This document shows positions 1 through 64,000 of a DNA stretch of 64,000 nt, piece by piece. The stretch's first letter is position 1; every line of letters starts with the position of its first letter. This DNA comes from Aspergillus flavus. Taxonomy: Eukaryota > Ascomycota > Eurotiomycetes > Eurotiales > Aspergillaceae. The notes below the pieces were generated by a model. It saw only the letters and a program-made list of their open reading frames with translations, searched no databases and had not been told where the DNA came from. The DNA lies in the NCBI RefSeq assembly GCF_009017415.1, contig NC_092408.1:4216001-4280000 (forward strand). The letters are read 5' to 3'. The position numbers were made by a program, and so were the translations under genes.

Positions 1-727
1 TGTTGGTTCTTCACACCTAACAGGATCACCCTAACCTGGCTACTGTCGGCCAACTCGGCAAATTCTCCTCTGGTTGGGAAATACTGTATTGGACATCAGA
101 TCAGATATGGCGGCCTGCTATAATGATGCAACGTCAGTTGTCCTATACAAACAATGATAAGATGAGAGAATCTGTGTGTGGAGCACCCTGCGACTATATC
201 GAAAAATCAGAGACCCAGAGGGGGTCGACAGCCGAGCCCCTAAATGTCTAGTGAGACCTCACATCATATAGTAGCCGAGTAATATATTAATGAAGCCAAT
301 GCCTATGCCACGTCTTGAGGCATATTAGCGCATTTCTGAGATTTGGATGATCAATCCCTCACTGCGCTGTATTCTCCCAACCAATAGTTCAGACTTCCCA
401 CAAATTCCCTAGGTCTCAGTTATAATAATAGTCGAGTATTTCATGAATTTCCTAGGCAATAACTCTGAACTTTATTTACTCAGGCCTGAAACATTAACAC
501 GGAACCGGTTCTTGTATTTTGTATATCTACTAAGAGCGATCAAACGTCCAGAGGAAACGAAAAAGGGAGATATGCAGGAAAGCTACAAATTCGTTTCTTA
601 ACCTCCATGCTTTCATCCATACATCTTCAACCCAAGAGAGTTCCAAGGCGATCAAGCCGTAAGAGTTTAGGCTAACTGATTTTGATGGGCCTGTTGCTAT
701 AATTCACCCATTGCCGGTTGAGATGCC
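1..727. other. No supported gene (left edge)
   Basis: I see no recognisable gene here. An open frame of about 75 codons (roughly 21-249, plus strand) has no start codon and no family I recognise. It could be the last exon of a gene lying to the left. Confidence 0.4.
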
Positions 728-1322
728 TCACGGCTTGATCATCCCTGTAACCTGGTTTGCGCCCTCAATTGGCTTCAAATAAGCCACACGTCTTTCAATG
801 AAAGCCTCAGCGTCGATATTTCCGGTGCTCAAGTTCGCTGAATCCCCATCCAGTGACCCAGCTTTGATAGACATCATCTCCGGCATCGAATCCGGTTGAC
901 CATAGAGGGATGATCCGCAATCGCCGCAGAAGAAGGTATTGTAAGTAGATCCAGAGTCCGCAGTATACTTTCCAGACTTAGGCGTCCCTTCTTGAAGTCA
1001 GGAGTGGAATAATGGTGCTATCACCAAGGGGGGGACCTACCACTCAGGATCTTGAAGGATGATCTTGGAATAATGAAGTTGGTGGTGAATGCCGAACCAC
1101 TGAACTGCCGCTCCGTTAGAACTTGATCGAAAGAATAGATTGAGAGGATGTAAAAGGGATATTCCTACTTTCTGGCAATGCAGACAATGACACACTGCCT
1201 TCACAGCAGGTTCAGCTGATAGACCAAACATTTAGCATTCCCTAATATAGACTCTGGGAAATATTCCTACCATCAGCCTCATATTTGATAAGTCCACACA
1301 TGCAGCTCCCGGTGAGGACCAT
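728..1322 (-). CDS. GFA-family (glutathione-dependent formaldehyde-activating-like/CENP-V fold) protein
   Basis: Four exons joined by canonical introns (1271-1322, 1169-1215, 1041-1104, 728-990) give an intact 141-residue protein. It begins MVLTGSCMCG and has the paired cysteine motifs of the GFA fold: CxC at residues 7-9, CHCLHCQK at 26-33 followed by FSGSAF, and CGDCGSSLYG in the last exon. These cysteines bind zinc in the family. Members were first described as condensing glutathione with formaldehyde, but most fungal paralogues have no proven substrate. The length is normal for the family. The gene is divergent from the MDR oxidoreductase at 2010, about 690 bp away. Function beyond the fold is inference. 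Confidence 0.85.
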
Positions 1323-2009
1323 TTTGAAGTTGAGTGATATTTAACTGGAAGTATGAACTCAAGACGGATTATAGATTTGAATCCATAGCAAGATTATCGT
1401 GCACCTTCATATAGGTCTTGTTTTTTATCCCTCGCATTAGAAAGCGATCACAAATGCTCCGCATGGAGGCAATGGTTGTGGCGACTCCTTCGGCGAATGC
1501 TCATCGGAGAAGGTTTCAAGAGTGGTTCAGATGGCAATCACGGGGAATTTACAGTCGGTCTGGGCTGAATACTTGCATGGCGCCGTCTTTAATCAGTGTG
1601 ACGAAGATGATTTCGGTTCAATCGTCGGCGTTTGATCCGTCGGTGGAGTCCAAGTAGATCAACTGGCAGGTCAGAACGATCCACCCCGGATTGGTCAGAA
1701 TTACGAATGCGCCGTTCAGGACTCCTCGAATTATTCTTCGATGAACCTTCCCAACTGTGATTCTGGACTCCTCCATCGTATATCCCGACCAGTCTCAAGG
1801 TTTGCCTGACCAATATTTCGGTGTTTGTTTGCCTGATGACAAATGCCGATTGAAGGTTGTATGACGTCATGCCTTAGAGATTTTGAAGTCGATCAGCCTC
1901 TCTATATTCGCTTCACAGTATAAAAAAGGCCGAGATTCCTATGTCGAATTATCTGTAACAGCTACTGCAACACTTATCACCAGACTTCACAAGACCGAAA
2001 CTAAATCCA
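1323..2009. promoter_or_regulatory. Shared intergenic region between divergent GFA and MDR genes
   Basis: This is about 690 bp between two head-to-head start codons. Open frames of 79 and 93 codons inside it (about 1418-1870) match nothing I recognise. A TATA-like stretch (agtataaaaaagg, near 1917) lies about 90 bp before the MDR start. Use as a bidirectional promoter is inferred from position only. Confidence 0.4.
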
Positions 2010-3309
2010 ATGTCTACCGCCATGATGAAGCAATGGGTCGTTGACCACCCGGAGAAAGACATGGGGGGGATGGACTTGAGAGAAGCGCCTCTTCCGACGG
2101 TTGGTACCAATGAAGTCATGGTCAAGTTTGAGGCCGTCGCCCTCAACTACCGCGACTGTGCTATTGCTAAGGTAAGACGCGATGGATAGAGCACCATTTA
2201 AACCAAGACACTGTTGATCAAGCTGGCTGAACTGCAGGGTACATTCCCCTTTGCTCACAAATACCCCATCGTTCCCGTGTCTGATGGTGCTGGCGTGGTC
2301 GTCGAGGTTGGTGAAAAGGTCCGAGAATTCAAGAAGGGGGACTCGGTCATTACCATTTTCAACCAGGGGCATCAGTATGGTGACATCGATCCATACGCTG
2401 CCTCGACTGGTGTCGGAGGTACGATAGACGGGTGTTTCCGCAAGTTCGGCGTGTTCAACGAAACGGGGCTGGTGAAAGCCCCAAAGAATCTGACTCCGTT
2501 GGAAAGCAGCACCTTGCCTGGTGCAGCCCTCACAAGCTGGAACGCCCTATATGGGCTGAAACCAGTCAAGGCAGGCCAATGGGTTCTCGTTCAAGGAACC
2601 GGGGGTGTTAGCATTTTTGGTTTACAGGTATGCCTCCACTGCAATGCCAGTCGCATATATGAGGACAGCGTGCCGGTCAACGGGCATAAAGCGTGTACTA
2701 TTGAACACGGATAACTCCCTGGTGCGCAAGGGTGGAGTTAACAATTTTCTCCTTAGTTAGCCAAAGCTGCGGGTGCTAGTGTTATCGCCACTACTTCATC
2801 GGATGCAAAGGCCGAGGAGCTGAAGAAGCTCGGCGCCGATCATGTCATCAATTACCGGGCTGTCCCGAACTGGGGTGAGGTAGCGCGAAGCCTTACTCCC
2901 GACCACGCCGGAGTTGACCATATTTTGGATATCGGCGGCACGGAGACATTAGAGCAGAGCCTACATTGTATTAAGATGGAAGGCATTATCAACTTGATTG
3001 GATTTTTGGGCGCAAGTGAAAAGCCTCAGCCTGGACTGCTGGATGCTTTGAACCACATCTGCACGATTCGGGGTATCTACGTCGGGAGCCGTTCTATGCT
3101 TCAAGACATGGTTCGGGCTTTTGAGAGCAATAACATCCACCCAGTGATTGATCCTCAGGTCTTCCAGTTCGAACAGGGCAAAGAAGCCTTCGAATACTTG
3201 GTATGGTGTCAACGATGTGAGCACACAGACTTATGCTTATTATATTCCCGTACAGGCCGCCCAGAGACACTTCGGCAAAGTCGTCGTTCAATTCAATCAC
3301 AGTGATTAA
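2010..3309 (+). CDS. Medium-chain (MDR) zinc-type alcohol dehydrogenase/quinone oxidoreductase-like protein
   Basis: Exons 2010-2171, 2238-2627, 2757-3200 and 3256-3309 encode 349 residues, the normal length for this superfamily. The N-terminal GroES-like part contains the conserved YRD (LNYRDCAIAKG) and PVSDGAG stretches. The nucleotide-binding part has VQGTGGVSIFGLQLAKAAGA, the glycine-rich Rossmann turn, followed by LKKLGADHVINY and DIGG. The catalytic zinc cysteine of classical alcohol dehydrogenases is not in the usual place, so a zinc-independent NAD(P)H oxidoreductase is more likely. The C-terminus (HFGKVVVQFNH) is typical. Substrate unknown. It is divergent from the GFA gene. Confidence 0.9.
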
Positions 3310-4874
3310 ATCATATCTTTAAATCGTCTTGAACTACAGTCGTCACCATGCATATCCACTGAGCGCAGTGATGGAGCAGGAGAGGACTAACGATCGACTT
3401 AGGACCTATGCGGCTGTCTATCCAGAATCAGGTCTTCAGTGTCTTTTGTGAAATAAATGATAGATGTGGCTTTATCAAATGGAAAGGTATTTTCGAATTC
3501 ATTTCATGAAGGTACAATAGAGCTGAACATAGCTGGACTTGCTCAGCATCATCTGAGCGGCCTTAAATGTTGCCTGTGGCTGGGAGCACGGGCATATAGA
3601 TTCGCCCTGAATAGTTGTTAACGGTCAGGCGAGAAATTTCTTTGGCCCGAAAAGATCACCTGGTGAAATGTAGTACTTCGGCGAGTCTCGACTCCCACGA
3701 TGTGCAGGTTACCAACGAGAGCACGGGAATACATCCAGTCGCTCATATATACAGAGGAAGGGGAGCTGTGTGTAAACGGAGCCCACTTTGCCGCCCAATA
3801 CACAATATCTATGCTCCTCAATGGCATCATATTCACGAAGCAATTCTGAGATTTACGTGGTGGAAGCCCCTCAAGGTTGAACCCAACTACTGTTTTAGCA
3901 TAAGTCTCTATGTATCGTAGACGTCCGGAATTCCGACAACTCATTGGATGAAGGGCTGAGCGTCGCTGTCCGCAATGCAACATGTCACTGATGGAAGCAG
4001 TTCTGACAAGCCGACCAACAAAGTATCAGACCACTCTTTTCCCGTCTTACCAGACATACAACCCTCCTTTACCGATTCCTTGCAAACTTGGATAAGCAGC
4101 GAGACCTTGCTTGCCAGGCCCACAAGATCGGAAACTGGTGGAGTTCCGCGGATGACCTGGCTTCGAGCGTACTTTCGGCCTTTGGTACAGCGTCCTTCCC
4201 TACTCTGAGGCGTGTCATAGATCGGTGAAGTTCGGAGGTTTCCTTAACTTTCGGCTTTTGATCATATCCTCTGCTAGGAATGGTCGGTCTGGCAGAGAAC
4301 CCACCAAGACCCGCATCCCCACCCAACCGGCGTCTAAATAATTCGGCCTTGTGTAGTTTATTCGCCTCATATAGATCGCGCTGTGTGCATCCTGCTATGT
4401 GGGAGTCGCTATCAGCCCGCCTGAAGCGTGAAAACAATACAATCTTCCATTTTTATATGCGTGCGCGATCTCGAGGGGTAGGAGCACATGGCTTGATAGA
4501 GGAATACAGAGGTACGCCTCGCCTAACCCTCATATCCACAGAGCTTCCTGTGATTATCAAGGCACTCTGATCTAAAAAGTTTCCATTGCTCATATCTGAC
4601 TCTCCTCGTCTCATATCATACTGGCCACTTTCGCTGTTACATCGGCCCAAGGTAAATCAAATGTATAATTGTAATACTAGGAAGGTCCAATGAACCTGAG
4701 ATTTACTCCACCATTCTCGGCAATCCAGTCCTCCGACTGTTGCAGCCGGACAATAAAGCATCACCGTAAATGCCGTATTTTACCAGCGGATTTGTATAAG
4801 GTCATAGAACATTCCGTATGTAGTACTACCCATGATGTCAGATCGAGCGGTAATTTGAGACGCATAACAATAGT

Positions 4875-4922
4875 AATATATATAGATATATAGATATATA
4901 TATATATATATATATATATATC
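4875..4922. repeat. AT dinucleotide microsatellite
   Basis: An imperfect (TA)n run of about 48 bp, interrupted twice by a G near its left end. It has no coding role. Confidence 0.95.
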
Positions 4923-5473
4923 TGTCGCGTGGTGCGTATTTTTGGTCGTCCAATTGTATAGCAACCTGCTATATGCATCGTTTAAGCTATTCTGCTTCTT
5001 ATGCTACGAAATGCATTCTATTATATTTAACATATATACACAATTCCTCGTTGATGTACCGTGACTTTAGTGCCCAATCTCGATCATAGTCTGCAACAGC
5101 CGGCAATTTTACAGCATGTCGGAGTAGGCAATCATGGTTAAGGCTGTAGATGAGTCCCTGTTGGCTAAAATATCGCACATCTCCACATGCTGCTTATCCA
5201 GTAGGGGAGATGCTGAGGCCGGGTTGCATTCACAGTGTGCTTTCCTTCATGGGTCGCTGTATAGATATGGTGTATGGCAGTAGCTGGAGCTTGGCGTTCA
5301 GTGAGTGCTTCAGCTGATCCAGCAAGGTGTGCAACAGGTTTCCGAATCGACAGAAACATTGCCTGATCTCTCTAGCACCCCTTTTCCGTGATCAGCTGCG
5401 GTTGATACCATGGAGGACACCATGGAACATCCGCAGTATAGCCCTGCAAGACGCGCACCTTATGTGGGGCCTG

Positions 5474-5950
5474 CTAGGTTGCGAATGGGCTTCGACCGGA
5501 AAGCCAGCCTTGGGATTGAGTACTAGCGCCAGGGGTGTTGGTGGTGAAATCCCAGTCGCGCCATGGATCAAGCCGGAAGCCGAGATATTCTTCTGTCTTG
5601 GTTGCCTTGACCGTCATCTGTGGTAGGCCCAGAGGAGTATATTCCAGTTCTTGCGGGTCAACAAAAAGCATCGACGCACGGAAGGGAAGGTACGTCGCGC
5701 GGTGGCTAACATACTTCTGTCGTTCGAGCGGGAGGTGTGGGTGTACCTCACATGGGCCCCAAGACAAAGACCTCGAGTCGCTTCAAGGAAATGGGTCCCA
5801 TGTCGTACAACCTGAGCCCTTGGTCATCGCTACGGGAATGGATCTATTTGTTCTTAGACCGGTGTCCTAAGAATGCCCAGCTGAAGGCAGGCACCTCTAC
5901 GCGGTGCTGGGGACTAGTACCCGTACATGTCTTGATGGTCAGGGAAGCTA
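5474..5950 (-). pseudogene. Possible coding remnant, family unknown
   Basis: A minus-strand open stretch (5474-5767) reads like protein (SMLFVDPQELEYTPLGLPQM, then DPWRDWDFTTNTPGAS). A second in-phase-looking piece lies upstream (LYDMGPISLKRLEVFVLGP, about 5757-5810), perhaps joined by a GTGAGG..CAG intron. I could not join the pieces into one clean reading frame, and a stop lies a few codons before the upstream piece. I do not recognise the family. It is either a decayed gene or chance. Confidence 0.2.
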
Positions 5951-6140
5951 AGGTCTGCCCAATACATACATACAATTCCAATACAATTTGTCATCCTTGT
6001 CGTCGTGGAAGATACATATATACCCGCACAAGTCAGCTGTAGTCGTACTGTAATGTGACAAAGGCGTTCATCCGAATTGTGGAAAACGTACAGTAACACA
6101 CTGAACCAGTTCGTTGTTTATCTGCCTTTACTTTCCTGTG

Positions 6141-6785
6141 ATGGGCTGTCCTCACATGGATCAATCGCTGACCGACGCAGACCTTGCAGTCCCCATCACC
6201 GAGAAAGATAACATGGCACGATATAGTTATGTACCAAATCCGCCGGCGGAGAAGCAGAGTACCCTAGCGAGCCAAGCGCTTACCGACAAGCCCGGCCACG
6301 ACTGAGATTACACTAGACGGTGAGGGGCACCTCTCCCTTAGAGTATCGCATTACTAAGAAGACATAGGTCGGTCCTTGGAAGAATACTACGAGTGCAAGA
6401 TATGCAATGGCAAGGTAGTAGATCTGGCAATACCCTGTGGCCACACCTACTGCTACGAATGCTTTAACAAGTTCTTTCACTACTACGTTCTCAAAAAAGC
6501 GGGAGAAAGCCAAGCAGTGGCGTCACACTTTCTGGCAAGCCGCCAATGCGAGCCATTTTGTTTTTATTGCAAGAAGGCGTTCTCTGGCCAGTACAGTACA
6601 CGGACCCCGAGGATCGTGATCATCTCAAAGACTTATATGTCCCATTGCGCTGCACGGAACCGGAAGGATTGCATTGCTTTATTAATGACTACATGGTGCG
6701 GGGAACTATATGTACAGTGCAGCAGACAGGAATCTTCCCGTACCCACTGAAAATGTACCTGGTTGGATTGACGGCGGTATTGTGA
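6141..6785 (+). pseudogene. RING-finger (C3HC4-type) protein, probably broken
   Basis: The clear part is YECKICNGKV..IPCGHTYCYEC..CFYCKKAF (6394-6580). It has the cysteine/histidine spacing of a RING zinc finger, the E2-binding module of many E3 ubiquitin ligases. A plausible first exon starts with ATG at 6141 (MGCPHMDQSL) but ends in TGA at 6303. An intron from about 6320 to the acceptor acatag at 6367 would have to remove a region that begins after that stop. After CKKAFSGQ, near 6590, the protein-like sequence continues in another frame (QYTDPEDRDHLKDLYVPL) to a stop at 6783. The RING is well supported. The gene as it stands needs a stop and a frameshift to be explained. Confidence 0.45.
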
Positions 6786-7832
6786 CATCATGTCTAGGAC
6801 GAGAGGGGTGAGGACACACTATGCTCCATACTATCTCCCATGGAGTGATAGATGTGTGTGTGTTTACAGTATTCATACGATGACACCTCGCCGACATTGG
6901 CGATATGCAGGATCTCCTTCACCTATATCTCTATATAATTCCTTCAGCATACACCCTTTCCGAAAGCCGCCTTTACCACCTGCCGTCTTTCTCTCCCGAA
7001 CCCTGCTGGTAAGGTAGGGAGGCCCGCACTTGGCTGATTCACGACATTATATTGGGTGATTTATGCCGATTTTTCTCTTATAAGAAATAAGCTTTCTTGG
7101 CATAGGGTTCGGGAGAGGAAAACAGGAAGCAAATGGTAAAGGCAATTTTCGGACAAATTGTATACATTGGGTAGCCCTCGAGGGTATACGGGAACGGCGG
7201 CATTGGTATCGCGGGAAGAAGCGAACAAAGATCGTTGAAGAGAGAAATCCGGACATCAAACGACCGCGAGTTATTGAGGTGTTGTGGCTGTCATTGTGTG
7301 TGCAAAGCGGGCACTAGTACATTTCCTAGAATTAATCCTGGATTGTTTTAGTATATTGATTTAATACTCCGAGAGTACTTAGTATATATACTTCTATCTA
7401 TCTCTATACTTTAGAAATAATCACTGAGTAAAAAGTAGCTCTAAGCTAGTTCTAGTTCTATTCCAGAAAGAGAAAGTTGCAAAGTTTCTAAACATGAACT
7501 GTTCAATAGGTGCCTAGTAGTATAATTGTCATGGTGATTAATGATTATGAATGCCTATTCGTCCAGACGCAGCCCTAAGACACGCCACAACGAACATCCT
7601 TGTTCCTCCCCCACCAACGTTGCCTTGTCGCAACGTCGAGAACCACTGCTTTATATTCGTAAGAGAGCCTAGCAAGATACTCTGTGAAGCAAAGCAGACC
7701 TTCTCGAGACCTATATTATACCTCACCATGTATTTTATCAGACTCTGACTGCCCCACCCCACCAGTGACAGAAAGCCTCATGGACTCTCCGGCCTCGCAC
7801 TCCACTGATAATTGCAACACCATTCTACCTGC
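6786..7832. other. No supported gene
   Basis: About 1 kb, AT-rich around 7320-7560 with short TA/CT runs. Only short open frames on both strands, none recognisable. Confidence 0.5.
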
Positions 7833-8051
7833 ATGATGAGTTCCGCAGTGATTTTCACGTTAACCTTCTTCCTCTCTCTTTTTCTTTTCGCTGCATCATC
7901 TCTCGTCCCTCCACGAACTCTCCGGCAACTCCTCGTGTTCGCTTTCGTCTTATCTGTTCCGTTTCTGATCGGCTCTCTCATCACCTTGGCGATTAGCCAT
8001 TACACCCGTTCTCGAACACGAAGAACAACCAGCCTACATATGTCTTTTTGA
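7833..8051 (+). CDS. Small hydrophobic protein, two predicted membrane segments
   Basis: Counted from the first ATG (MMSSAVIFTLTFF), the frame encodes 72 residues. Two hydrophobic stretches (about 4-25 and 34-56) are separated by VPPRTLRQ, and the tail is basic (HYTRSRTRRTT). That is a plausible small membrane protein with two helices. There is no homologue I recognise and no splice signal is needed. It could equally be a chance open frame in a pyrimidine-rich stretch, which would by itself encode Leu/Phe/Ser runs. Confidence 0.3.
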   Translation: MMSSAVIFTLTFFLSLFLFAASSLVPPRTLRQLLVFAFVLSVPFLIGSLITLAISHYTRSRTRRTTSLHMSF

Positions 8052-8497
8052 CCCTGCATAAACTCTAGCGATAAACGAATCCGCGTGGAGGCGGCCGGCA
8101 TGAGCCCAGTCAGAACAGTGAGTGACATTGCATGGTGTCCGTCCAGGCGACGATCGATTTATGGCCCCCACCTGCTTTGGGCTAGAGTCTTGGCTTTTCG
8201 TTGGTGCCCGAGGTGGAGTTTGATTCTCATTATATCTCATCTATCTTGAGCATCGACTTTACTGGGTTTTGTTTTGTGGGTTTTATTGGTGTCTTGAAGT
8301 ATTGGGAGGCTATCGAGTTAGACACCACATGAGTATACCATTCTTTACCCAGCTCAAGAGTCTGCTCAGGCTCTACTCAGATCACGGCGCCTCACGGAAG
8401 TACATGAGAAGGAATCTTTAAGTTCGATATATAGATTGTCTACCGGGTTCGAATACAATGACATTATGTCTTCATACCGGCTTGTTCAAAATAGCGC

Positions 8498-10363
8498 TCA
8501 TCTTCCATACTGCTCCGCAAGCGAATTCATAAACGCCGTCCCCGCCAGGCGAAAGGTATCAGGTCTCACGCCGCCATCACTACGATGTAAATAGAAGTTC
8601 TGCCCATATCCCCCCGTAGCATTATAAACAGGCCAGTGGTCTACCCCAGAAACTAAAGTCACGGTTAGAGAATATTCTCACTCGTAAGAAGCTAGAGTAG
8701 CAATCCTACCTCCATGGTTATTTGGATCAAGATCGGTGATGAAGCTGATCCACATGCGAGTGGTCAGTTTGGCCAGATCTAGCACGTCCTGGGTTGCGTT
8801 TGCGAGCGGGCTTTGGCCGGCGGCATAGCCAAGGCCAATTCTGTTGTAGAAAACGTAGCCGATTTCAGTGAAATGGCTGGTGCCTTTGTATGCGGCTATG
8901 ACCACCCGGTTGTTAGCCTCTTGCTTGGGGTGAGTGATTGGGGTGGTGATGGCTTACTGGATGAGGTTGGCGACTCAAATAGGTATGAATAGGCTGGCGC
9001 ACCATATTTGGACCATGCATCGGTCCTCAGACGCCGCCATGAAAGGAACATTTGATCCGTCAGCAACGCCACCGAGCGCTTGAACTGCTTCCCCACGGGT
9101 CCATCGGGTTGAACACGGTAGTTAGCTGGCAGCCCGAGGGAGTCTATGTCAGGGTAGAGTGCCATGAGTATCTCGGTTGTGTTGGCATCTAGTCCAGACG
9201 ACTGAATGAGACTTGCAATGTCCTCGTCCGTGTTAACCCCGGTGCCAGCAAACATCGTGGCTTCGTCAGCGTTCGTGCCGAGCAAAATAGGCGTCTTGGT
9301 GAACTTTCCGGCGTCCAGCAGCACCGATGGTAAGTCCGGGATGATGTCCCCATCCACAATGGGATAGAAACTACCTGATATTTCGGTGATTGTCGCATTG
9401 AGTTTTTCGAAGGGGACCGTACGCAAGCAGGCAAGTTTGTCTGAACTACCATCACATCCGACAATGCCGACGATGGTATCATAGATCTGCTGAGGTTCCG
9501 TCAGGTTCTTCATGTGGCTGCCATCGGCGCCGGACTCAGCAATGACGCCGCGGAAGAGGCCGTCGTCACGACCGCCGTAGGCAGTGGCATGATAACAGAC
9601 GTTACCACCGCCTGCGCTCTCGCCCCAAATGGTCACCTTGGCTGGGTCACCGCCAAAGGCTTCGATATTCTCATTGATCCACTGCATAGCAATTCGCTGG
9701 TCCTTGAGGCCGAGGTTGGCTACCCCTGCGTCGAGGATGTCTTGACTGGCCATGAAGCCCCAGAAAGACATTCGGTCTAGACGAGGTATTAGCATATATT
9801 GCCCAGTCTGTGAACGGAGGGACGTACTGACAGTCTGCGGAGATGGCAATGAATGGCTTTCCCATCTTGACCGATTCTTCGACGATGAAGCTCAGATTGT
9901 ACACGCCATTGGCACTATAATCCATCGACCACCCTCCTCCGTGAGTAAAGAAACCGACGGGGAGCAACTCGTCATCCTTGGTCTGTCCTGACTTGGCAGG
10001 CCTAACGATATTCAATGTCAGGCAGTCTTCACTCAGGGTGTAAGGCCAGGCTGCACTGTTCTAGGGACGGATTAACAAGGTAATAATTTCAAAAGCCAGG
10101 GCTAGTCTTACTCCATAACCGACGCAAGAATCAGCATATTCCGTAGCGTTTCTAGTGCCAAAGGTGCTGTTCAAGCTCTGTGGGTTCTGGAAACGGAGCT
10201 CTCCAACGGGCGGTTGAGCGAAGGGGATACCAAGGAAAAGATCTTGGTCGTATAAAGCAACATATTTGCCCTCGTAAGTGCCGTTCTTTACTGTGGCGGT
10301 TGGGGGAAGCCCAGCGACCACGGCTGGCAGAGCGGCGAGGAGAATCTTCAGAAGCAACGCCAT
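8498..10363 (-). CDS. Secreted type-B carboxylesterase/lipase
   Basis: Five exons (10112-10363, 9832-10060, 8958-9776, 8710-8895, 8498-8652) give an intact 546-residue alpha/beta-hydrolase. Residues 1-18 (MALLLKILLAALPAVVAG) form a signal peptide. Family marks in order: FLGIPFAQPPVG, SEDCLTLNI, the oxyanion-hole THGGG, ISADYRMSFWGF, and the nucleophile elbow GESAGG with Ser214. Then come the acid Glu332 in GTNADEATMF and the likely catalytic His441 in GTSHFTEIGYVF, the order of the Ser-Glu-His triad in fungal lipases and cholinesterase-like enzymes. Several NxT/NxS sites suggest N-glycosylation. It probably hydrolyses esters outside the cell; the true substrate cannot be told. Confidence 0.93.
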
Positions 10364-10429
10364 GGAGACCGGTCAGAGACTAAAAATCTTCAGACTTCCA
10401 GAATAACCGCTGGGATTAGGAGCGAGATT

Positions 10430-10444
10430 CAATTATAAATATTG
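10430..10444 (-). promoter_or_regulatory. TATA-like element before the carboxylesterase
   Basis: On the minus strand the sequence reads caatatttataattg, about 70 bp before the carboxylesterase start codon, a reasonable core-promoter position. Assigned from sequence and position only. Confidence 0.35.
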
Positions 10445-12416
10445 CCTGAGCTCCAGGCATGACAAAAAAGCGCCATCCCCAGGTAAGTAACCACCACCTT
10501 CTTCAATACTGGCGATCGGGTAGTTCGACATATCCACTTCGTGTTTCTCCGCCGGTAAGGGTTGCCTCTGCACATTTAGATTATCATATCTCCGGGGTAC
10601 CCCAGGCTAGGGCACCAGTCATTCCTGAAATGGCAGTTATAAGCGCTCGGCAATACCGTCTTGGCTCTTCTGTCTAGGATTTGATCCAGGGATCAACATA
10701 ATAGGCGGACGCCGCCTGCTCGGGTGAAGTTTAAAAAAGAACAACTCCGGGAAAGCCCCGGTGAGAAAGCCATGAAAGTGCCTACTTGGTGGGCCTAAAT
10801 GTACTCCATCTGGCATCAAGTAACAACCTCTACTGCTGATTCCTGTAATTCTGGCGCGGAACCCTGGACTCCCACTGTGGGGTTGTCGTTGAAAATATCA
10901 AGGAGACTAACTAAGACATAATCACTCCGGGGAGGGCGTTGTCTTCATCAATTGGCTGGCGTATTTTTGATTCAGCAGCTTGCCTTGATCCACATAAGTC
11001 TTGACGTGATGCTGTGCCCCGGACCTACGAATAACTATTCACATGCTTATATGAGAGCTTCATGAAAGTTTATCTCTAACCCATAGGGTAGGAGCAATGG
11101 ATTGAATGGAACAATGATTTGAAGTAACTGTGCCGCCTAGCCAGTCACTATAATATCGCATGCTCACTGTCATTCATTTTTGAGGCTGCACAGATGGGGA
11201 GAGTAGAAACACTCTTTAGAGGATTTGGAAGACAGTGATAGATGCCTATAGCATTCCGAATTGGTCAATACTATCCTCTACGAGCCTTTTTTCATAGAAG
11301 GCACGATATCATTTTTTGGAGAAAGATCTACTCTATCAAGCTGTGATAAAATGGTTTTAGACTATTTCTCTAGCTGACGATCTTCTTACCATAACCATAA
11401 GTGTCTAGCGTGTGAGCTGAATTCATATGAATAAGCTTGCCTCAATGCTCACGGCTGATTCAGCCGTCGAGAAAAGGGAGGGGGATCTTGTATAAAGTCT
11501 CTCATCTACACAACTCTTCCATTCCAGAAGCGAATATTTCGTTGGCGTATGCAGAGTCAACACTAACTTTTACTTGTAGTGTAGAGAGTTTACAAAGACG
11601 TTAGATAGTTGTTTATTCTTCAAGACACAAGAAAAGAATAGGAAAGAAACCTATACAAATGCAATCTTTCCAAAAAAGGATGTCCCTTATCAAGTTACCC
11701 CGTTCCTCGAGCTTTACGATAGGGATAATCTAATCCAAACGTTTACAAGCATATTAAAATGCTCAACTCCGTAAGCCAGTAGAATAGTCAGCAATGGTTA
11801 GCACCACTGATCCCTCCATCACTTACATCTGTTAGCCATGGAGACGGATTCATTTGTCAAGGGCAAGTATCCTTTGGGTTGCACTCCGGCATAGATTATC
11901 AAGACTTTACAGAGGATGATCCCATAGGTCTATATCTGAGTAGCCTCTCCAGGGAAGTGGGTCTGGGGCCGGAGAAGGTATCTTCAGATATTCCGTTTTC
12001 GGGGGCAGCCGTTGAAGAAGCAACACACAAAGCTTATTCACGAGAAAGTTGAAATCTCTGTCGTATAATTCCCATTATTGGTAGAAGTAAAGCGACCAAT
12101 CTTGGATCGGTAATTCGATCTACGTTCCGTACTGCGAACAGTGATCATCGCTGGAATTGACCTAGATAGTCATTTCCAATATGAACTTAGACGGCAGATC
12201 GTCGTGCACCGCGGACTATTATTCCCCATGCAGATAAGGATATGAGTTCCTCCTTAGCACAAACTGACACTTAGAGAACTATATAGATAGTGAACCATCT
12301 CCATAGGAACTTAATCCATTCGTAGTCATTCATAGCTGTCTGCTATAATCTGCTTCCTAGCTACTACCCTTCTCTTCAATTCCAGATCTACTGAGACACA
12401 ACTACTTTCGCCCAAA
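10445..12416. other. Gene-poor region
   Basis: Nearly 2 kb with only two open frames over 60 codons (10459-10677 and 10637-10819), neither recognisable. The last 150 bp before 12417 probably hold the promoter and leader of the small secreted protein; a TATA-like actatataga lies near 12279. Confidence 0.5.
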
Positions 12417-12731
12417 ATGCGTGTGACGGGCTTCTTTACCCTCCTCTCAACATTCCCCTTCCTCTCCGGCTCGTGGCCGACAATGCCCCAAAGACGATCC
12501 AGACTCTTGGCCCGAGCTGACGAACCCCCCACTCTGAATGGCCTTGTGAGAGATTTTGATAAGCTTTCACCGACCGAGATCGATACGTTTACTCCCCACC
12601 TTAGTCGCAGAGATCTTGAGAAACTTCACAGTTGTGTTGTATCTGAAGGCGCCTGTACTGGACATTTACACGATCTTGCGGCGCATGCCGACGAGCATGG
12701 ATTTCTGAAATCTTTCAAGAATTCTCACTAG
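12417..12731 (+). CDS. Small secreted cysteine-containing protein (copy A)
   Basis: Single exon, 104 residues. It starts MRVTGFFTLLSTFPFLSG, a signal peptide that matches the one at 15494 almost residue for residue. A dibasic QRRSR site follows and could be cut by a Kex2-type protease. The mature part shares a pattern with copy C: a short loop, then L..LV..FD.L...E, L....L..L..C and a second Cys about 8-20 residues on. The leader just before ATG (cgcccaaaatgcg) also matches copy C (ctcccaaaatgcg). I know no family with this pattern. A secreted effector-like or surface peptide is possible, but function is unknown. Confidence 0.65.
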   Translation: MRVTGFFTLLSTFPFLSGSWPTMPQRRSRLLARADEPPTLNGLVRDFDKLSPTEIDTFTPHLSRRDLEKLHSCVVSEGACTGHLHDLAAHADEHGFLKSFKNSH

Positions 12732-14268
12732 ACCGGCTGGTCTAGTCCACGTCGAAACGGAGTTAATACCCCATGGCGATAATCACTGTCCCCATGATAT
12801 GGACTTTCAAACGGGAGGTAAAAGTGTTATTCCAAAACCTGAGTGCAACGGAGAAGGATCTGTGACGTTTTTCATTTCATTGCAAGTATTGGACCATCGA
12901 AAAGGCTAGTAGTTTTAATCATGACACATTTGCACATCTTCCATATGCAATATTCGGTATACGAGAGTAGGGTAATGACCAGACACATCAATCAATGCGT
13001 GTACAGATGCTTACAGTGTGTAAAAGAATAGAAAACCTGCAAAGAGGCGATATTCCATGCAATTTCGGAAGCAGCTCTTGATCAAAAGGCTGCTAGAATA
13101 AAGTTTTCGTTCTGCGTGGCCGCATCCGGTTGGTCATGGCATAATCTATATTAAAATTGGATTTGAGTGTCCTTGTGCCCTAGTTTGGACGCAAACGGGA
13201 TCTCAGTCCTTCTTTCGGCAGTTACATTCTTGGCCACGACAACGGAAATATTTTCCGAGGGTGGGCAATATGTTCCTCATTCTACAGTGTGGAACATTGG
13301 AGCATCGTGTGCTATCGCCCGTGTTGCATTCTTAGCACAGTGAGATCATGACTTGGAATGAACTGAAACAATGTGCTGCTGGTCAGTGGTTGTACTAGTA
13401 GAAGCAGCATTGAAAACAGAGCCAGAGACTTTCCTGCTCTATGGTGCATGCCAGTAAATCAAGAACGATGGATATTATTGGTTCATATATAAGTGGAAGA
13501 GAATCGGGCCCACAATGCGATCTTCTTACTGAAATAGCCCGCAAAGAGCTATCCCAACAGTGAACCATTACTTGTTCCTTCAGTCGACGTGCATATTGAC
13601 TGTGAGCCTTCCAACTGCACACGCAGTCCCAGAAGGTTGTCTTATTCCAAGCTGGATGTCTTTATTCAGCGCTGTTTAGACACCTGCGACATGCTCCAGC
13701 TTTGCGATATTATAGACGGTACCGATATTTCAGAGTAATAGAGCGACAACAACCTTGACCTGGAGCGTACTAACGATATAGAATAGGCCAAAGAAAAGAA
13801 TGAGAGGAGAGAAAAATTCAGTAGAAAGTGGGCTCATTCTCTGTTTGCCTGGGAAGGACAAAGAAACAAACGGGATATATAGTAGTCATTGGTACGCACC
13901 AAGGAGAATAGGTTGGACTGGACAAAACCTAAGGATGTCTTTATAACTCAACATCGTGTTATAGGCGCGCCGGATCCCTGGACAGAGCTATCCGACATGT
14001 CTTAATAGTCTCTAGCGGGACTCCTCGCAGCTGTGTCCCACCTTCTGCAATACTTATATATCTCATTTCGTGATTCTCGGTAGAGTCTGGCGTTAAAAGC
14101 GGTGACCTGCCATGCCTGTCCTCCGGGTCCCCTGTGGTCATATGTGCCTACTAGTATTACTTGTACCCATGCATGGTGTGGCATTGACCATGTCTCCAAA
14201 GATGACATGTTATTATATTTCAGGAGACAAGGCAGAAACATCGACAACGAAGGATCGTGGGCGTACCA
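12732..14268. other. Gene-poor spacer between small secreted protein copies
   Basis: No recognisable gene. Short open frames at 12843-13031 and 13395-13622 lack any family signature. Confidence 0.5.
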
Positions 14269-14446
14269 ATGTAAACGTACAGATGGCTGCTTGACCTTCC
14301 TCTCCACATTCGCCCTCCTCGCTGCATCCCCGGTTGCCACGGTCGAAGGATCCAACGCTGCGCGTGGTCTTCCCTGGGTGGATAACATTGTTAGCGAGGT
14401 TAGTGGAGGATTACCTTCGATGATGAAGGGTACGTGGGATACGTGA
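14269..14446 (+). pseudogene. Dead copy of the small secreted protein family (copy B)
   Basis: This stretch aligns with the 5' part of copy C (15494). From CGT on, the encoded signal peptide (LTFLSTFALLAAS) and the following bases (ccggttgccacggtc against ccggctgccatggtc; atccaacgctg against atccaatgctg) are clearly related. Between ATG and CGT there are four extra bases (taaa), so the start codon is followed at once by a TAA stop. The later part has also diverged, and an open frame ends at 14446 without the conserved cysteine region. Its 3' flank also resembles that of copy C. Confidence 0.7.
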
Positions 14447-15360
14447 TCAGGGGCATCAGGAAACTAAAAGCCTGCTTGACGACATTTCCAATCAGCTTGA
14501 TCTACTATGGGATGCCCAATCCCCACCATCTCAGTCCAAGCGGTCCATCCCGACAACAGACAACACTATGACTTGTACTCCACTTATATAGACTTTCATT
14601 CCAGGGCCTAACTGCCTTGTCTCCATAGCTCGGCATGAATACTCCGTACAAGGGCGAGATAGTTTACAGTCCTCGTGCGTTTCTGTTCGGATCAGTCATA
14701 GTCTTGCATCTGGGCAAGGATTGCAGTAGTGCCTGGTATGGTTACGGAACAGTTATATGTGTGGCATCTCTGTGCGTTATATTGAATTATAGGTTGTTTC
14801 TACATCTCCCCGTTTTAGCTGCATAGGATACAATCCTTGTCTCCTTTTCGCAGCTTTACGGATGGCAGCGGAGACTCACGTATCTGTCTATTGCTTGATA
14901 TATCTGGGCGTTAATGAGTCCTAGGCAACAACAGAGGAGATTTACTGAATATCCAGAGTCTAAAAGATAACCGCCTACCTTCAGTAGGTACCAAGAACTC
15001 ACGGGTCTCATAGTCAGGATCTCAGGTATTGTCTCGTGTTTCCTCAGCTAGCCACTGGAGAAACGCCCTGCTAGGAATATTCGAAACCAATAAGAGCGCA
15101 GAACTACTCGACATTATATGCGCGGTCTAGCACTAGCAATAATTAGAATGCAGATCTTTAGTCGAGATTCTAATAGGAAGAAAATAGTAGTCCGAATACG
15201 GGGGATATGTCTGTATATGTTTTCTTCGATCGACACTTTCCAATACGATAGTTCGCCGATCTTCGACTAGCTCCACGATCATCACTCAGAAAATTATGTG
15301 CGCCTTAAGAGCTGAGACGAAAAGCATATTCGATCGAGGTGCACAGAGGCCTATATAAAT
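14447..15360. repeat. Downstream flank of copy B, diverged duplicate of the copy C flank
   Basis: Collinear patches match the region after copy C. Examples are ctatgacttgtactcc (about 14568) against ccatgacttgttctcc (about 15889), and tatctgtctattgcttgatatatctgg (about 14880) against tatctgtctatcagttgatagatctgg (about 16158). This suggests that the duplicated unit extended several hundred bp past the gene. No gene is supported here. Confidence 0.55.
15352..15360 (+). promoter_or_regulatory. TATA box of small secreted protein copy C
   Basis: TATATAAAT, 134 bp before the copy C start codon, followed by a CA-rich leader with no upstream ATG close to the gene. Confidence 0.5.
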
Positions 15361-15493
15361 GATGAGCCAGCCATTCAGTTAGTGAAGTATTCATATCTCC
15401 AAACTGTCCACAGTTGATCATCCTAGACTACTTTCTATCCAACCATCAATTCAATAACAGCAATACCTCAACAAACAACCACTTCCTCCCAAA

Positions 15494-15853
15494 ATGCGTG
15501 TCACCAGCCTCTTGACTCTTGTTTCTACGTTCGCTCTCCTCGCCGCCGCAGCACGGCCGGCTGCCATGGTCAGAAGACAATCCAATGCTGTGGATGCTCC
15601 CCTCTCTCTGGATGATCTTGTGACGAAGTTCGATTCCCTTACAGCAGAGCAGCAGGATGAGGCTGTGAAAAAGCTATCACCAAAGGAGATTCTTCGACTC
15701 AAAAACTGCCTCTATTTCAAGGAGATACCAGAGATTCTAAAGCCCACGTGCCCTGAGAGTCTCACCAGGGTTGCCGAACTTGCCGATGTACTTGATTTGT
15801 TCAATGCACATAATTTGTTCGAAAAAGATCCCCGGGTCGGTATTTCAACTTGA
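15494..15853 (+). CDS. Small secreted cysteine-containing protein (copy C)
   Basis: Single exon, 119 residues. The signal peptide is MRVTSLLTLVSTFALLAAAA, followed by RPAAMVRRQS with a dibasic RR that could be a Kex2-type processing site. The mature part (about 90 residues) is predicted helical and acidic/basic mixed: LSLDDLVTKFDSLTAEQQ, then LSPKEILRLKNC and a second cysteine in KPTCPES. Only two cysteines remain in the mature part, so at most one disulfide. It is the best preserved member of the local family with copies A and B. Role unknown; secretion is well supported, while an effector or signalling role is only a guess. Confidence 0.75.
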   Translation: MRVTSLLTLVSTFALLAAAARPAAMVRRQSNAVDAPLSLDDLVTKFDSLTAEQQDEAVKKLSPKEILRLKNCLYFKEIPEILKPTCPESLTRVAELADVLDLFNAHNLFEKDPRVGIST

Positions 15854-16978
15854 TGGCCTGCTCGACAAGAGAAATGAACGATGCACCATGACTTGTTCTC
15901 CTATTATGGGGTCTTTGTCCGGACACTAGTAGCTTGGCTCCCATATCACGGTTAGGGAGCAAGTGCAAGGGACAGCCTTTACTATTCTCATGGACTTATT
16001 TTGGGTCGGCTGTTGTCTTTGATCTCTACGTAAGGGCTGACAGAATTGTGCAACGGCTGTGTATATTACACTGGTGTACTTTAATCCCGTGTTGGTTCCC
16101 TGAATGGACTAGTTCTTGTCTTTTTCTTTTATTCGTGCATACCAATCATGATTCGAATATCTGTCTATCAGTTGATAGATCTGGAATATAAACTTCGGAA
16201 GACATTCGCCTGGCTTTAATATAAATATCGAATGTGTTGAGCTGGAACACGTCCAGTTACAGCCAGAAAGTCAGAAGAATAAGGGTATCCAAAAAGATGT
16301 AGATGTACCGAGTAAGCAGAGTATAGCCTATTAAGCAAATAGCCTACTCCAGAAATGTTGGCCTTCCTGCATTTTAAAGAGGATCTTGCAATTATACACG
16401 ACCCGTACAAAGACTTGAGATTGGGTTAACTCAAGTAAAAGTACATTGGCTATGAGGAAGTCGAAAGATGCAAAAACGTTGCGACTTCAGGTCTTTTGTA
16501 ACGCTGGCTCTGTATTGACAATATGCGTGATTTTAGGCTAGATGGATAACGGGCACTGCTGCGATAAGTGCATGTGTGAAAACTTGATACAGTGTGATAT
16601 GACCAATATTAGATTAAAAGGGAAGCATAGCACCGTCGTGGACTCTGGCAGTATAGTTTTGATCATTAGTGAGCCGACAGGCGCCTTAGGCTGGCAATAT
16701 TTTCACGTTTTCACCTCGCGTTTTCATTGCAACGATCCGTTTATTAAATACATACAAGTCTTCCTCCAGTTCCCGTCAACGAGCCAAATAACAGAAGAGA
16801 CATTAGAAAGCCAAACTAGGAAAACATACGGCGAGAAAAAGTGAAAAGGGGTAAAAAAAGAACCGAAACGCAAATCCGAATATCAAGCCCAGATGGCATC
16901 TCTAACCGACTAGAAGCCAACCTGACTTGGCAGAAGTAACCTGCCTCTGCAATTGAAATTGAAGGTACCATGATACAT
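15854..16978. other. Gene-free stretch
   Basis: The first 350 bp are the duplicated flank described for copy B. The rest holds one open frame of 100 codons (16542-16844) with no family signature, and the 3' region of the next gene. Confidence 0.5.
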
Positions 16979-18932
16979 TTACTGATACATATGTTAGCTT
17001 AGGTAGTCTTCCAGCATCCCCAGACCAGGGCAACTTACAGAAATCTCGGCCATTCCAAGATCCTCGCCACCATTGGCGGGCTGCGGGGCGGCCGCATTCG
17101 CAGGAGCATTGCCCTCAGCAGGTCCAGCATTTTCGTTGGAGAAATAGTCCACCATCTCAGCGTCAAGCTCCTCCACGGTCTTGGGCTTGGGACGGTTGGA
17201 CTTAGGTCCAGGTCCGCGGCGGCCACCGCGACGGCCACGTCCACGAGTGCTGTCGGTAGCCTTGCTGGCAGTGGCCGGCTTGGGCTGGGACTTGGTTTGT
17301 CTGTTTCCATGTTAGTATTAGTTCTTTAATATCACCAGACATAGACATACGCGACACGCTCACCAAGAGGCTTGGCAGCGGGGACTTCAGGAGCATGGTT
17401 GGCATCAACGACAACCTCAATCTATACAACGTTAGACTCAGCCTGTAAAATACAAAATGAGGCGTGAAACTCACCTTCATGGGACGCCCATCAACAAGCA
17501 GTCCGTTCAGATCCTTAGCGGCTTTAGCAGCCGTGTCGGGCTTGCTAAAGACGATGGACGCGATGCCGCGGCTAGTGCCATTTTGGTTGTAAGTAAGCAT
17601 GACTCGCTTGACGGGTCCTGCGGATTTAGAGAAGTATTCCTATATCCAGCAGACATGATTAGTACTCATGAATATTTAGTGACATGGTTGGAGACGCTGG
17701 CATGAACGAAAGCTCGACAAAACGACGCGTAGGTTGGTCCGAAATTCCACAGCGAGAGCATCAGCGAGCACACAGCGGCAGTTAGTAAGACCCTCAAGAG
17801 TTGGATGCAACGAGCTCTGACTCAAAGCCCGACACCGCCCACAGACTTCACAAGTCTGCATCAACAGCCGCCAATATTTCCACTGTACTGAAAGTCGAGT
17901 CTTCATCGCAATTCCCATCCACCTCCACCGGTACCAAGAACGATCCACTTCCACATTTATTTGAACCAGGGTCGGATCCACCCAACACCATGTCCAAACA
18001 CAGAGTACCGACGTAATCAAGACATTATTTTGGAGCGCAGTGAAGACTTATCAGGTTCCCCCAGACACCCACATAGTAGCCCATCTCAGGGCGAAGCGAG
18101 GCCTAACTAGTCCCAAAGTCACAAGAGGTGCATCCTGCCCACATGAAATGGCACACTCACACATGGACGACGGGAGAGATGTTTCAGAGAAAATTGCCTG
18201 CTATATGGACTGTTGCCCTGGTGGTCTGCTGGTGCGCTCGCTGATGCTCGACACCCGAAATGCAAATTCAAAAAAAAGGTGCGGCCAAGCGGGATGAAAT
18301 CAGAATGGTGTGTTTCAACTACCATTCACAGCACAGCCTGCAGCGATCTAGCGAGCGGATTTCTAAAAGATCCGTTCAAGCATGATGCACTTTGCGCAGG
18401 ACTGCAGGCAGGACTCAACTTCGGCTGACTCGCGGAGCGCTAGATTTCATATAGCGCGCGAACATGGCTCAAAGGAGTGCGCTGCCTTTTCACGCGACCA
18501 ATAACGGTCGCGAAGATATGAGGACATCGTGACAAGGGTCGTAACGCGTGTAAAAGCCGGTGCGCCTCGAAGGTTTCGAGAAAGAAAGACATGGCGATAG
18601 AAACCCAAGGCGAAGGCCTCTTAATCAACATACCTTGATATTGGCCTCATTCACATCGGAAGGCTGGTGACGTTAGCTGAATGCCCTTACAAAATGGGGA
18701 ACCGAGAATCGAGACTTACCAAGCCGCTGACCATGATTTTGCTTTCAGTTGACATAGGGTGTCCAGCTTGAGCAGCCTTGCCGGAGGGCTTCGCAGCCTT
18801 CGTGCTCTTCTTGACTCCTCCAACAGCTGCCGGGGCAGCCTTGGACTGGGTTGAACGACGATTGCGGCGACGAGCGCCCTGACGACGGTTGACGAGGATC
18901 TCGTCAAGAGACTTGTCCAACTTTCCAGACAT
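16979..18932 (-). CDS. yra1: Yra1/Mlo3/ALYREF-type mRNA export adaptor with RRM
   Basis: Exons 18720-18932, 18634-18663, 17475-17639, 17351-17421, 17039-17300 and a stop-only last exon (16979-16981) encode 247 residues. The protein starts MSGKLDKSLDEILVNRR, the conserved N-box that contacts the export receptor and helicase partner in this family. A basic Arg/Lys region follows, then one RRM (about residues 65-137, KIMVSGLPSDVNEANI to NGLLVDGRPMKIEV). Next is an RGG-like box (RGRGRRGGRRGPGP) and the C-terminal KTVEELDAEMVDYF box, also conserved. The adaptor links nuclear mRNA to Mex67 and TREX. The second intron is about 994 bp, far longer than any other here. The final intron (16982-17038, with a gctaac branch) may be retained, adding 14 residues. 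Confidence 0.93.
17640..18633 (-). other. Unusually long intron inside the RRM region of the yra1-like gene
   Basis: The donor is gtatgttgat, after the codons for VNEANIK. The acceptor (tatag) precedes EYFSKSAGPVKRV. The RRM is continuous only if the whole 994 bp is removed. Short open frames inside have no family signature. See the matching finding on possible autoregulation. Confidence 0.85.
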
Positions 18933-19829
18933 TGTGTTAGGTGAAAGATATATGGATATGGGCGATACTAGCGATTCTCGAAAAGATTCCCAAGAGTTCG
19001 AGCGTGTCAGTCGTTGCGTCACCGAAGAGAGGTTCGCAACAGCAAGGGGCAGGTAAAAGTCTGATTTCAAGACAGTTGCTCTGACAGGCGTAATAAGCGG
19101 GATAAGTGGTAGATAGTGGAGTAGAAAAGAAGTATTAAAGTGAATTATATGCCACGTTCGGATGAGAGACGCGACGTTGAGTTGATGAAAAGGAGAGAGA
19201 GAGAGAGGCAAATGCGGGAAGACAAGAGGCGCGGGAGAGTCGGGTGGAAGTCGAGGGACAACAAGAAAGACTGGAGGAGAGGCTGAGTTCCGCCGCTAAT
19301 CCACTTTGGGGCGGTTATCGCCCCATCCGCAAATAGAAACGTCACTGACCTGACCATGCTTTATCAACATCCTCACTACGCTCTATTGATCCTTTGATAG
19401 GGAATAACTTATATTCTCATCCATTATATCTTTTCTCTCCCGTAGTCCGTTGTTGTCTGTTTTTGAAATACATATGAGCCATTCCTCAACACTAAAAAAC
19501 AAACAAGGATTCACCTCAATAGAATTGCTTAGAAGGCAAAGATATTCGACCCACTTCAAGGAAGATAATGATATTTACCATGTGTCCGATGTAGAAGATA
19601 TGACAATGGATTAGGACAACGCTGAAATAGTCTCTCATACTCAGGGAATCAGGACCTGCCTCTAGAGTAGACACAAAACGAATGAAAATGAACCAAATCC
19701 CAAGTGCTCCACCGGCCAAACTCCAAAAGTGAATATATCAACAAAGAACAATGCTTTTGCAGCATTTGGGGGTCGCTCGTAACATCATATTACAGGCATG
19801 CATAGGCTTCATTTCGGCGTTCACAGCAC

Positions 19830-20572
19830 TCAGCTCTTCAAGGCTTCCAGTCGGCCTCTCATTTGTTCGAGAGTGGCCTCTTGATCTTCGAACTGCTCTT
19901 CGACGGCGGGAGTCTCCTCCAATGGCTCCTCGGCTTTGACCGTGTCGACTTGCGCAAGCTTACCCTGTAAGATCTCCTGCAAGACCTTGGAAACCTCTTC
20001 CTCGGCTTCGTCCAGTTCATCCTCGTAGAGTTCATTGTCTGGCATCGCATCGTCTACCATTTCCTCAATGATACCAGCCCGAACCAGCTCGGTCGAAAGT
20101 TGACGCATCGTCGCGTTCAATTCGGGTAGTCGAACAAGTGTGTTCACATCCTTCATGATGCCAGTCGACTTCTTCAGACTTCCTTGAATCTTCCGCACCG
20201 AGAATGCTTCGTTAACCTGCATCTGGACGCTCTGTAGTTGGGCTCGGCTCGTGTGTAGACGGGTAGATTGCTTCCGGATCCGAACGAGTTCACGAGCAAA
20301 GGTCTTAGCCTCCTGGGTGGCCTGCTTCGCCTGTGATGGGTTTCGTTCGGCTCGACGTGAGGCATTCATGATGTATTGCCGCGTTTTGTTCTCCAAAGTC
20401 CTGAGCTGCGCAATATCGCGGTCCAATTGGCGAGTATTGGCGCGGATGAGTGCGTTACATTTTCTCATCTGTACATAAAATTTATGTTAGAATGGCAGTG
20501 CGACAGCGTAGTTATTGAGCGTACCTGTGCCTGAGGATCAGGACCGAAAAAGACCGCTTTGAGAGTCTCCAT
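19830..20572 (-). CDS. vps24: ESCRT-III subunit Vps24 (CHMP3-like)
   Basis: Two exons (20525-20572 and 19830-20468) encode 228 residues, the usual length for Vps24. The start METLKAVFFGPDPQAQMRKCNALIR and the long basic N-terminal helical region (about 15-120) are typical. The C-terminal third is acidic (DNELYEDELDEAEEEVSKVL) and contains the MIM-like L..RLEAL segment that binds Vps4. In the family, Vps24 caps Snf7 filaments on endosomes and recruits Vps2, for sorting of membrane proteins into multivesicular bodies. The first exon of 16 codons is supported by a clean gtacgc..tgtacag intron. Confidence 0.95.
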
Positions 20573-21324
20573 GATGGATCAGGCTGGCACACGGATCCCT
20601 CTATACTATACTTCTGGTCGTGTGGAGTGTATGACAGATAGCCTGTATATCGGTGGCAGGGTTGGCGAAGATATATAGAGTAATTCAGAAAGGTCAGGGC
20701 CGTATCAGCTCAAGACTCAGGATGCAATATTTATGGACTGGGCCGTTGCAATAGGTGGGGTTATCCAGGCAGGATGGTATCTCAGCGCACAGAATTCCTC
20801 GGCAATATGGTGAGATAGCCTGGAATAAGTTTAGGTCAACAGCGTTGCCGTGTCCTTCGAACAGTGTCAGATCGCACTACGGATTCGACAATTCTCATTT
20901 GTGAGTGTAATCAGCATTGTCCATCTCGTTGATTCGGAATCGAACATGATCGTGGCCAGCGAACGGAACGATCCAGTCCCTGCTGAGTCAGCGGGCAGAG
21001 TAAAGTGATTTACCGCCTTCCAATGACGTCGTGTGTATGTTGATGCCCCAGGCAGATAACAATCCGCAAACAGGTCAAACAGCGGGTAAACAGGGTGAGA
21101 GTTCCAGTACTTTCTAGAGCGGATCATCAGCAGTGGTTGGTATTAGTAGTACGTACGAGTATTACTAGTAATCTTCCCTTATTCACCAAACACGCTTAGT
21201 CTGAACTTCTTCAGCTTCCAACTGACCCTTCACGATATCATTCCCTTCCACTGTCCAATATACCCCTCCTCCCATCTTCACTTCCTACTTGCATAAAATT
21301 CCTGTTGCACACCTCACTTTCATA
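20573..21324. promoter_or_regulatory. Shared upstream region of divergent vps24 and p23 genes
   Basis: About 750 bp between two divergent housekeeping genes. Pyrimidine-rich runs precede the p23 start (about 21215-21320), typical of fungal housekeeping promoters. No gene is seen; an open frame at 20867-21127 is not recognisable. Confidence 0.4.
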
Positions 21325-22310
21325 ATGCCTGAGCTTTCCAAGGTCCACCCTGAAGGTACGTAATTCTGCAGGCTCCCCCTCTTACCTTTCCCCGCTTTGC
21401 TGGAAGTTATGCCAACCTCTCCTTCCCACCTTACTTTCTTTATCAATCTTTTTCTCCTTTCTAGGAGATCGAGAATGGAGCAGAAAGAGATAAAAGGCTT
21501 TTCTTCGCGCTTATTCAGGCTTTTATTCTTTCCTAATGGGATCGAGGTTCGCTAACATGTGGTAACCCTCCAGTCACATGGGCCCAGCGCTCATCTGCCG
21601 ACGAAGCTGAGCGCAATTACCTTTATGTGAACATCAAAGCTCCTGATGTAGATCGTAAAGAAGCCACCCTCAAGATTACCCCCACCAATGTCACATTCGC
21701 CGGTGATTCCAAGAAGGGTGTTCGCTATGAAGTCTCCCTGGACTTGTACGCTGAGATCGACCCCGAGAACTCCAAGGTTAACCACAGTGACCGTGAGGTC
21801 GAGCTGGTCCTGCGTAAGAAGGAGCTGAAGCAGGAATACTGGCCCCGTCTTCTGAAGGACAGCCAGAAGGTCCACTTCCTCAAGACCGACTTCGATAAGG
21901 TATGGAATGTGACCTCGTCTACCAACGCGAAGACGTGCGATGCTGATAATTGTGCAGTGGGTCGATGAGGATGAGCAGGATGAGGCTCCTGAGGACGACT
22001 ATGCGAACAACTTCGGCGGCCTCGATGCCCTCGGCGGCGGCGAGGGTGGTCTCGGAAACATTGACTTCTCGAAGCTTGGTGCAGGCCTTGAGGGAATGGG
22101 TGGTCCTGGTGGTCCTGGTGGCCCTGGTGGTTTTGGTGCTGAGGGCGAGTCGGTAGGTCCCGTCAATCTCGCAAACAGATTTGTCAACGTCAAACGATTG
22201 CAATTGCTGACTAGATATTCCAGGATGACGAGGAGATGCCCGAGCTTGAGGAGGCTGACAAGGATGCTGAGGAGTCGGCTAAGTCCACTAAAATCGAGGA
22301 GATCTCTTAA
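21325..22310 (+). CDS. wos2: p23/Sba1/Wos2 Hsp90 co-chaperone
   Basis: Exons 21325-21355, 21574-21899, 21958-22152 and 22224-22310 encode 212 residues. The N-terminal CS domain (about 10-118) has the family marks VTWAQR, NYLYVNI, the VELVLRKKE strand and the p23 signature EYWPRLLKDSQKVHFLKTDF..W near 92-120. A Gly-rich stretch (GGPGGPGGPGGFGAE) and an acidic tail (DDEEMPELEEADKD) follow, as in other fungal p23 proteins. p23 binds the ATP-closed state of Hsp90 and stabilises client complexes. The first intron (217 bp) is long, but its acceptor (ctccag, with an upstream gctaac branch) is clean. Confidence 0.95.
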
Positions 22311-23228
22311 TTATATGCAAAAAATTATTTGAAACAGGCTTGATCCATGACATTGGTGACGACTTAAAATAAGAATCAATGAGTTGTATGAGATGATCAG
22401 AGACACTATCTATTGCGTTGAGGTGTGCACTACAGTATGTGCGAGATTGAGAGTTTAGGAGCTTGAACGTTCGGGGTAATGTACGCATCGATTACTCGGG
22501 AGGTGTAAACTTAGTGGTACCTACTCTTATGCCTGAGATACCGAGATAGTGCAGGATATGTAATTGAGGTTAATATTTCAATCCGGAGTGCGTACCATGG
22601 ATAAGATAACTAAAGTATCAACCTGTCCAAAAGCAACAAAAGGTATATCTACATGTCTTCTGTCAAGTCAATCCTGCTAACGCTTTGGTATTCGTTAGCG
22701 TGAGCATCTAATCTTCTCTTTGTTTGTAGAATCCCAGGAAAGAGCCACCTGGGAATATTGTAGAACCTTTGTCCGCATCTCGAACAAGGAGTAACCACGT
22801 TTCATATTGTCCCTGTCTGACATAACAATGAGCCCTTGTAGAAGACTCTGTCAATCGATCCATCTCCATGTGTGATGTTGGTATAGTGGATAGTATCTAC
22901 TACAACATACAAGCCTGAATCAACCAACCGCCAACATCAGCGCTTTGATCCAGAATATAGAGACAGACATACGTAACACATACATCTTGTCCTTCAAACC
23001 ACCCCAATTCGGACTCTCCACCCCTTGACACGTTTGAAGAAGAGCCTCAAAGCCGTTTTGAATATGGCAAGCCGCATCATGGCACCATCAACTCAGTATT
23101 TGATCGAAACTTCTCTTCCCAGTGTTCTAAAAGCCTTTATATAGACGAGTATATATATATGACCTTGCTTTTTGATCTGGTTGATTTACCATGCAAAGTC
23201 ATCGGTTACAGTCTATAGCGTTTTCAAA
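22311..23228. other. Gene-free stretch
   Basis: No recognisable gene. It contains a tRNA-like foldback sequence (22873-22939), discussed under findings, and the promoter of the next locus. Confidence 0.5.
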
Positions 23229-24187
23229 ATGGATAGTAGTGGTAGATATCTCTACCTATTTGTGGCATCAGCTAACCCTAAACATTAGATAACATATCTC
23301 AACTCCGAGTCATATACAATAAAGGAGACCACATCGTGCTTCAGGACGAGGAGAGGAAAACGATACATAAATGTGGGAAGGAGGGCTTCAAGATCTACGA
23401 GGCTCTGACGCTCATATATATCAATGATAATACAAACATCTCCGTTCCAAAAATCCGTAGCATTCAGTATGAAGACGGCAGGGAACTCAACGTCCGCTAT
23501 GATGAAGCAGGAAAATCAACCAACATCCGCTACGAAGACGATAAAGTGTACGAGGTCAAATACGATGAACAAGGAAAATCAACTTATACCCCCTGCGGAA
23601 ACGATGATGTAGTCCAAATAACCATGGGCTTTGTGGAGGGCGATACACTTGAAAAAGTGTGGAAGGACTTCACTTATGACCAGAAAGAGGTTCTCGCAGG
23701 GGACTTGAAGCGGTATGTCTCTGAGCTCCGTAAGCTTAAGGGTGAAAAGATTGCGGCTCTGAATGATGGAAAGGTGAGAGTCCTAAGCGGTTCCCGATAT
23801 GCCCAAGAGGGCGGGCCATTTGAGTCTAGGGAAGAATTCAACCAGTTCCTGGAATTGATTGGAGTGGATATGATGCTGCACGCTTCTCTAGATGATAATT
23901 CATCATAAAGCGGCTATTCATCAAAGGAGGAGGATGCACCACAGGGGTGTGAGGAGTTTGTTTTCAGCCATGGCGATATTTTGCCAAGAAATATTCTTGT
24001 CAATGATCAGGGAAAGGTCACTGCTCTTGTGGACTGGGAGTTCGCTGGGTATTTTCCCATGTACTGGGAGTATAGCCGGGCAAGTCGCGAGTCTAAAGAT
24101 TGGAAAGAATTTCTTCTTTTATGGGTTTTTCCTGACAAAAGAGAGTGGGGCTATACTGAGATGAAGTCTCTGAATATTAGATCGTAA
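23229..24187 (+). pseudogene. Fungal APH/choline-kinase-like phosphotransferase, interrupted by in-frame TAA (copy 1)
   Basis: A 13-bp first exon (23229-23241), a 47-bp intron and an open frame from 23289 encode a fungal kinase-like protein. The substrate-lobe motif GFVEGDTLEKVWKDF is followed by ELRKLKG. The catalytic loop SHGDILPRNILV has the HxD..N pattern, and VDWEFAGYFPMYWEY is the metal-binding DxE/D segment. A single TAA at 23906-23908 separates these two halves in the same reading frame, so the protein loses its catalytic loop. N-terminal of the lobe there is an internal duplication (VRYDEAGKST and VKYDEQGKST). Either the gene is dead, or the stop is an assembly error or is read through. 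The substrate of this family in fungi is unknown. Confidence 0.75.
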
Positions 24188-24604
24188 CTGTTAGTGGTCC
24201 GGTATTAAAGCTGCTATGACTTCTGTATTGTGGTTATCTGTTTAGTCGGGAGAATATCTGTTAAACAGCATTACTAGTGATTTAGGCGTGTGAGACGTCT
24301 TCCATACACAGCAGTTAAGTATGAGTCAATTTCATTAATTCTACGAGTATACTTGTAGAAGATACATGGTAGTGTAAGTGACTGAGTGACAGGATTAACG
24401 CTTCAGGCATGAAAGCATCACGAGGAAAGTAGCATTCTTAGTTGCTCTGGGATGCCGTATATATTTCGTTCCCGGTCTCTCACATTCCCTTAAACAACTT
24501 CGGGTTGTAGGTAAACACGACTGTGCGTAGTCTAGAGAATCCACTTCGTACCCATCTTTATATCACAAAAAAACATTATTGTAGGGCTTTAGCAATGATC
24601 GAGA
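24188..24604. other. Gene-free spacer between the two phosphotransferase-like copies
   Basis: About 400 bp, AT-rich, with no open frame of note. Confidence 0.5.
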
Positions 24605-25384
24605 ATGGTGAACAACACGCCTCTGTCCCTCTATATCAAAACCGGAAGCTGAGGGGGTAGTTCCCAAGGGCGATATCCTTCATTCACTCGCCGGCCGCAC
24701 AATACTTAAGGTCGGCAATAATCTGGTCCAGATCTCTGTGCTGCGGAAGCTGAGACTCTTTGTTTTATTTCAGCCAACACAACGATACCCGTTCCCAAAC
24801 TTCATGATGTGCACTGGGAAGATGGCAAAGTAACTAAGATTGTCATGGACTTCATGCCCGGAAAGCCACTCCAGGAAGCGTGGAAGGGGATGGACTCCAC
24901 CCGCAAACAGCGTGTAGCTGAAGAACTACATGGCCATATATCTGAACTCCGCAAGCTGAAAGGTTCCTACATTGGCGCTTTAGGCCGGGGGAAAGCTATC
25001 ATAGGCAAGTTTTCGTCTCTTGAGGGCGGACCTTTCGACTCAGAGCAGGAATTCAATGAGTTCATCCTAGTCGACATGGTGAGAACGGCTCCAGATCTTC
25101 ATCGACATTATACCAAGCATGCCTTGAGCGGTGATCACGAGATTGTTTCTACTCATGGGGATTTCGCCCCCCGCAATATTTTAGTTGATGAAGAAGGATA
25201 TGTCACAGCTATTCTGGACTGGGAGAGTGCCGGTTGGTATCCTGAATATTGGGAGTATATTCGAGCATTTCAGTAACTGAAACCAATGCCAGACTGGCCA
25301 ATCTATCTCGCTCAGATTCTTCCGCCTAAGTACGAAAAGGAATATATCGGCATGACATTTCTTAATTTATTTCTACGAACTTAA
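24605..25384 (+). pseudogene. Fungal APH-like phosphotransferase, frameshifted and interrupted (copy 2)
   Basis: The reading begins MVNNTPLSLYIKTG. It shifts frame near 24650 to EGVVPKGDILHSLAG and KVGNNLV, and again near 24740 to EAETLCFISANTTIPVPK. It then runs open from 24809 through FMPGKPLQEAWK, THGDFAPRNILV (catalytic HxD..N) and LDWESAGWYPEYWEY. An in-frame TAA at 25274-25276 cuts the C-terminus, yet family-like sequence continues in the same frame (LKPMPDWPIYLAQILPPKY) to a second stop at 25382. At least three lesions make this a pseudogene. It is about 40% similar by eye to copy 1 over the shared region and probably arose by local duplication. Confidence 0.8.
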
Positions 25385-25451
25385 GGTTGTCACTGCGCTC
25401 CTTAGCCGATCATATGGATAGTAAGTATTCTCATCTCATTCCTCTCCTATA

Positions 25452-25679
25452 TCAGTACAATAAATCCGGGATCATCGCTACTTCTAGAAGTTTTGCTATG
25501 GTCTGGCTCACCCTGGGGTTGTAGTTCTCTCTTCTGTCATACTCATAGATGCCTGGGGCTCCCACGATGTGTAGCACGATTGGCTTAGATGGGAACTCGA
25601 AGTCCAGGGCTGTATGGCGATATTTTGTGTAGTCGAGCGGGTCACCAACGTAGATAGCAATGTATGTTTTGGTGGGCAT
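25452..25679 (-). CDS. Truncated conserved fungal hypothetical protein (MPTKTYIAIYVGDPLDY type)
   Basis: From the ATG at 25679 the frame encodes 75 residues starting MPTKTYIAIYVGDPLDYTKY, then RHTALDFEF and HIVGAPGIYEY. This resembles a family of uncharacterised fungal proteins with a YVGDPLD..RHTAL start, usually about twice as long. Here the frame stops after VAMIPDLLY, so the gene is either truncated or continues through an intron I could not place. The open frame extends upstream to 25919, but the family start is at 25679. It is tail to tail with the decayed phosphotransferase copy 2. Function unknown. Confidence 0.45.
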   Translation of the reverse strand: MPTKTYIAIYVGDPLDYTKYRHTALDFEFPSKPIVLHIVGAPGIYEYDRRENYNPRVSQTIAKLLEVAMIPDLLY

Positions 25680-26494
25680 GTTGAGAGTAAAAGACGGCAC
25701 TCGACGCAAGCACAATTGATGGCCTACAGAACCGTCGTATACAAAGAAATATATATACCCGCCGGTTGATGCCCCTATCTTCTCAACTTCACATGTTCCT
25801 AAGCACGGGACCAGTCGTATATACTGTGGACTTGCATGCTTTGCAACCTCTCGTGCTAGCAGGAGGCTTGTAGTAGATATATGACAGCAAATAATGGGAT
25901 ACTCTCGGTATCTGCTCACAGTTAAAAACGGTGAGATGGAAATACCTGGCTGATGACCTCATTAATTTGCTAATATTTAACTAAAAAAAGAATTAGTCAG
26001 TCTTGGCCGTATTTCCATTACTCGAGAAGCTGAGAATCGATTTGGTAGCATGCACGAAAAAGAATGGTGGACAAGAAAACTTAGTGAGTGCATTTAATCG
26101 CAGGGCAAAAGATTAAATCTGTTGGCGGTGCCGCCACAAGACGGAAAACCCACACCTCGAAACTGTGGAGGAAGAACACATCCTTCAACTCACCGAAAAG
26201 AAAGATCTCCTGTTGACCACCACGATCATTTCCCTCTTGTCTGTGTAACCGCGAGAGGCGTTCTTTTGCTCTTTATCTTTCTTTCCTTCATTTTTATTAT
26301 TTCTTCCGGGCATCCGGCTTTGTTGTTCTAACAGCCTCCGCCCTAGCATCCCCCCACCAACGGTTTTCGACCCGTCGACTGTGGGAGGTTCGTTTCGATC
26401 AACAACACCGCCACCGCTGGACAGGCGCGCGCTACCTATCCTTATCTGATCGGGTTTTATCAATAGAGAGAATCAGAAAAAGAAAACCGCCATC

Positions 26495-27784
26495 ATGCCT
26501 CCTAAGAAGCAGAACAATGAGCCCAAGAAGAAGAAGGCCTCGGTCGAGGACAAGGTTTGTCACCCCCGATCGCGTGATCCTATAACGTCGCTAACGTATA
26601 TTTTTTTTTTTTTTTGAACAGACCTTTGGTATGAAAAACGTATGTAGTGACCTCCCAAAGCATATTATCCCCCCCTTTCAACACCCCCGACGGCCGTCCG
26701 AGAGAGAAATCGCCACTGACAGCAAAATCTTTCATCCTACAGAAAAAAGGTGCTCAGGCCAAGAAACAGATCGAACAATTAAGAACCCAGGAGAAATCGA
26801 ACAAATCCGCCGATGCGAAGCGGAAAGAGGCCGAGAAGGCCCGTCGCGAGGCTGAAAAGAAGGCCGCCGAACAGGCGAAGAAGGAGGCAGCTGAGCTGTT
26901 CAAGCCTGTGCAGGTGCAGAAGATTCCCTTCGGTGTGGATCCCAAGACCGTCCTGTGTGTCTTCTTCAAGCAGGGCAATTGTGAGAAGGGAAAGAAGTGC
27001 AAGTTCAGTCACGATCCGAATGTGGAGCGCAAGGCTGCTAAGAAGGATCTGTACACCGATTCTCGAGACGTGAAGGCCACGGAGGAGGAGAATAAGAAGA
27101 AGGATACGATGGACGACTGGGATGAAGAGAAGCTGCGCAATGTCGTCCTCAGCAAGCACGGAAACCCGAAGACGACGACCGATAAGGTCTGCAAGTTCTT
27201 CATTGAGGCGGTCGAGAACCAGAAGTACGGTTGGTTCTGGGTCTGTCCCAATGGAGGTGACGCCTGCAAGTATAAGCACAGTTTGCCCCCTGGGTATGTT
27301 GCGCCGTTGTCTTCACACTGTTTTTTGATTGATACTGATTGACCTCAACAGATTCGTCCTGAAGACGAAGGAGCAGCGTGCGGCTGAGAAGGCCCTGATG
27401 GACAAGTCTCCACTCAACACCTTGACACTAGAGGACTGGCTCGAAAGTGAACGACACAAGCTCACGGGCAACCTGACACCGGTCACCCCTCAAACATTCG
27501 CCGAGTGGAAGAAGCAGCGTCTCGACAAGAAGCAAGCCGAAGAACAAGCCCGCAAGGCCAAGGAAGCCACTGGACGAACATTGTTTGAGAGCGGTAACTG
27601 GCGTGCCGAGGATGAGAGCAGCGACGAGGAGGGTGACGACGACGATACCTTCAACCTGGCTGCCCTCCGCAGGGAGACGGAGAGGATCCGGGAACAGAAG
27701 GAAGAAGAGCGACTGGCGAGGCTGCATGGGGCACCGGTACCGATTTCGAACGACGAAACCATTGCACAGGAGGGTGAGGGCTGA
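26495..27784 (+). CDS. tma46: CCCH zinc-finger DRG-binding protein (Tma46/DFRP1/ZC3H15)
   Basis: Exons 26495-26554, 26622-26639 (an 18-bp microexon), 26743-27293 and 27352-27784 encode 353 residues. The start [29 protein letters not shown] is the conserved lysine-rich head. Two CCCH fingers follow: C98-C106-C112-H116 and C176-C194-C201-H205. After them come [19 protein letters not shown] and TFAEWKKQR, the DFRP region that binds the GTPase Rbg1/DRG1. The tail is acidic. In yeast the Tma46-Rbg1 complex associates with translating ribosomes and relieves stalls. The intron before the microexon contains a run of 15 or more T. Confidence 0.95.
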
Positions 27785-28341
27785 GCGTGTGCGATACCCC
27801 CAAGAAACTGCGACTCCTGGGCTTTCGGGCAGCGCTCCCTCCCTGGTATCGGTGAACCAGGCCTTTGTCCGGGCCCGCAGTGTTGAACTCCTGGATGATA
27901 GATACAGTGTTGTTTATTACCGAGTAATCACTTGTCTTGGTCTCCTCGACTGAGGGCTGCGGTTAACGTGTGACGTTTTGTGTGTCATCTTTGATCGTGA
28001 ACTCCGGCCCAGTTGGATTCATGTCCAAAGGTTCTAGAAGACAACAGCCGCGTACACAAGATTGAGATAGATCGAGTGTCGTGCATTCGTGGCGGAGTGA
28101 AGGACACCATTTGTTATGCCAGATTTTGTACGTAAAAAAGAACGTTCGTTGCTATAATGAACTTAGCGTTTTTTCTTTTCTTTTTCTGTCCTTTGAGGTA
28201 CAATGATTTATGCACTTCTTGATGTTAGACTGGAAAGTGTCCCTGCGGTCCTATAGAGTTGGGATCTTTAGATGTTGTATACAGCAAAAGTCCTATCCAA
28301 ACCAAACATATTTACAATCAACTTAAACACATCCATGACAT
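27785..28341. other. 3' regions of convergent genes
   Basis: About 550 bp between the tail-to-tail zinc-finger and oxidase genes. It holds T-rich stretches that could serve 3'-end formation and no gene. Confidence 0.5.
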
Positions 28342-29548
28342 CTACAACGAAGCTCTCTCGCCAACCAACTTATTACCCACCATCAACTTGACAACATCCC
28401 CCGCCACTCCGTACGACAACTCAAAGCCTCTCCCCCCAGCCCCATAAGCATGGACCACAAACCGACCTTCTCCAACCTTCTCCACCTCAATCCTCATCCC
28501 ACCCTCTCTAGCCGGTCTCCTACCTACAATATCCCGAATCACATCAAACTTCCCCTCACTCCCCGGCTCAAACGGGAACCACTTGGCCGCATTGGCAAGC
28601 AACTTCTCCCTCGTCTCCACCGACGGATTGGGATCATAGTCGCGCGGCTGCTTCGTACCCCCAATAATGGTGCCCCCGGACAAGGGACGCGGGATACAGA
28701 AGGACCAAGACCCATCGGAATTCTGCCTCGTCACAGTCTGACTGCAAGGATTCCGCACGAGACACGTTTGCCCTAGACACATCGTTAACACACCACATAA
28801 CAACATGTAAACCCAGATAACAAAAGACCAGGATAGTGAAGAAAAAGAGAGAGTGAAAACAAACCCCGAATAATAAACGACCTCTCATCCCCAAACCCCA
28901 ATGCCGAACAATTAACCACCGTCCTCACATTCGGCGCTAAATAAAACGCCTCCCTCGGATCCGTGACTGTATATTCCCTCGTAACCCCACCACCAAGCAC
29001 AAACTTCCTTAGAAGATACGCACAATACACCGGCGAATTAATCACCGCAGTTTCATATCGAGCTCCCCATTTCACCCCCTCGGGACATTCGTCTTTCCCT
29101 AGGATCCTGAACCCATCAAGATGACCGTAGCATTCTTTGATACTCCTTTCGTCGAGATATTCGGAAGGTGGGTTCTCGAGGTGTTCGATTCCTTCTATGA
29201 TTGCTACGCCCGAGGAGGGGTCGCTTTTTGCCAATTGCTTGAGGTAGCTGTAGGTTTGTTTGGCTTGGGTTTCTTCGCGGAGGGCTTGCGGTGTTGAACC
29301 GGGGACCGGGCGGTAGTGGGCGCCGGCCCACGGGGAGGCGTAGTTTAGGGATGTGGTGTTGGGGAAGTCGCGGGCTATGAGCTGGATGGTTTGGTTGCGG
29401 TGGAGGGTTTCTTGGATGCGGAGGGCGGTTGTGAGGCCGATTACTCCGGCGCTTTTTTGGAGTTAGTTTTGGAGGTTGAATTTGATGATTGGGGATATAA
29501 GGGTGGCATGACGTACCCGATTACTACGATTGTTTCTTTCTCGGGCAT
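28342..29548 (-). CDS. D-amino-acid oxidase-like FAD oxidoreductase
   Basis: Exons 29517-29548, 28865-29451 and 28342-28772 encode 349 residues, normal for D-amino-acid oxidases. The N-terminus TIVVIGAGVIGL is the FAD dinucleotide-binding turn, split by the first intron. SPWAGAHYRP matches the conserved DAO loop after the second strand. NCSALGF, then RGQTCLVRNP and IPRPLSGGTIIGGTKQ, form the flavin/substrate face, and HAYGAGGRGFELSYG near the C-terminus is the second FAD contact. The enzyme would oxidise D-amino acids to 2-oxo acids with H2O2. The last three residues (ASL) are only a weak variant of the peroxisomal SKL signal. The exact substrate (neutral D-amino acids or D-aspartate) is not decided. 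Confidence 0.9.
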
Positions 29549-30016
29549 TTTGTTTTTGGGTTGGTTCAGATTGTGTTGTCAATTCAATTGAGAGATGTAT
29601 ATAAATGGGTCATGGATGAAGGGTAAGGCTGACCCCGCATGTAGGTTTATGGGGTATTTATTTCATGTTTAATGTAGTCTAGTACTTGGAGAAAATGCCG
29701 CAGTTGAGTCATCTTGCTTGCTTATCTATACCATCTCCACTCTTCGTATACCAATGGTATCAAAGTATTATCATTGAAGTCGTATACAGCCCTGCTAGTT
29801 ACATCTAGTGTTCTCCGTAGCTGTGTCCTGAAACCGCTCCTCCGCAGAAATCCAAGCGAGTCCGCGGCGGTATTGGATTGATGATGGATTCCTCCGATAA
29901 AGATCTGCCGGTATCGCAGTATTGGGGTCGGATTTGCAATATCCTTGTCCAACCGTCCCAATCAGATGTGGATTCCGTAGTTGTCAACACGAGATATTCT
30001 ATATCCTTGCACACGC
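29549..30016. other. Gene-free spacer
   Basis: About 470 bp between the oxidase start and the 3' end of fcf1; no gene seen. Confidence 0.5.
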
Positions 30017-30766
30017 TCACTCAAAGTGGTCGGGCAATCTCTCAATGACGTATTTCGCTCTTGCGACCTTCATGATCGGCACACCGGGAATCTTGCGAAT
30101 ACGGCGAACCAGGTCCTTATCGTTCGTCGCCACAATGTAGATTCTGTGTTTTGTAATCTTCGACCAAATTAGACCATGTCATCCCATAGCTTTCGAACTC
30201 TCAAAAACTCACCCGATCAACTAAACAGTCATCAGCATAGGTACCGGGGTGATCACACCGCACGCGCGCCCATCTCGGATCCTTAGCCACCCTCAACGCC
30301 AACCGGAACTTATCACCCAACTTTTCCAATTCCGCAATAGTACAATCCGTAAACGTCGGGATACACTTCGCATATAACCTGTTGACAATCAGCCATCGCC
30401 ACCCCACCACCCAATAGCATATCCACTCACAGGTCCATCATAGACTTCAGCATATCCGTCTTCGCGCGAATAGAGTGGGAGACAAAGTTGGTATCCACCA
30501 GCACATGGTAAGGAGGTCCGAGGGCCGTGTTGGCGGCGAAGAACATATTCGACGGAGCCTGGGGAATCGCCCGGACTACCTCGTCGCCCTTGGCCTTGTC
30601 TTGTTTCGGGGCGTTGTTGTCTTTTTTGGCGCGGTCATCGTGCTTTTTGATGGCTCGTTTAACCTGGTTTAATGTCTTGTTAGTTTTTGGAATTCTCCGG
30701 TGGTTTGATAAGGCGGTTGGAATTGCGTACCTGGGCGAACTTGCGGGTTTTCTTCTGGACACCCAT
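30017..30766 (-). CDS. fcf1: rRNA-processing PIN-domain protein Fcf1
   Basis: Four exons (30731-30766, 30431-30663, 30213-30378, 30017-30157) encode 191 residues, within two residues of the yeast length. The start [17 protein letters not shown] is nearly invariant in the family. The PIN domain begins at [11 protein letters not shown] (Asp69). It continues through [17 protein letters not shown] sequence (here MMDLLYAKC), [10 protein letters not shown] and [23 protein letters not shown]. Fcf1 belongs to the small-subunit processome and is needed for early cleavages of pre-18S rRNA in the nucleolus. All introns are canonical and the reading frame is intact. Confidence 0.96.
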
Positions 30767-31178
30767 TTTGTGGGAGGATAATTAATAGAGGTACGGACTG
30801 GGGGTATATAGAGGAGGAAGTGCGATCAAATAAGGTATATGTCAATCATTAAATCATTAGCAGTGGGCTGTTGGTTTGATGCTGTCGGCTTTTCACTTTC
30901 ATCGCTGTTGAAAATGTCGATCGGACCGATGTTTTGCCGGCGTTATCTTATCGGGGTGCTGACACCTTGGGAGTAAGGCATCAAGATTAATCTCTTTACA
31001 GTTCCCACGTGATCCTTAAGCTCTCAACCTTTTGCAGGGAGACCGAGTACCTCAGATCCACTCTGACCCGCAGCCACTAAATTCTGCCCCTCTGGCAACT
31101 GGTTCCTCGCTAGATTCATGCTAACGCTTTAGTGCCAAATCAGTACTAAATAGGCTGCTGCACGGCATACACTTCACA

Positions 31179-32677
31179 ATGCAGAGCCTCACATCACTTC
31201 CCACCGAGATTCTCCACAAGATCATCCGCTTTGCAGAGCCGGAGTCACTCAAGACGCTACGGCAGGTATGCCGCCGATCCCTAGGCGAAATCGTCAAAGA
31301 ACGCCATTTTGAATCCATTACTGTTTACGCAAAAGAGGAGAGCTGCGACAAATTTACTGACTTTCTTGAAAATGAAGACCGTGATTGTCTACATTTAGTG
31401 ACGAAAGTGTATCTCGACCTCAGTGCATTTGAAGTCAGTTGCCCTTTTTTATGTTTTAGGAGCGGAAACTAACATCTGCACCCAGTATGATGGCTATCGT
31501 GTATACAACTATGGGATCTGGGAGGGGCCTAGGGAGAAGACATTTCGCAGATTGGTAAGGCTGTTTCCTCGTCTTAAGGAACTTCCACGACTCCGGAGCA
31601 TTGTACTTGGCTTCTACCCCGAGTCTCCTGGCGGTGTTGATGGAGTTTTAGACGTTCCTTACACGCTTGGAATCCGCTCAGCCGCAATCAAAGAGTTCCT
31701 GTCGGCGATCACAACACTGCCTCAAGTGCCACAGGAACTCGCATTTCGAGAGCTGCTGAATGTGAATGAAAGCAATCAGGACGAGGTGGAGAAGATTGAG
31801 AAGGTCCTACAAAATTTGCGTTCGCTCCGTCTGAACATCACTAACCCGCACAATTGGGGAGACCCAGAAACTACCTTACACGTTCGTACTTACTTCTCAA
31901 CGCTAACTACTATAAGCTAATCTGCTGGAAATAGCACGATGACATGCACACTTTCTTTTCGACACTACCATCCTTCTGGCTGAAGCCCGCTCTCCAGATT
32001 TTAGAACACCTCACCATTTACTCTAATGTCTATTTTGGCTACTACCCAAGTTGGATCTCCGTGGTGTACATTTCCCGCGACTCAGGACTCTGGCACTTGG
32101 AAAGTATGCTTTCGTCCACGACTCCCAGCTAGACTGGATCCTCAGTCACCGCGGCACTCTCACAGAACTCTACCTCGACGACTGCACCATCCTCTGGGCA
32201 GTAGCACCTTCCAATAAAGAAAGGACCTACCTGGGTGAGGATAGTTACACCACCCATCCTAATTTGGTGGGAAGAGGCTACGCAACATACGACACACGCT
32301 GGCACCATTATTTCCAATCTTTCCATGAACTGCGGCACCTCCGGCACTTCCGATACGGACGTTCTGAGTATTGGCGGGGAAATACCATCCCATTCGAGCG
32401 CGAGACCGAAATCATCATCGGTATGCATGAAGAAAGCTACCTGACCTTTAGTGACTCTTATGCGCAGGAATTATCCTATGATTATGGCGCCTGGCTCAGG
32501 ATCAAGTGGGAGGAAGGGGGGCCTCTGCCATGGATAGAGGAGGATCAGACGAGCCTGGAGGAACTCCTTGCGAAAATTGGTCAGAGATACGTGATAGATG
32601 AGGCGACAGAGCATCAAATAGCTCTTGCGCGGGAGCTCAGACGACCGAGAGCCGCTGTTGCACCTATCGACGAGTAG
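31179..32677 (+). pseudogene. F-box domain protein with a one-base frameshift
   Basis: Exons 31179-31433, 31486-31881 and from 31935 encode an F-box protein. The N-terminal SLTSLPTEILHKIIRFAEPESLKTLRQVC is the F-box, which binds Skp1 in SCF ubiquitin ligases. Leucine-rich C-terminal sequence follows (LRGVHFPRLRTLALGKYAF, then DWILSHRGTLTELYLDDC), a layout common in moulds. At about 32046-32050 the frame must change by one base: YFGYYP is followed by KLDLRG only if the run CCC were CCCC. No intron fits. The rest is intact to 32677. A lost base in a C run may be an assembly error; if real, the protein stops early. Confidence 0.7.
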
Positions 32678-33849
32678 GCGATGTATTTTCCACACTCCGA
32701 CCGGACTACTGAGCTCTGAATGAACCTGGCTACGAATATTGTACTTTGGACATGTACATACACATCTCCCATATCCACGTAATGTATTTTCAAATAGGAT
32801 ACCCTGTACCAGGGAAGAACCCCCCTTGTTCCTGCGAGATCTACGTACAACTCCAAGTTCCGAGTTCGACGTCTCGGACATATCCCGGAACAATCCAGAC
32901 CAATTACCAGCACAGCCTTCATCAAGTAAGACCAAATTCACAACTCATGAACCCACTTTAAGATTCACCCAGTTCCGACTGAATGCGTCATCGTGTTCGT
33001 GGAATATCAGGAAGATCACGGCATTCATGAACCAGTCTCCAGCCAAGCCCGAGAATCCGCGTACATGGACAAGGAATACCCCCCTTACCAATCGGATTGT
33101 TTCTCTCCCGTGCCGGAACCTATGCCCTACTTCCTAGTTGTACGAGGGCTGTGTTTCCCCGGAGAACCCAACCAGGAGCTCATGCCTCTGTTCATGGAAG
33201 AATTGTCTGGATTTAGTTACGTAAATATTTCTCAGATACAGCTTGGAGGTGTGTAGTAGAGTGTTAAGAGTCTCTAATTGGAGCTTTTGGCGTGGGAACT
33301 TCTGTTCTGTGGCGAGCTTTGGGTTCTGAGGATGGGGTATGGTTCGATACTTTGTGATACTAGAGGTTATATCTGCACCATATAATATCGATAAAATGTG
33401 ATGTTAGATGAGCTGTCCCTGTCAGAAATAGAAAGACAGCTTAGCTCCGAAAATGAATATATTCCCCGAAGGGTGGCCAACACTGACCTGCATTGCGTAA
33501 GATACCGATCTGGACCAACAACATGCATCCATCATGTCCAACACGTTCGAACTGAAAGCTACCCAGCAATGTACAGGGGAACCTCTCCTCTACAAATCAC
33601 AAGATACTCCATTGCGAAAATAGCTACCCTCGAACGCGTAATCGAGACACCGGAGCTCTACGAGCTATCCAGCAGCTCCCTGACAAGGCCAGAACACATA
33701 CACTCGAGCTCGAAGATAAATAGCCCTCTTCTTGCCCCTCAAACTGAGTCTACTTCCAACAACAACATCCCCATCCTCATCCTCATCCTCAGCCTCTCTA
33801 ACACCCCCCAAGAAGCAACTCCGATCAATCCCTCCGGATTGTCCCCAAG
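32678..33849. other. No confident gene; upstream region of the secreted repeat protein
   Basis: Open frames at 32739-33256 and 33401-33853 match nothing I recognise. The latter has no intron and a composition unlike its neighbours, and it probably includes the leader of the next gene. Confidence 0.4.
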
Positions 33850-34979
33850 ATGAAGCTTCCCGCCTCCCTGATTCTCCTTCTCCTTGGTGGTGCTATTGCG
33901 GCTCCTACTGTAAGTTACTCCTTCCCCTACTTAATTATATATTATATGGCTATCTAACTCTACGATAGGACCTCGGAGGCAAAGAACCCGAGTACGAAGT
34001 CTGCCAGCTCCCCTCGGACCACAAGGGCAAAGTCCATCTCGGCGAAGATGGCGTCCTCCGGGAATTCGACCTCGAGAAAAAGGTCACCGCCTTCTGGCCT
34101 CTCAGCCCCAAGCAGATCAAGGAGTTCCATGACCGCTTCCCCAAGGAGGAGCGCGAGAAGCTGCAAAAAGCGTTTGAGGGTGTTGATGGCTGGAATGTGA
34201 AGGATGTCGAGAAACTTCTCTATCCCGATGAGAAGTACTGGCCTAAGTTTGAGGAAGAGGAAGAGGAGAAGAAGGAGAAGAAAGAGAAATATCGACGTGG
34301 AGATGGGGGATGGTGGGAGAAGGATGAACATGAGAAAGAGGGACATGAGAAGGAGGGCCATGAAAAGGAGGATCATGAGAAGGAGAAGTGGAGGAAGGAG
34401 GAGGAAGAAAAAGAAAGGGAGAAACATGAGAATGATGAGAAGGAGAAATATGAAAAAGAGAAGCATGAGAAGTATGAGAAGGATGAGAAAGAGAAGTGGG
34501 AGAAAGAAAAGCATGAAGAGGGAGAGAAGGAAAAGGAGGGACATGGAAAGGAAAATTGGGAGAAAGAGAAGGCACACAAGGAAAAGAAGGAACGAGAGAG
34601 GCTAGAGAAGGAGAAGTATGAGAAGGAGAAGGCAGAAAAGGAAAGACAAAAGCACGAGAAGGAAGAGGCAGAAGAGAGACACAGACAAGAGGAGCAGAGA
34701 GAGAGAGAAAGGGCGAAGCATGAGAAGGAAGAGAAGGAGCACAAGGGGTTCGAAAAGGACGAGATAGAAAGACAGAGGGAGGAGATTGAAAGACAAAAGC
34801 ACGAGAAGGAAGAGAAGGAGAAATGGGGAAAAGAAAAGCATGAAAAGGAGTATGAGAAGGAGGAGTATGGAAAGGAGGAGAAGAAGGAGCATGAAGAGAA
34901 GCCAGGATGGCCCCAATGGCCCAAGTGGCCCAAGAAGGAAGAGCATGAGAAGGAGCATGAGAAGGAAAAGGATTACTAG
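33850..34979 (+). CDS. Secreted Lys/Glu/His-rich repeat protein
   Basis: Two exons (33850-33909, 33969-34979) encode 356 residues. Exon 1 is just the signal peptide MKLPASLILLLLGGAIAAPT. Residues about 21-120 form an ordinary segment with one cysteine (YEVCQLPSDHKG, FWPLSPKQIKEFHDRF). The remaining 230 residues are an irregular tandem of KHEKE, HEKEGHEKE and EKEK units, almost entirely K, E and H, expected to form a long charged single helix. Tryptophans recur (WPQWPKWPK near the end). Dense histidines could bind metal, which is inference. No known family is evident beyond low complexity. The coding strand is extremely purine-rich here. Confidence 0.8.
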
Positions 34980-35386
34980 AAGCATGGTGAGTGAGAAAAG
35001 CAGGGCTGCCATTCCGGTGCAAAGTCTTGAGGTTATGAAAAAGAGGCTCTGTCATTACTGAGTGATGCTTACAGTCCTTGAGAATAGTTTGAGACCTCCT
35101 TGTGCCTCTTGTGAAGTGTGATTTGGCTTAATGGGCAAAAGAAATTGGTCAATTTGTGGGAGCTTATGACTTTCGGTTTTTCTTCAATTCGTTCGCTTGG
35201 TCACTCATTTGGCTTTGTGCCTTTTTGTTCGGAATCTTGTCAACTACAATTCCCACGCTCCTAATAGGTTTCTTGAGCGCTATTGAATCTAGTTTATCTT
35301 CTCTCCCAAAATATGATCTGTTACCTTGGTATCTAACATATCATTCGTGGTATATAAGAAGCAATGCAGGAGCCATGGTCTGCCGT
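34980..35386. other. Intergenic region, convergent 3' ends
   Basis: About 400 bp; one 78-codon open frame with hydrophobic content (35156-35392), unsupported by anything else. Confidence 0.4.
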
Positions 35387-37078
35387 TCATGAGATCAATA
35401 TGTTCGCCTCTTCAAGATTCCGCCTAGCGGTTTCAGGGAGTCGCATCGAAACCCACAATAAGCCCAGTATTGTAACCGCCGCAAAGAGCCAGAATGTTCC
35501 CTCCGGCCGCAGTCCATCCTCTAGCAACATGGACGGAACAGCCTAAGCTTTCGTCAGCCATCTAGATGCGGTTCCGATGTTGAAGAACTGTACCTTAGAT
35601 AAGCCATATCGATTGGCGAAATGGAAGCACATGAGTACACTGGACCCTACTGTCCTTACGGATAGGGGGAAAATCTCCGCGTTTATGAGATACTGAATCG
35701 AGTTCCATCCAAGGGCCCAGCCCACCCCCGTGAGATAGAGACAGATGATGGCAACAATGACTGCATCGTGCTCTGCTTTTGAGTGGATGGGATGGGTGGA
35801 TGGCAGTGCCACAGTTAGATAGATGGCAATGTAAAGCATAGCGATAAATTGAATGATGATTCCTGTAATCAGAGGGCGTTTCCGCCCTGTGTAATCAATC
35901 AGAAATACCGTGCAGATAAGCGATGCGACAAACTTGACGGCGCCTAAAATGGCGGTGCACAGGAGCTTCTGGGACTGGCCTGTCTCCCCGAGAAGTGAGA
36001 AGAGCTTCGGGGCATAAGCTGCATGATCGTTGGTTATTGTTCATTTCTAACTCTCGGGACTTAACACTCACTGGTAACGGAAGTGGCACCGGACCACTGG
36101 CTTAGGAGCTGAGTGATCGCTAAAAATGCCAATCTCGATGGGTTAGATTTGTCTGTGACAAGTTGCTTTAGAGCCCTCCCCAAGCACTGGATGCTTGTCC
36201 CTGCTGGTGTGTCTCCCAGTTGATTAAGAATACCTTCGAATTCCCTCTGAATGCGTGGGTCGTGTATTGGTAAATTCCACAACCGACTTAAAGCCCGGGT
36301 ACCCTCGGCAAAGCGTCCGGCTTTGCATAGATATCGGGGACTCTCCTCACAGGAAAATGATGAAAGCAGAAGAATGCCAGCAACCATTATCTGGACAGAC
36401 TGTGGGATTATCCATTGCTTTGAGCTGTTGTTGGAGATGTGCATGGTCGTTCCCCAGCTTGAGAAATACTAGAGTGATCACGTTAGTCACCGTGGTCTCC
36501 GTCGCAGGTGGTAGGTGGATGCTAACTCCTATCATGATTCCCATGTACTCAGACGTAGCAAATGTGCCGACCATGAGTCCGCGGAGCGTCGGTGTAGCCA
36601 CCTCAGAGAGATAGATGGGTACGACGACCCCGGCTTGTCCAATCCCTAACCCCATGATGAAGCGACCAGCATAGACCTGACCAATACTCCCCGCAGCTGT
36701 AATAACAATAATTACTCCAGCTGCCCACATAACACACAGCTGCCTCATTGTCCACAGTATTCCGACGTGCTCACACATAATGAAGGCAAATATTGCTCCA
36801 GGAATACTTCCGATATGAACCATGGAGGTTATGTTGGAGAGCCGGTTGGCTTTCTCCGATGCACTGAGGTCGGCATCCTCAAGGTGGAACTCATGAATAA
36901 AGGACGGCTGAGCAACTGTGGTCGAGATGAGGCCCTCATCCAGCCCTGGATATTGTCAAACAGGTCTCTTTAGAGAACAACTATGTAGCCTACCTCGAGC
37001 CATCCCAAGGAGTCCGAAGGAAAAAACCGCACATAACAGCTTCGCCGTCAATGTTCGAAGATAACCGATCTGCTTCAT
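35387..37078 (-). CDS. MFS sugar transporter (fungal hexose/quinate-type)
   Basis: Exons 36994-37078, 36527-36945, 36072-36468, 35594-36018 and 35387-35542 give an intact 493-residue protein with about 12 hydrophobic segments. Sugar-porter marks are GRFIMGLGIGQAGVVVPIYLSEVATPTLRG after the fourth helix, IDYTGRKRP in the second half, and GWALGWNSIQYLINAEIFPLSVR before the last helices. The family motif PETxG/RxxEE appears as LPETARRRLEEAN. The large central loop (about residues 215-265) is typical. It should move a sugar or related small molecule across the plasma membrane with protons. The first half of the N-terminal domain (MKQIGYLRTLTAKLL) is short. Substrate not predictable. Confidence 0.9.
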
Positions 37079-37301
37079 CTTGACGGTGATCGAACAATTT
37101 CGTTCTTTCTACACTTCCCCTACGCCAAGTTTATAAGCCAAGGCAACGCTAAAGCTTTCATAATAATTTGCGCAGGAGAAGTGGAGCCAAGGGGGGCCCG
37201 TGTCAGCCCTACAGTAGGGCTGAGTGGGAATGCTGTCAGGGGCATCAGATATGATAGGACAGCCCCTTGGCATTAAATATCGCTAACTAATAAATTATTT
37301 A

Positions 37302-38132
37302 TCATTGGTCCAGCTCGTCATCCTCCAGGTTCTCAGTCGATTGCCCCCGCCAAATCAGCCAGGCAACAGCGATAAACGCCTTGCACAAAACTGCCGTCCA
37401 AAATGCCCCCATTAGCCCAACCGGGCTCTTGGCCCACAAACCCCCCAGCATCGTCCCAAACAGGAGACACACCACTGCCCCGCCACGTCGCCTGTTTTCC
37501 ACTCCATGTAACATCGACAAAGGAGGAAGCTCCGGACTGGAGAATAAGTCGCAGTACACACTCGTCAACACCACGCTAGTCAGACCATTGAACTGCAGGG
37601 CACGGCTCGTCACTGCCTGGCCACTGCTCTGAAAAGCGACCAGCATTAAGGGAACAATCACTTTCCAGGTTAGAGGGGAATCCCTAGAAGTTTGATGGGT
37701 AGTCACAATCGTAGCAGCCGCCGCTACGCAGAGCATCTGGATGGTAAAGGAAAGGCACAGCACCCAGCGCCTGCGGGGAGAGAACCGTCGGTGAAAAGAG
37801 GCAAAGCTGAAGGAGCCCACACAAAAGCTGGCGATCGAGGTTAATGCTCTGAGCCAGCGAGTGCTCTCGTCGACTCCCATGAGGCCGAGGCCTAGATAGA
37901 CGGTGTTGCCGGTCTGCATGCTCACGAATGAGCCCCAGACAAAGACGGCGGAGCTGTCGAGTAGCCCAGTGATCACGTAGCAAAACAGCAGAATAAGGTC
38001 CCCATGGTTAGGATTAATGTCCGAGGTGAGATGGCTGATAAGCCTGTGGCGACAATACTTCTGTAGTGGAGTACTAGAATCGTCATCGTTTCCTAGTAGC
38101 CGGTCGGTTTCGCGTGGAGTGTGGGAAGTCAT
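37302..38132 (-). CDS. DUF1275 (YoaK-like) integral membrane protein
   Basis: Single exon, 276 residues, with about six to seven hydrophobic segments. Diagnostic DUF1275 stretches are CYVITGLLDSSAVFVWGSFVSMQTGNTVYLGLG and FQSSGQAVTSRALQFNGLTSVVLTSVYCDL. In fungi these proteins are common and uncharacterised; bacterial relatives are equally vague. The hydrophilic N-terminus (about 45 residues) contains ETDRLLGN, a dileucine-like motif of the kind that sorts proteins to vacuole or endosome; that is inference. It lies beside, and on the same strand as, the MFS transporter. Confidence 0.9.
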   Translation of the reverse strand: MTSHTPRETDRLLGNDDDSSTPLQKYCRHRLISHLTSDINPNHGDLILLFCYVITGLLDSSAVFVWGSFVSMQTGNTVYLGLGLMGVDESTRWLRALTSIASFCVGSFSFASFHRRFSPRRRWVLCLSFTIQMLCVAAAATIVTTHQTSRDSPLTWKVIVPLMLVAFQSSGQAVTSRALQFNGLTSVVLTSVYCDLFSSPELPPLSMLHGVENRRRGGAVVCLLFGTMLGGLWAKSPVGLMGAFWTAVLCKAFIAVAWLIWRGQSTENLEDDELDQ

Positions 38133-39058
38133 CGAGAATCAGACAGGGGGATCTTTGGTGGAAAACCAGCACAATTGACAACAAGGTATTAATTATCCTG
38201 CGCATCCGGGTTTCCGATTTTGTTCGCTTGGTTGTGGACCCGGTGGAAATTATCAGGAACGCGTCACTGGACTAAACAAGCTTTCTCCTCGGAGACTCCA
38301 TATGAAATTAAATCAGGCAGCCACTATTGGAGCCCTCAGGCACTCTATTCAATTTAAAGTCACATGACTATACCCACCCTAATGTGGTCAGTGGTCACGT
38401 GTGAATGCTAGAGATTAGCATTTGCTCTCAACTTCCTAATAATACATGAGTGGTCCGAATCTGTTTGTGTTTATTTTACATCTTCTACCTAGTGTTTTAC
38501 GGTTTTACCTTGCTGTCTAATAACGAGAATATAGGCGTTGGTCTTCTGTGCTGCATAAGACTCCCGTTGGACGACGTTGGAACATAAAATATATAGCGAA
38601 ACAACAATCATAGTTGCTATGAAGTTGGGGCTGCCCTTCAGAGAGCGTAGGCGTCTCGATATCCGTAGAACTGCCTCAAGCTGTAATAGTAATTATGTCT
38701 TTAATAAAGGAAAGGCTTCAATACGTCGTGGCTTATCGATTTTGGCTCGGCCATTAGCTGCAACTCGGAACCACAACTTATTTCATATATAAAAAAAAGC
38801 AGTCAAGTCGTAAGTTGGGTTGCAAGGCTAGAATGGCCACAGAAAATATGATTCGCTATTTATGCCCTGTGGCTAGCCAAGGCTTCGTCCTCCGCTAGCC
38901 TTGCGCTGATCCTACAGAGAAGATGATGTGTACACTGAGCCCCACCTCAAATCCCAATCACTCTCAAGATGTGTGCTTTGCTTTAGCAAAAGATACAACT
39001 TTCTATAATATTACTTGCACACGCAGCTCTAATCCCTTCCTTGAAACTGTGATCGAAA
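38133..39058. other. Intergenic region with a foldback sequence
   Basis: No gene seen. It contains a nested inverted repeat (38822-38904) and presumably the promoter of the PNP gene. Confidence 0.5.
38822..38904. repeat. Nested inverted repeat (foldback)
   Basis: Outer arms gcaaggctag (38822-38831) and ctagccttgc (38895-38904) are perfectly complementary. Inner arms ggccacag (38835-38842) and ctgtggct (38867-38874) pair at 7 of 8 positions. A small MITE remnant, a hairpin or a regulatory palindrome are all possible. Confidence 0.6.
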
Positions 39059-40213
39059 ATGGGAATTACAAAACCCTCTCATGATGACTATACGATTGCC
39101 TGGATTTGCGCGTTACCGCTGGAGATGGCGGCTGCCAAGGCGATGCTTGAGAAGACGCATGAATCCCTTCCCCAGCCACAAGCGGACCAGAACTCCTATT
39201 TTTTTGGAGAAATGAGCGGCCATAATATTGTCCTTGTCTGTTTGCCCTCTGGAGTGTATGGAACCACATCTGCAGCCACAGTTCTCTCCCAAATGCTGTC
39301 AACATTCTCGTCTATCAAAGTTGGTTTGATGGTGGGGATTGGTGGGGGTGTACCCAGGGAAAGTGTTGATATTCGCCTTGGGGATGTAGTGGTTAGCATG
39401 CCGTCCGGCTCCTCAGGTGGTGTGATACAGTATGATTACGGCAAGGCATTGTCTGATGGGTGCTTTCAACATACCGGTTCGCTCAACAGCCCCCCTCAGG
39501 TACTGTTGACTGCCGTCTCTCAGATGCGCAGCAATCACATGATTGAAGGTTCTGAGATTTATGCCACTATCACAAATACCCTGGACAGTAATCGGTACAT
39601 GGGAGAACATTTCTCGCCCCCTGATAGAGACTTGCTGTTCAATGCGACATATCAACATCCAAAGCACTGTCTGGATTGCTCGAACTGCGACCAGAGCCAG
39701 GTTGTGACACGTATTCCACGAAAGTCTCACGAGCCTCAAATTCATTATGGCTTGATTGCATCTGGTAATCAGGTAATAAAAGACGCTAAAACACGGGACT
39801 ACCTTGCTCAAAAGCTGGGAACTCTCTGCTTTGAGATGGAAGCTGCTGGTCTCATGAACCAGCTACCTTGCTTGGTGATCCGCGGTATTTGTGACTACTG
39901 TGATTCACACAAGCAGAAGGACTGGCAAGGTTATTCAGCACTGAGTGCATCTGCATATGCTAAGGTACTCTTAACGGTTGTTCCTATCAGCAGCAGCAAT
40001 AGAACTGGCGCAAGAATTCATATGCAATCAAACAAAGAGGCAAAGCGCAGTGAGGCACCCAGTTTCACATTTAATAGCTACGGGTCTGGACAGCAGTTCA
40101 ATGCTACTGGGAACGCTCAGAACAACAACACAGGAAATGGCAATCAATTCCTCGGTAGCTTTGCTGGGCCTGTGTATTTCGGCCACCCTCCGACCGCATC
40201 TAAGGATACCTAG
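39059..40213 (+). CDS. Stand-alone PNP_UDP (nucleoside phosphorylase/nucleosidase) protein with C-terminal amyloid-like motif
   Basis: Single exon, 384 residues. Residues about 9-312 are the PNP_UDP domain found at the N-terminus of many fungal NACHT/NB-ARC receptors: DYTIAWICALPLEMAAAKAML, PSGVYGTTSAATV, GLMVGIGGGVP, IRLGDVVVS, QIHYGLIASGNQVIKD, CFEMEAAGLMN and RGICDYCDSHKQKDWQGY. The MEAAG and ICDY segments are where this fold binds ribose and carries the catalytic Asp. Here no receptor is fused. Instead residues 336-375 are N/G/Q-rich (FNSYGSGQQFNATG, QNNNTGNGNQFLG, then GPVYFG) and match the start of the NACHT protein encoded 850 bp downstream. Likely a cell-death effector that cleaves a nucleoside or nucleotide; substrate unknown. 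Confidence 0.9.
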   Translation: MGITKPSHDDYTIAWICALPLEMAAAKAMLEKTHESLPQPQADQNSYFFGEMSGHNIVLVCLPSGVYGTTSAATVLSQMLSTFSSIKVGLMVGIGGGVPRESVDIRLGDVVVSMPSGSSGGVIQYDYGKALSDGCFQHTGSLNSPPQVLLTAVSQMRSNHMIEGSEIYATITNTLDSNRYMGEHFSPPDRDLLFNATYQHPKHCLDCSNCDQSQVVTRIPRKSHEPQIHYGLIASGNQVIKDAKTRDYLAQKLGTLCFEMEAAGLMNQLPCLVIRGICDYCDSHKQKDWQGYSALSASAYAKVLLTVVPISSSNRTGARIHMQSNKEAKRSEAPSFTFNSYGSGQQFNATGNAQNNNTGNGNQFLGSFAGPVYFGHPPTASKDT

Positions 40214-40522
40214 GCAGATGACAAGCAATATCCTATCTGGCACTATATGTGGCGCTTTACTTTACTGTATCTTTCTTTCTTAGACACGGCAACGTTGTAA
40301 AAATAATGATCCGTAGAACTACTGATTCAGCAGTGGTATCATGAATTAGTTAAGTGCACTTCTAATTAAAACATTCAGGATAGCGTCGTCTTTAGTTCAA
40401 AAAGTCATCCCACTAATACCCACTAATCTACCTTCTTAGTCCTCGAAAACTACACGTGCCCCAGCCTTTGAAGGAGATAGAAGGGGTAACTTAAGAATCC
40501 TCAATGTTTACTGCCAAACAGA

Positions 40523-40753
40523 ATGGGTGATGTAGATTGCGGAGAAACGGGGGATACGAGAATCATTGTGTATAGGAAGTCAGCCGCACGATCTTTTATG
40601 CACGGTTTACTCCGTATTACAGCCATAACGGGCATATATTACCTGCGCAACAAAATGATTGAATATTATTGGAGGCCTCGCCTTTCCGAAGCCAGCTACC
40701 CGAAATCTGACTGGTCACATGCCGCATCGATCACCGGCGACACTAGGAAATAA
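40523..40753 (+). CDS. Small unknown ORF between the PNP and NACHT genes
   Basis: ATG to stop, 76 residues, with one moderately hydrophobic stretch (FMHGLLRITAITGIYYL, about 26-42) between charged ends. It has no family signature. It lies in the same direction between two functionally linked genes, which is the only reason to list it. It could be chance. Confidence 0.2.
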   Translation: MGDVDCGETGDTRIIVYRKSAARSFMHGLLRITAITGIYYLRNKMIEYYWRPRLSEASYPKSDWSHAASITGDTRK

Positions 40754-41059
40754 ATAGAAAGGTGCTGCTGCTGCTGACATAGCAAGTAGACCCATGCATG
40801 GTGTACTTTCTTTTCCATTTATCCATCCTTCTTTCTTTTCTCTCTCTCCGCTTTAATTACCCGTAGCCCGAGTGTCCACGCTAGCTGGCCTCCTTGAGCC
40901 TTTTCACAGCCCGCTCGCCAACGTCACTGGTGCTTAGCAAGCAACATATGTCTTCAAAGGCATTTACTCGGCTCCTGATCGATATTAAAATTGGATGAGA
41001 GCCTGATAGAGATCTGCAAGTGTAGCATCTCGACTGCATCACACTGTATCACACTCAGG

Positions 41060-43927
41060 ATGTCATTCACCAACGACCACGGCAGCGGGGATATGTTCAA
41101 CTCCCATATGAGTACCCAGAACAACAATACAGGAAATGGCAACCAATTCTCCGGATCCACCTTTCATGGGCCTGTGAACTTCCCTCAGAATACCCAGAAT
41201 GAGCGTCCTCTTCAATCACGACAGATGGATGTCCTGAAGAGACTGAATGTATCCAAATATCGAGATCAGAAAGATCGAAACCCTGTTCGAGTACGAGGGA
41301 CGTGTGACTGGTTTGTTACTCATCCAACTTTCAGAGCCTGGCAAGAGACCCAGACGTCGCAGATGCTCTGGGTCACTGCAGATCCCGGATGTGGAAAATC
41401 TGTGTTGGCAAAGTATTTGGCAGATTCTGTTCTCACAAGTCACGCTGGTCGAATAGTCGGATATTTCTTCTTTAAGGACGACTTCGAGGATCAAAGGAGC
41501 ATCGTAAAGGCCTTATGCTGCATTCTTCACCAGCTCTTTTACCAGAATCGCGATCTGCTTACTGCGCATATTCTTGAACAATTTGAGATGGACGAAAGGA
41601 TTGTTGATTCTTTTGGTAGTCTTTGGAACGTCCTCATCAGCGCTGCGAAGCAAACGGATACTACAGAGATCATTTGTCTGCTAGACGCCTTCGATGAATG
41701 CGAACCGGATGGACGGTCCCAACTCACTGTAGCACTCGAAAGGCTTTACACTGATGAAAGTCGGCATAATTTCAATCTAAAGTTTCTTATTACTAGTCGC
41801 CTCTATGGTGACATCAGGCAAGGATTTCAGCCTATGCAGATGGAAGGGCAATCATTGATTCATCTCAGCGGGGAAGGTACTGAAGAAATGGAGGATATCT
41901 CTCGTGAGATCAAAACTTTCATCAAAGCAAGGGTTGAAACAATTGGCGCCCGACTAAAGCTCACGGAAGAGGAAGAGTCTATCCTACTCAAGAGCGTCAC
42001 ACGTGTTCCCAACACCACATATCTCTGGGTCTACCTTACTCTTAATCTAATTGAGAGTATTAAGGATATCGATAAAACAAGAATACTCGACGCTACGTCT
42101 GACCTCCCCAAGACCGTGGACGATGCCTATGAACGAATCTTATCTCGAAGCGAAGACTGCCAAAAGGCCAGAAAATTACTTCATATCGTGGTCGGTGCGA
42201 CACGGCCCTTAACGCTCCAAGAAATGAACCTCGCTTTAATCTTAAGTGGAAAACACCAGTCATATCGGGAGCTTGAACTCAGATCAGAAGACCGTATTCG
42301 TGAAAATATCCGGGACCTCTGCGGACTGTTTATTACCGTTGTAGAAGGTAGAATTTACCTCCTTCATCAAACGGCGAGAGAGTTTTTGATTGAAAAGAAT
42401 AAGCCCCCCCTCCAAGGGAATACATCCGACAGCAAACTTCCCGTGCTTCATCACGCTGCCTGGCGATTCCTATTCGGAGATACCCCAAAAGGGAACGTTG
42501 ACAGCATTCCAAGCCCCACATGGAAGCATTCATTAACATTGCAAGAGTCTCATCACATTATTGCAACAATCTGTATCCAGTACCTGCTGCTCTCCGATTT
42601 TCGGAAGACCTTGCCTCGGGGAATAGACATAGGCGAGCTTACCAACACCTATATCTTTCTAGACTACTCTACCAAATCTTGGGCCACTCATTTTTTGAAA
42701 GCGAATGATAAGACTGACAATATGAAACAATCCCTTGTGACACTCTGCGATCTGATTGAAGATTGCTGTCCAGCTTGGTTCCAAGTTTATTGGGCGTCAT
42801 TGGGCACAGAATTCCCGACTGGCTTCAACAGTCTTATGATTGGAGCCTATTTTGGACTAGTACCGGTAGTGCAACACTGGATTATGAAGAAAACTGATTT
42901 TGACGCTAAGGACGAGGTATATGGCCGTTCGGCACTATCTTGGGCGTCTGGAAACGGCCATACTGCTGTCATGGAGCTCTTGATAAAAAGATCCTACAGA
43001 ACCTGGTGGAAGATGGCCCAGGTTGATTTGCGAGACAGGCATAATAGGACACCTCTTTCATGGGCTATCCTGAACGGTCAAGTGGAGGCAGTCGGTCTGT
43101 TACTCAAAGCTGGAGCTGAAATTGACTTGGAAGATGATATCGGAGGGACGCCGTTCGAATATGCTATCTGCAGTGGGAATAATGGGGTATGGAATATCGT
43201 GAAGAAGAAAGGATCCCAGAATCATCATCTGCCTATCGACAGGATTCAAACCAAACTGCTCATTTCAGCTGCCAGAAAGGGCAATGAAGCGATAGTGAGA
43301 CACCTGCTTGAGAATAATGCAGATATAGAGTCGATAGATGAAAACGGCCAAACACCACTTTCCCGGGCAGCAGAGAATGGTCATGAGGCGGTGGTGAGAC
43401 TTCTGCTCGAGAACAAGGCAGATATAGAGTCGATGGATAGACTTAGCCGAACACCACTTTTCTGGGCGGTGGAGAATTGCCATAAGGCAGTGGTGAGACT
43501 TCTGCTTGAGAATAAGGCAGATATAGAGTCGAAGGATATATTTAGCCGAACACCACTTTTCTGGGCGGCTATAAAGGGTCATGAGGCGGCGGTGACACTC
43601 CTTCTCGAGAACAAGGCAGATATAGAGTCAAGGGATAATAAGTATAGGCGAACACCACTTTGCGAGGCGGCAAAGAATGGCCATGAGGCAGTGGTAAGAC
43701 TTCTGCTCGAGAACAAGGCAGATGTAGAGTCGACAGATGATATATTTGGCCGAACACCACTTGCCTGGGCAGCGGAGAATGGCCATGAGGCAGTGGTAAG
43801 ACTCCTGCTCAAGAATAATGCAGATATACAGTCGAAGGATATATTTAGCCGAACACCACTTTCATATGCGGAGATCAGTGGTAATAAAGCAGTAGTGAGG
43901 CTAGTTTCTAGGTACAAGAGCCCTTGA
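41060..43927 (+). CDS. NACHT-ankyrin NLR-like receptor with N-terminal amyloid-like motif
   Basis: Single exon, 955 residues from the ATG at 41060. Residues 8-41 (HGSGDMFNSHM, QNNNTGNGNQFSG, then GPVNF) repeat the C-terminal motif of the PNP protein upstream. The NACHT NTPase follows: CDWFVTHPTFRAW, Walker A ADPGCGKS (107-114), Walker B ICLLDAFDE (205-213) and FLITSRLYGDI as sensor-like strand, ending in a helical STAND linker. From about residue 610 there are roughly ten ankyrin repeats. The last six are almost identical 33/34-residue units (TPLxWAxxNGHEAVVRLLLENKADIES), so the ligand-sensing end is a recently amplified array. In fungi such proteins are nonself/heterokaryon-incompatibility receptors. 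Receptor partner of the PNP effector is inferred. Confidence 0.92.
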   Translation: MSFTNDHGSGDMFNSHMSTQNNNTGNGNQFSGSTFHGPVNFPQNTQNERPLQSRQMDVLKRLNVSKYRDQKDRNPVRVRGTCDWFVTHPTFRAWQETQTSQMLWVTADPGCGKSVLAKYLADSVLTSHAGRIVGYFFFKDDFEDQRSIVKALCCILHQLFYQNRDLLTAHILEQFEMDERIVDSFGSLWNVLISAAKQTDTTEIICLLDAFDECEPDGRSQLTVALERLYTDESRHNFNLKFLITSRLYGDIRQGFQPMQMEGQSLIHLSGEGTEEMEDISREIKTFIKARVETIGARLKLTEEEESILLKSVTRVPNTTYLWVYLTLNLIESIKDIDKTRILDATSDLPKTVDDAYERILSRSEDCQKARKLLHIVVGATRPLTLQEMNLALILSGKHQSYRELELRSEDRIRENIRDLCGLFITVVEGRIYLLHQTAREFLIEKNKPPLQGNTSDSKLPVLHHAAWRFLFGDTPKGNVDSIPSPTWKHSLTLQESHHIIATICIQYLLLSDFRKTLPRGIDIGELTNTYIFLDYSTKSWATHFLKANDKTDNMKQSLVTLCDLIEDCCPAWFQVYWASLGTEFPTGFNSLMIGAYFGLVPVVQHWIMKKTDFDAKDEVYGRSALSWASGNGHTAVMELLIKRSYRTWWKMAQVDLRDRHNRTPLSWAILNGQVEAVGLLLKAGAEIDLEDDIGGTPFEYAICSGNNGVWNIVKKKGSQNHHLPIDRIQTKLLISAARKGNEAIVRHLLENNADIESIDENGQTPLSRAAENGHEAVVRLLLENKADIESMDRLSRTPLFWAVENCHKAVVRLLLENKADIESKDIFSRTPLFWAAIKGHEAAVTLLLENKADIESRDNKYRRTPLCEAAKNGHEAVVRLLLENKADVESTDDIFGRTPLAWAAENGHEAVVRLLLKNNADIQSKDIFSRTPLSYAEISGNKAVVRLVSRYKSP
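43316..43920 (+). repeat. High-identity ankyrin-repeat array in DNA (about 99/102-bp units)
   Basis: Within the NACHT gene, about six consecutive units share long identical blocks such as cttctgctcgagaacaaggc and cgaacaccactt. Some units are 99 bp and some 102 bp (one extra codon). The arrangement suggests recent unequal exchange or gene conversion. Confidence 0.9.
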
Positions 43928-45132
43928 TGACAGAATTTCGGGATATATTGACATACGCTGTTCTTAAGACTCGACTCCCACTTGATGTCCTGGCCCGTAT
44001 CCTTGAGATATCCGCAATGCCATATGCCTTGCGCTAGATTGACTTTCTCCGATACGTGACGTGGCAACAGGCTCCAATAGTTTAGTCCGCTTTTATCGTT
44101 TACATCTGCAATATACACTGCACCTGCCCTTCTGACGGCGAAGCACCGAATACTCAAGAAGATATCTGCACAATATCTACGCGTCATGAACAAGTCCCTC
44201 AGAAAGGATATAGGTGACCTAATGAGACTGAGACGAAGTATCAGGATACCAGCAGTTGGCTTAACCATCAATCGCTCTTGGAGGACATATAGTACTTATG
44301 TTGCTACTCGGCATACCATCTGGTCCAAGGTAAGGATGCCGATAGTCATAAAGTGCTTAGTTTCCTATAAAAGCATTTGCTTCATTGACTGGAAGCAATG
44401 GACATAATGGGAATGATTTCGCTGACCACCGATATTTTGGATACCGTAACTATAGCAATGAAGGCGAGCCTTTGAGTTGGCGTACTGCTATATAGTTAAG
44501 AACAGAGAAAAGGCCAAAACCTAAAAGTAAGACACGAAGCTCCGATGATCTCTATACGATGCAAAACAATTTGCTTTGAGAAACATGGCAGTATCTGGTA
44601 TTGCCCCATTGCACCTTTACTTTTCTAGAAGTGCCTTTTCGCTGGTGGATTAATAATCGGGATAATATTTCGATGCGATATTCTCAGGATGACAGTTGCA
44701 TCGCTGATAAGGAAGTAACTATGGGATACAGAGTTTTATCTCTGCCCCGGTCAGGTCCGTTCAAACTGCGAGATGCCAAAACAGAAGTAAATGTAACTCA
44801 TAGCAGGGACATAGCTATGGTATTTGTATGAAATAACCAGGGGAGACGATGATTCGGTAAAGTCGGTCAATCTTGATCCGCATTACCGGAGCGAGTACTG
44901 ATAATGAAGAGGGGCTACTGATTGCTGAGCGATTATCCATCAATAATATGTATGGATTTAAGGGAAGAGCAGTCCATATCACTGGCTACATACAACTGAA
45001 GTAGTCGACTTCGTCGATGCTGCCTAGGTCCTATCCCTGATACATATTGCAAACGAGTAAGTCTGAGCATTCCGTCATATTCTTTTTGTACAAGTTCTAG
45101 ATCATTTCTATTATAGTAGTGTCAATATCGGC
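43928..45132. other. Gene-free stretch
   Basis: About 1.2 kb after the receptor gene. A 76-codon open frame (44601-44831) has no signature. Long antisense frames here are shadows of the ankyrin repeats. Confidence 0.5.
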
Positions 45133-48100
45133 TTAGTATAAGCCAGGCCCAAGGCCAAGAGGCCCAGCAGATGCCCCGTTAGTATGAAACGAAAGTAGCT
45201 GAGCGGCAATTGGCGTGCTAGCCGAACATCCTCCCTTGGCCCAACTACTTGGCTGACACTCCAGATCTGCTGGACAATCTTTGTCGTTATTGCAGAAAGC
45301 CCCTGCCTGGTCGGTCTTAAGCCAGCACCATGGATCTCCTGCTTTCCACTCTTCCTTGACGGGCTGAGAGGTCTCTGGGTTGCATTTGCTCCAACATACT
45401 CCCTGTATACCATCCATTATGGCGCAACCACCATAATCCGGCTCTGGTATTGTACATCCACCCTGCGCCCAAATACTTGGCTGACATTGGAATGTGGTTG
45501 GGCAGTCTGTCTGATGGTTGCAAAAGGCACCTACTCCGTCATGTTCAAGCCAACACCATGGATCGCCCTTTTTCCACCCACCGCCCACCGCCTTGCCGGT
45601 AATAGGGTCACACTTATTCCAGCATACACCTTGTTTCTTCATCAGATCACAACCATCCGCAGAGGTAGGCGCTGGCTTTGCCGAGCTGGTGGTAGTAGTA
45701 GTGGTAGACGTGGTCGTCGAGGAGGTAGTGGAGTGGGATCCTGAGTCGGAGGTTGGCTTGGCCGTTGGGAATACTGGCACGGCAACCGTGCCTGAATAGC
45801 CTGGGATGATGACCATAGGCACATTGTCTATTGTCGTGCTAACCTGCTCGTTGCCATCCACGTTGGGCACCCGGATAGTCGTGCCATCGACATTGATGGT
45901 TCCTCCCGTTACCGTATATGGATCGCCCCCGACGACGGCAATCTCCGAGATACTGGTAGTGATGATAGAGGTCGTTCGTGGGGATAACCATTAGCCCCCT
46001 AGTCGCCATTGGGATCGATCTTGACACCCGTCGGACAATACTTGCCCGTTGTCGTGGCCGAGTTAGTCACTGAGCATCCGGTAAAAGTGGCCGTCTTTGT
46101 GGTGGAGCAGCTGGTGTCAGAGCAAGTGACCCAGTAGTTGGTGGCTGTCTGCGCGGTGCTCTCCTCGCTGGAACTGCTACCGCAGTTCGAGGTACAGCGA
46201 TGTCCGCAGCCGGGGCTATTGATATCTGTACAGGAGGGGAACGGGGCGTGGCTGGTAAAAGTGGTTGTTGGAAGGAATCGGTTTGGGGGGCAGTCGATTG
46301 AGAACAAATCGAAGAGTTTGAAGCGTGGTGCTTTGGGGATCGGAGGAAACGAGGGCAGTGGGGGCACGGGTATATCCTCCGGTTTCGAGGTAGGCTGGGG
46401 TACCGGAGACCAATAGAAGCCTCCAGCCTGGACCCATACTGGAACAACCGTCGTTGAGGTAGCGGAGGTAGCCGGTGAGGTCTGGACAGGGAGTGTCGTG
46501 GTCGTGATTGTAGAAGTCGCGAGATCTGAGAGAGACGGGAATTGTGCCTCAGAATAGGTATATGTCTGGCCATTTGTGTAGTATTCGGTTGTTCCAAGAG
46601 ACGTGGGTGTCTGCGTGACCCCACCACCTGGTGTAATTGACTGGACAGAGACTGGAGGTAGGAAGATTGTGGTGGAAGTACCGTCCGCCTCCAATGTGAC
46701 GGGCTCCGGAGAATAGCTGGGAGTCAGATAGAAGGAGAAGGGTCTCGTTTGACCGGGGCCGACAGGCATATTAAAATAGCTCATAGCCGTGGTAGTAACT
46801 ACTCGCAGAATAATCAGCAATTGGTCAGGCTAAAGACATTGGGGCATAGGGCTTGGTCATACTGGGGCTGGGGTAAAGGGTCTTGATAGTGGTGGTTCCC
46901 AAGGTAATGGACGTAGCCACCGGAGATAAATAGATTGTCGTTGGGTTATTCAGGAGCAGGTCTGGCATTATCAGAGTACAAGGCGGAATACATCCGACAA
47001 CAGGGGAAGGTTTCAGGAAAATGCCTGGATCTACATAGACATCACCGGAGCCCTTGTCGTCACCCTCTCCACCAGACGTAGAGACGGCACATGCGCCTTC
47101 GGGACAGTATTCATACTTGCAGGTGAACTCGCAAAGGGGTCCATAGACAGTTTCATCCATTCCTGGACCCGCTTCACCAACCTTATCTGTTGCTTCAGGA
47201 AGCGTGTGAAGAGCACCTTGGGCAGTACATGTACACGCATTGATAGGACAGAACCCCAAATTACACGCGAAGTCACAAAGACCGGCGAGATTACCTTCCC
47301 CTGTACCGCCGATGCATGCTGGAGGTAAAAAGGGTGAGACAGTGGGCGTGGACAACGGTGCAGAGACGGTGCTGCATGCGGTGTCGGGGCAGAATCCATG
47401 AGGGCAGTCAAACGCGCAGAGACCGCTATAGCTGGCATCGAGTCCTGCTTGAGGATAGCCCATGGGTCCGGTCGCATTGGGTGTTTCTCGAGGCTCCCCT
47501 TGAAGCTGGCAGTAACAGGCACCGAGAGGACAGTAGCCATATTTGCAACCGAACTCACATAGACCAGCAAAGTTGTTGGCTCCGGTGCCATTTATACATT
47601 TCTGATTGAAAAGATTCGTTTCCGGCTTCGCATTGACACTTTCACTAGCACTGGCGCTGCCGACCCAGGCATTCCAATTCGTCAGCCCCTTGACGCAATT
47701 CGTGGATATGGAGCTGCCGTGGACCTGGGCTATCTGCTTTCCAGAGCGCGATAACGTGACGACGACGTCTCCCAGGCTAGAACCGAAAGGAACACTGCCA
47801 TGGTAGATACCGACACCTCCGTCCGGTTGCCAAGTCCAGCTGGCTTGTTGGGATACTCCACCAACACTGACCGTAACGGTTGCCGGAGCACTAAGGAGAG
47901 CAGAGAAGAAGATGTGGTCCTGTACGATCTCTGTTGGATGAAACTCAATTTGAAGCTGGCTCGCAGTGTTACCAGAGGTTCCTCCTGAGCTACAAGCGGA
48001 CGCAGGTTGCGGTCAATGCCACACAGTCAAGCCCTCCTTATCGATTGTGGCTTTTCCATACTTATAGGTGTCGATCAAAAAAGGAAGAAAGAGCCGCCAG

Positions 48101-49064
48101 CCATCATGAGGCATGTCAGTGACATAGTTATAGGGAGCTCGGCCAATGTCGAAGGCCTCCATGGCATAGTCTCGTAGTGGTCCGATATAGTGAGACTCGC
48201 CATAGTCGTTCCAGGAGATAATTTGAACAAACGGTGGCTTGAGATACCAGATTTCCTGCCACCTGTCATACCACAAGTTGTCTCCTCTAGAGCAATTCCT
48301 TCGTTAGCTTTCGGCAAGGAAGGGCACAGAGACTCCAGAAGAGATACGACTCACCGCCACAGCCAATTCTTCTTATATCCGGGAAGGTTTGTATAGAACC
48401 ATGGTGAAGCCGGCATCATCTAAGGAAGCTCATCAAGATATTCCGTGTACGAGGCGTCGACGTAAGTGTTCATTTCTTGACCTCCCCATGGCCAAGCGGC
48501 CCAGTTGAACAGACCGTCCGCCGTGCCTAGCTCCACTGCTGGCTTGGCTCCCAACGACGACCAGTCTGGCACAAAGAAACATCCTGTGGACTGCTTGATG
48601 ATGAGCCAATCATCTGAATTTGCAGGGCCTTCAAAGGTTGACACCAAAGGCTTGCCTTCGTAGTGGTAGTAGGAGGCCTTCCCGCCGTAGTTGTTGATCA
48701 TATTGATCACGTCACTAATAGGCTAGGGCCCATTGCCTGCATAGTCGAAGGAAAAGAATAACTGGAACCCAAGCCTTTCGGCCTCCTGAAAGAATATTGA
48801 CACTACCGCGTCATTGACGGGGTCGGCATTCGCCATATTCAGGGCAAAGGCATCAATGTGAGCTTCCTTGGCCTTGGTGATATCATCATGGAAATCACTT
48901 CCTATATAGTTTCCAGTATTGCCGACCTAACATTCAATTCAGCACGTCCTGAGCAGCTCGTTCTTCTCCTCCAGGCCATAACATACCATGAAATGAGTAA
49001 ATACGGCTTTTCCATGGCTGGTACCTGCCAGAAGCAAGGTCAGCAAGATCGACCACACAAACAT
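45133..49064 (-). pseudogene. GH71 alpha-1,3-glucanase (mutanase) with Cys-rich repeats, decayed
   Basis: It starts at 49064 with MFVWSILLTLLLAG (signal peptide). The GH71 catalytic domain follows (HFMVGNTGNY, IDAFALNMAN, FFSFDYAGNGP, STFEGPANSDDW, FFVPDWSSLG, FNWAAWPWG, IISWNDYGESHYIGP). Two introns still have good splice sites. Cys-rich modules come next (GLCEFGCKYGYCP, GLCAFDCPHGFCP, GLCDFACNLGFCP and a fourth), then Thr-rich linkers and two copies of a GVCWxKCxP..GDPWCWL domain at the C-terminus. In-frame stops are TAG 48723-48725 (where the family has Trp), TAG 48420-48422, TGA 48013-48015 and TGA 46825-46827, plus a frame change near 46820 and TAG at 45999. The enzyme would have degraded alpha-1,3-glucan of fungal walls. 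Confidence 0.85.
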
Positions 49065-49506
49065 TGCGTCTGGTGAGACTGAAGCACGGTATTTCAATCA
49101 AGAGAGAACGATGATATGTCGTTGCAACCTTAAATACCTTTCATGAGACCATCGGCAGAAGAGACTTGGCCGTCCTAACCGAGATCCATATGCCCACACA
49201 ATCGCACATAATGAATTGCCTCCTGAGAAGACCCCACCCCAACAAGATTGGATGCATCCTCGCAATATTAGATATCCTAGGTGGACAACAGCAATGTTGC
49301 ATAGGCCACAGGGTGGAGCCTGCGAGAACGATACACGCCAAACAGCAGCCTATGTGTTATTGGGACGCCAAGAGCTCCTTCACTTTTCGCCCGGGCATGA
49401 AATTGAGGGCGATTTTCGGATTTACCCGTTGAACGGCCCACGTTACATGCGCTAAGAGACGGTCCGAACAATAGCGTCAGGCTAACCGATGGTTCGTCGC
49501 TACAAA

Positions 49507-49890
49507 CTATTGAGACCTAATACTTAGTTGGCCCAGCGTCTCAGGCGGGACTACGGAGTAGAAACAGTACGTTGCAGGGCTTTCACTCGGTCTCGATATC
49601 ATTGGCTCAAGAATCTCGACCCCTACGCTAGCATATCCCGATTTTTCTCTATTCCCACCGTCAATACCTAGGCTCATAGAATTCAATTCATGACCCACGG
49701 CTTCTTGTTCACTGTAGAGCCGAGGGAAAGTGATCCGAATGCCCAGTCCTATCTTCCCTCTGGATCCATTCACACCAATTGTAAAACCCGTCCTGGACTT
49801 CATTTCGCTTAGAGATAGACCACTACAGAAGTAGTATTCACCAAGGATGGGATTAGCACTTACGACCACCGGGCAGGTTGCGGAGCGCAC
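49507..49890 (-). CDS. Open frame of unknown function, possibly one exon of a decayed gene
   Basis: 127 codons without a stop and with an ordinary amino-acid mix (FCSGLSLSEMKSRTGFTIG, ASVGVEILEPMI). There is no ATG near its 5' end, so it would need an upstream exon, and I could not place one. I do not recognise the family. Confidence 0.2.
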   Translation of the reverse strand: MRSATCPVVVSANPILGEYYFCSGLSLSEMKSRTGFTIGVNGSRGKIGLGIRITFPRLYSEQEAVGHELNSMSLGIDGGNREKSGYASVGVEILEPMISRPSESPATYCFYSVVPPETLGQLSIRSQ

Positions 49891-50089
49891 CTTCTCCGTG
49901 GACCCTCACGAAAACCCAATCTAGCAGGTCGGACGTTCGAATTTGTGCAAGGTGCTCGGCCGGTGTTAGAATAGGTTAACAAGTATGAGAGGTCCTCTCG
50001 GAGCATCCGTTCTATTTACCACCTAGCTCAAACAGACCTCCTTAATTTCCTTTCCAACATTCTTGTGGGCACCTACATAACTCAATCCT

Positions 50090-50224
50090 GGCGCTGGTGT
50101 GTGTTATGTGTCCTGCTTGCTCTCCATCCTCTTTGCATGCTCTCCTTCAAGTTCAATATCATTAACGTTCCTGCAGGGATCTTTATCCCCTCTATCCTTT
50201 ATGGCGCAACGAACCTCCAGTGGC
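50090..50224 (+). pseudogene. Possible fragment of a CLC-type chloride channel
   Basis: A short plus-strand frame reads LSFKFNIINVPAGIFIPSI, followed by LYGA. VPAGIFIPS resembles the conserved selectivity/gating segment of eukaryotic CLC channels (GxxVPAGIFIPS..GA), and the preceding residues are hydrophobic. Only about 45 codons are preserved and the rest of the channel is not present nearby. It is a relic or a chance match. Confidence 0.2.
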
Positions 50225-50436
50225 AGGATGACACCTGCGGCTAGTCTTTAGCGTGCTAAGACATTCCTACTTTTCATCTTAGCAGTCCTCCTCTTTTTGG
50301 CCTTCCCAGCGAAAGGGCTGCATACGCATGGACGGGGTCATCGCCACTCGCGTGTCCAGCGGGCACCGCACAAACTAGTTTCTCGAGAGACTGACTGGAT
50401 TCATTCAGGAGTAGAGGGCAGCGCTTGCATTGTGCG

Positions 50437-51218
50437 ATGGATGGTGACCAGGAAGCTGCAAATCACGCCGTCCCTGTACCCATCAGCAAATGGACAGAAT
50501 ATGGGGACTTGGTTAGATATCGCTGGGACTTGAGCAAGAAAAGAAAGACAACTGACTCACTGGCTCAAGAAGTTCTTGAGCCTATGCTCCCGGAGCTCAA
50601 CATTGACCCAGACAAAAACGAGAGAATGCTCATTTCCCAATCATACCCGGTAACGGTTGACGGGAGGATATATGAGGTAGGCGGCCTTCGGATTCCTGAA
50701 TACCCTTAACGCTAATTGAGTACTTTTAGGCAACTGGAGGCTATTATAAAAGCCTGTTCAATTTGGATGCGGGCATGATCGTTGTGGACGATGTTTCCAG
50801 CCCGGCGACTGAGGCCCCAGATAAGCCCTTGGAAGATATTGTGCCCCTGAGGCAGTGGTCCGATGTGGTTTTTCTCCTCTGGCAGGATTATACAAAGGGT
50901 TCTCCCGGGGTTCTGCGGCATATCTTTCAAAGTGTAGTCGCCAACGAGCAATCATTGAGTATCATGCGGCAAGCCCTTGGAGAGACCGATGACTTCAAAG
51001 ACTGGGATAAGTATACACCAATGAACACGGATGGGAGAACGTTCCGGCCAGGCTCTGACGAGTACTATGCGCTACTATACTGTCCGAATGGTCGCGGCAT
51101 TGGTTGGTTGTTGACCCAGCACAAGGCCCATCTGACGGTTTCCTCGATCACGGTATTTGGCCAGGATGGAGAGCCCATGTTGTACTTTAAGATTGACCCT
51201 GTTGAAAAGAGCGATTGA
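50437..51218 (+). CDS. Conserved fungal hypothetical protein
   Basis: Exons 50437-50676 and 50730-51218, joined by a 53-bp intron with a gctaat branch site, encode 242 residues from MDGDQEAANHAVPVPIS. Segments that look conserved in mould proteins of unknown function are PLRQWSDVVFLLWQDY, HIFQSVVANEQSLSIMRQAL and GIGWLLTQHKAHL. There is no signal peptide, membrane segment or catalytic motif I can name. The frame is intact, which is notable in a region full of broken genes. An additional upstream exon cannot be excluded. Confidence 0.65.
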
Positions 51219-51507
51219 GCAGAGATAGCTTTATATCCTGTTTCATTATAAATATAAACGATCACCTCTGTGTCTAATTCCTAGGGCTGTACTTCTAATA
51301 AAGCTCATCGTCTTGGGGATAAAACTGTCTTACTTTTGCGCTTAGTGTTAATAATGACATCAAATCTTCTACATTATCTGGTCCTTGAATAGGTACATGA
51401 CGGTGAAAGTAGCCCAAGACACATCTGTAATTTTCGACCCATCGTCTGGGGGCGCGCCATGGAAAATAAGGAACATACACAATATATCATATTTCCGAAT
51501 CCTACAA

Positions 51508-52684
51508 TTAGGTAGCTGCGACAATATTAGACTGCCGTCTCAGCAGTTCCGTCCAATCCTCGTCGGTGAATATAGAGGATAACGCGAACCACATTCGGTG
51601 CGGAGCACCCACCCCTTCTGGAAAGCCTAAACCATCCATTCTGACACAATCCCAAAATACAAGGCCGTATGGGCGAAAGACCGAGCTATCCAGACCTTTA
51701 AGGGGCGAGCGAGGATGGCGATTAGATAGCGATAAGCACATCATGCCCCTGGATGATCGTCCCGTATTTAGGCTGTTGTCCATGATCTCTAATCCGTCCA
51801 TTTGCGAGTCTATCACAGTTGTATAGGACTGGCAACAATTGCTGTAATCCGTTGAAACCTTGCTAGATATCAACCAGGGGTATACATTTTCACGTCCGCC
51901 TGCCTGGTGATGCAGCCAGTGAAGAAGAGTTGCTATCTGCTCCTCCTGGCCTTCGATATTGCTTTTCCAAAGGACTTTCCCCCAGAACCCTTCCACGTTG
52001 TTGTCCAGCAAGGCGCAGGTAGTCTCATTGTCTTCTGTTACCAAGGGACATTCAATATGTGCCTTGCGCAGCTCGTAAAAAGAACAATACATAAGAAACT
52101 ACCGAGCAAACGTTGCTTCTCAACCCATGTCGGTGGGCCTATATCAACAGGAGTGTATGGAATACCCTGGGGGCGTCGGCTGCGATCAACGCCCGAACAT
52201 GTACTGTGATATCTAGCCTTTCGGGGTAAATGCTCTACCTGGAGCCGGAGGCACCTTGCAATTCTAGAATGAAAATATGCGTGAATGAGACATCGCAGTC
52301 GAACTATCAGGCGAAGAAGCCGACAAAGAACAGCCGAGGGTGTTAGCGGGGATATTGTCTTAAGCATAGGAGGCCATTCACGGGGACGTTCACGGGCATA
52401 ATGCAAAATGCCAAGGATATCTGTCTCCGGTTCCTGCGTTCGGGTCCAAATAAGGATAATGAGCCGTAAGGTATCCTGGACATGTGGCCCCAGCCCCTTT
52501 CGTGGACTGGGTTGTCGATAATCGCATCTACGATGCGGGCAAATAGGTCGTTGTTCTGGTGCAAAAGTCCCGCCACTTCCGGCGACGCCTTGTAGAGGCT
52601 ATGCAGCGCAGGTAGACCGGGAAGGTTTGATAGGATCCTTTGCAGGACAAACCACGGAAGTCGTCCGAATGGATCAGGATCCAT
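51508..52684 (-). pseudogene. F-box-like protein, frameshifted
   Basis: It starts MDPDPFGRLPWFVLQRILSN, then LPALHSLYKASPEVAGLL, an F-box-like N-terminus common in mould proteins. Near 52497-52500 the frame changes by one base (GAAAGGGG would need an extra A) and continues as KGLGPHVQDTLRLIILIWTRT, then HLPRKARYHST. Near 52085 it changes again in a T run, continuing as FYELRKAHIECPLVTEDNE to a stop at 51508. The three segments are collinear and together match one protein of about 380 residues. Both shifts sit in homopolymers, so assembly error is possible. Confidence 0.6.
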
Positions 52685-53249
52685 TTCTTTTGCTTTTGGC
52701 GTGTATATGGAGATGAACCGGAGTATTTTCGGTAATATGGGAGGAATGTATCCGTTTGTAATTCCTGTTCAGTGGCGAGTTATGTGATGGGGCCAGGAGT
52801 AGTTAAAAGATGATGAGATGAACTCATAAAGGAAGGAGGCTCACTTTAATCTCCCACGGATGAGTGGGATCTGAACTATGTGGGGGGTGCCAAGCCAGCT
52901 AGCCCCAGGACTATCCTTTCGCTTAAGTCCCTAGGGTAAATGGAAGTGAAACATCAACTCCAGCATTTAGTGCCATTAGTACAAAGTAGACCCTTGGATC
53001 TGAGACTTTTGACCCCAACAAGTACCGTACGGTAAAAGAGCTGCATTCAGTAACTAATCTCCGTTCATTTAGCACTATTGTCGTTTGATTACCTCTCCAA
53101 CGCCGTAGCTAACAGTGGGCCGCTATTGCAACTGGGAATATATTTGATATTGACCTACATAGTTGTCGACCGTTTTCTCTTCCGACCAATCCGGCTTTTT
53201 CTCTCCTTGCATCTTCCCCAACCTGTCCCCCAAACCACCTGTTTTGATA
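52685..53249. other. Intergenic
   Basis: No gene seen in about 560 bp between divergent broken genes; an 80-codon open frame from about 53078 has no ATG and no signature. Confidence 0.4.
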
Positions 53250-53590
53250 ATGTTATTGACAATTCCGCTTCTTCATCTGGCAGCCATTTTCGGGTCTTGG
53301 ACTTTGGCGACAGCAACTGATTGTCTCTCGAAGCTGACTATAACGAGTTTGCCTCATTCGATGGGGCGCCCATCACTTTCAAGTATGGATTACTCAACGC
53401 CACAGCCTGCGGACAGTACTGTGAAAGAGTGAAAGACTGTCAGGCATGGTCGTATGTTGAAGGGGGCGGTGAATGTGCTCTATATTCCACTGCAGCTCTT
53501 TCCACGACCGCCATCCAATAATTTGCCCATGGACGTTGTTCCGACAGCCTCGCCGAGCCGAACTAGTAGATGGCAGCCCCTCCCGGGCTA
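53250..53590 (+). pseudogene. Small secreted PAN/apple-like protein, frameshifted
   Basis: The ATG at 53250 gives a signal peptide (MLLTIPLLHLAAIFGSWTLA) ending in TATDC. One base later in frame the sequence continues LEADYNEFASFDGAP, ATACGQYCERVKDCQAWSYV, then GECALYS, the cysteine pattern of small fungal PAN-type domains. A one-base loss near 53310 separates the two parts. An in-frame TAA at 53519 ends the protein, although coding-like sequence (FAHGRCSDSLAEPN) runs a little further. Function unknown. Confidence 0.45.
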
Positions 53591-54552
53591 TCCTGGCGGA
53601 GATTAGACAAATCACTATCTTTGAGCTCGGAACCATGCCGAGGAATCATTCACATTGTATGTCCCTTCGCAACTTGACATTTTTGGGCAGTACCTTTCGC
53701 GCAGGATGTTGACTCTCAACCACAGCTCCCCCTTCTGTGTGCACTTTTGCGGAACAACCCATGCGCTCGCTCGTTGCAGATGCTCTCTTGCATATTTGCC
53801 CTTACACTTTCTTTCTCTTGTTCTCGGCATTGGATCCTACTCAATCGTATGGAACGCCTTAGCGAAAGACGGTATGATACTGGCCTTTTGTGTTGTGGGA
53901 CCAGTCCTTGATATTAGCATCAGGTGCATCTATTACTAGAAGAATTGTTTTTCTAGTGAAACAAGTATTACCTCTGAGTTCAATGATCGTAACACAGTGT
54001 ATCTATGCCTGGTAGACACCACAGACAACAAGAAACAAGATCTATCATGAACTAAACTCTACTTTTGGTCGTGGTGTCTTTTATATTGGTATCGCACCGG
54101 ATGGGGATTCAACATAGCTTCATCCTCCCGGCCACTTGGCAAACCTTCATATTGACTGTCAACAGCCAGAAGTTGAGGTCTGTTCGACTGAACCATAATC
54201 ATCTGCAAATTGTGAAAGAGAGGAAAGCACTGGTATGATGGGAAAGGATTGTAGTTTTGAAAAGCTATCTGAGTATGATTCAGACATGTATTCAGACTAT
54301 TCATATATACTGCCGTAGATATAGTATATACTATTAGTCTCTTACCAGTCGCAGATATATAAATTTGATAGTATTGCTATCGTAATATTTATAACAATAA
54401 GATGACAAAATAGCGCTCCGTAATTAGAACAAACTAGATAACATCTAAAATAATTCAGACATGGTTTGGTAAGCCAGTTGCAGACATTAGATCTGGGTTG
54501 AAGTTACTAATTGTTTCTATGAGCCCAAGCCTGGCCTAGCCGAAGGTCATCG
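53591..54552. other. Gene-free stretch
   Basis: Roughly 1 kb, AT-rich in its right half. A hydrophobic open frame at about 53655-53939 is not supported by any signature. Confidence 0.4.
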
Positions 54553-56727
54553 CTAGTATGTTGCCAGAAGAACACGAGTGCCACCGACAGCTTCAATGTT
54601 AGCTTTGATGAGTTTTGGCATTTGTTCACTCCAGGAGAAACCATATACTACTCGGAAGCCAAGAGTAACCCTGGCGGGCTGGATTACGACAAGCTCAGGA
54701 AAAGCAGAAGACCAGATGAGAGACTATGGTGGGTGTACACACGATATGAAGCTAAAAAGCAGTTTTGGGTTAAGGCATACTGCATTGACTACGACAGTAC
54801 ATCGTATGTCTGCGTGAAAGAGTGGTTTTTTATCGAGCGATATGAAGAAAGGGTCAGCGTGACTTCTCTCAAAGTGTACCAAATTCGGTTTTCAAGAAAC
54901 GTGAAGAGGGTTATGGAAGACGAAAACGAAGTTGGGCGAGGATTCATGCAAACTCGTGATTCAAAGCTCTTGGCCCATACTGGATGGGCGTTCGTCCCAG
55001 AGCAAAATGAAACGAACTTTGTTTTTGTGTCTGGCAATGTGGTGATCGATTTCGAAGAACCATTCAAGGCTCATCCAGACTTTAAGCCTGTTCGCAAGCT
55101 GCCATCGACAAGATATCACCGGGGACGTATGAATCAAGGCACTGTGGATTGCCTAGCGGTGTGGTATTGGACAGAGGGGCAGGAGCTCAAAGAGTTTCAA
55201 ACAACGGATGTCTCTTGTCTCGGATTGAAGATAATATTCCACACTTCACCAAGAGAGAATACTGTTGCTATCATGATCCTTTTCTGTCTGGTATGATGAG
55301 TAGCGACTCTTTCGAGTACTCACCATGAGAAGAAGACCTGCATCTGTTGCCTAGTAGGCTCTTTGGCTATTCACTCCAGGATCGAAGATTCGTCGCATTG
55401 GATGTTAAAAATCTTCGGCGGACCGAGGAGGACAGAGACATGTTCAACAATCTGATCATCAACCGGAATCATGAAGCCATACTTCGAGCACTAGGCGAAT
55501 CCCATTTCATATGAAAAGAGATCAACGAAACCAGAGGTATCGCCACGATCAGTCAAGATATCGTCCAGAATAAAGGCAGGGGTCTAGTTATTCTACTCCA
55601 TGGGGTTCCTGGTGTTGGCAAAACATCGACTGCGGAAACGATCGCCAGTCACTTCCAGAAACCCCTGCTTCTCACCACTTGTGGTGATCTAGGGTTAGAT
55701 CCTGCAGCAGTATAAAAGTCTTTGAAGGAAATGTTTCGAGTAGCACAATTGTGGGATTATATTCTGTTGCTTGATGAGGCAGATGTATTCCGTTCCGAAC
55801 GAGTATCATCTGATTTGAGTCGTAATGCCCTGTTATTAGGTTTGCATACTCTGTTGTTGTCTCTTATTTGTATCATGCTAACTCATCTGCAGTTTTCCTC
55901 CGCGTCCTGGACTACTACTCCGGAATTCTGTTTTTCACCACAAACCGGGTGGGGACCATGGACGAAGCATTCAAGTTCCGGATTTACATCCGTCTGTACT
56001 ACCCGTACCTTGACCTAGACCAAAGCGAGAAAATATGGGAAGTCAGGCTTGATCGGTTGGCGACCATACGGGAAGAACACGGTGGTGGACGGAAGCCCTT
56101 ATCGATAGACCGTGAGGGTATTCTCGCCTTTGCCAAAAAGCATTTGACGAAAAGCGAGAACGGCAAAGGCAGGTGGAATGGAAGAAAATCAGGAATGCAT
56201 TTCTCATCGCCTCTGCTCTTGCTCACAACGAGAGGACCCGTGGTATTAAAAACGGTGGAAACCCATGCGATCTCAACGGCCGCCATTTGAAGACTGTGGT
56301 TAAAGCTGGTACAGGGTTTGAAAAGTACCTTCTCGAGACTAGGGGCATGACAGATCAAGAGGCAGCATATCTTAACAGTACCCGGGCTGATGACCTTCAG
56401 TCACAAAAGGCTGTAAATGCATCTAGGGCCGCTGCTCCGGCATCGGCACAGCCGGCTAAGCCCCTAGCGTATCCAGGATGGGTCAACCAGTATCCGTCCC
56501 AGCCATCTTTTGTGCCTCCACAAGCCCAGGCTGCGTATAAACTTGCTACTAGCCCGTCGCCTGCTAATCGCTTGTATCCTCAGCAACTGCAGCAGCCACA
56601 CTATGTTTTCCCGGGGCCAAGTCTGCAGAATACATATGGGCAGCCCCTAATAGCTGAAGGATATCATCAACCACAGGCGCTGACTCCAGTGCCCCAGGTG
56701 CAGCTCATGAACAGGTTCAGATTCTGA
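54553..56727 (+). pseudogene. DUF7025-AAA ATPase, interrupted by stops
   Basis: N-terminal sequence (SFDEFWHLFTPGETIYY, then RLWWVYTRYEAKKQFWVKAY and SVTSLKVYQI) matches the DUF7025 region of mould AAA proteins. The ATPase follows: LLHGVPGVGKTSTAE (Walker A), YILLLDEADVF (Walker B), LFFTTNRVGTMDEAFKFRI (sensor 1 and arginine-finger region). An intron at about 55840-55893, with a gctaac branch, is intact. Defects are a frame break between about 55290 and 55330, TGA at 55512-55514, TAA at 55713-55715 and a lost A near 56180. The Pro/Gln-rich tail is open to 56727. No ATG for the first part was found. The family is of unknown function, often in variable gene regions. Confidence 0.75.
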
Positions 56728-58091
56728 GTCGGACATGTAACCGCGGGCGAAGCTGGGCTGTTGAAGACCATAACCACGATATAGGGGCATATCATCAGCA
56801 TCTTATTCTTGAGCATTACTTCACCGTCGTGAAGATAGCTCATTGGAATTCTTTTGGATGTTTTCGGATTTTAAATAATTTACTATCTGACGTATTTAGA
56901 ACTACTTTCGGACAAAGTTCTTCTCTCCAAGGATGCAAATTGAATAACAGTTGCTTATAGTTAGGATAGGCCAATTCTGATATAGTTTTGTTTTGAATCT
57001 CATTCTCCTTTCTCACACGTCGATGCATTTTTAGGCAGTGTAGGCCGCCGCATAAAGTCCCGCGCCCTTTGCGACTAATAATAGATAGGCCACGCGTGAA
57101 AAGCTTAAGACGGACCGCTGGGCTCTTATAAATGCGAGTATTTTAACTAGGAAAAGATTGACAATCTCATAAGAAGTGCCTTATGGCCCTCAAAGGAGCC
57201 TGAAATCTTAAACCTACTTCCAAAGCTTCAGCTTCAATCTCCATCCCGGAATGTAGCACGCGTGCTTACCTAAATATTTCATGGATAGGACCGATTGAGG
57301 TACAATGTGATGCACAGAATATAACGCACGCACGCAAACATTACTGAGGCCATGACGAACTTGGAAAACTGATATATCCCGTTGATGTGTTAAAAGGGCC
57401 CTTCAAGGTAGGACGCAAGCTGATGTCCACATTAACCTAACTGACCATATAGTACTTGACCACGTATCAAGCTTTCTGCGATCAGACCTCATATTCCCTT
57501 GCTCATTGCTCTTTGCTCATTGATTCAAGTTTATTACCAACCCATTAGATGGCCATACGATGACCCTATCCAGCCCAGCTGTTACGGCATTACCTTAGTT
57601 TGTTAGGTACTATGCCAAAAGCGTACATACCCAGGCAGGGCGTATGACCATAGTATCATGTGTTTCATCATAGTCTCTGCTTTGAGACTATTGGGTTTAT
57701 GAATGGAGGAATCCTCATGAACAGATGCATGCTCTCTTCCAGCGACAGCAGGGTCTATGGGCACTGAGAGCTAGTCGACGCGATGTTGGCAGGAACCTGG
57801 GCTGCGGGCATTTGGTAGATTTATTTGCCGTCATTATCCACTAAGGGACGTATTATTTGTGAGGTTGGTCTTCAAAGGCTGATTGAAACTATGACAGCAA
57901 CGTATAGGTATAGCCATAGTCGGAGAGCTTCTCAGTACTGGGAAAGATCTGTGTTGGAAAAGAATAGATGTCGTGTCGAAAGGCATAAAGAGATTTATGA
58001 GCGGAGGCGATTTGGTCTGGATGCCTCAGGCCAAGGAGTAGGGCAGAACACCAGATCATCAACGCTGACAAAGATTGGAATGATGGAGGCT
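56728..58091. other. Gene-free stretch
   Basis: About 1.4 kb with no recognisable gene. A 136-codon frame from 57825 lacks an ATG and overlaps the 3' end of the transcription factor in antisense. Confidence 0.5.
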
Positions 58092-59486
58092 TCACGGACC
58101 CGGAACAAATTCAGGACCACTTTCTATAAGATCAAAGAGCGAGCCATCGAACCCCGACCGTCGTTGATCCCAGTAATACTGGTTGAAGACAAACAAACGG
58201 TCCACACAAGCTGGTCGAGTGCGAAGCCACGTTGAGCTCTCCCAGAGGCCTTCCAGGGAAATGGGAATTTCGAGAAGGGCAAGGAATAGTGGGAAAGTGG
58301 TATTTTGTAGCTTGGCACCGGTTCCGGCATCCGCAAAGAATTGACTTCTGGCGTCAAGGATATCACTGGCAAGGGCAGTTGCGGTCGTATCCTCAAAGGT
58401 TAGTGGATGACGCAGGCGATGGATGAGAAGGAGAGCAGCGGTTCGATACATCGTTGCCTGTGTGCGCATTGATAATATCTCTAATTCGCTGTACGTCTCC
58501 AAACAGAGACCAGAGTCATCAGGCGACCAGGTCCGGATCCGATGCTCAACTTCCTCAAGAATCGTTTCCTGGACAGATCCGTCTGCGAGTTGCTTGCTGA
58601 CAACACACAAATCATAGAGTATTGACAGCAGCGACGTACAGAGACCTGCTACTCGGTCAACGACTCCTGCACGATTGAACAGCGGTCGAATCACAGGGAC
58701 TTCACGATGCAGTAGGCACCATACTGTGTCCCAAAAGATTGGTGCGATCGCGATGGGTTCTAGAAGTCGGTTGCGAGCAATATCCGGATACCATGGGCGA
58801 ACAAGGGACAAGGAGCATCGAAGAATGGAGATCTCTCCTGTGGATGTGACCAGGGAATCAAACGCAGCTAGTGCCTGCCCCAGCATTAGAACTGCGAGTG
58901 CATCATGGGTATCCACAATGACAGCATTTCTAAGCTTCTCTACAGAAGCAGCACCGCTCCTCACATCGACTTGATCGGCTGTGAGCAGGCCAAAACGAGC
59001 CCACGAGAGACAGCTACTGATAGCAGCGAAAGTTTCATCCAACAGATCCGCGGAATGACGGTAGCAGTATTCCAGGGCTTGTTGGAAGTCCTTTGCAAAC
59101 GTCAATCCAAACATATAGATATCGTGTAGAACATAGAAGTCCTCAACCTCTAGGTGCGTGGAGGATCCCGAATGTGTGGACTCCGAGGGAGACCTTTCCC
59201 CTGCATCTTGGGTCGCGCTGGACTTGATCACGATCTGGGGTTCCTCCCGACCTTCCTCTTCTGGGCTACCCTTTGATAGCGCATAGTCCCATATAGCGAG
59301 TGACCCTTTCGCTACCCCAGGATGTTCTTGTTTCGGCGGGCGCCCTGCGCGTAGTTGCTGTCGGGCAATGGTGCAGGCAAGGGATGATTTCTCACATCGG
59401 ACACATATGGAGGACGCCGGGCGCATCAAGCATCTTTTCTTTCTACTATAGCATTGATCACAGGCTTTTCTCTGCATCATAAGCAT
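58092..59486 (-). CDS. Zn2Cys6 transcription factor
   Basis: Single exon, 464 residues from the ATG at 59486 (MLMMQRKACDQC). The binuclear zinc cluster is C9-C12-C19-C28-C31-C38 with spacing CX2CX6CX8CX2CX6C, followed by RAGRPPKQ, an AT-hook-like basic stretch. The rest is a long helical region without a named regulatory domain that I can identify, as in AflR-like and other small fungal regulators. Such proteins bind paired CGG half-sites and often control nearby metabolic genes. The SDR and monooxygenase just downstream are the likely targets, from position only. Confidence 0.9.
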   Translation of the reverse strand: MLMMQRKACDQCYSRKKRCLMRPASSICVRCEKSSLACTIARQQLRAGRPPKQEHPGVAKGSLAIWDYALSKGSPEEEGREEPQIVIKSSATQDAGERSPSESTHSGSSTHLEVEDFYVLHDIYMFGLTFAKDFQQALEYCYRHSADLLDETFAAISSCLSWARFGLLTADQVDVRSGAASVEKLRNAVIVDTHDALAVLMLGQALAAFDSLVTSTGEISILRCSLSLVRPWYPDIARNRLLEPIAIAPIFWDTVWCLLHREVPVIRPLFNRAGVVDRVAGLCTSLLSILYDLCVVSKQLADGSVQETILEEVEHRIRTWSPDDSGLCLETYSELEILSMRTQATMYRTAALLLIHRLRHPLTFEDTTATALASDILDARSQFFADAGTGAKLQNTTFPLFLALLEIPISLEGLWESSTWLRTRPACVDRLFVFNQYYWDQRRSGFDGSLFDLIESGPEFVPGP

Positions 59487-59842
59487 CCTTATCAATCATG
59501 ATTAGGCGCGGTGAGGCCGAAGTGGAGCGAAGTGAGTCTAAGTACGGTTCCCATTTAAGGGGCCGACTTACCGAGGCCTTCTGTGACGAAAAAAGATACA
59601 CTTGCGTGTTAGAAAGCTTGGCAGTCTCCACACTTTCTCGGTCTGAAATTGAGATATGGGTCTTTTAAGTGGCAAAGATGATCATCCCCGCTGGCGGAGG
59701 GTTTTTTCGATTTATGGCATAGCGTAATGTGGAGACAGCCAATAAAACAAAGCACTAATCCACTTGCCCTACCCACGAGTTACCTACTACATCATGATCT
59801 ACAACATCCAGAACAACCGATGAAACACATGGTTAAGTCCAA
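59487..59842. other. Intergenic
   Basis: About 350 bp between the regulator's start and the SDR stop codon. It should hold the regulator's promoter; no gene seen. Confidence 0.5.
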
Positions 59843-60986
59843 TCAAGTCATGGCACGTTGTTGAACTTGCGAACCTGCCAGCTCTTGCTCCATGCGCCGT
59901 AATCTGACGAAGCTTTGCGAGGAACGATCTCGCAAGCGTTCTTGAATCCAGTTCGGAAGCCCACGGATCATGGCGGCCAAGCCTTGAGACGAGGGAACAA
60001 CGACCTGGCCTCCATTTCCATTTACGAGTTGCTTCATCACTGCTTGGGATACCTTTTCAGGTGTCATTATGGGCTGTCCGAATTGTGAACGGTATTGAGC
60101 GAGGTCATTGATCATAGGTGTCTGAACCCACAACGGGTGGATGACACTGATTGACCCCTGTTAGAAGCTGCCTGCTTGAAATGAGACATCTAGGGAGGAC
60201 TCACCTCGTGCGCACTCTTCTTGAGCCATACCAGTGCTTGATCTCCTGGGTCAAACTTTCGTGAAACGCAAGCGCCCCAGCTTTCGAGCAAGCGTAATCC
60301 GCCATCTCTCCCAGTGCTACAAAGCTAGCCATGCTGGCGATGTTCACGATGTGACCATGATCATTTTTGATCATACTAGGCAAGAACTCCTTCACAGTCC
60401 AGAAATGGGCCAAAGTGTTGACCTCAACGGTCAGGCGGATCTTTTCTTCCGGTTCATCCAGGATGGTTCCCCCGAACCCAACACCGGCGTTATTGATCAA
60501 GACTGTTGGATGACCATGATCCCTTCGTATCTTTGTAGCTATCTCTTTAATTGCGGCAGAGGATGTAAGATCCACTTTGTAGAAAAAGACGTTCGATGCT
60601 ACACCGTATGTTAGTTAATGCCCAGTGATTACAGTGGGGAATAGTCACTCACGCAAGGAGAACTTGGGCTCCTGAATATCACAAATGATAACCTTGACAT
60701 TAAGCTTGGCTAAGTCCTGCATTATTTGCTTTCCGATGCCACTACTTCCTCCTGTGAGAAGCACCAGCTCCTTCGACGCATCCCAAGGACGTGAGCGGAC
60801 CCAGTTGTTCTGTGCCCTTTGGGATAGATAGCTGTTGGCAATTCTCAGGGACTGGATAGCTGCCACAAGTGCGATCGCCTTGTGAACAAATGGACGGGAC
60901 AGGTAATTCTGAGCATTTGGTGGCAGTTGTGAGAAGAGGATTTTAGCCTTGTCCAAGAAAAGCTGTAGTAGATGATTGGCAGACAT
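59843..60986 (-). CDS. Membrane-anchored short-chain dehydrogenase/reductase
   Basis: Exons 60653-60986, 60205-60598 and 59843-60146 encode 343 residues. A hydrophobic stretch near residues 36-50 precedes the SDR domain, as in RDH10/DHRS-like enzymes, and suggests membrane attachment. The cofactor motif is TGGSSGIG (78-85), then NNAG (147-150), Ser200 in NIASMAS and the active-site Tyr213-x3-Lys217 (YACSK). The tail IHPLWVQTPM is typical of the family. It would interconvert a ketone or aldehyde and an alcohol with NAD(P)(H). It is divergent from the Baeyer-Villiger monooxygenase across 530 bp, so both are probably co-expressed. The last intron uses the acceptor caatcag, which restores the frame. 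Confidence 0.92.
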
Positions 60987-61516
60987 GGTCGTGATTTGAG
61001 AGGCGATTGTGTAGGTTCCGCTGTGATGAAGAGTACTGAAGAGCGATGGTGACGGTCGCTGTTGGCCTTTTTATAGCTCTTGCTGCACTTGCTGCTCCAA
61101 TTTTTGAACTGAATAAACCTGAATTTTATGAACCTAACCTTGGGTAATCCTTCGCAAGGTTTCGCTAATTTATCAATACTAGGGAAGTTGAGTCTCAGCG
61201 TTTCGCTTGTGGCTGTGGAGCCCAGGCGGAGGGTTTTTACCACTCCGGGGAATTATAAAGCCATCTCAACTGCATCACGCCAATAACAGGAGAGCACATG
61301 ACGAGATCGGGCATTTTTTTGTATGAGGATGTGGTTAACCGAAGATATTGTAAACGACCTCGGAATAGAAAATAGCGGGAGGCAAAGAGGGGCATGTTTT
61401 GTTCTAAATAGCTGCAGCCCCTTGCGTCTCTCCAAATGTATATATGCTCCTATCCTGCCAGACCAAACGTATCCACGCTATATACTCATTCTACTCAAAT
61501 CTTATCTTGTGTCAAG
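60987..61516. promoter_or_regulatory. Bidirectional promoter between SDR and Baeyer-Villiger monooxygenase
   Basis: 530 bp between two divergent start codons of functionally related enzymes. A tatata element lies 35-45 bp before the monooxygenase start (ctatatactc, about 61479). The region includes the short CGG-containing sequence ggcggagg (about 61226), which could be a half-site for the adjacent Zn2Cys6 factor; this is inference. An in-frame ATG at 61436 would extend the monooxygenase by 27 residues but has no family support. Confidence 0.5.
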
Positions 61517-62953
61517 ATGGTTACAACTTCGTTTGATGTCCTCATTATCGGGGCAGGGATATCTGGCATCAATGCCGCCCATCGTCTCCAGACTGACTTT
61601 CCTAACTACCGCTTCGCCATCCTGGAGGCCCGAAACAATATCGGGGGCACATGGGATCTTTTCCGCTATCCCGGCATTCGATCAGACTCTGATCTGTACA
61701 CTTTTGGCTTCAAGTGGTTTCCATGGAACCAATCCAATCCCATTGCAGAAGGGGGGGACATCTTGAGATACCTCAGTGATGCGGCTACTGCACATGGCAT
61801 TAAGCAGCACATTCGCCTCAACCATCGTGTGAACGCAGCCAAATGGGATGGTCATGAGTGGAGTCTCGAGGTACAATGTGAGAACACTTCAGAAGAACTA
61901 AACGCTCGCTTTATAATATTCGCGACCGGCTACTACGATTACCATAACCCGTTGGAAGCGACTATACCGGGGCTGCAGAACTTCAAAGGCGAGGTGATCC
62001 ACCCTCAATTCTGGCCCGCCAAATTCGATGCCTTGGGAAAAAGAATTGTAGTCATTGGCAGTGGTGCTACCGCAGTGACCCTTATACCGTCACTCGCAGA
62101 GGATTCCGAATCTGTGACAATGTTGCAACGCAGCCCTACGTATCTTACCTCCATCACTAATGCTCGACTCAACACCATCTGGAACAGACTCCTGCCAAAC
62201 TCAGCGCTATACTACCTACGTCGACTGTGGTATCTGGTCGTTCCTCAGCTGTTCTATCGCTTTTGTCATACTTTCCCGAACGCCGCGAGATCCATGCTTC
62301 AAAAGGGCATGGGAGCGCAACTGCCCCTAGGAGTCCCAGTCGATCCCCATTTCAAACCCCGCTACAACCCGTGGGAGCAAAGACTTTGTATCTGCCCAAA
62401 TGGAGACTTTTTCAGGGCTTTAAATTCCACAAAAGCGAAGGTTGAGACTGGGGTAATTGACACAGTTGACGAAGGCGGGATCCAGTTAACGTCTGGGAAA
62501 CGACTCGACGCCGATGTCATCGTCACGGCCACTGGCTTAAGAATGAAATTCTTTGGCGGCATCCCCATCTACATCAAAGGAGAAAAGCTTAATACTTCCG
62601 AAAAGTACACATGGAATGGCCTTATGCTCCAGGACCTCCCGAACGCAGCACTGGTGTTGGGCTTCGTGAATGCCTCATGGACGCTTGGAGCAGACATTGC
62701 CATGCAGCTCATTTGTAGAATCCTGAAGCACATGGAGAACAAGGGCTATTCAACTGCTATTCCTACTCGCGAAAATCAATGTCCACTAGCTAACAAGGCG
62801 GTCATGGATCTCAAGTCCACTTACGTCAAGCGAGCAGCAAAGGAACTGCCGAAGGCGTCAGACCAACGCCCGTGGGTGTCGCGTACCGGGTACTTTTCCG
62901 ATTTATACTTTGCAACATTTGGTAATTTAAGAAAGGGTCTTGTTTTCTCCTAG
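61517..62953 (+). CDS. EthA-like Baeyer-Villiger/flavin monooxygenase
   Basis: Single exon, 478 residues. The first dinucleotide fold is IIGAGISG (12-17), then GGTWDLFRYPGIRSDSDLY, which is unusually like the mycobacterial EthA/MymA type. The Baeyer-Villiger fingerprint FxGxxxHxxxW is F156-G158-H162-W166 (FKGEVIHPQFWP). The second fold for NADPH is GSGATA (181-186). YNPWEQRLCICPNGDFF is another EthA-type stretch. The enzyme should insert oxygen next to a ketone, giving an ester, or oxidise a sulfur or nitrogen atom. It has no introns, while its partner SDR has two. Start chosen at 61517, since MVTTSFDVLIIGAG has family spacing. Confidence 0.93.
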   Translation: MVTTSFDVLIIGAGISGINAAHRLQTDFPNYRFAILEARNNIGGTWDLFRYPGIRSDSDLYTFGFKWFPWNQSNPIAEGGDILRYLSDAATAHGIKQHIRLNHRVNAAKWDGHEWSLEVQCENTSEELNARFIIFATGYYDYHNPLEATIPGLQNFKGEVIHPQFWPAKFDALGKRIVVIGSGATAVTLIPSLAEDSESVTMLQRSPTYLTSITNARLNTIWNRLLPNSALYYLRRLWYLVVPQLFYRFCHTFPNAARSMLQKGMGAQLPLGVPVDPHFKPRYNPWEQRLCICPNGDFFRALNSTKAKVETGVIDTVDEGGIQLTSGKRLDADVIVTATGLRMKFFGGIPIYIKGEKLNTSEKYTWNGLMLQDLPNAALVLGFVNASWTLGADIAMQLICRILKHMENKGYSTAIPTRENQCPLANKAVMDLKSTYVKRAAKELPKASDQRPWVSRTGYFSDLYFATFGNLRKGLVFS

Positions 62954-63547
62954 TTATGAAACTTTAATCCACATCGTGGTGGAAGCGGGAAGGACTGCGC
63001 CCCTCATGTATCCTGGATATGCTGTCGTTTTATGAAGCTTATACTCAATTCTACTTTCTCACATATATTGTACATCAAGCTTCCTGGGGCGGCGTAGTGT
63101 ATATAGTTTGATTCAAGATATTACAATGGAAATCTGGTGAGCTACCGGCTTTCGGGTTTATCAAGTTGTGAAATGATCATAACAGTATGACGTCTCCTGA
63201 AGTTCTTTTTTGAAGGTTTCCCAATCATTTGATAAGACAATTTAAACTGTCCTAAGGAACACAATAAATCAGTAGTAGATCAACATGATCCTTTGCTTAG
63301 CTCGCCTTATCCCTCGAGATCTCTGATCTCTTAGTCCAAGCATATTTCTTGAGCATATCTTAGAAGAGAATAAACAGAACTAATGAAATCTGTTGTTGTT
63401 ATCTCCTTGCTATCCATGAGGGCCTTGGAATGTTCCACCTTATCCTTGATCTTGTCTTACTCTGCATACTGCCATGTCTTCCAGCTTGCTTGCAACGAAT
63501 GTTTCGACTTCCTCCGTATCACCATTCTCCTTCAATTGCTCGTCTCA
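62954..63547. other. Gene-free stretch
   Basis: About 600 bp with no recognisable gene; open frames at 63383-63755 are antisense to the next gene. Confidence 0.5.
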
Positions 63548-64000
63548 TCACTCAACACCTTTGAATTTTCGCAATTGCATACAAGGAAAGGTGGGTGTAT
63601 CAAAAAGGCCGCTCGACAGAAGCATATGGAGCCACATGGCTCAAGAATCCTTAGACCGTTTAACCAGCTCGGTGAGTTCTTTGCGGCCATTCCCCGTCAT
63701 CTTACCCTCTTCGTCTGATAGCACGCGTATAAAAATTTCCAAGCATTTTAAGTAGCGATCAGTGGCCTCTGGGGCATCATCCTCTTCGAAATCCCATTCC
63801 TCGTTGAGAGGTCGATCCATAAGAAGCCACCAGGGAGCGGATCCGAATAGCTGAGCTGGCCCTGCATAGACCCACTCCATGTCTACCACCCCGGTAATTG
63901 TAAGGTCATCCTTGCTTCGTACAATGACATTTCCAAGGCCAAAGTCGTCACAAATAAGCTTGAAAGGACCGCGGTCATAGGTGGGATGGGTCAACTCAGG
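63548..64000 (-). pseudogene. Fungal phosphotransferase-like protein, 3' part with internal stop, truncated by window edge
   Basis: It runs in from the right edge. The visible part reads DRGPFKLICDDFGLGNVIV (catalytic D..N segment), VVDMEWVYAGPAQLFGSAPWWLL and ends KRSKDS at a TGA (63641-63643). In the same frame, family-like sequence continues for 30 codons (AMWLHMLLSSGLFDTPTF) to a second stop at 63548. The TGA may be a nonsense change, or the protein simply ends there with a non-essential tail lost. The N-terminal half is outside the window. It is a different subfamily from the two copies at 23-25 kb. Confidence 0.6.

What the first reader, a model, noticed from the sequence alone, without database searches (positions are those of the whole stretch)
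39059..43927. PNP_UDP effector and NACHT-ankyrin receptor linked by a shared N/G/Q motif
The C-terminus of the PNP_UDP protein (residues 336-375) and the N-terminus of the NACHT protein (8-41) share one pattern: GSG..FN, then an identical QNNNTGNGNQF, then F.GPV.F. At the DNA level the core differs by only about two bases in 30. In fungi, effector/receptor pairs such as HET-S/NWD2 signal by templating a short amyloid motif from receptor to effector. Here the effector would be a nucleosidase/phosphorylase, which usually is fused to the receptor. Bacterial PNP effectors deplete nucleotides during infection. The pair therefore looks like a two-gene, amyloid-gated, nucleotide-cleaving cell-death system.
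Basis: partly seen in the sequence, partly recalled or inferred. Interest (0 to 1): 0.88.

Follow-up and report, generated by a model that had tools for sequence, protein, structure and literature searches.

The report
Sigma amyloid-motif enzyme and receptor pair
Two neighbouring Aspergillus flavus genes, a predicted nucleotide-cleaving enzyme and an immune-type receptor, carry the same short prion-like motif, an arrangement already described in 2012 in the close relative Aspergillus oryzae and thought to let the receptor switch the enzyme on.

Summary
The PNP_UDP protein (39059-40213, 384 aa) ends, and the NACHT-ankyrin protein (41060-43927, 955 aa) begins, with the same motif. It is Pfam NACHT_sigma (PF17106), above the curated cut-off on both sides: the sigma amyloid-signalling motif first seen at the sesA/sesB/het-eN locus of Nectria haematococca. 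A six-frame search of the 37.7-Mb genome, which the closest named proteins mark as Aspergillus flavus, reported no other sigma match. A confident model gives the effector an MTA/SAH-nucleosidase fold with the catalytic residues kept and a disordered motif tail.

Daskalov et al. 2012 (PMC3321046, passages) reported adjacent UDP-phosphorylase/STAND gene pairs sharing sigma-type extensions in A. oryzae, A. terreus and Magnaporthe, with the same templating model; Wojciechowski et al. 2022 (PMC9815663, passages) associate sigma with both pore-forming and PNP_UDP effectors. This is very probably the A. flavus counterpart of the A. oryzae pair, though the published accessions could not be checked. 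Amyloid formation, templating, enzyme substrate and cell death are untested for this pair. Verdict: already known, modest interest.

The parts
39059..40213 (+). Effector gene: single-exon ORF of 384 aa, PNP_UDP_1 (MTA/SAH-nucleosidase-like) domain at residues about 10-312 plus C-terminal sigma motif
40067..40183 (+). Sigma motif of the effector (residues 337-375)
   Evidence: PF17106 NACHT_sigma, 50.0 bits against cut-off 27.6; mean column conservation 0.794 against 0.369 for linker 309-334 over 12 sequences, 11 of them chosen because they carry the motif; pLDDT blocks 32-47 over residues 321-384, i.e. predicted disordered
40118..40150 (+). Identical core QNNNTGNGNQF, effector copy
   Evidence: 11 of 11 residues and 31 of 33 nt identical to the receptor copy
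41060..43927 (+). Receptor gene: sigma motif, NPHP3_N/NACHT-type NTPase, winged helix, ankyrin repeats (955 aa as an open frame; the named NRRL3357 protein, 967 aa, agrees at 310 of 316 residues over 640-955 and ends in another tail, encoded up to about 44037)
   Evidence: Pfam PF17106, PF24883, PF22939, PF12796; P0121 = G4B84_008823, A. flavus NRRL3357, 100% identical over residues 1-260; tail compared
41063..41182 (+). Sigma motif of the receptor (residues 2-41)
   Evidence: PF17106, 59.5 bits; whole-genome scan
41117..41149 (+). Identical core QNNNTGNGNQF, receptor copy
43295..43863 (+). Ankyrin-repeat array, 99-bp unit, 5.7 copies, 80% matches
   Evidence: Tandem Repeats Finder; the ankyrin part and residues 450-640 differ most between named A. 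flavus receptors

Best explanation
This is a sigma-type amyloid-signalling gene pair. The ankyrin repeats of the NACHT receptor sense an unknown non-self cue; the receptor oligomerises; its clustered N-terminal sigma motifs adopt a cross-beta fold; that fold templates the same fold in the disordered C-terminal sigma tail of the neighbouring PNP_UDP protein; the assembled nucleosidase becomes active and depletes a nucleotide or nucleoside (ATP or an adenosine derivative), stopping growth or killing the cell. Shown here: both motifs and their family, adjacency, presence of the motif in homologues of both partners, a nucleosidase fold with catalytic residues kept, predicted disorder of the tail, variability of the ankyrin part between named A. 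flavus proteins. Inferred: oligomerisation, amyloid folding, templating, activation, substrate, cell death.
Against: Nothing here measures amyloid, templating, activity or death. The 11 homologues behind the conservation figure were picked because they carry the sigma profile, which favours motif conservation; only 12 of the 120 listed PNP homologues carry it. The first A and the B sub-motif of the receptor are degenerate (GSGDMFN, MSTQNNNT). The A. oryzae receptor and one A. flavus receptor end the motif in FPGTVNF instead of HGPVNF, and I could not see whether the partner PNP follows. The codon-level signal is weak and post hoc. A. fumigatus hetD, a stand-alone PNP_UDP protein, is said to act in isolation, without a divergent neighbour (passage). 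[quoted passage not shown]
Confidence: 0.65

Rival explanations
1. The sigma motif does couple receptor and effector, but the enzyme is an MTA/SAH-type nucleosidase whose product or substrate is a signal (for example acting on bacterial quorum-sensing precursors), not a nucleotide-depleting killer.
For: The closest solved folds are MTA/SAH nucleosidases and futalosine hydrolase, at 12-23% identity. Dyrka et al. 2014 predict this substrate class for P. anserina NLR PNP_UDP domains and suggest manipulation of bacterial signalling (PMC4986451, passage).
Against: Fold similarity does not fix the substrate; reviews describe PNP-family immune effectors as ATP-cleaving (passages), and A. fumigatus hetA/hetD link PNP_UDP genes to incompatibility (passage).
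Confidence: 0.2
2. The shared N/G/Q-rich block is an ordinary disordered docking tag: the two proteins bind through it without an amyloid fold.
For: No biophysics on this pair; the tail is simply disordered in the model.
Against: The motif belongs to a family treated as amyloid signalling motifs: a Nectria sigma peptide was used as a bona fide control (PMC8086366, passages), and unpublished fibril formation by a het-eN peptide is mentioned (PMC3321046, passage).
Confidence: 0.1
3. Decayed or fused relic: the two genes are really one PNP-NACHT-ankyrin gene, as in the A. minisclerotigenes model P0131, and the sigma motifs are leftover sequence.
For: P0131 joins a PNP domain to the NACHT-ankyrin part without sigma; fused PNP-NACHT or PNP-NB-ARC frames occur elsewhere in this genome (L004, L005, L022, L024).
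Against: The bridge peptide of P0131 matches sequence between the two window ORFs (40542-40613, with a stop upstream and a stop downstream in that frame), so it looks like a gene-model merger; both window ORFs are intact, and separate sigma-PNP proteins recur (12 of 120 listed hits).
Confidence: 0.04
4. Chance similarity of two low-complexity N/G/Q-rich segments.
For: Composition is biased.
Against: 0 of 5000 composition-preserving shuffles reach the observed score, in each of two versions; curated profile matches on both sides, reported nowhere else in the genome scan.
Confidence: 0.01

Closest known systems
UDP-phosphorylase/STAND pairs with sigma-type extensions in Aspergillus oryzae, A. 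terreus and Magnaporthe (Daskalov et al. 2012, PMC3321046; passages seen)
   Same: Stand-alone PNP_UDP gene next to a STAND receptor without its own effector domain; sigma motif at the effector C-terminus and receptor N-terminus; same templating model proposed. An A. oryzae receptor (P0127) keeps 36 of 40 sigma and 165 of 181 NACHT residues of the window receptor
   Different: No difference seen in the passages; accessions of the published pair (Table S1) were not available, so identity of the locus is inferred
sesA/sesB/het-eN sigma locus of Nectria haematococca (passages in PMC3321046 and PMC5485727)
   Same: Sigma motif shared by effectors and an ankyrin NACHT receptor
   Different: Effectors there are SesA and a SesB lipase; here a PNP_UDP nucleosidase; no further sigma match was reported in this genome
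PUASM pairs of PNP_UDP and NACHT or NACHT-WD40 receptors (Wojciechowski et al. 2022, PMC9815663; passages seen)
   Same: PNP_UDP effector with a C-terminal amyloid motif shared with the receptor encoded next to it; peptide aggregation measured there
   Different: Different motif (FxGxGxQxxGxGxF); the window pair carries sigma, which the same paper associates with both pore-forming and enzymatic (PNP_UDP) effectors
HET-S/NWD2 of Podospora anserina (passages in PMC5485727)
   Same: Two adjacent genes; receptor templates effector
   Different: HeLo pore-forming effector and HET-s beta-solenoid motif
Detocs and other bacterial ATP-cleaving PNP effectors (passage in PMC11249213; the primary paper was not held)
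   Same: PNP-superfamily effector that depletes a nucleotide on infection
   Different: Different control (two-component system); substrate of the window protein unknown

Membership tests
Sigma (NACHT_sigma, PF17106) amyloid-signalling motif | Profile match above the curated cut-off | tested here: met
   50.0 and 59.5 bits against 27.6
Sigma (NACHT_sigma, PF17106) amyloid-signalling motif | Three sub-motifs of type A (GxGxQFNxx) and B (GGTQNINT) | tested here: met
   Read by eye: effector GSGQQFNAT/GNAQNNNT/GNGNQF (ABA); receptor GSGDMFNSH/MSTQNNNT/GNGNQF, where the first A and the B are imperfect
Sigma (NACHT_sigma, PF17106) amyloid-signalling motif | Effector C-terminus and receptor N-terminus, adjacent genes | tested here: met
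   Residues 337-375 of 384 and 2-41 of 955; ORFs 846 bp apart, same strand
Sigma (NACHT_sigma, PF17106) amyloid-signalling motif | Motif present in orthologous pairs | tested here: met
   12 of 120 listed PNP hits and, by my count of the listing, 18 of 120 receptor hits carry PF17106; A. parasiticus has both partners with it. Outside A. flavus both partners could be matched by name in this one species only, so co-evolution within pairs was not tested
Sigma (NACHT_sigma, PF17106) amyloid-signalling motif | Forms amyloid and seeds its partner | not testable with these tools
   Needs peptides or cells
PNP_UDP (MTAN-like) nucleosidase | Fold | tested here: met
PNP_UDP (MTAN-like) nucleosidase | Catalytic Glu, Glu and Asp kept | tested here: met
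   E22, E261 and D279 align with the matching residues of Vibrio nucleosidase and are 90% or more, 90% or more and invariant in 109 sequences; that the second Glu of EME is catalytic is recalled
PNP_UDP (MTAN-like) nucleosidase | Hydrolyses ATP or another nucleotide | not testable with these tools
   Substrate cannot be read from the fold
Fungal NLR (STAND) | NACHT-type NTPase plus superstructure-forming repeats | tested here: met
   NPHP3_N 134.2 bits, winged helix 35.6 bits, ankyrin repeats; the NACHT profile itself stays below its cut-off (19.3 against 26.7)
HET-s/HRAM motif | HET-S Pfam profiles or HRAM pattern | tested here: inconclusive
   No HET-S profile is listed for either protein at E up to 1, but HMMER's filters may drop short weak matches; HRAM patterns were not scanned

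The most novel reading that the evidence does not exclude
The pair is an amyloid-switched nucleotide-depleting suicide system: receptor-nucleated sigma fibrils organise the nucleosidase into an active filament that cleaves ATP or a related adenine nucleotide. The receptor and effector motifs are kept matched at the DNA level by exchange between the two neighbouring genes while the ankyrin sensor diversifies between strains.
Probability: 0.3. Interest if true: 0.55.

Novelty: already known. Interest (0 to 1): 0.3.

Why it matters
If the mechanism holds, a prion-like fold would gate a metabolic enzyme rather than a membrane pore, joining fungal amyloid signalling to the nucleotide-depletion strategy of bacterial antiphage defence. 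The pair is a clean test case: one sigma receptor and one sigma effector reported in a whole-genome scan, with a related receptor in A. oryzae, a domesticated and easily handled fungus. The idea itself has been in print since 2012; what I did not see in the passages read is the experiment.

Tried and rejected

A second shared-motif pair elsewhere in the genome was looked for around another PNP_UDP fragment at G000:C4:3386363 (L028). Its C-terminal stretch and a nearby N-terminal-like ORF do not match: alignment score 23, reached by 1785 of 5000 shuffles; Pfam listed only PNP_UDP_1 for the first and nothing for the second.

A true gene fusion in A. minisclerotigenes (P0131) was considered and set aside as a probable gene-model merger.

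Co-evolution of the motifs within gene clusters, reported by Daskalov 2012, could not be tested: outside A. flavus both partners were matched by name in A. parasiticus only, and I found no collection of fungal DNA among the tools. The codon test is the only substitute and is weak.

The conservation figures rest on window + 11 homologues chosen for carrying PF17106: 11 of the 12 such hits, P0074 being dropped as a 228-aa fragment. The choice favours conservation of the motif.

A first structure prediction with those 12 sequences was poor (mean pLDDT 44.7) and was not used. The second, with 109 sequences (window plus 108 of the 120 hits listed), gave 82.0. Twelve listed hits were left out of it: the fragment P0074, and eleven dropped without a fixed rule to shorten the list.

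For the receptor comparison I used the window and the 10 best of 120 listed hits. Five further sigma receptors were aligned: P0132, P0133 and P0171 keep QNNNTGSGNQF, P0139 has QYNNTGNGNQF, P0142 has QYNNTDNGNQ and no recognisable end of the motif in that stretch.

Of 25 PNP_UDP matches reported in the genome, 8 frames were scanned for other domains; 4 of the 8 carry a NACHT- or NB-ARC-type domain. The remaining ones were not scanned.

A motif-only protein search returned 4 proteins of 7 candidates and missed most sigma-PNP proteins found, so it is insensitive. One hit, P0241, is a SesA protein with sigma. It shares a longest-contig length of 40389 with the sigma-PNP P0016, which hints at a PNP/SesA sigma locus; this was not verified.
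Full report
Source. The window is stretch 4216001-4280000 of contig 5 of a 37,736,778-base genome in 8 contigs. Its receptor is 100% identical over residues 1-260 to hypothetical protein G4B84_008823 of Aspergillus flavus NRRL3357 (P0121), and the effector is 97% identical to an A. flavus protein (P0001).

Observation. The two ORFs and the shared motif are as described. The motif is a curated family, NACHT_sigma PF17106, present on both sides above its cut-off and reported nowhere else in the genome (a lower bound that ignores introns). Shuffled sequences of the same composition never reach the observed score (0 of 5000 in each of two versions). At the DNA level 31 of 33 core positions agree; over all 27 identical residues 16 use the same codon against 10.3-10.4 expected (P about 0.015-0.018 in three variants of a post hoc test), a weak hint of exchange or recent common origin.

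Anatomy of the receptor. Sigma motif, NPHP3_N/NACHT-type NTPase, winged helix, ankyrin repeats, the repeats forming a 99-bp array of 5.7 copies. Against the window, three other proteins named A. flavus (P0123, P0124, P0128, presumably alleles) keep 177, 179 and 178 of 181 residues over 80-260, but 156 of 191, 155 of 191 and 137 of 163 over 450-640 and 226 of 286, 222 of 299 and 130 of 157 in the ankyrin part. This pattern is expected of a variable sensor. Their sigma motifs keep 36, 36 and 38 of 40 residues.

Spread. Of the 120 best PNP homologues listed (7996 scored), 12 carry PF17106; the named ones are from A. flavus, A. parasiticus, A. puulaauensis, A. versicolor, A. calidoustus, A. heterothallicus, Talaromyces verruculosus and Paecilomyces lecythidis. 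In A. parasiticus both partners are recorded under nearby locus tags with the same longest-contig length. The window receptor and the 10 best receptor hits keep QNNNTG[NS]GNQF.

Literature. Daskalov et al. 2012 (PMC3321046; passages) screened for stand-alone UDP-phosphorylase genes next to STAND genes, found them in A. oryzae, A. [quoted passage not shown] Wojciechowski et al. 2022 (PMC9815663; passages) recovered sigma as NLR28 and state that sigma and PP motifs associate with both pore-forming and enzymatic PNP_UDP effectors; they measured aggregation for a different PNP-associated motif, PUASM. [quoted passage not shown] passage). In A. fumigatus, hetA and hetD incompatibility genes encode PNP_UDP proteins, hetD apparently acting without a divergent neighbour (PMC11138114; passages). 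Reviews point to ATP cleavage by immune PNP effectors (PMC10197012, PMC12881547, PMC11249213; passages); the primary paper was not held. In the passages seen I found no biochemical or genetic test of a sigma-PNP pair (literature searches); the library holds open-licence papers only.

Judgement. The finding is a correct, independent rediscovery of a described arrangement, very probably the A. flavus counterpart of the published A. oryzae pair. Mechanistic steps beyond sequence and fold remain inference.

Noticed in passing
P0131 (Aspergillus minisclerotigenes) against window 40542-40613: A deposited 947-aa model fuses the PNP and NACHT-ankyrin parts and lacks both sigma motifs; its bridge peptide matches sequence between the two window ORFs, so it is probably a gene-model merger. 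Such mergers would hide sigma pairs in proteome surveys.
   Followed up: partly
P0016 and P0241: A sigma-bearing PNP protein (370 aa) and a sigma-bearing SesA protein (218 aa) both list a longest contig of 40389 bases from the same source, hinting at a locus with two different sigma effectors.
   Followed up: partly
window 43880-44040: The receptor's 3' end differs between models: the open frame stops at 43927, while the NRRL3357 protein ends in a tail encoded up to about 44037 that another A. flavus protein (P0124) carries in a variant form.
   Followed up: partly
G000:C7:2971595-2971951 and 2981816-2982172 (L021, L022): Two PNP_UDP matches about 10 kb apart with the same score; one frame runs on into a NACHT-type domain that starts at residue 371, the other stops at 366 aa.
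   Followed up: no
L028 4058-4849 and 7725-9441: A PNP_UDP fragment upstream of several short frames that read like broken ankyrin repeats (by eye, not scanned); no shared terminal motif could be shown (1785 of 5000 shuffles score as high).
   Followed up: partly
alignment A3, window PNP residues C207 and C210: A CxxC pair of the fungal PNP domain is invariant in 109 sequences, possibly a metal site; whether bacterial relatives have it was not checked.
   Followed up: no
window 35543-38138 and 45133-48012: Neighbours look ordinary: two frames of a sugar transporter, a DUF1275 protein, a frame with the end of a glycosyl hydrolase 71 domain and one frame without a Pfam match; no sigma motif listed for them.
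   Followed up: partly
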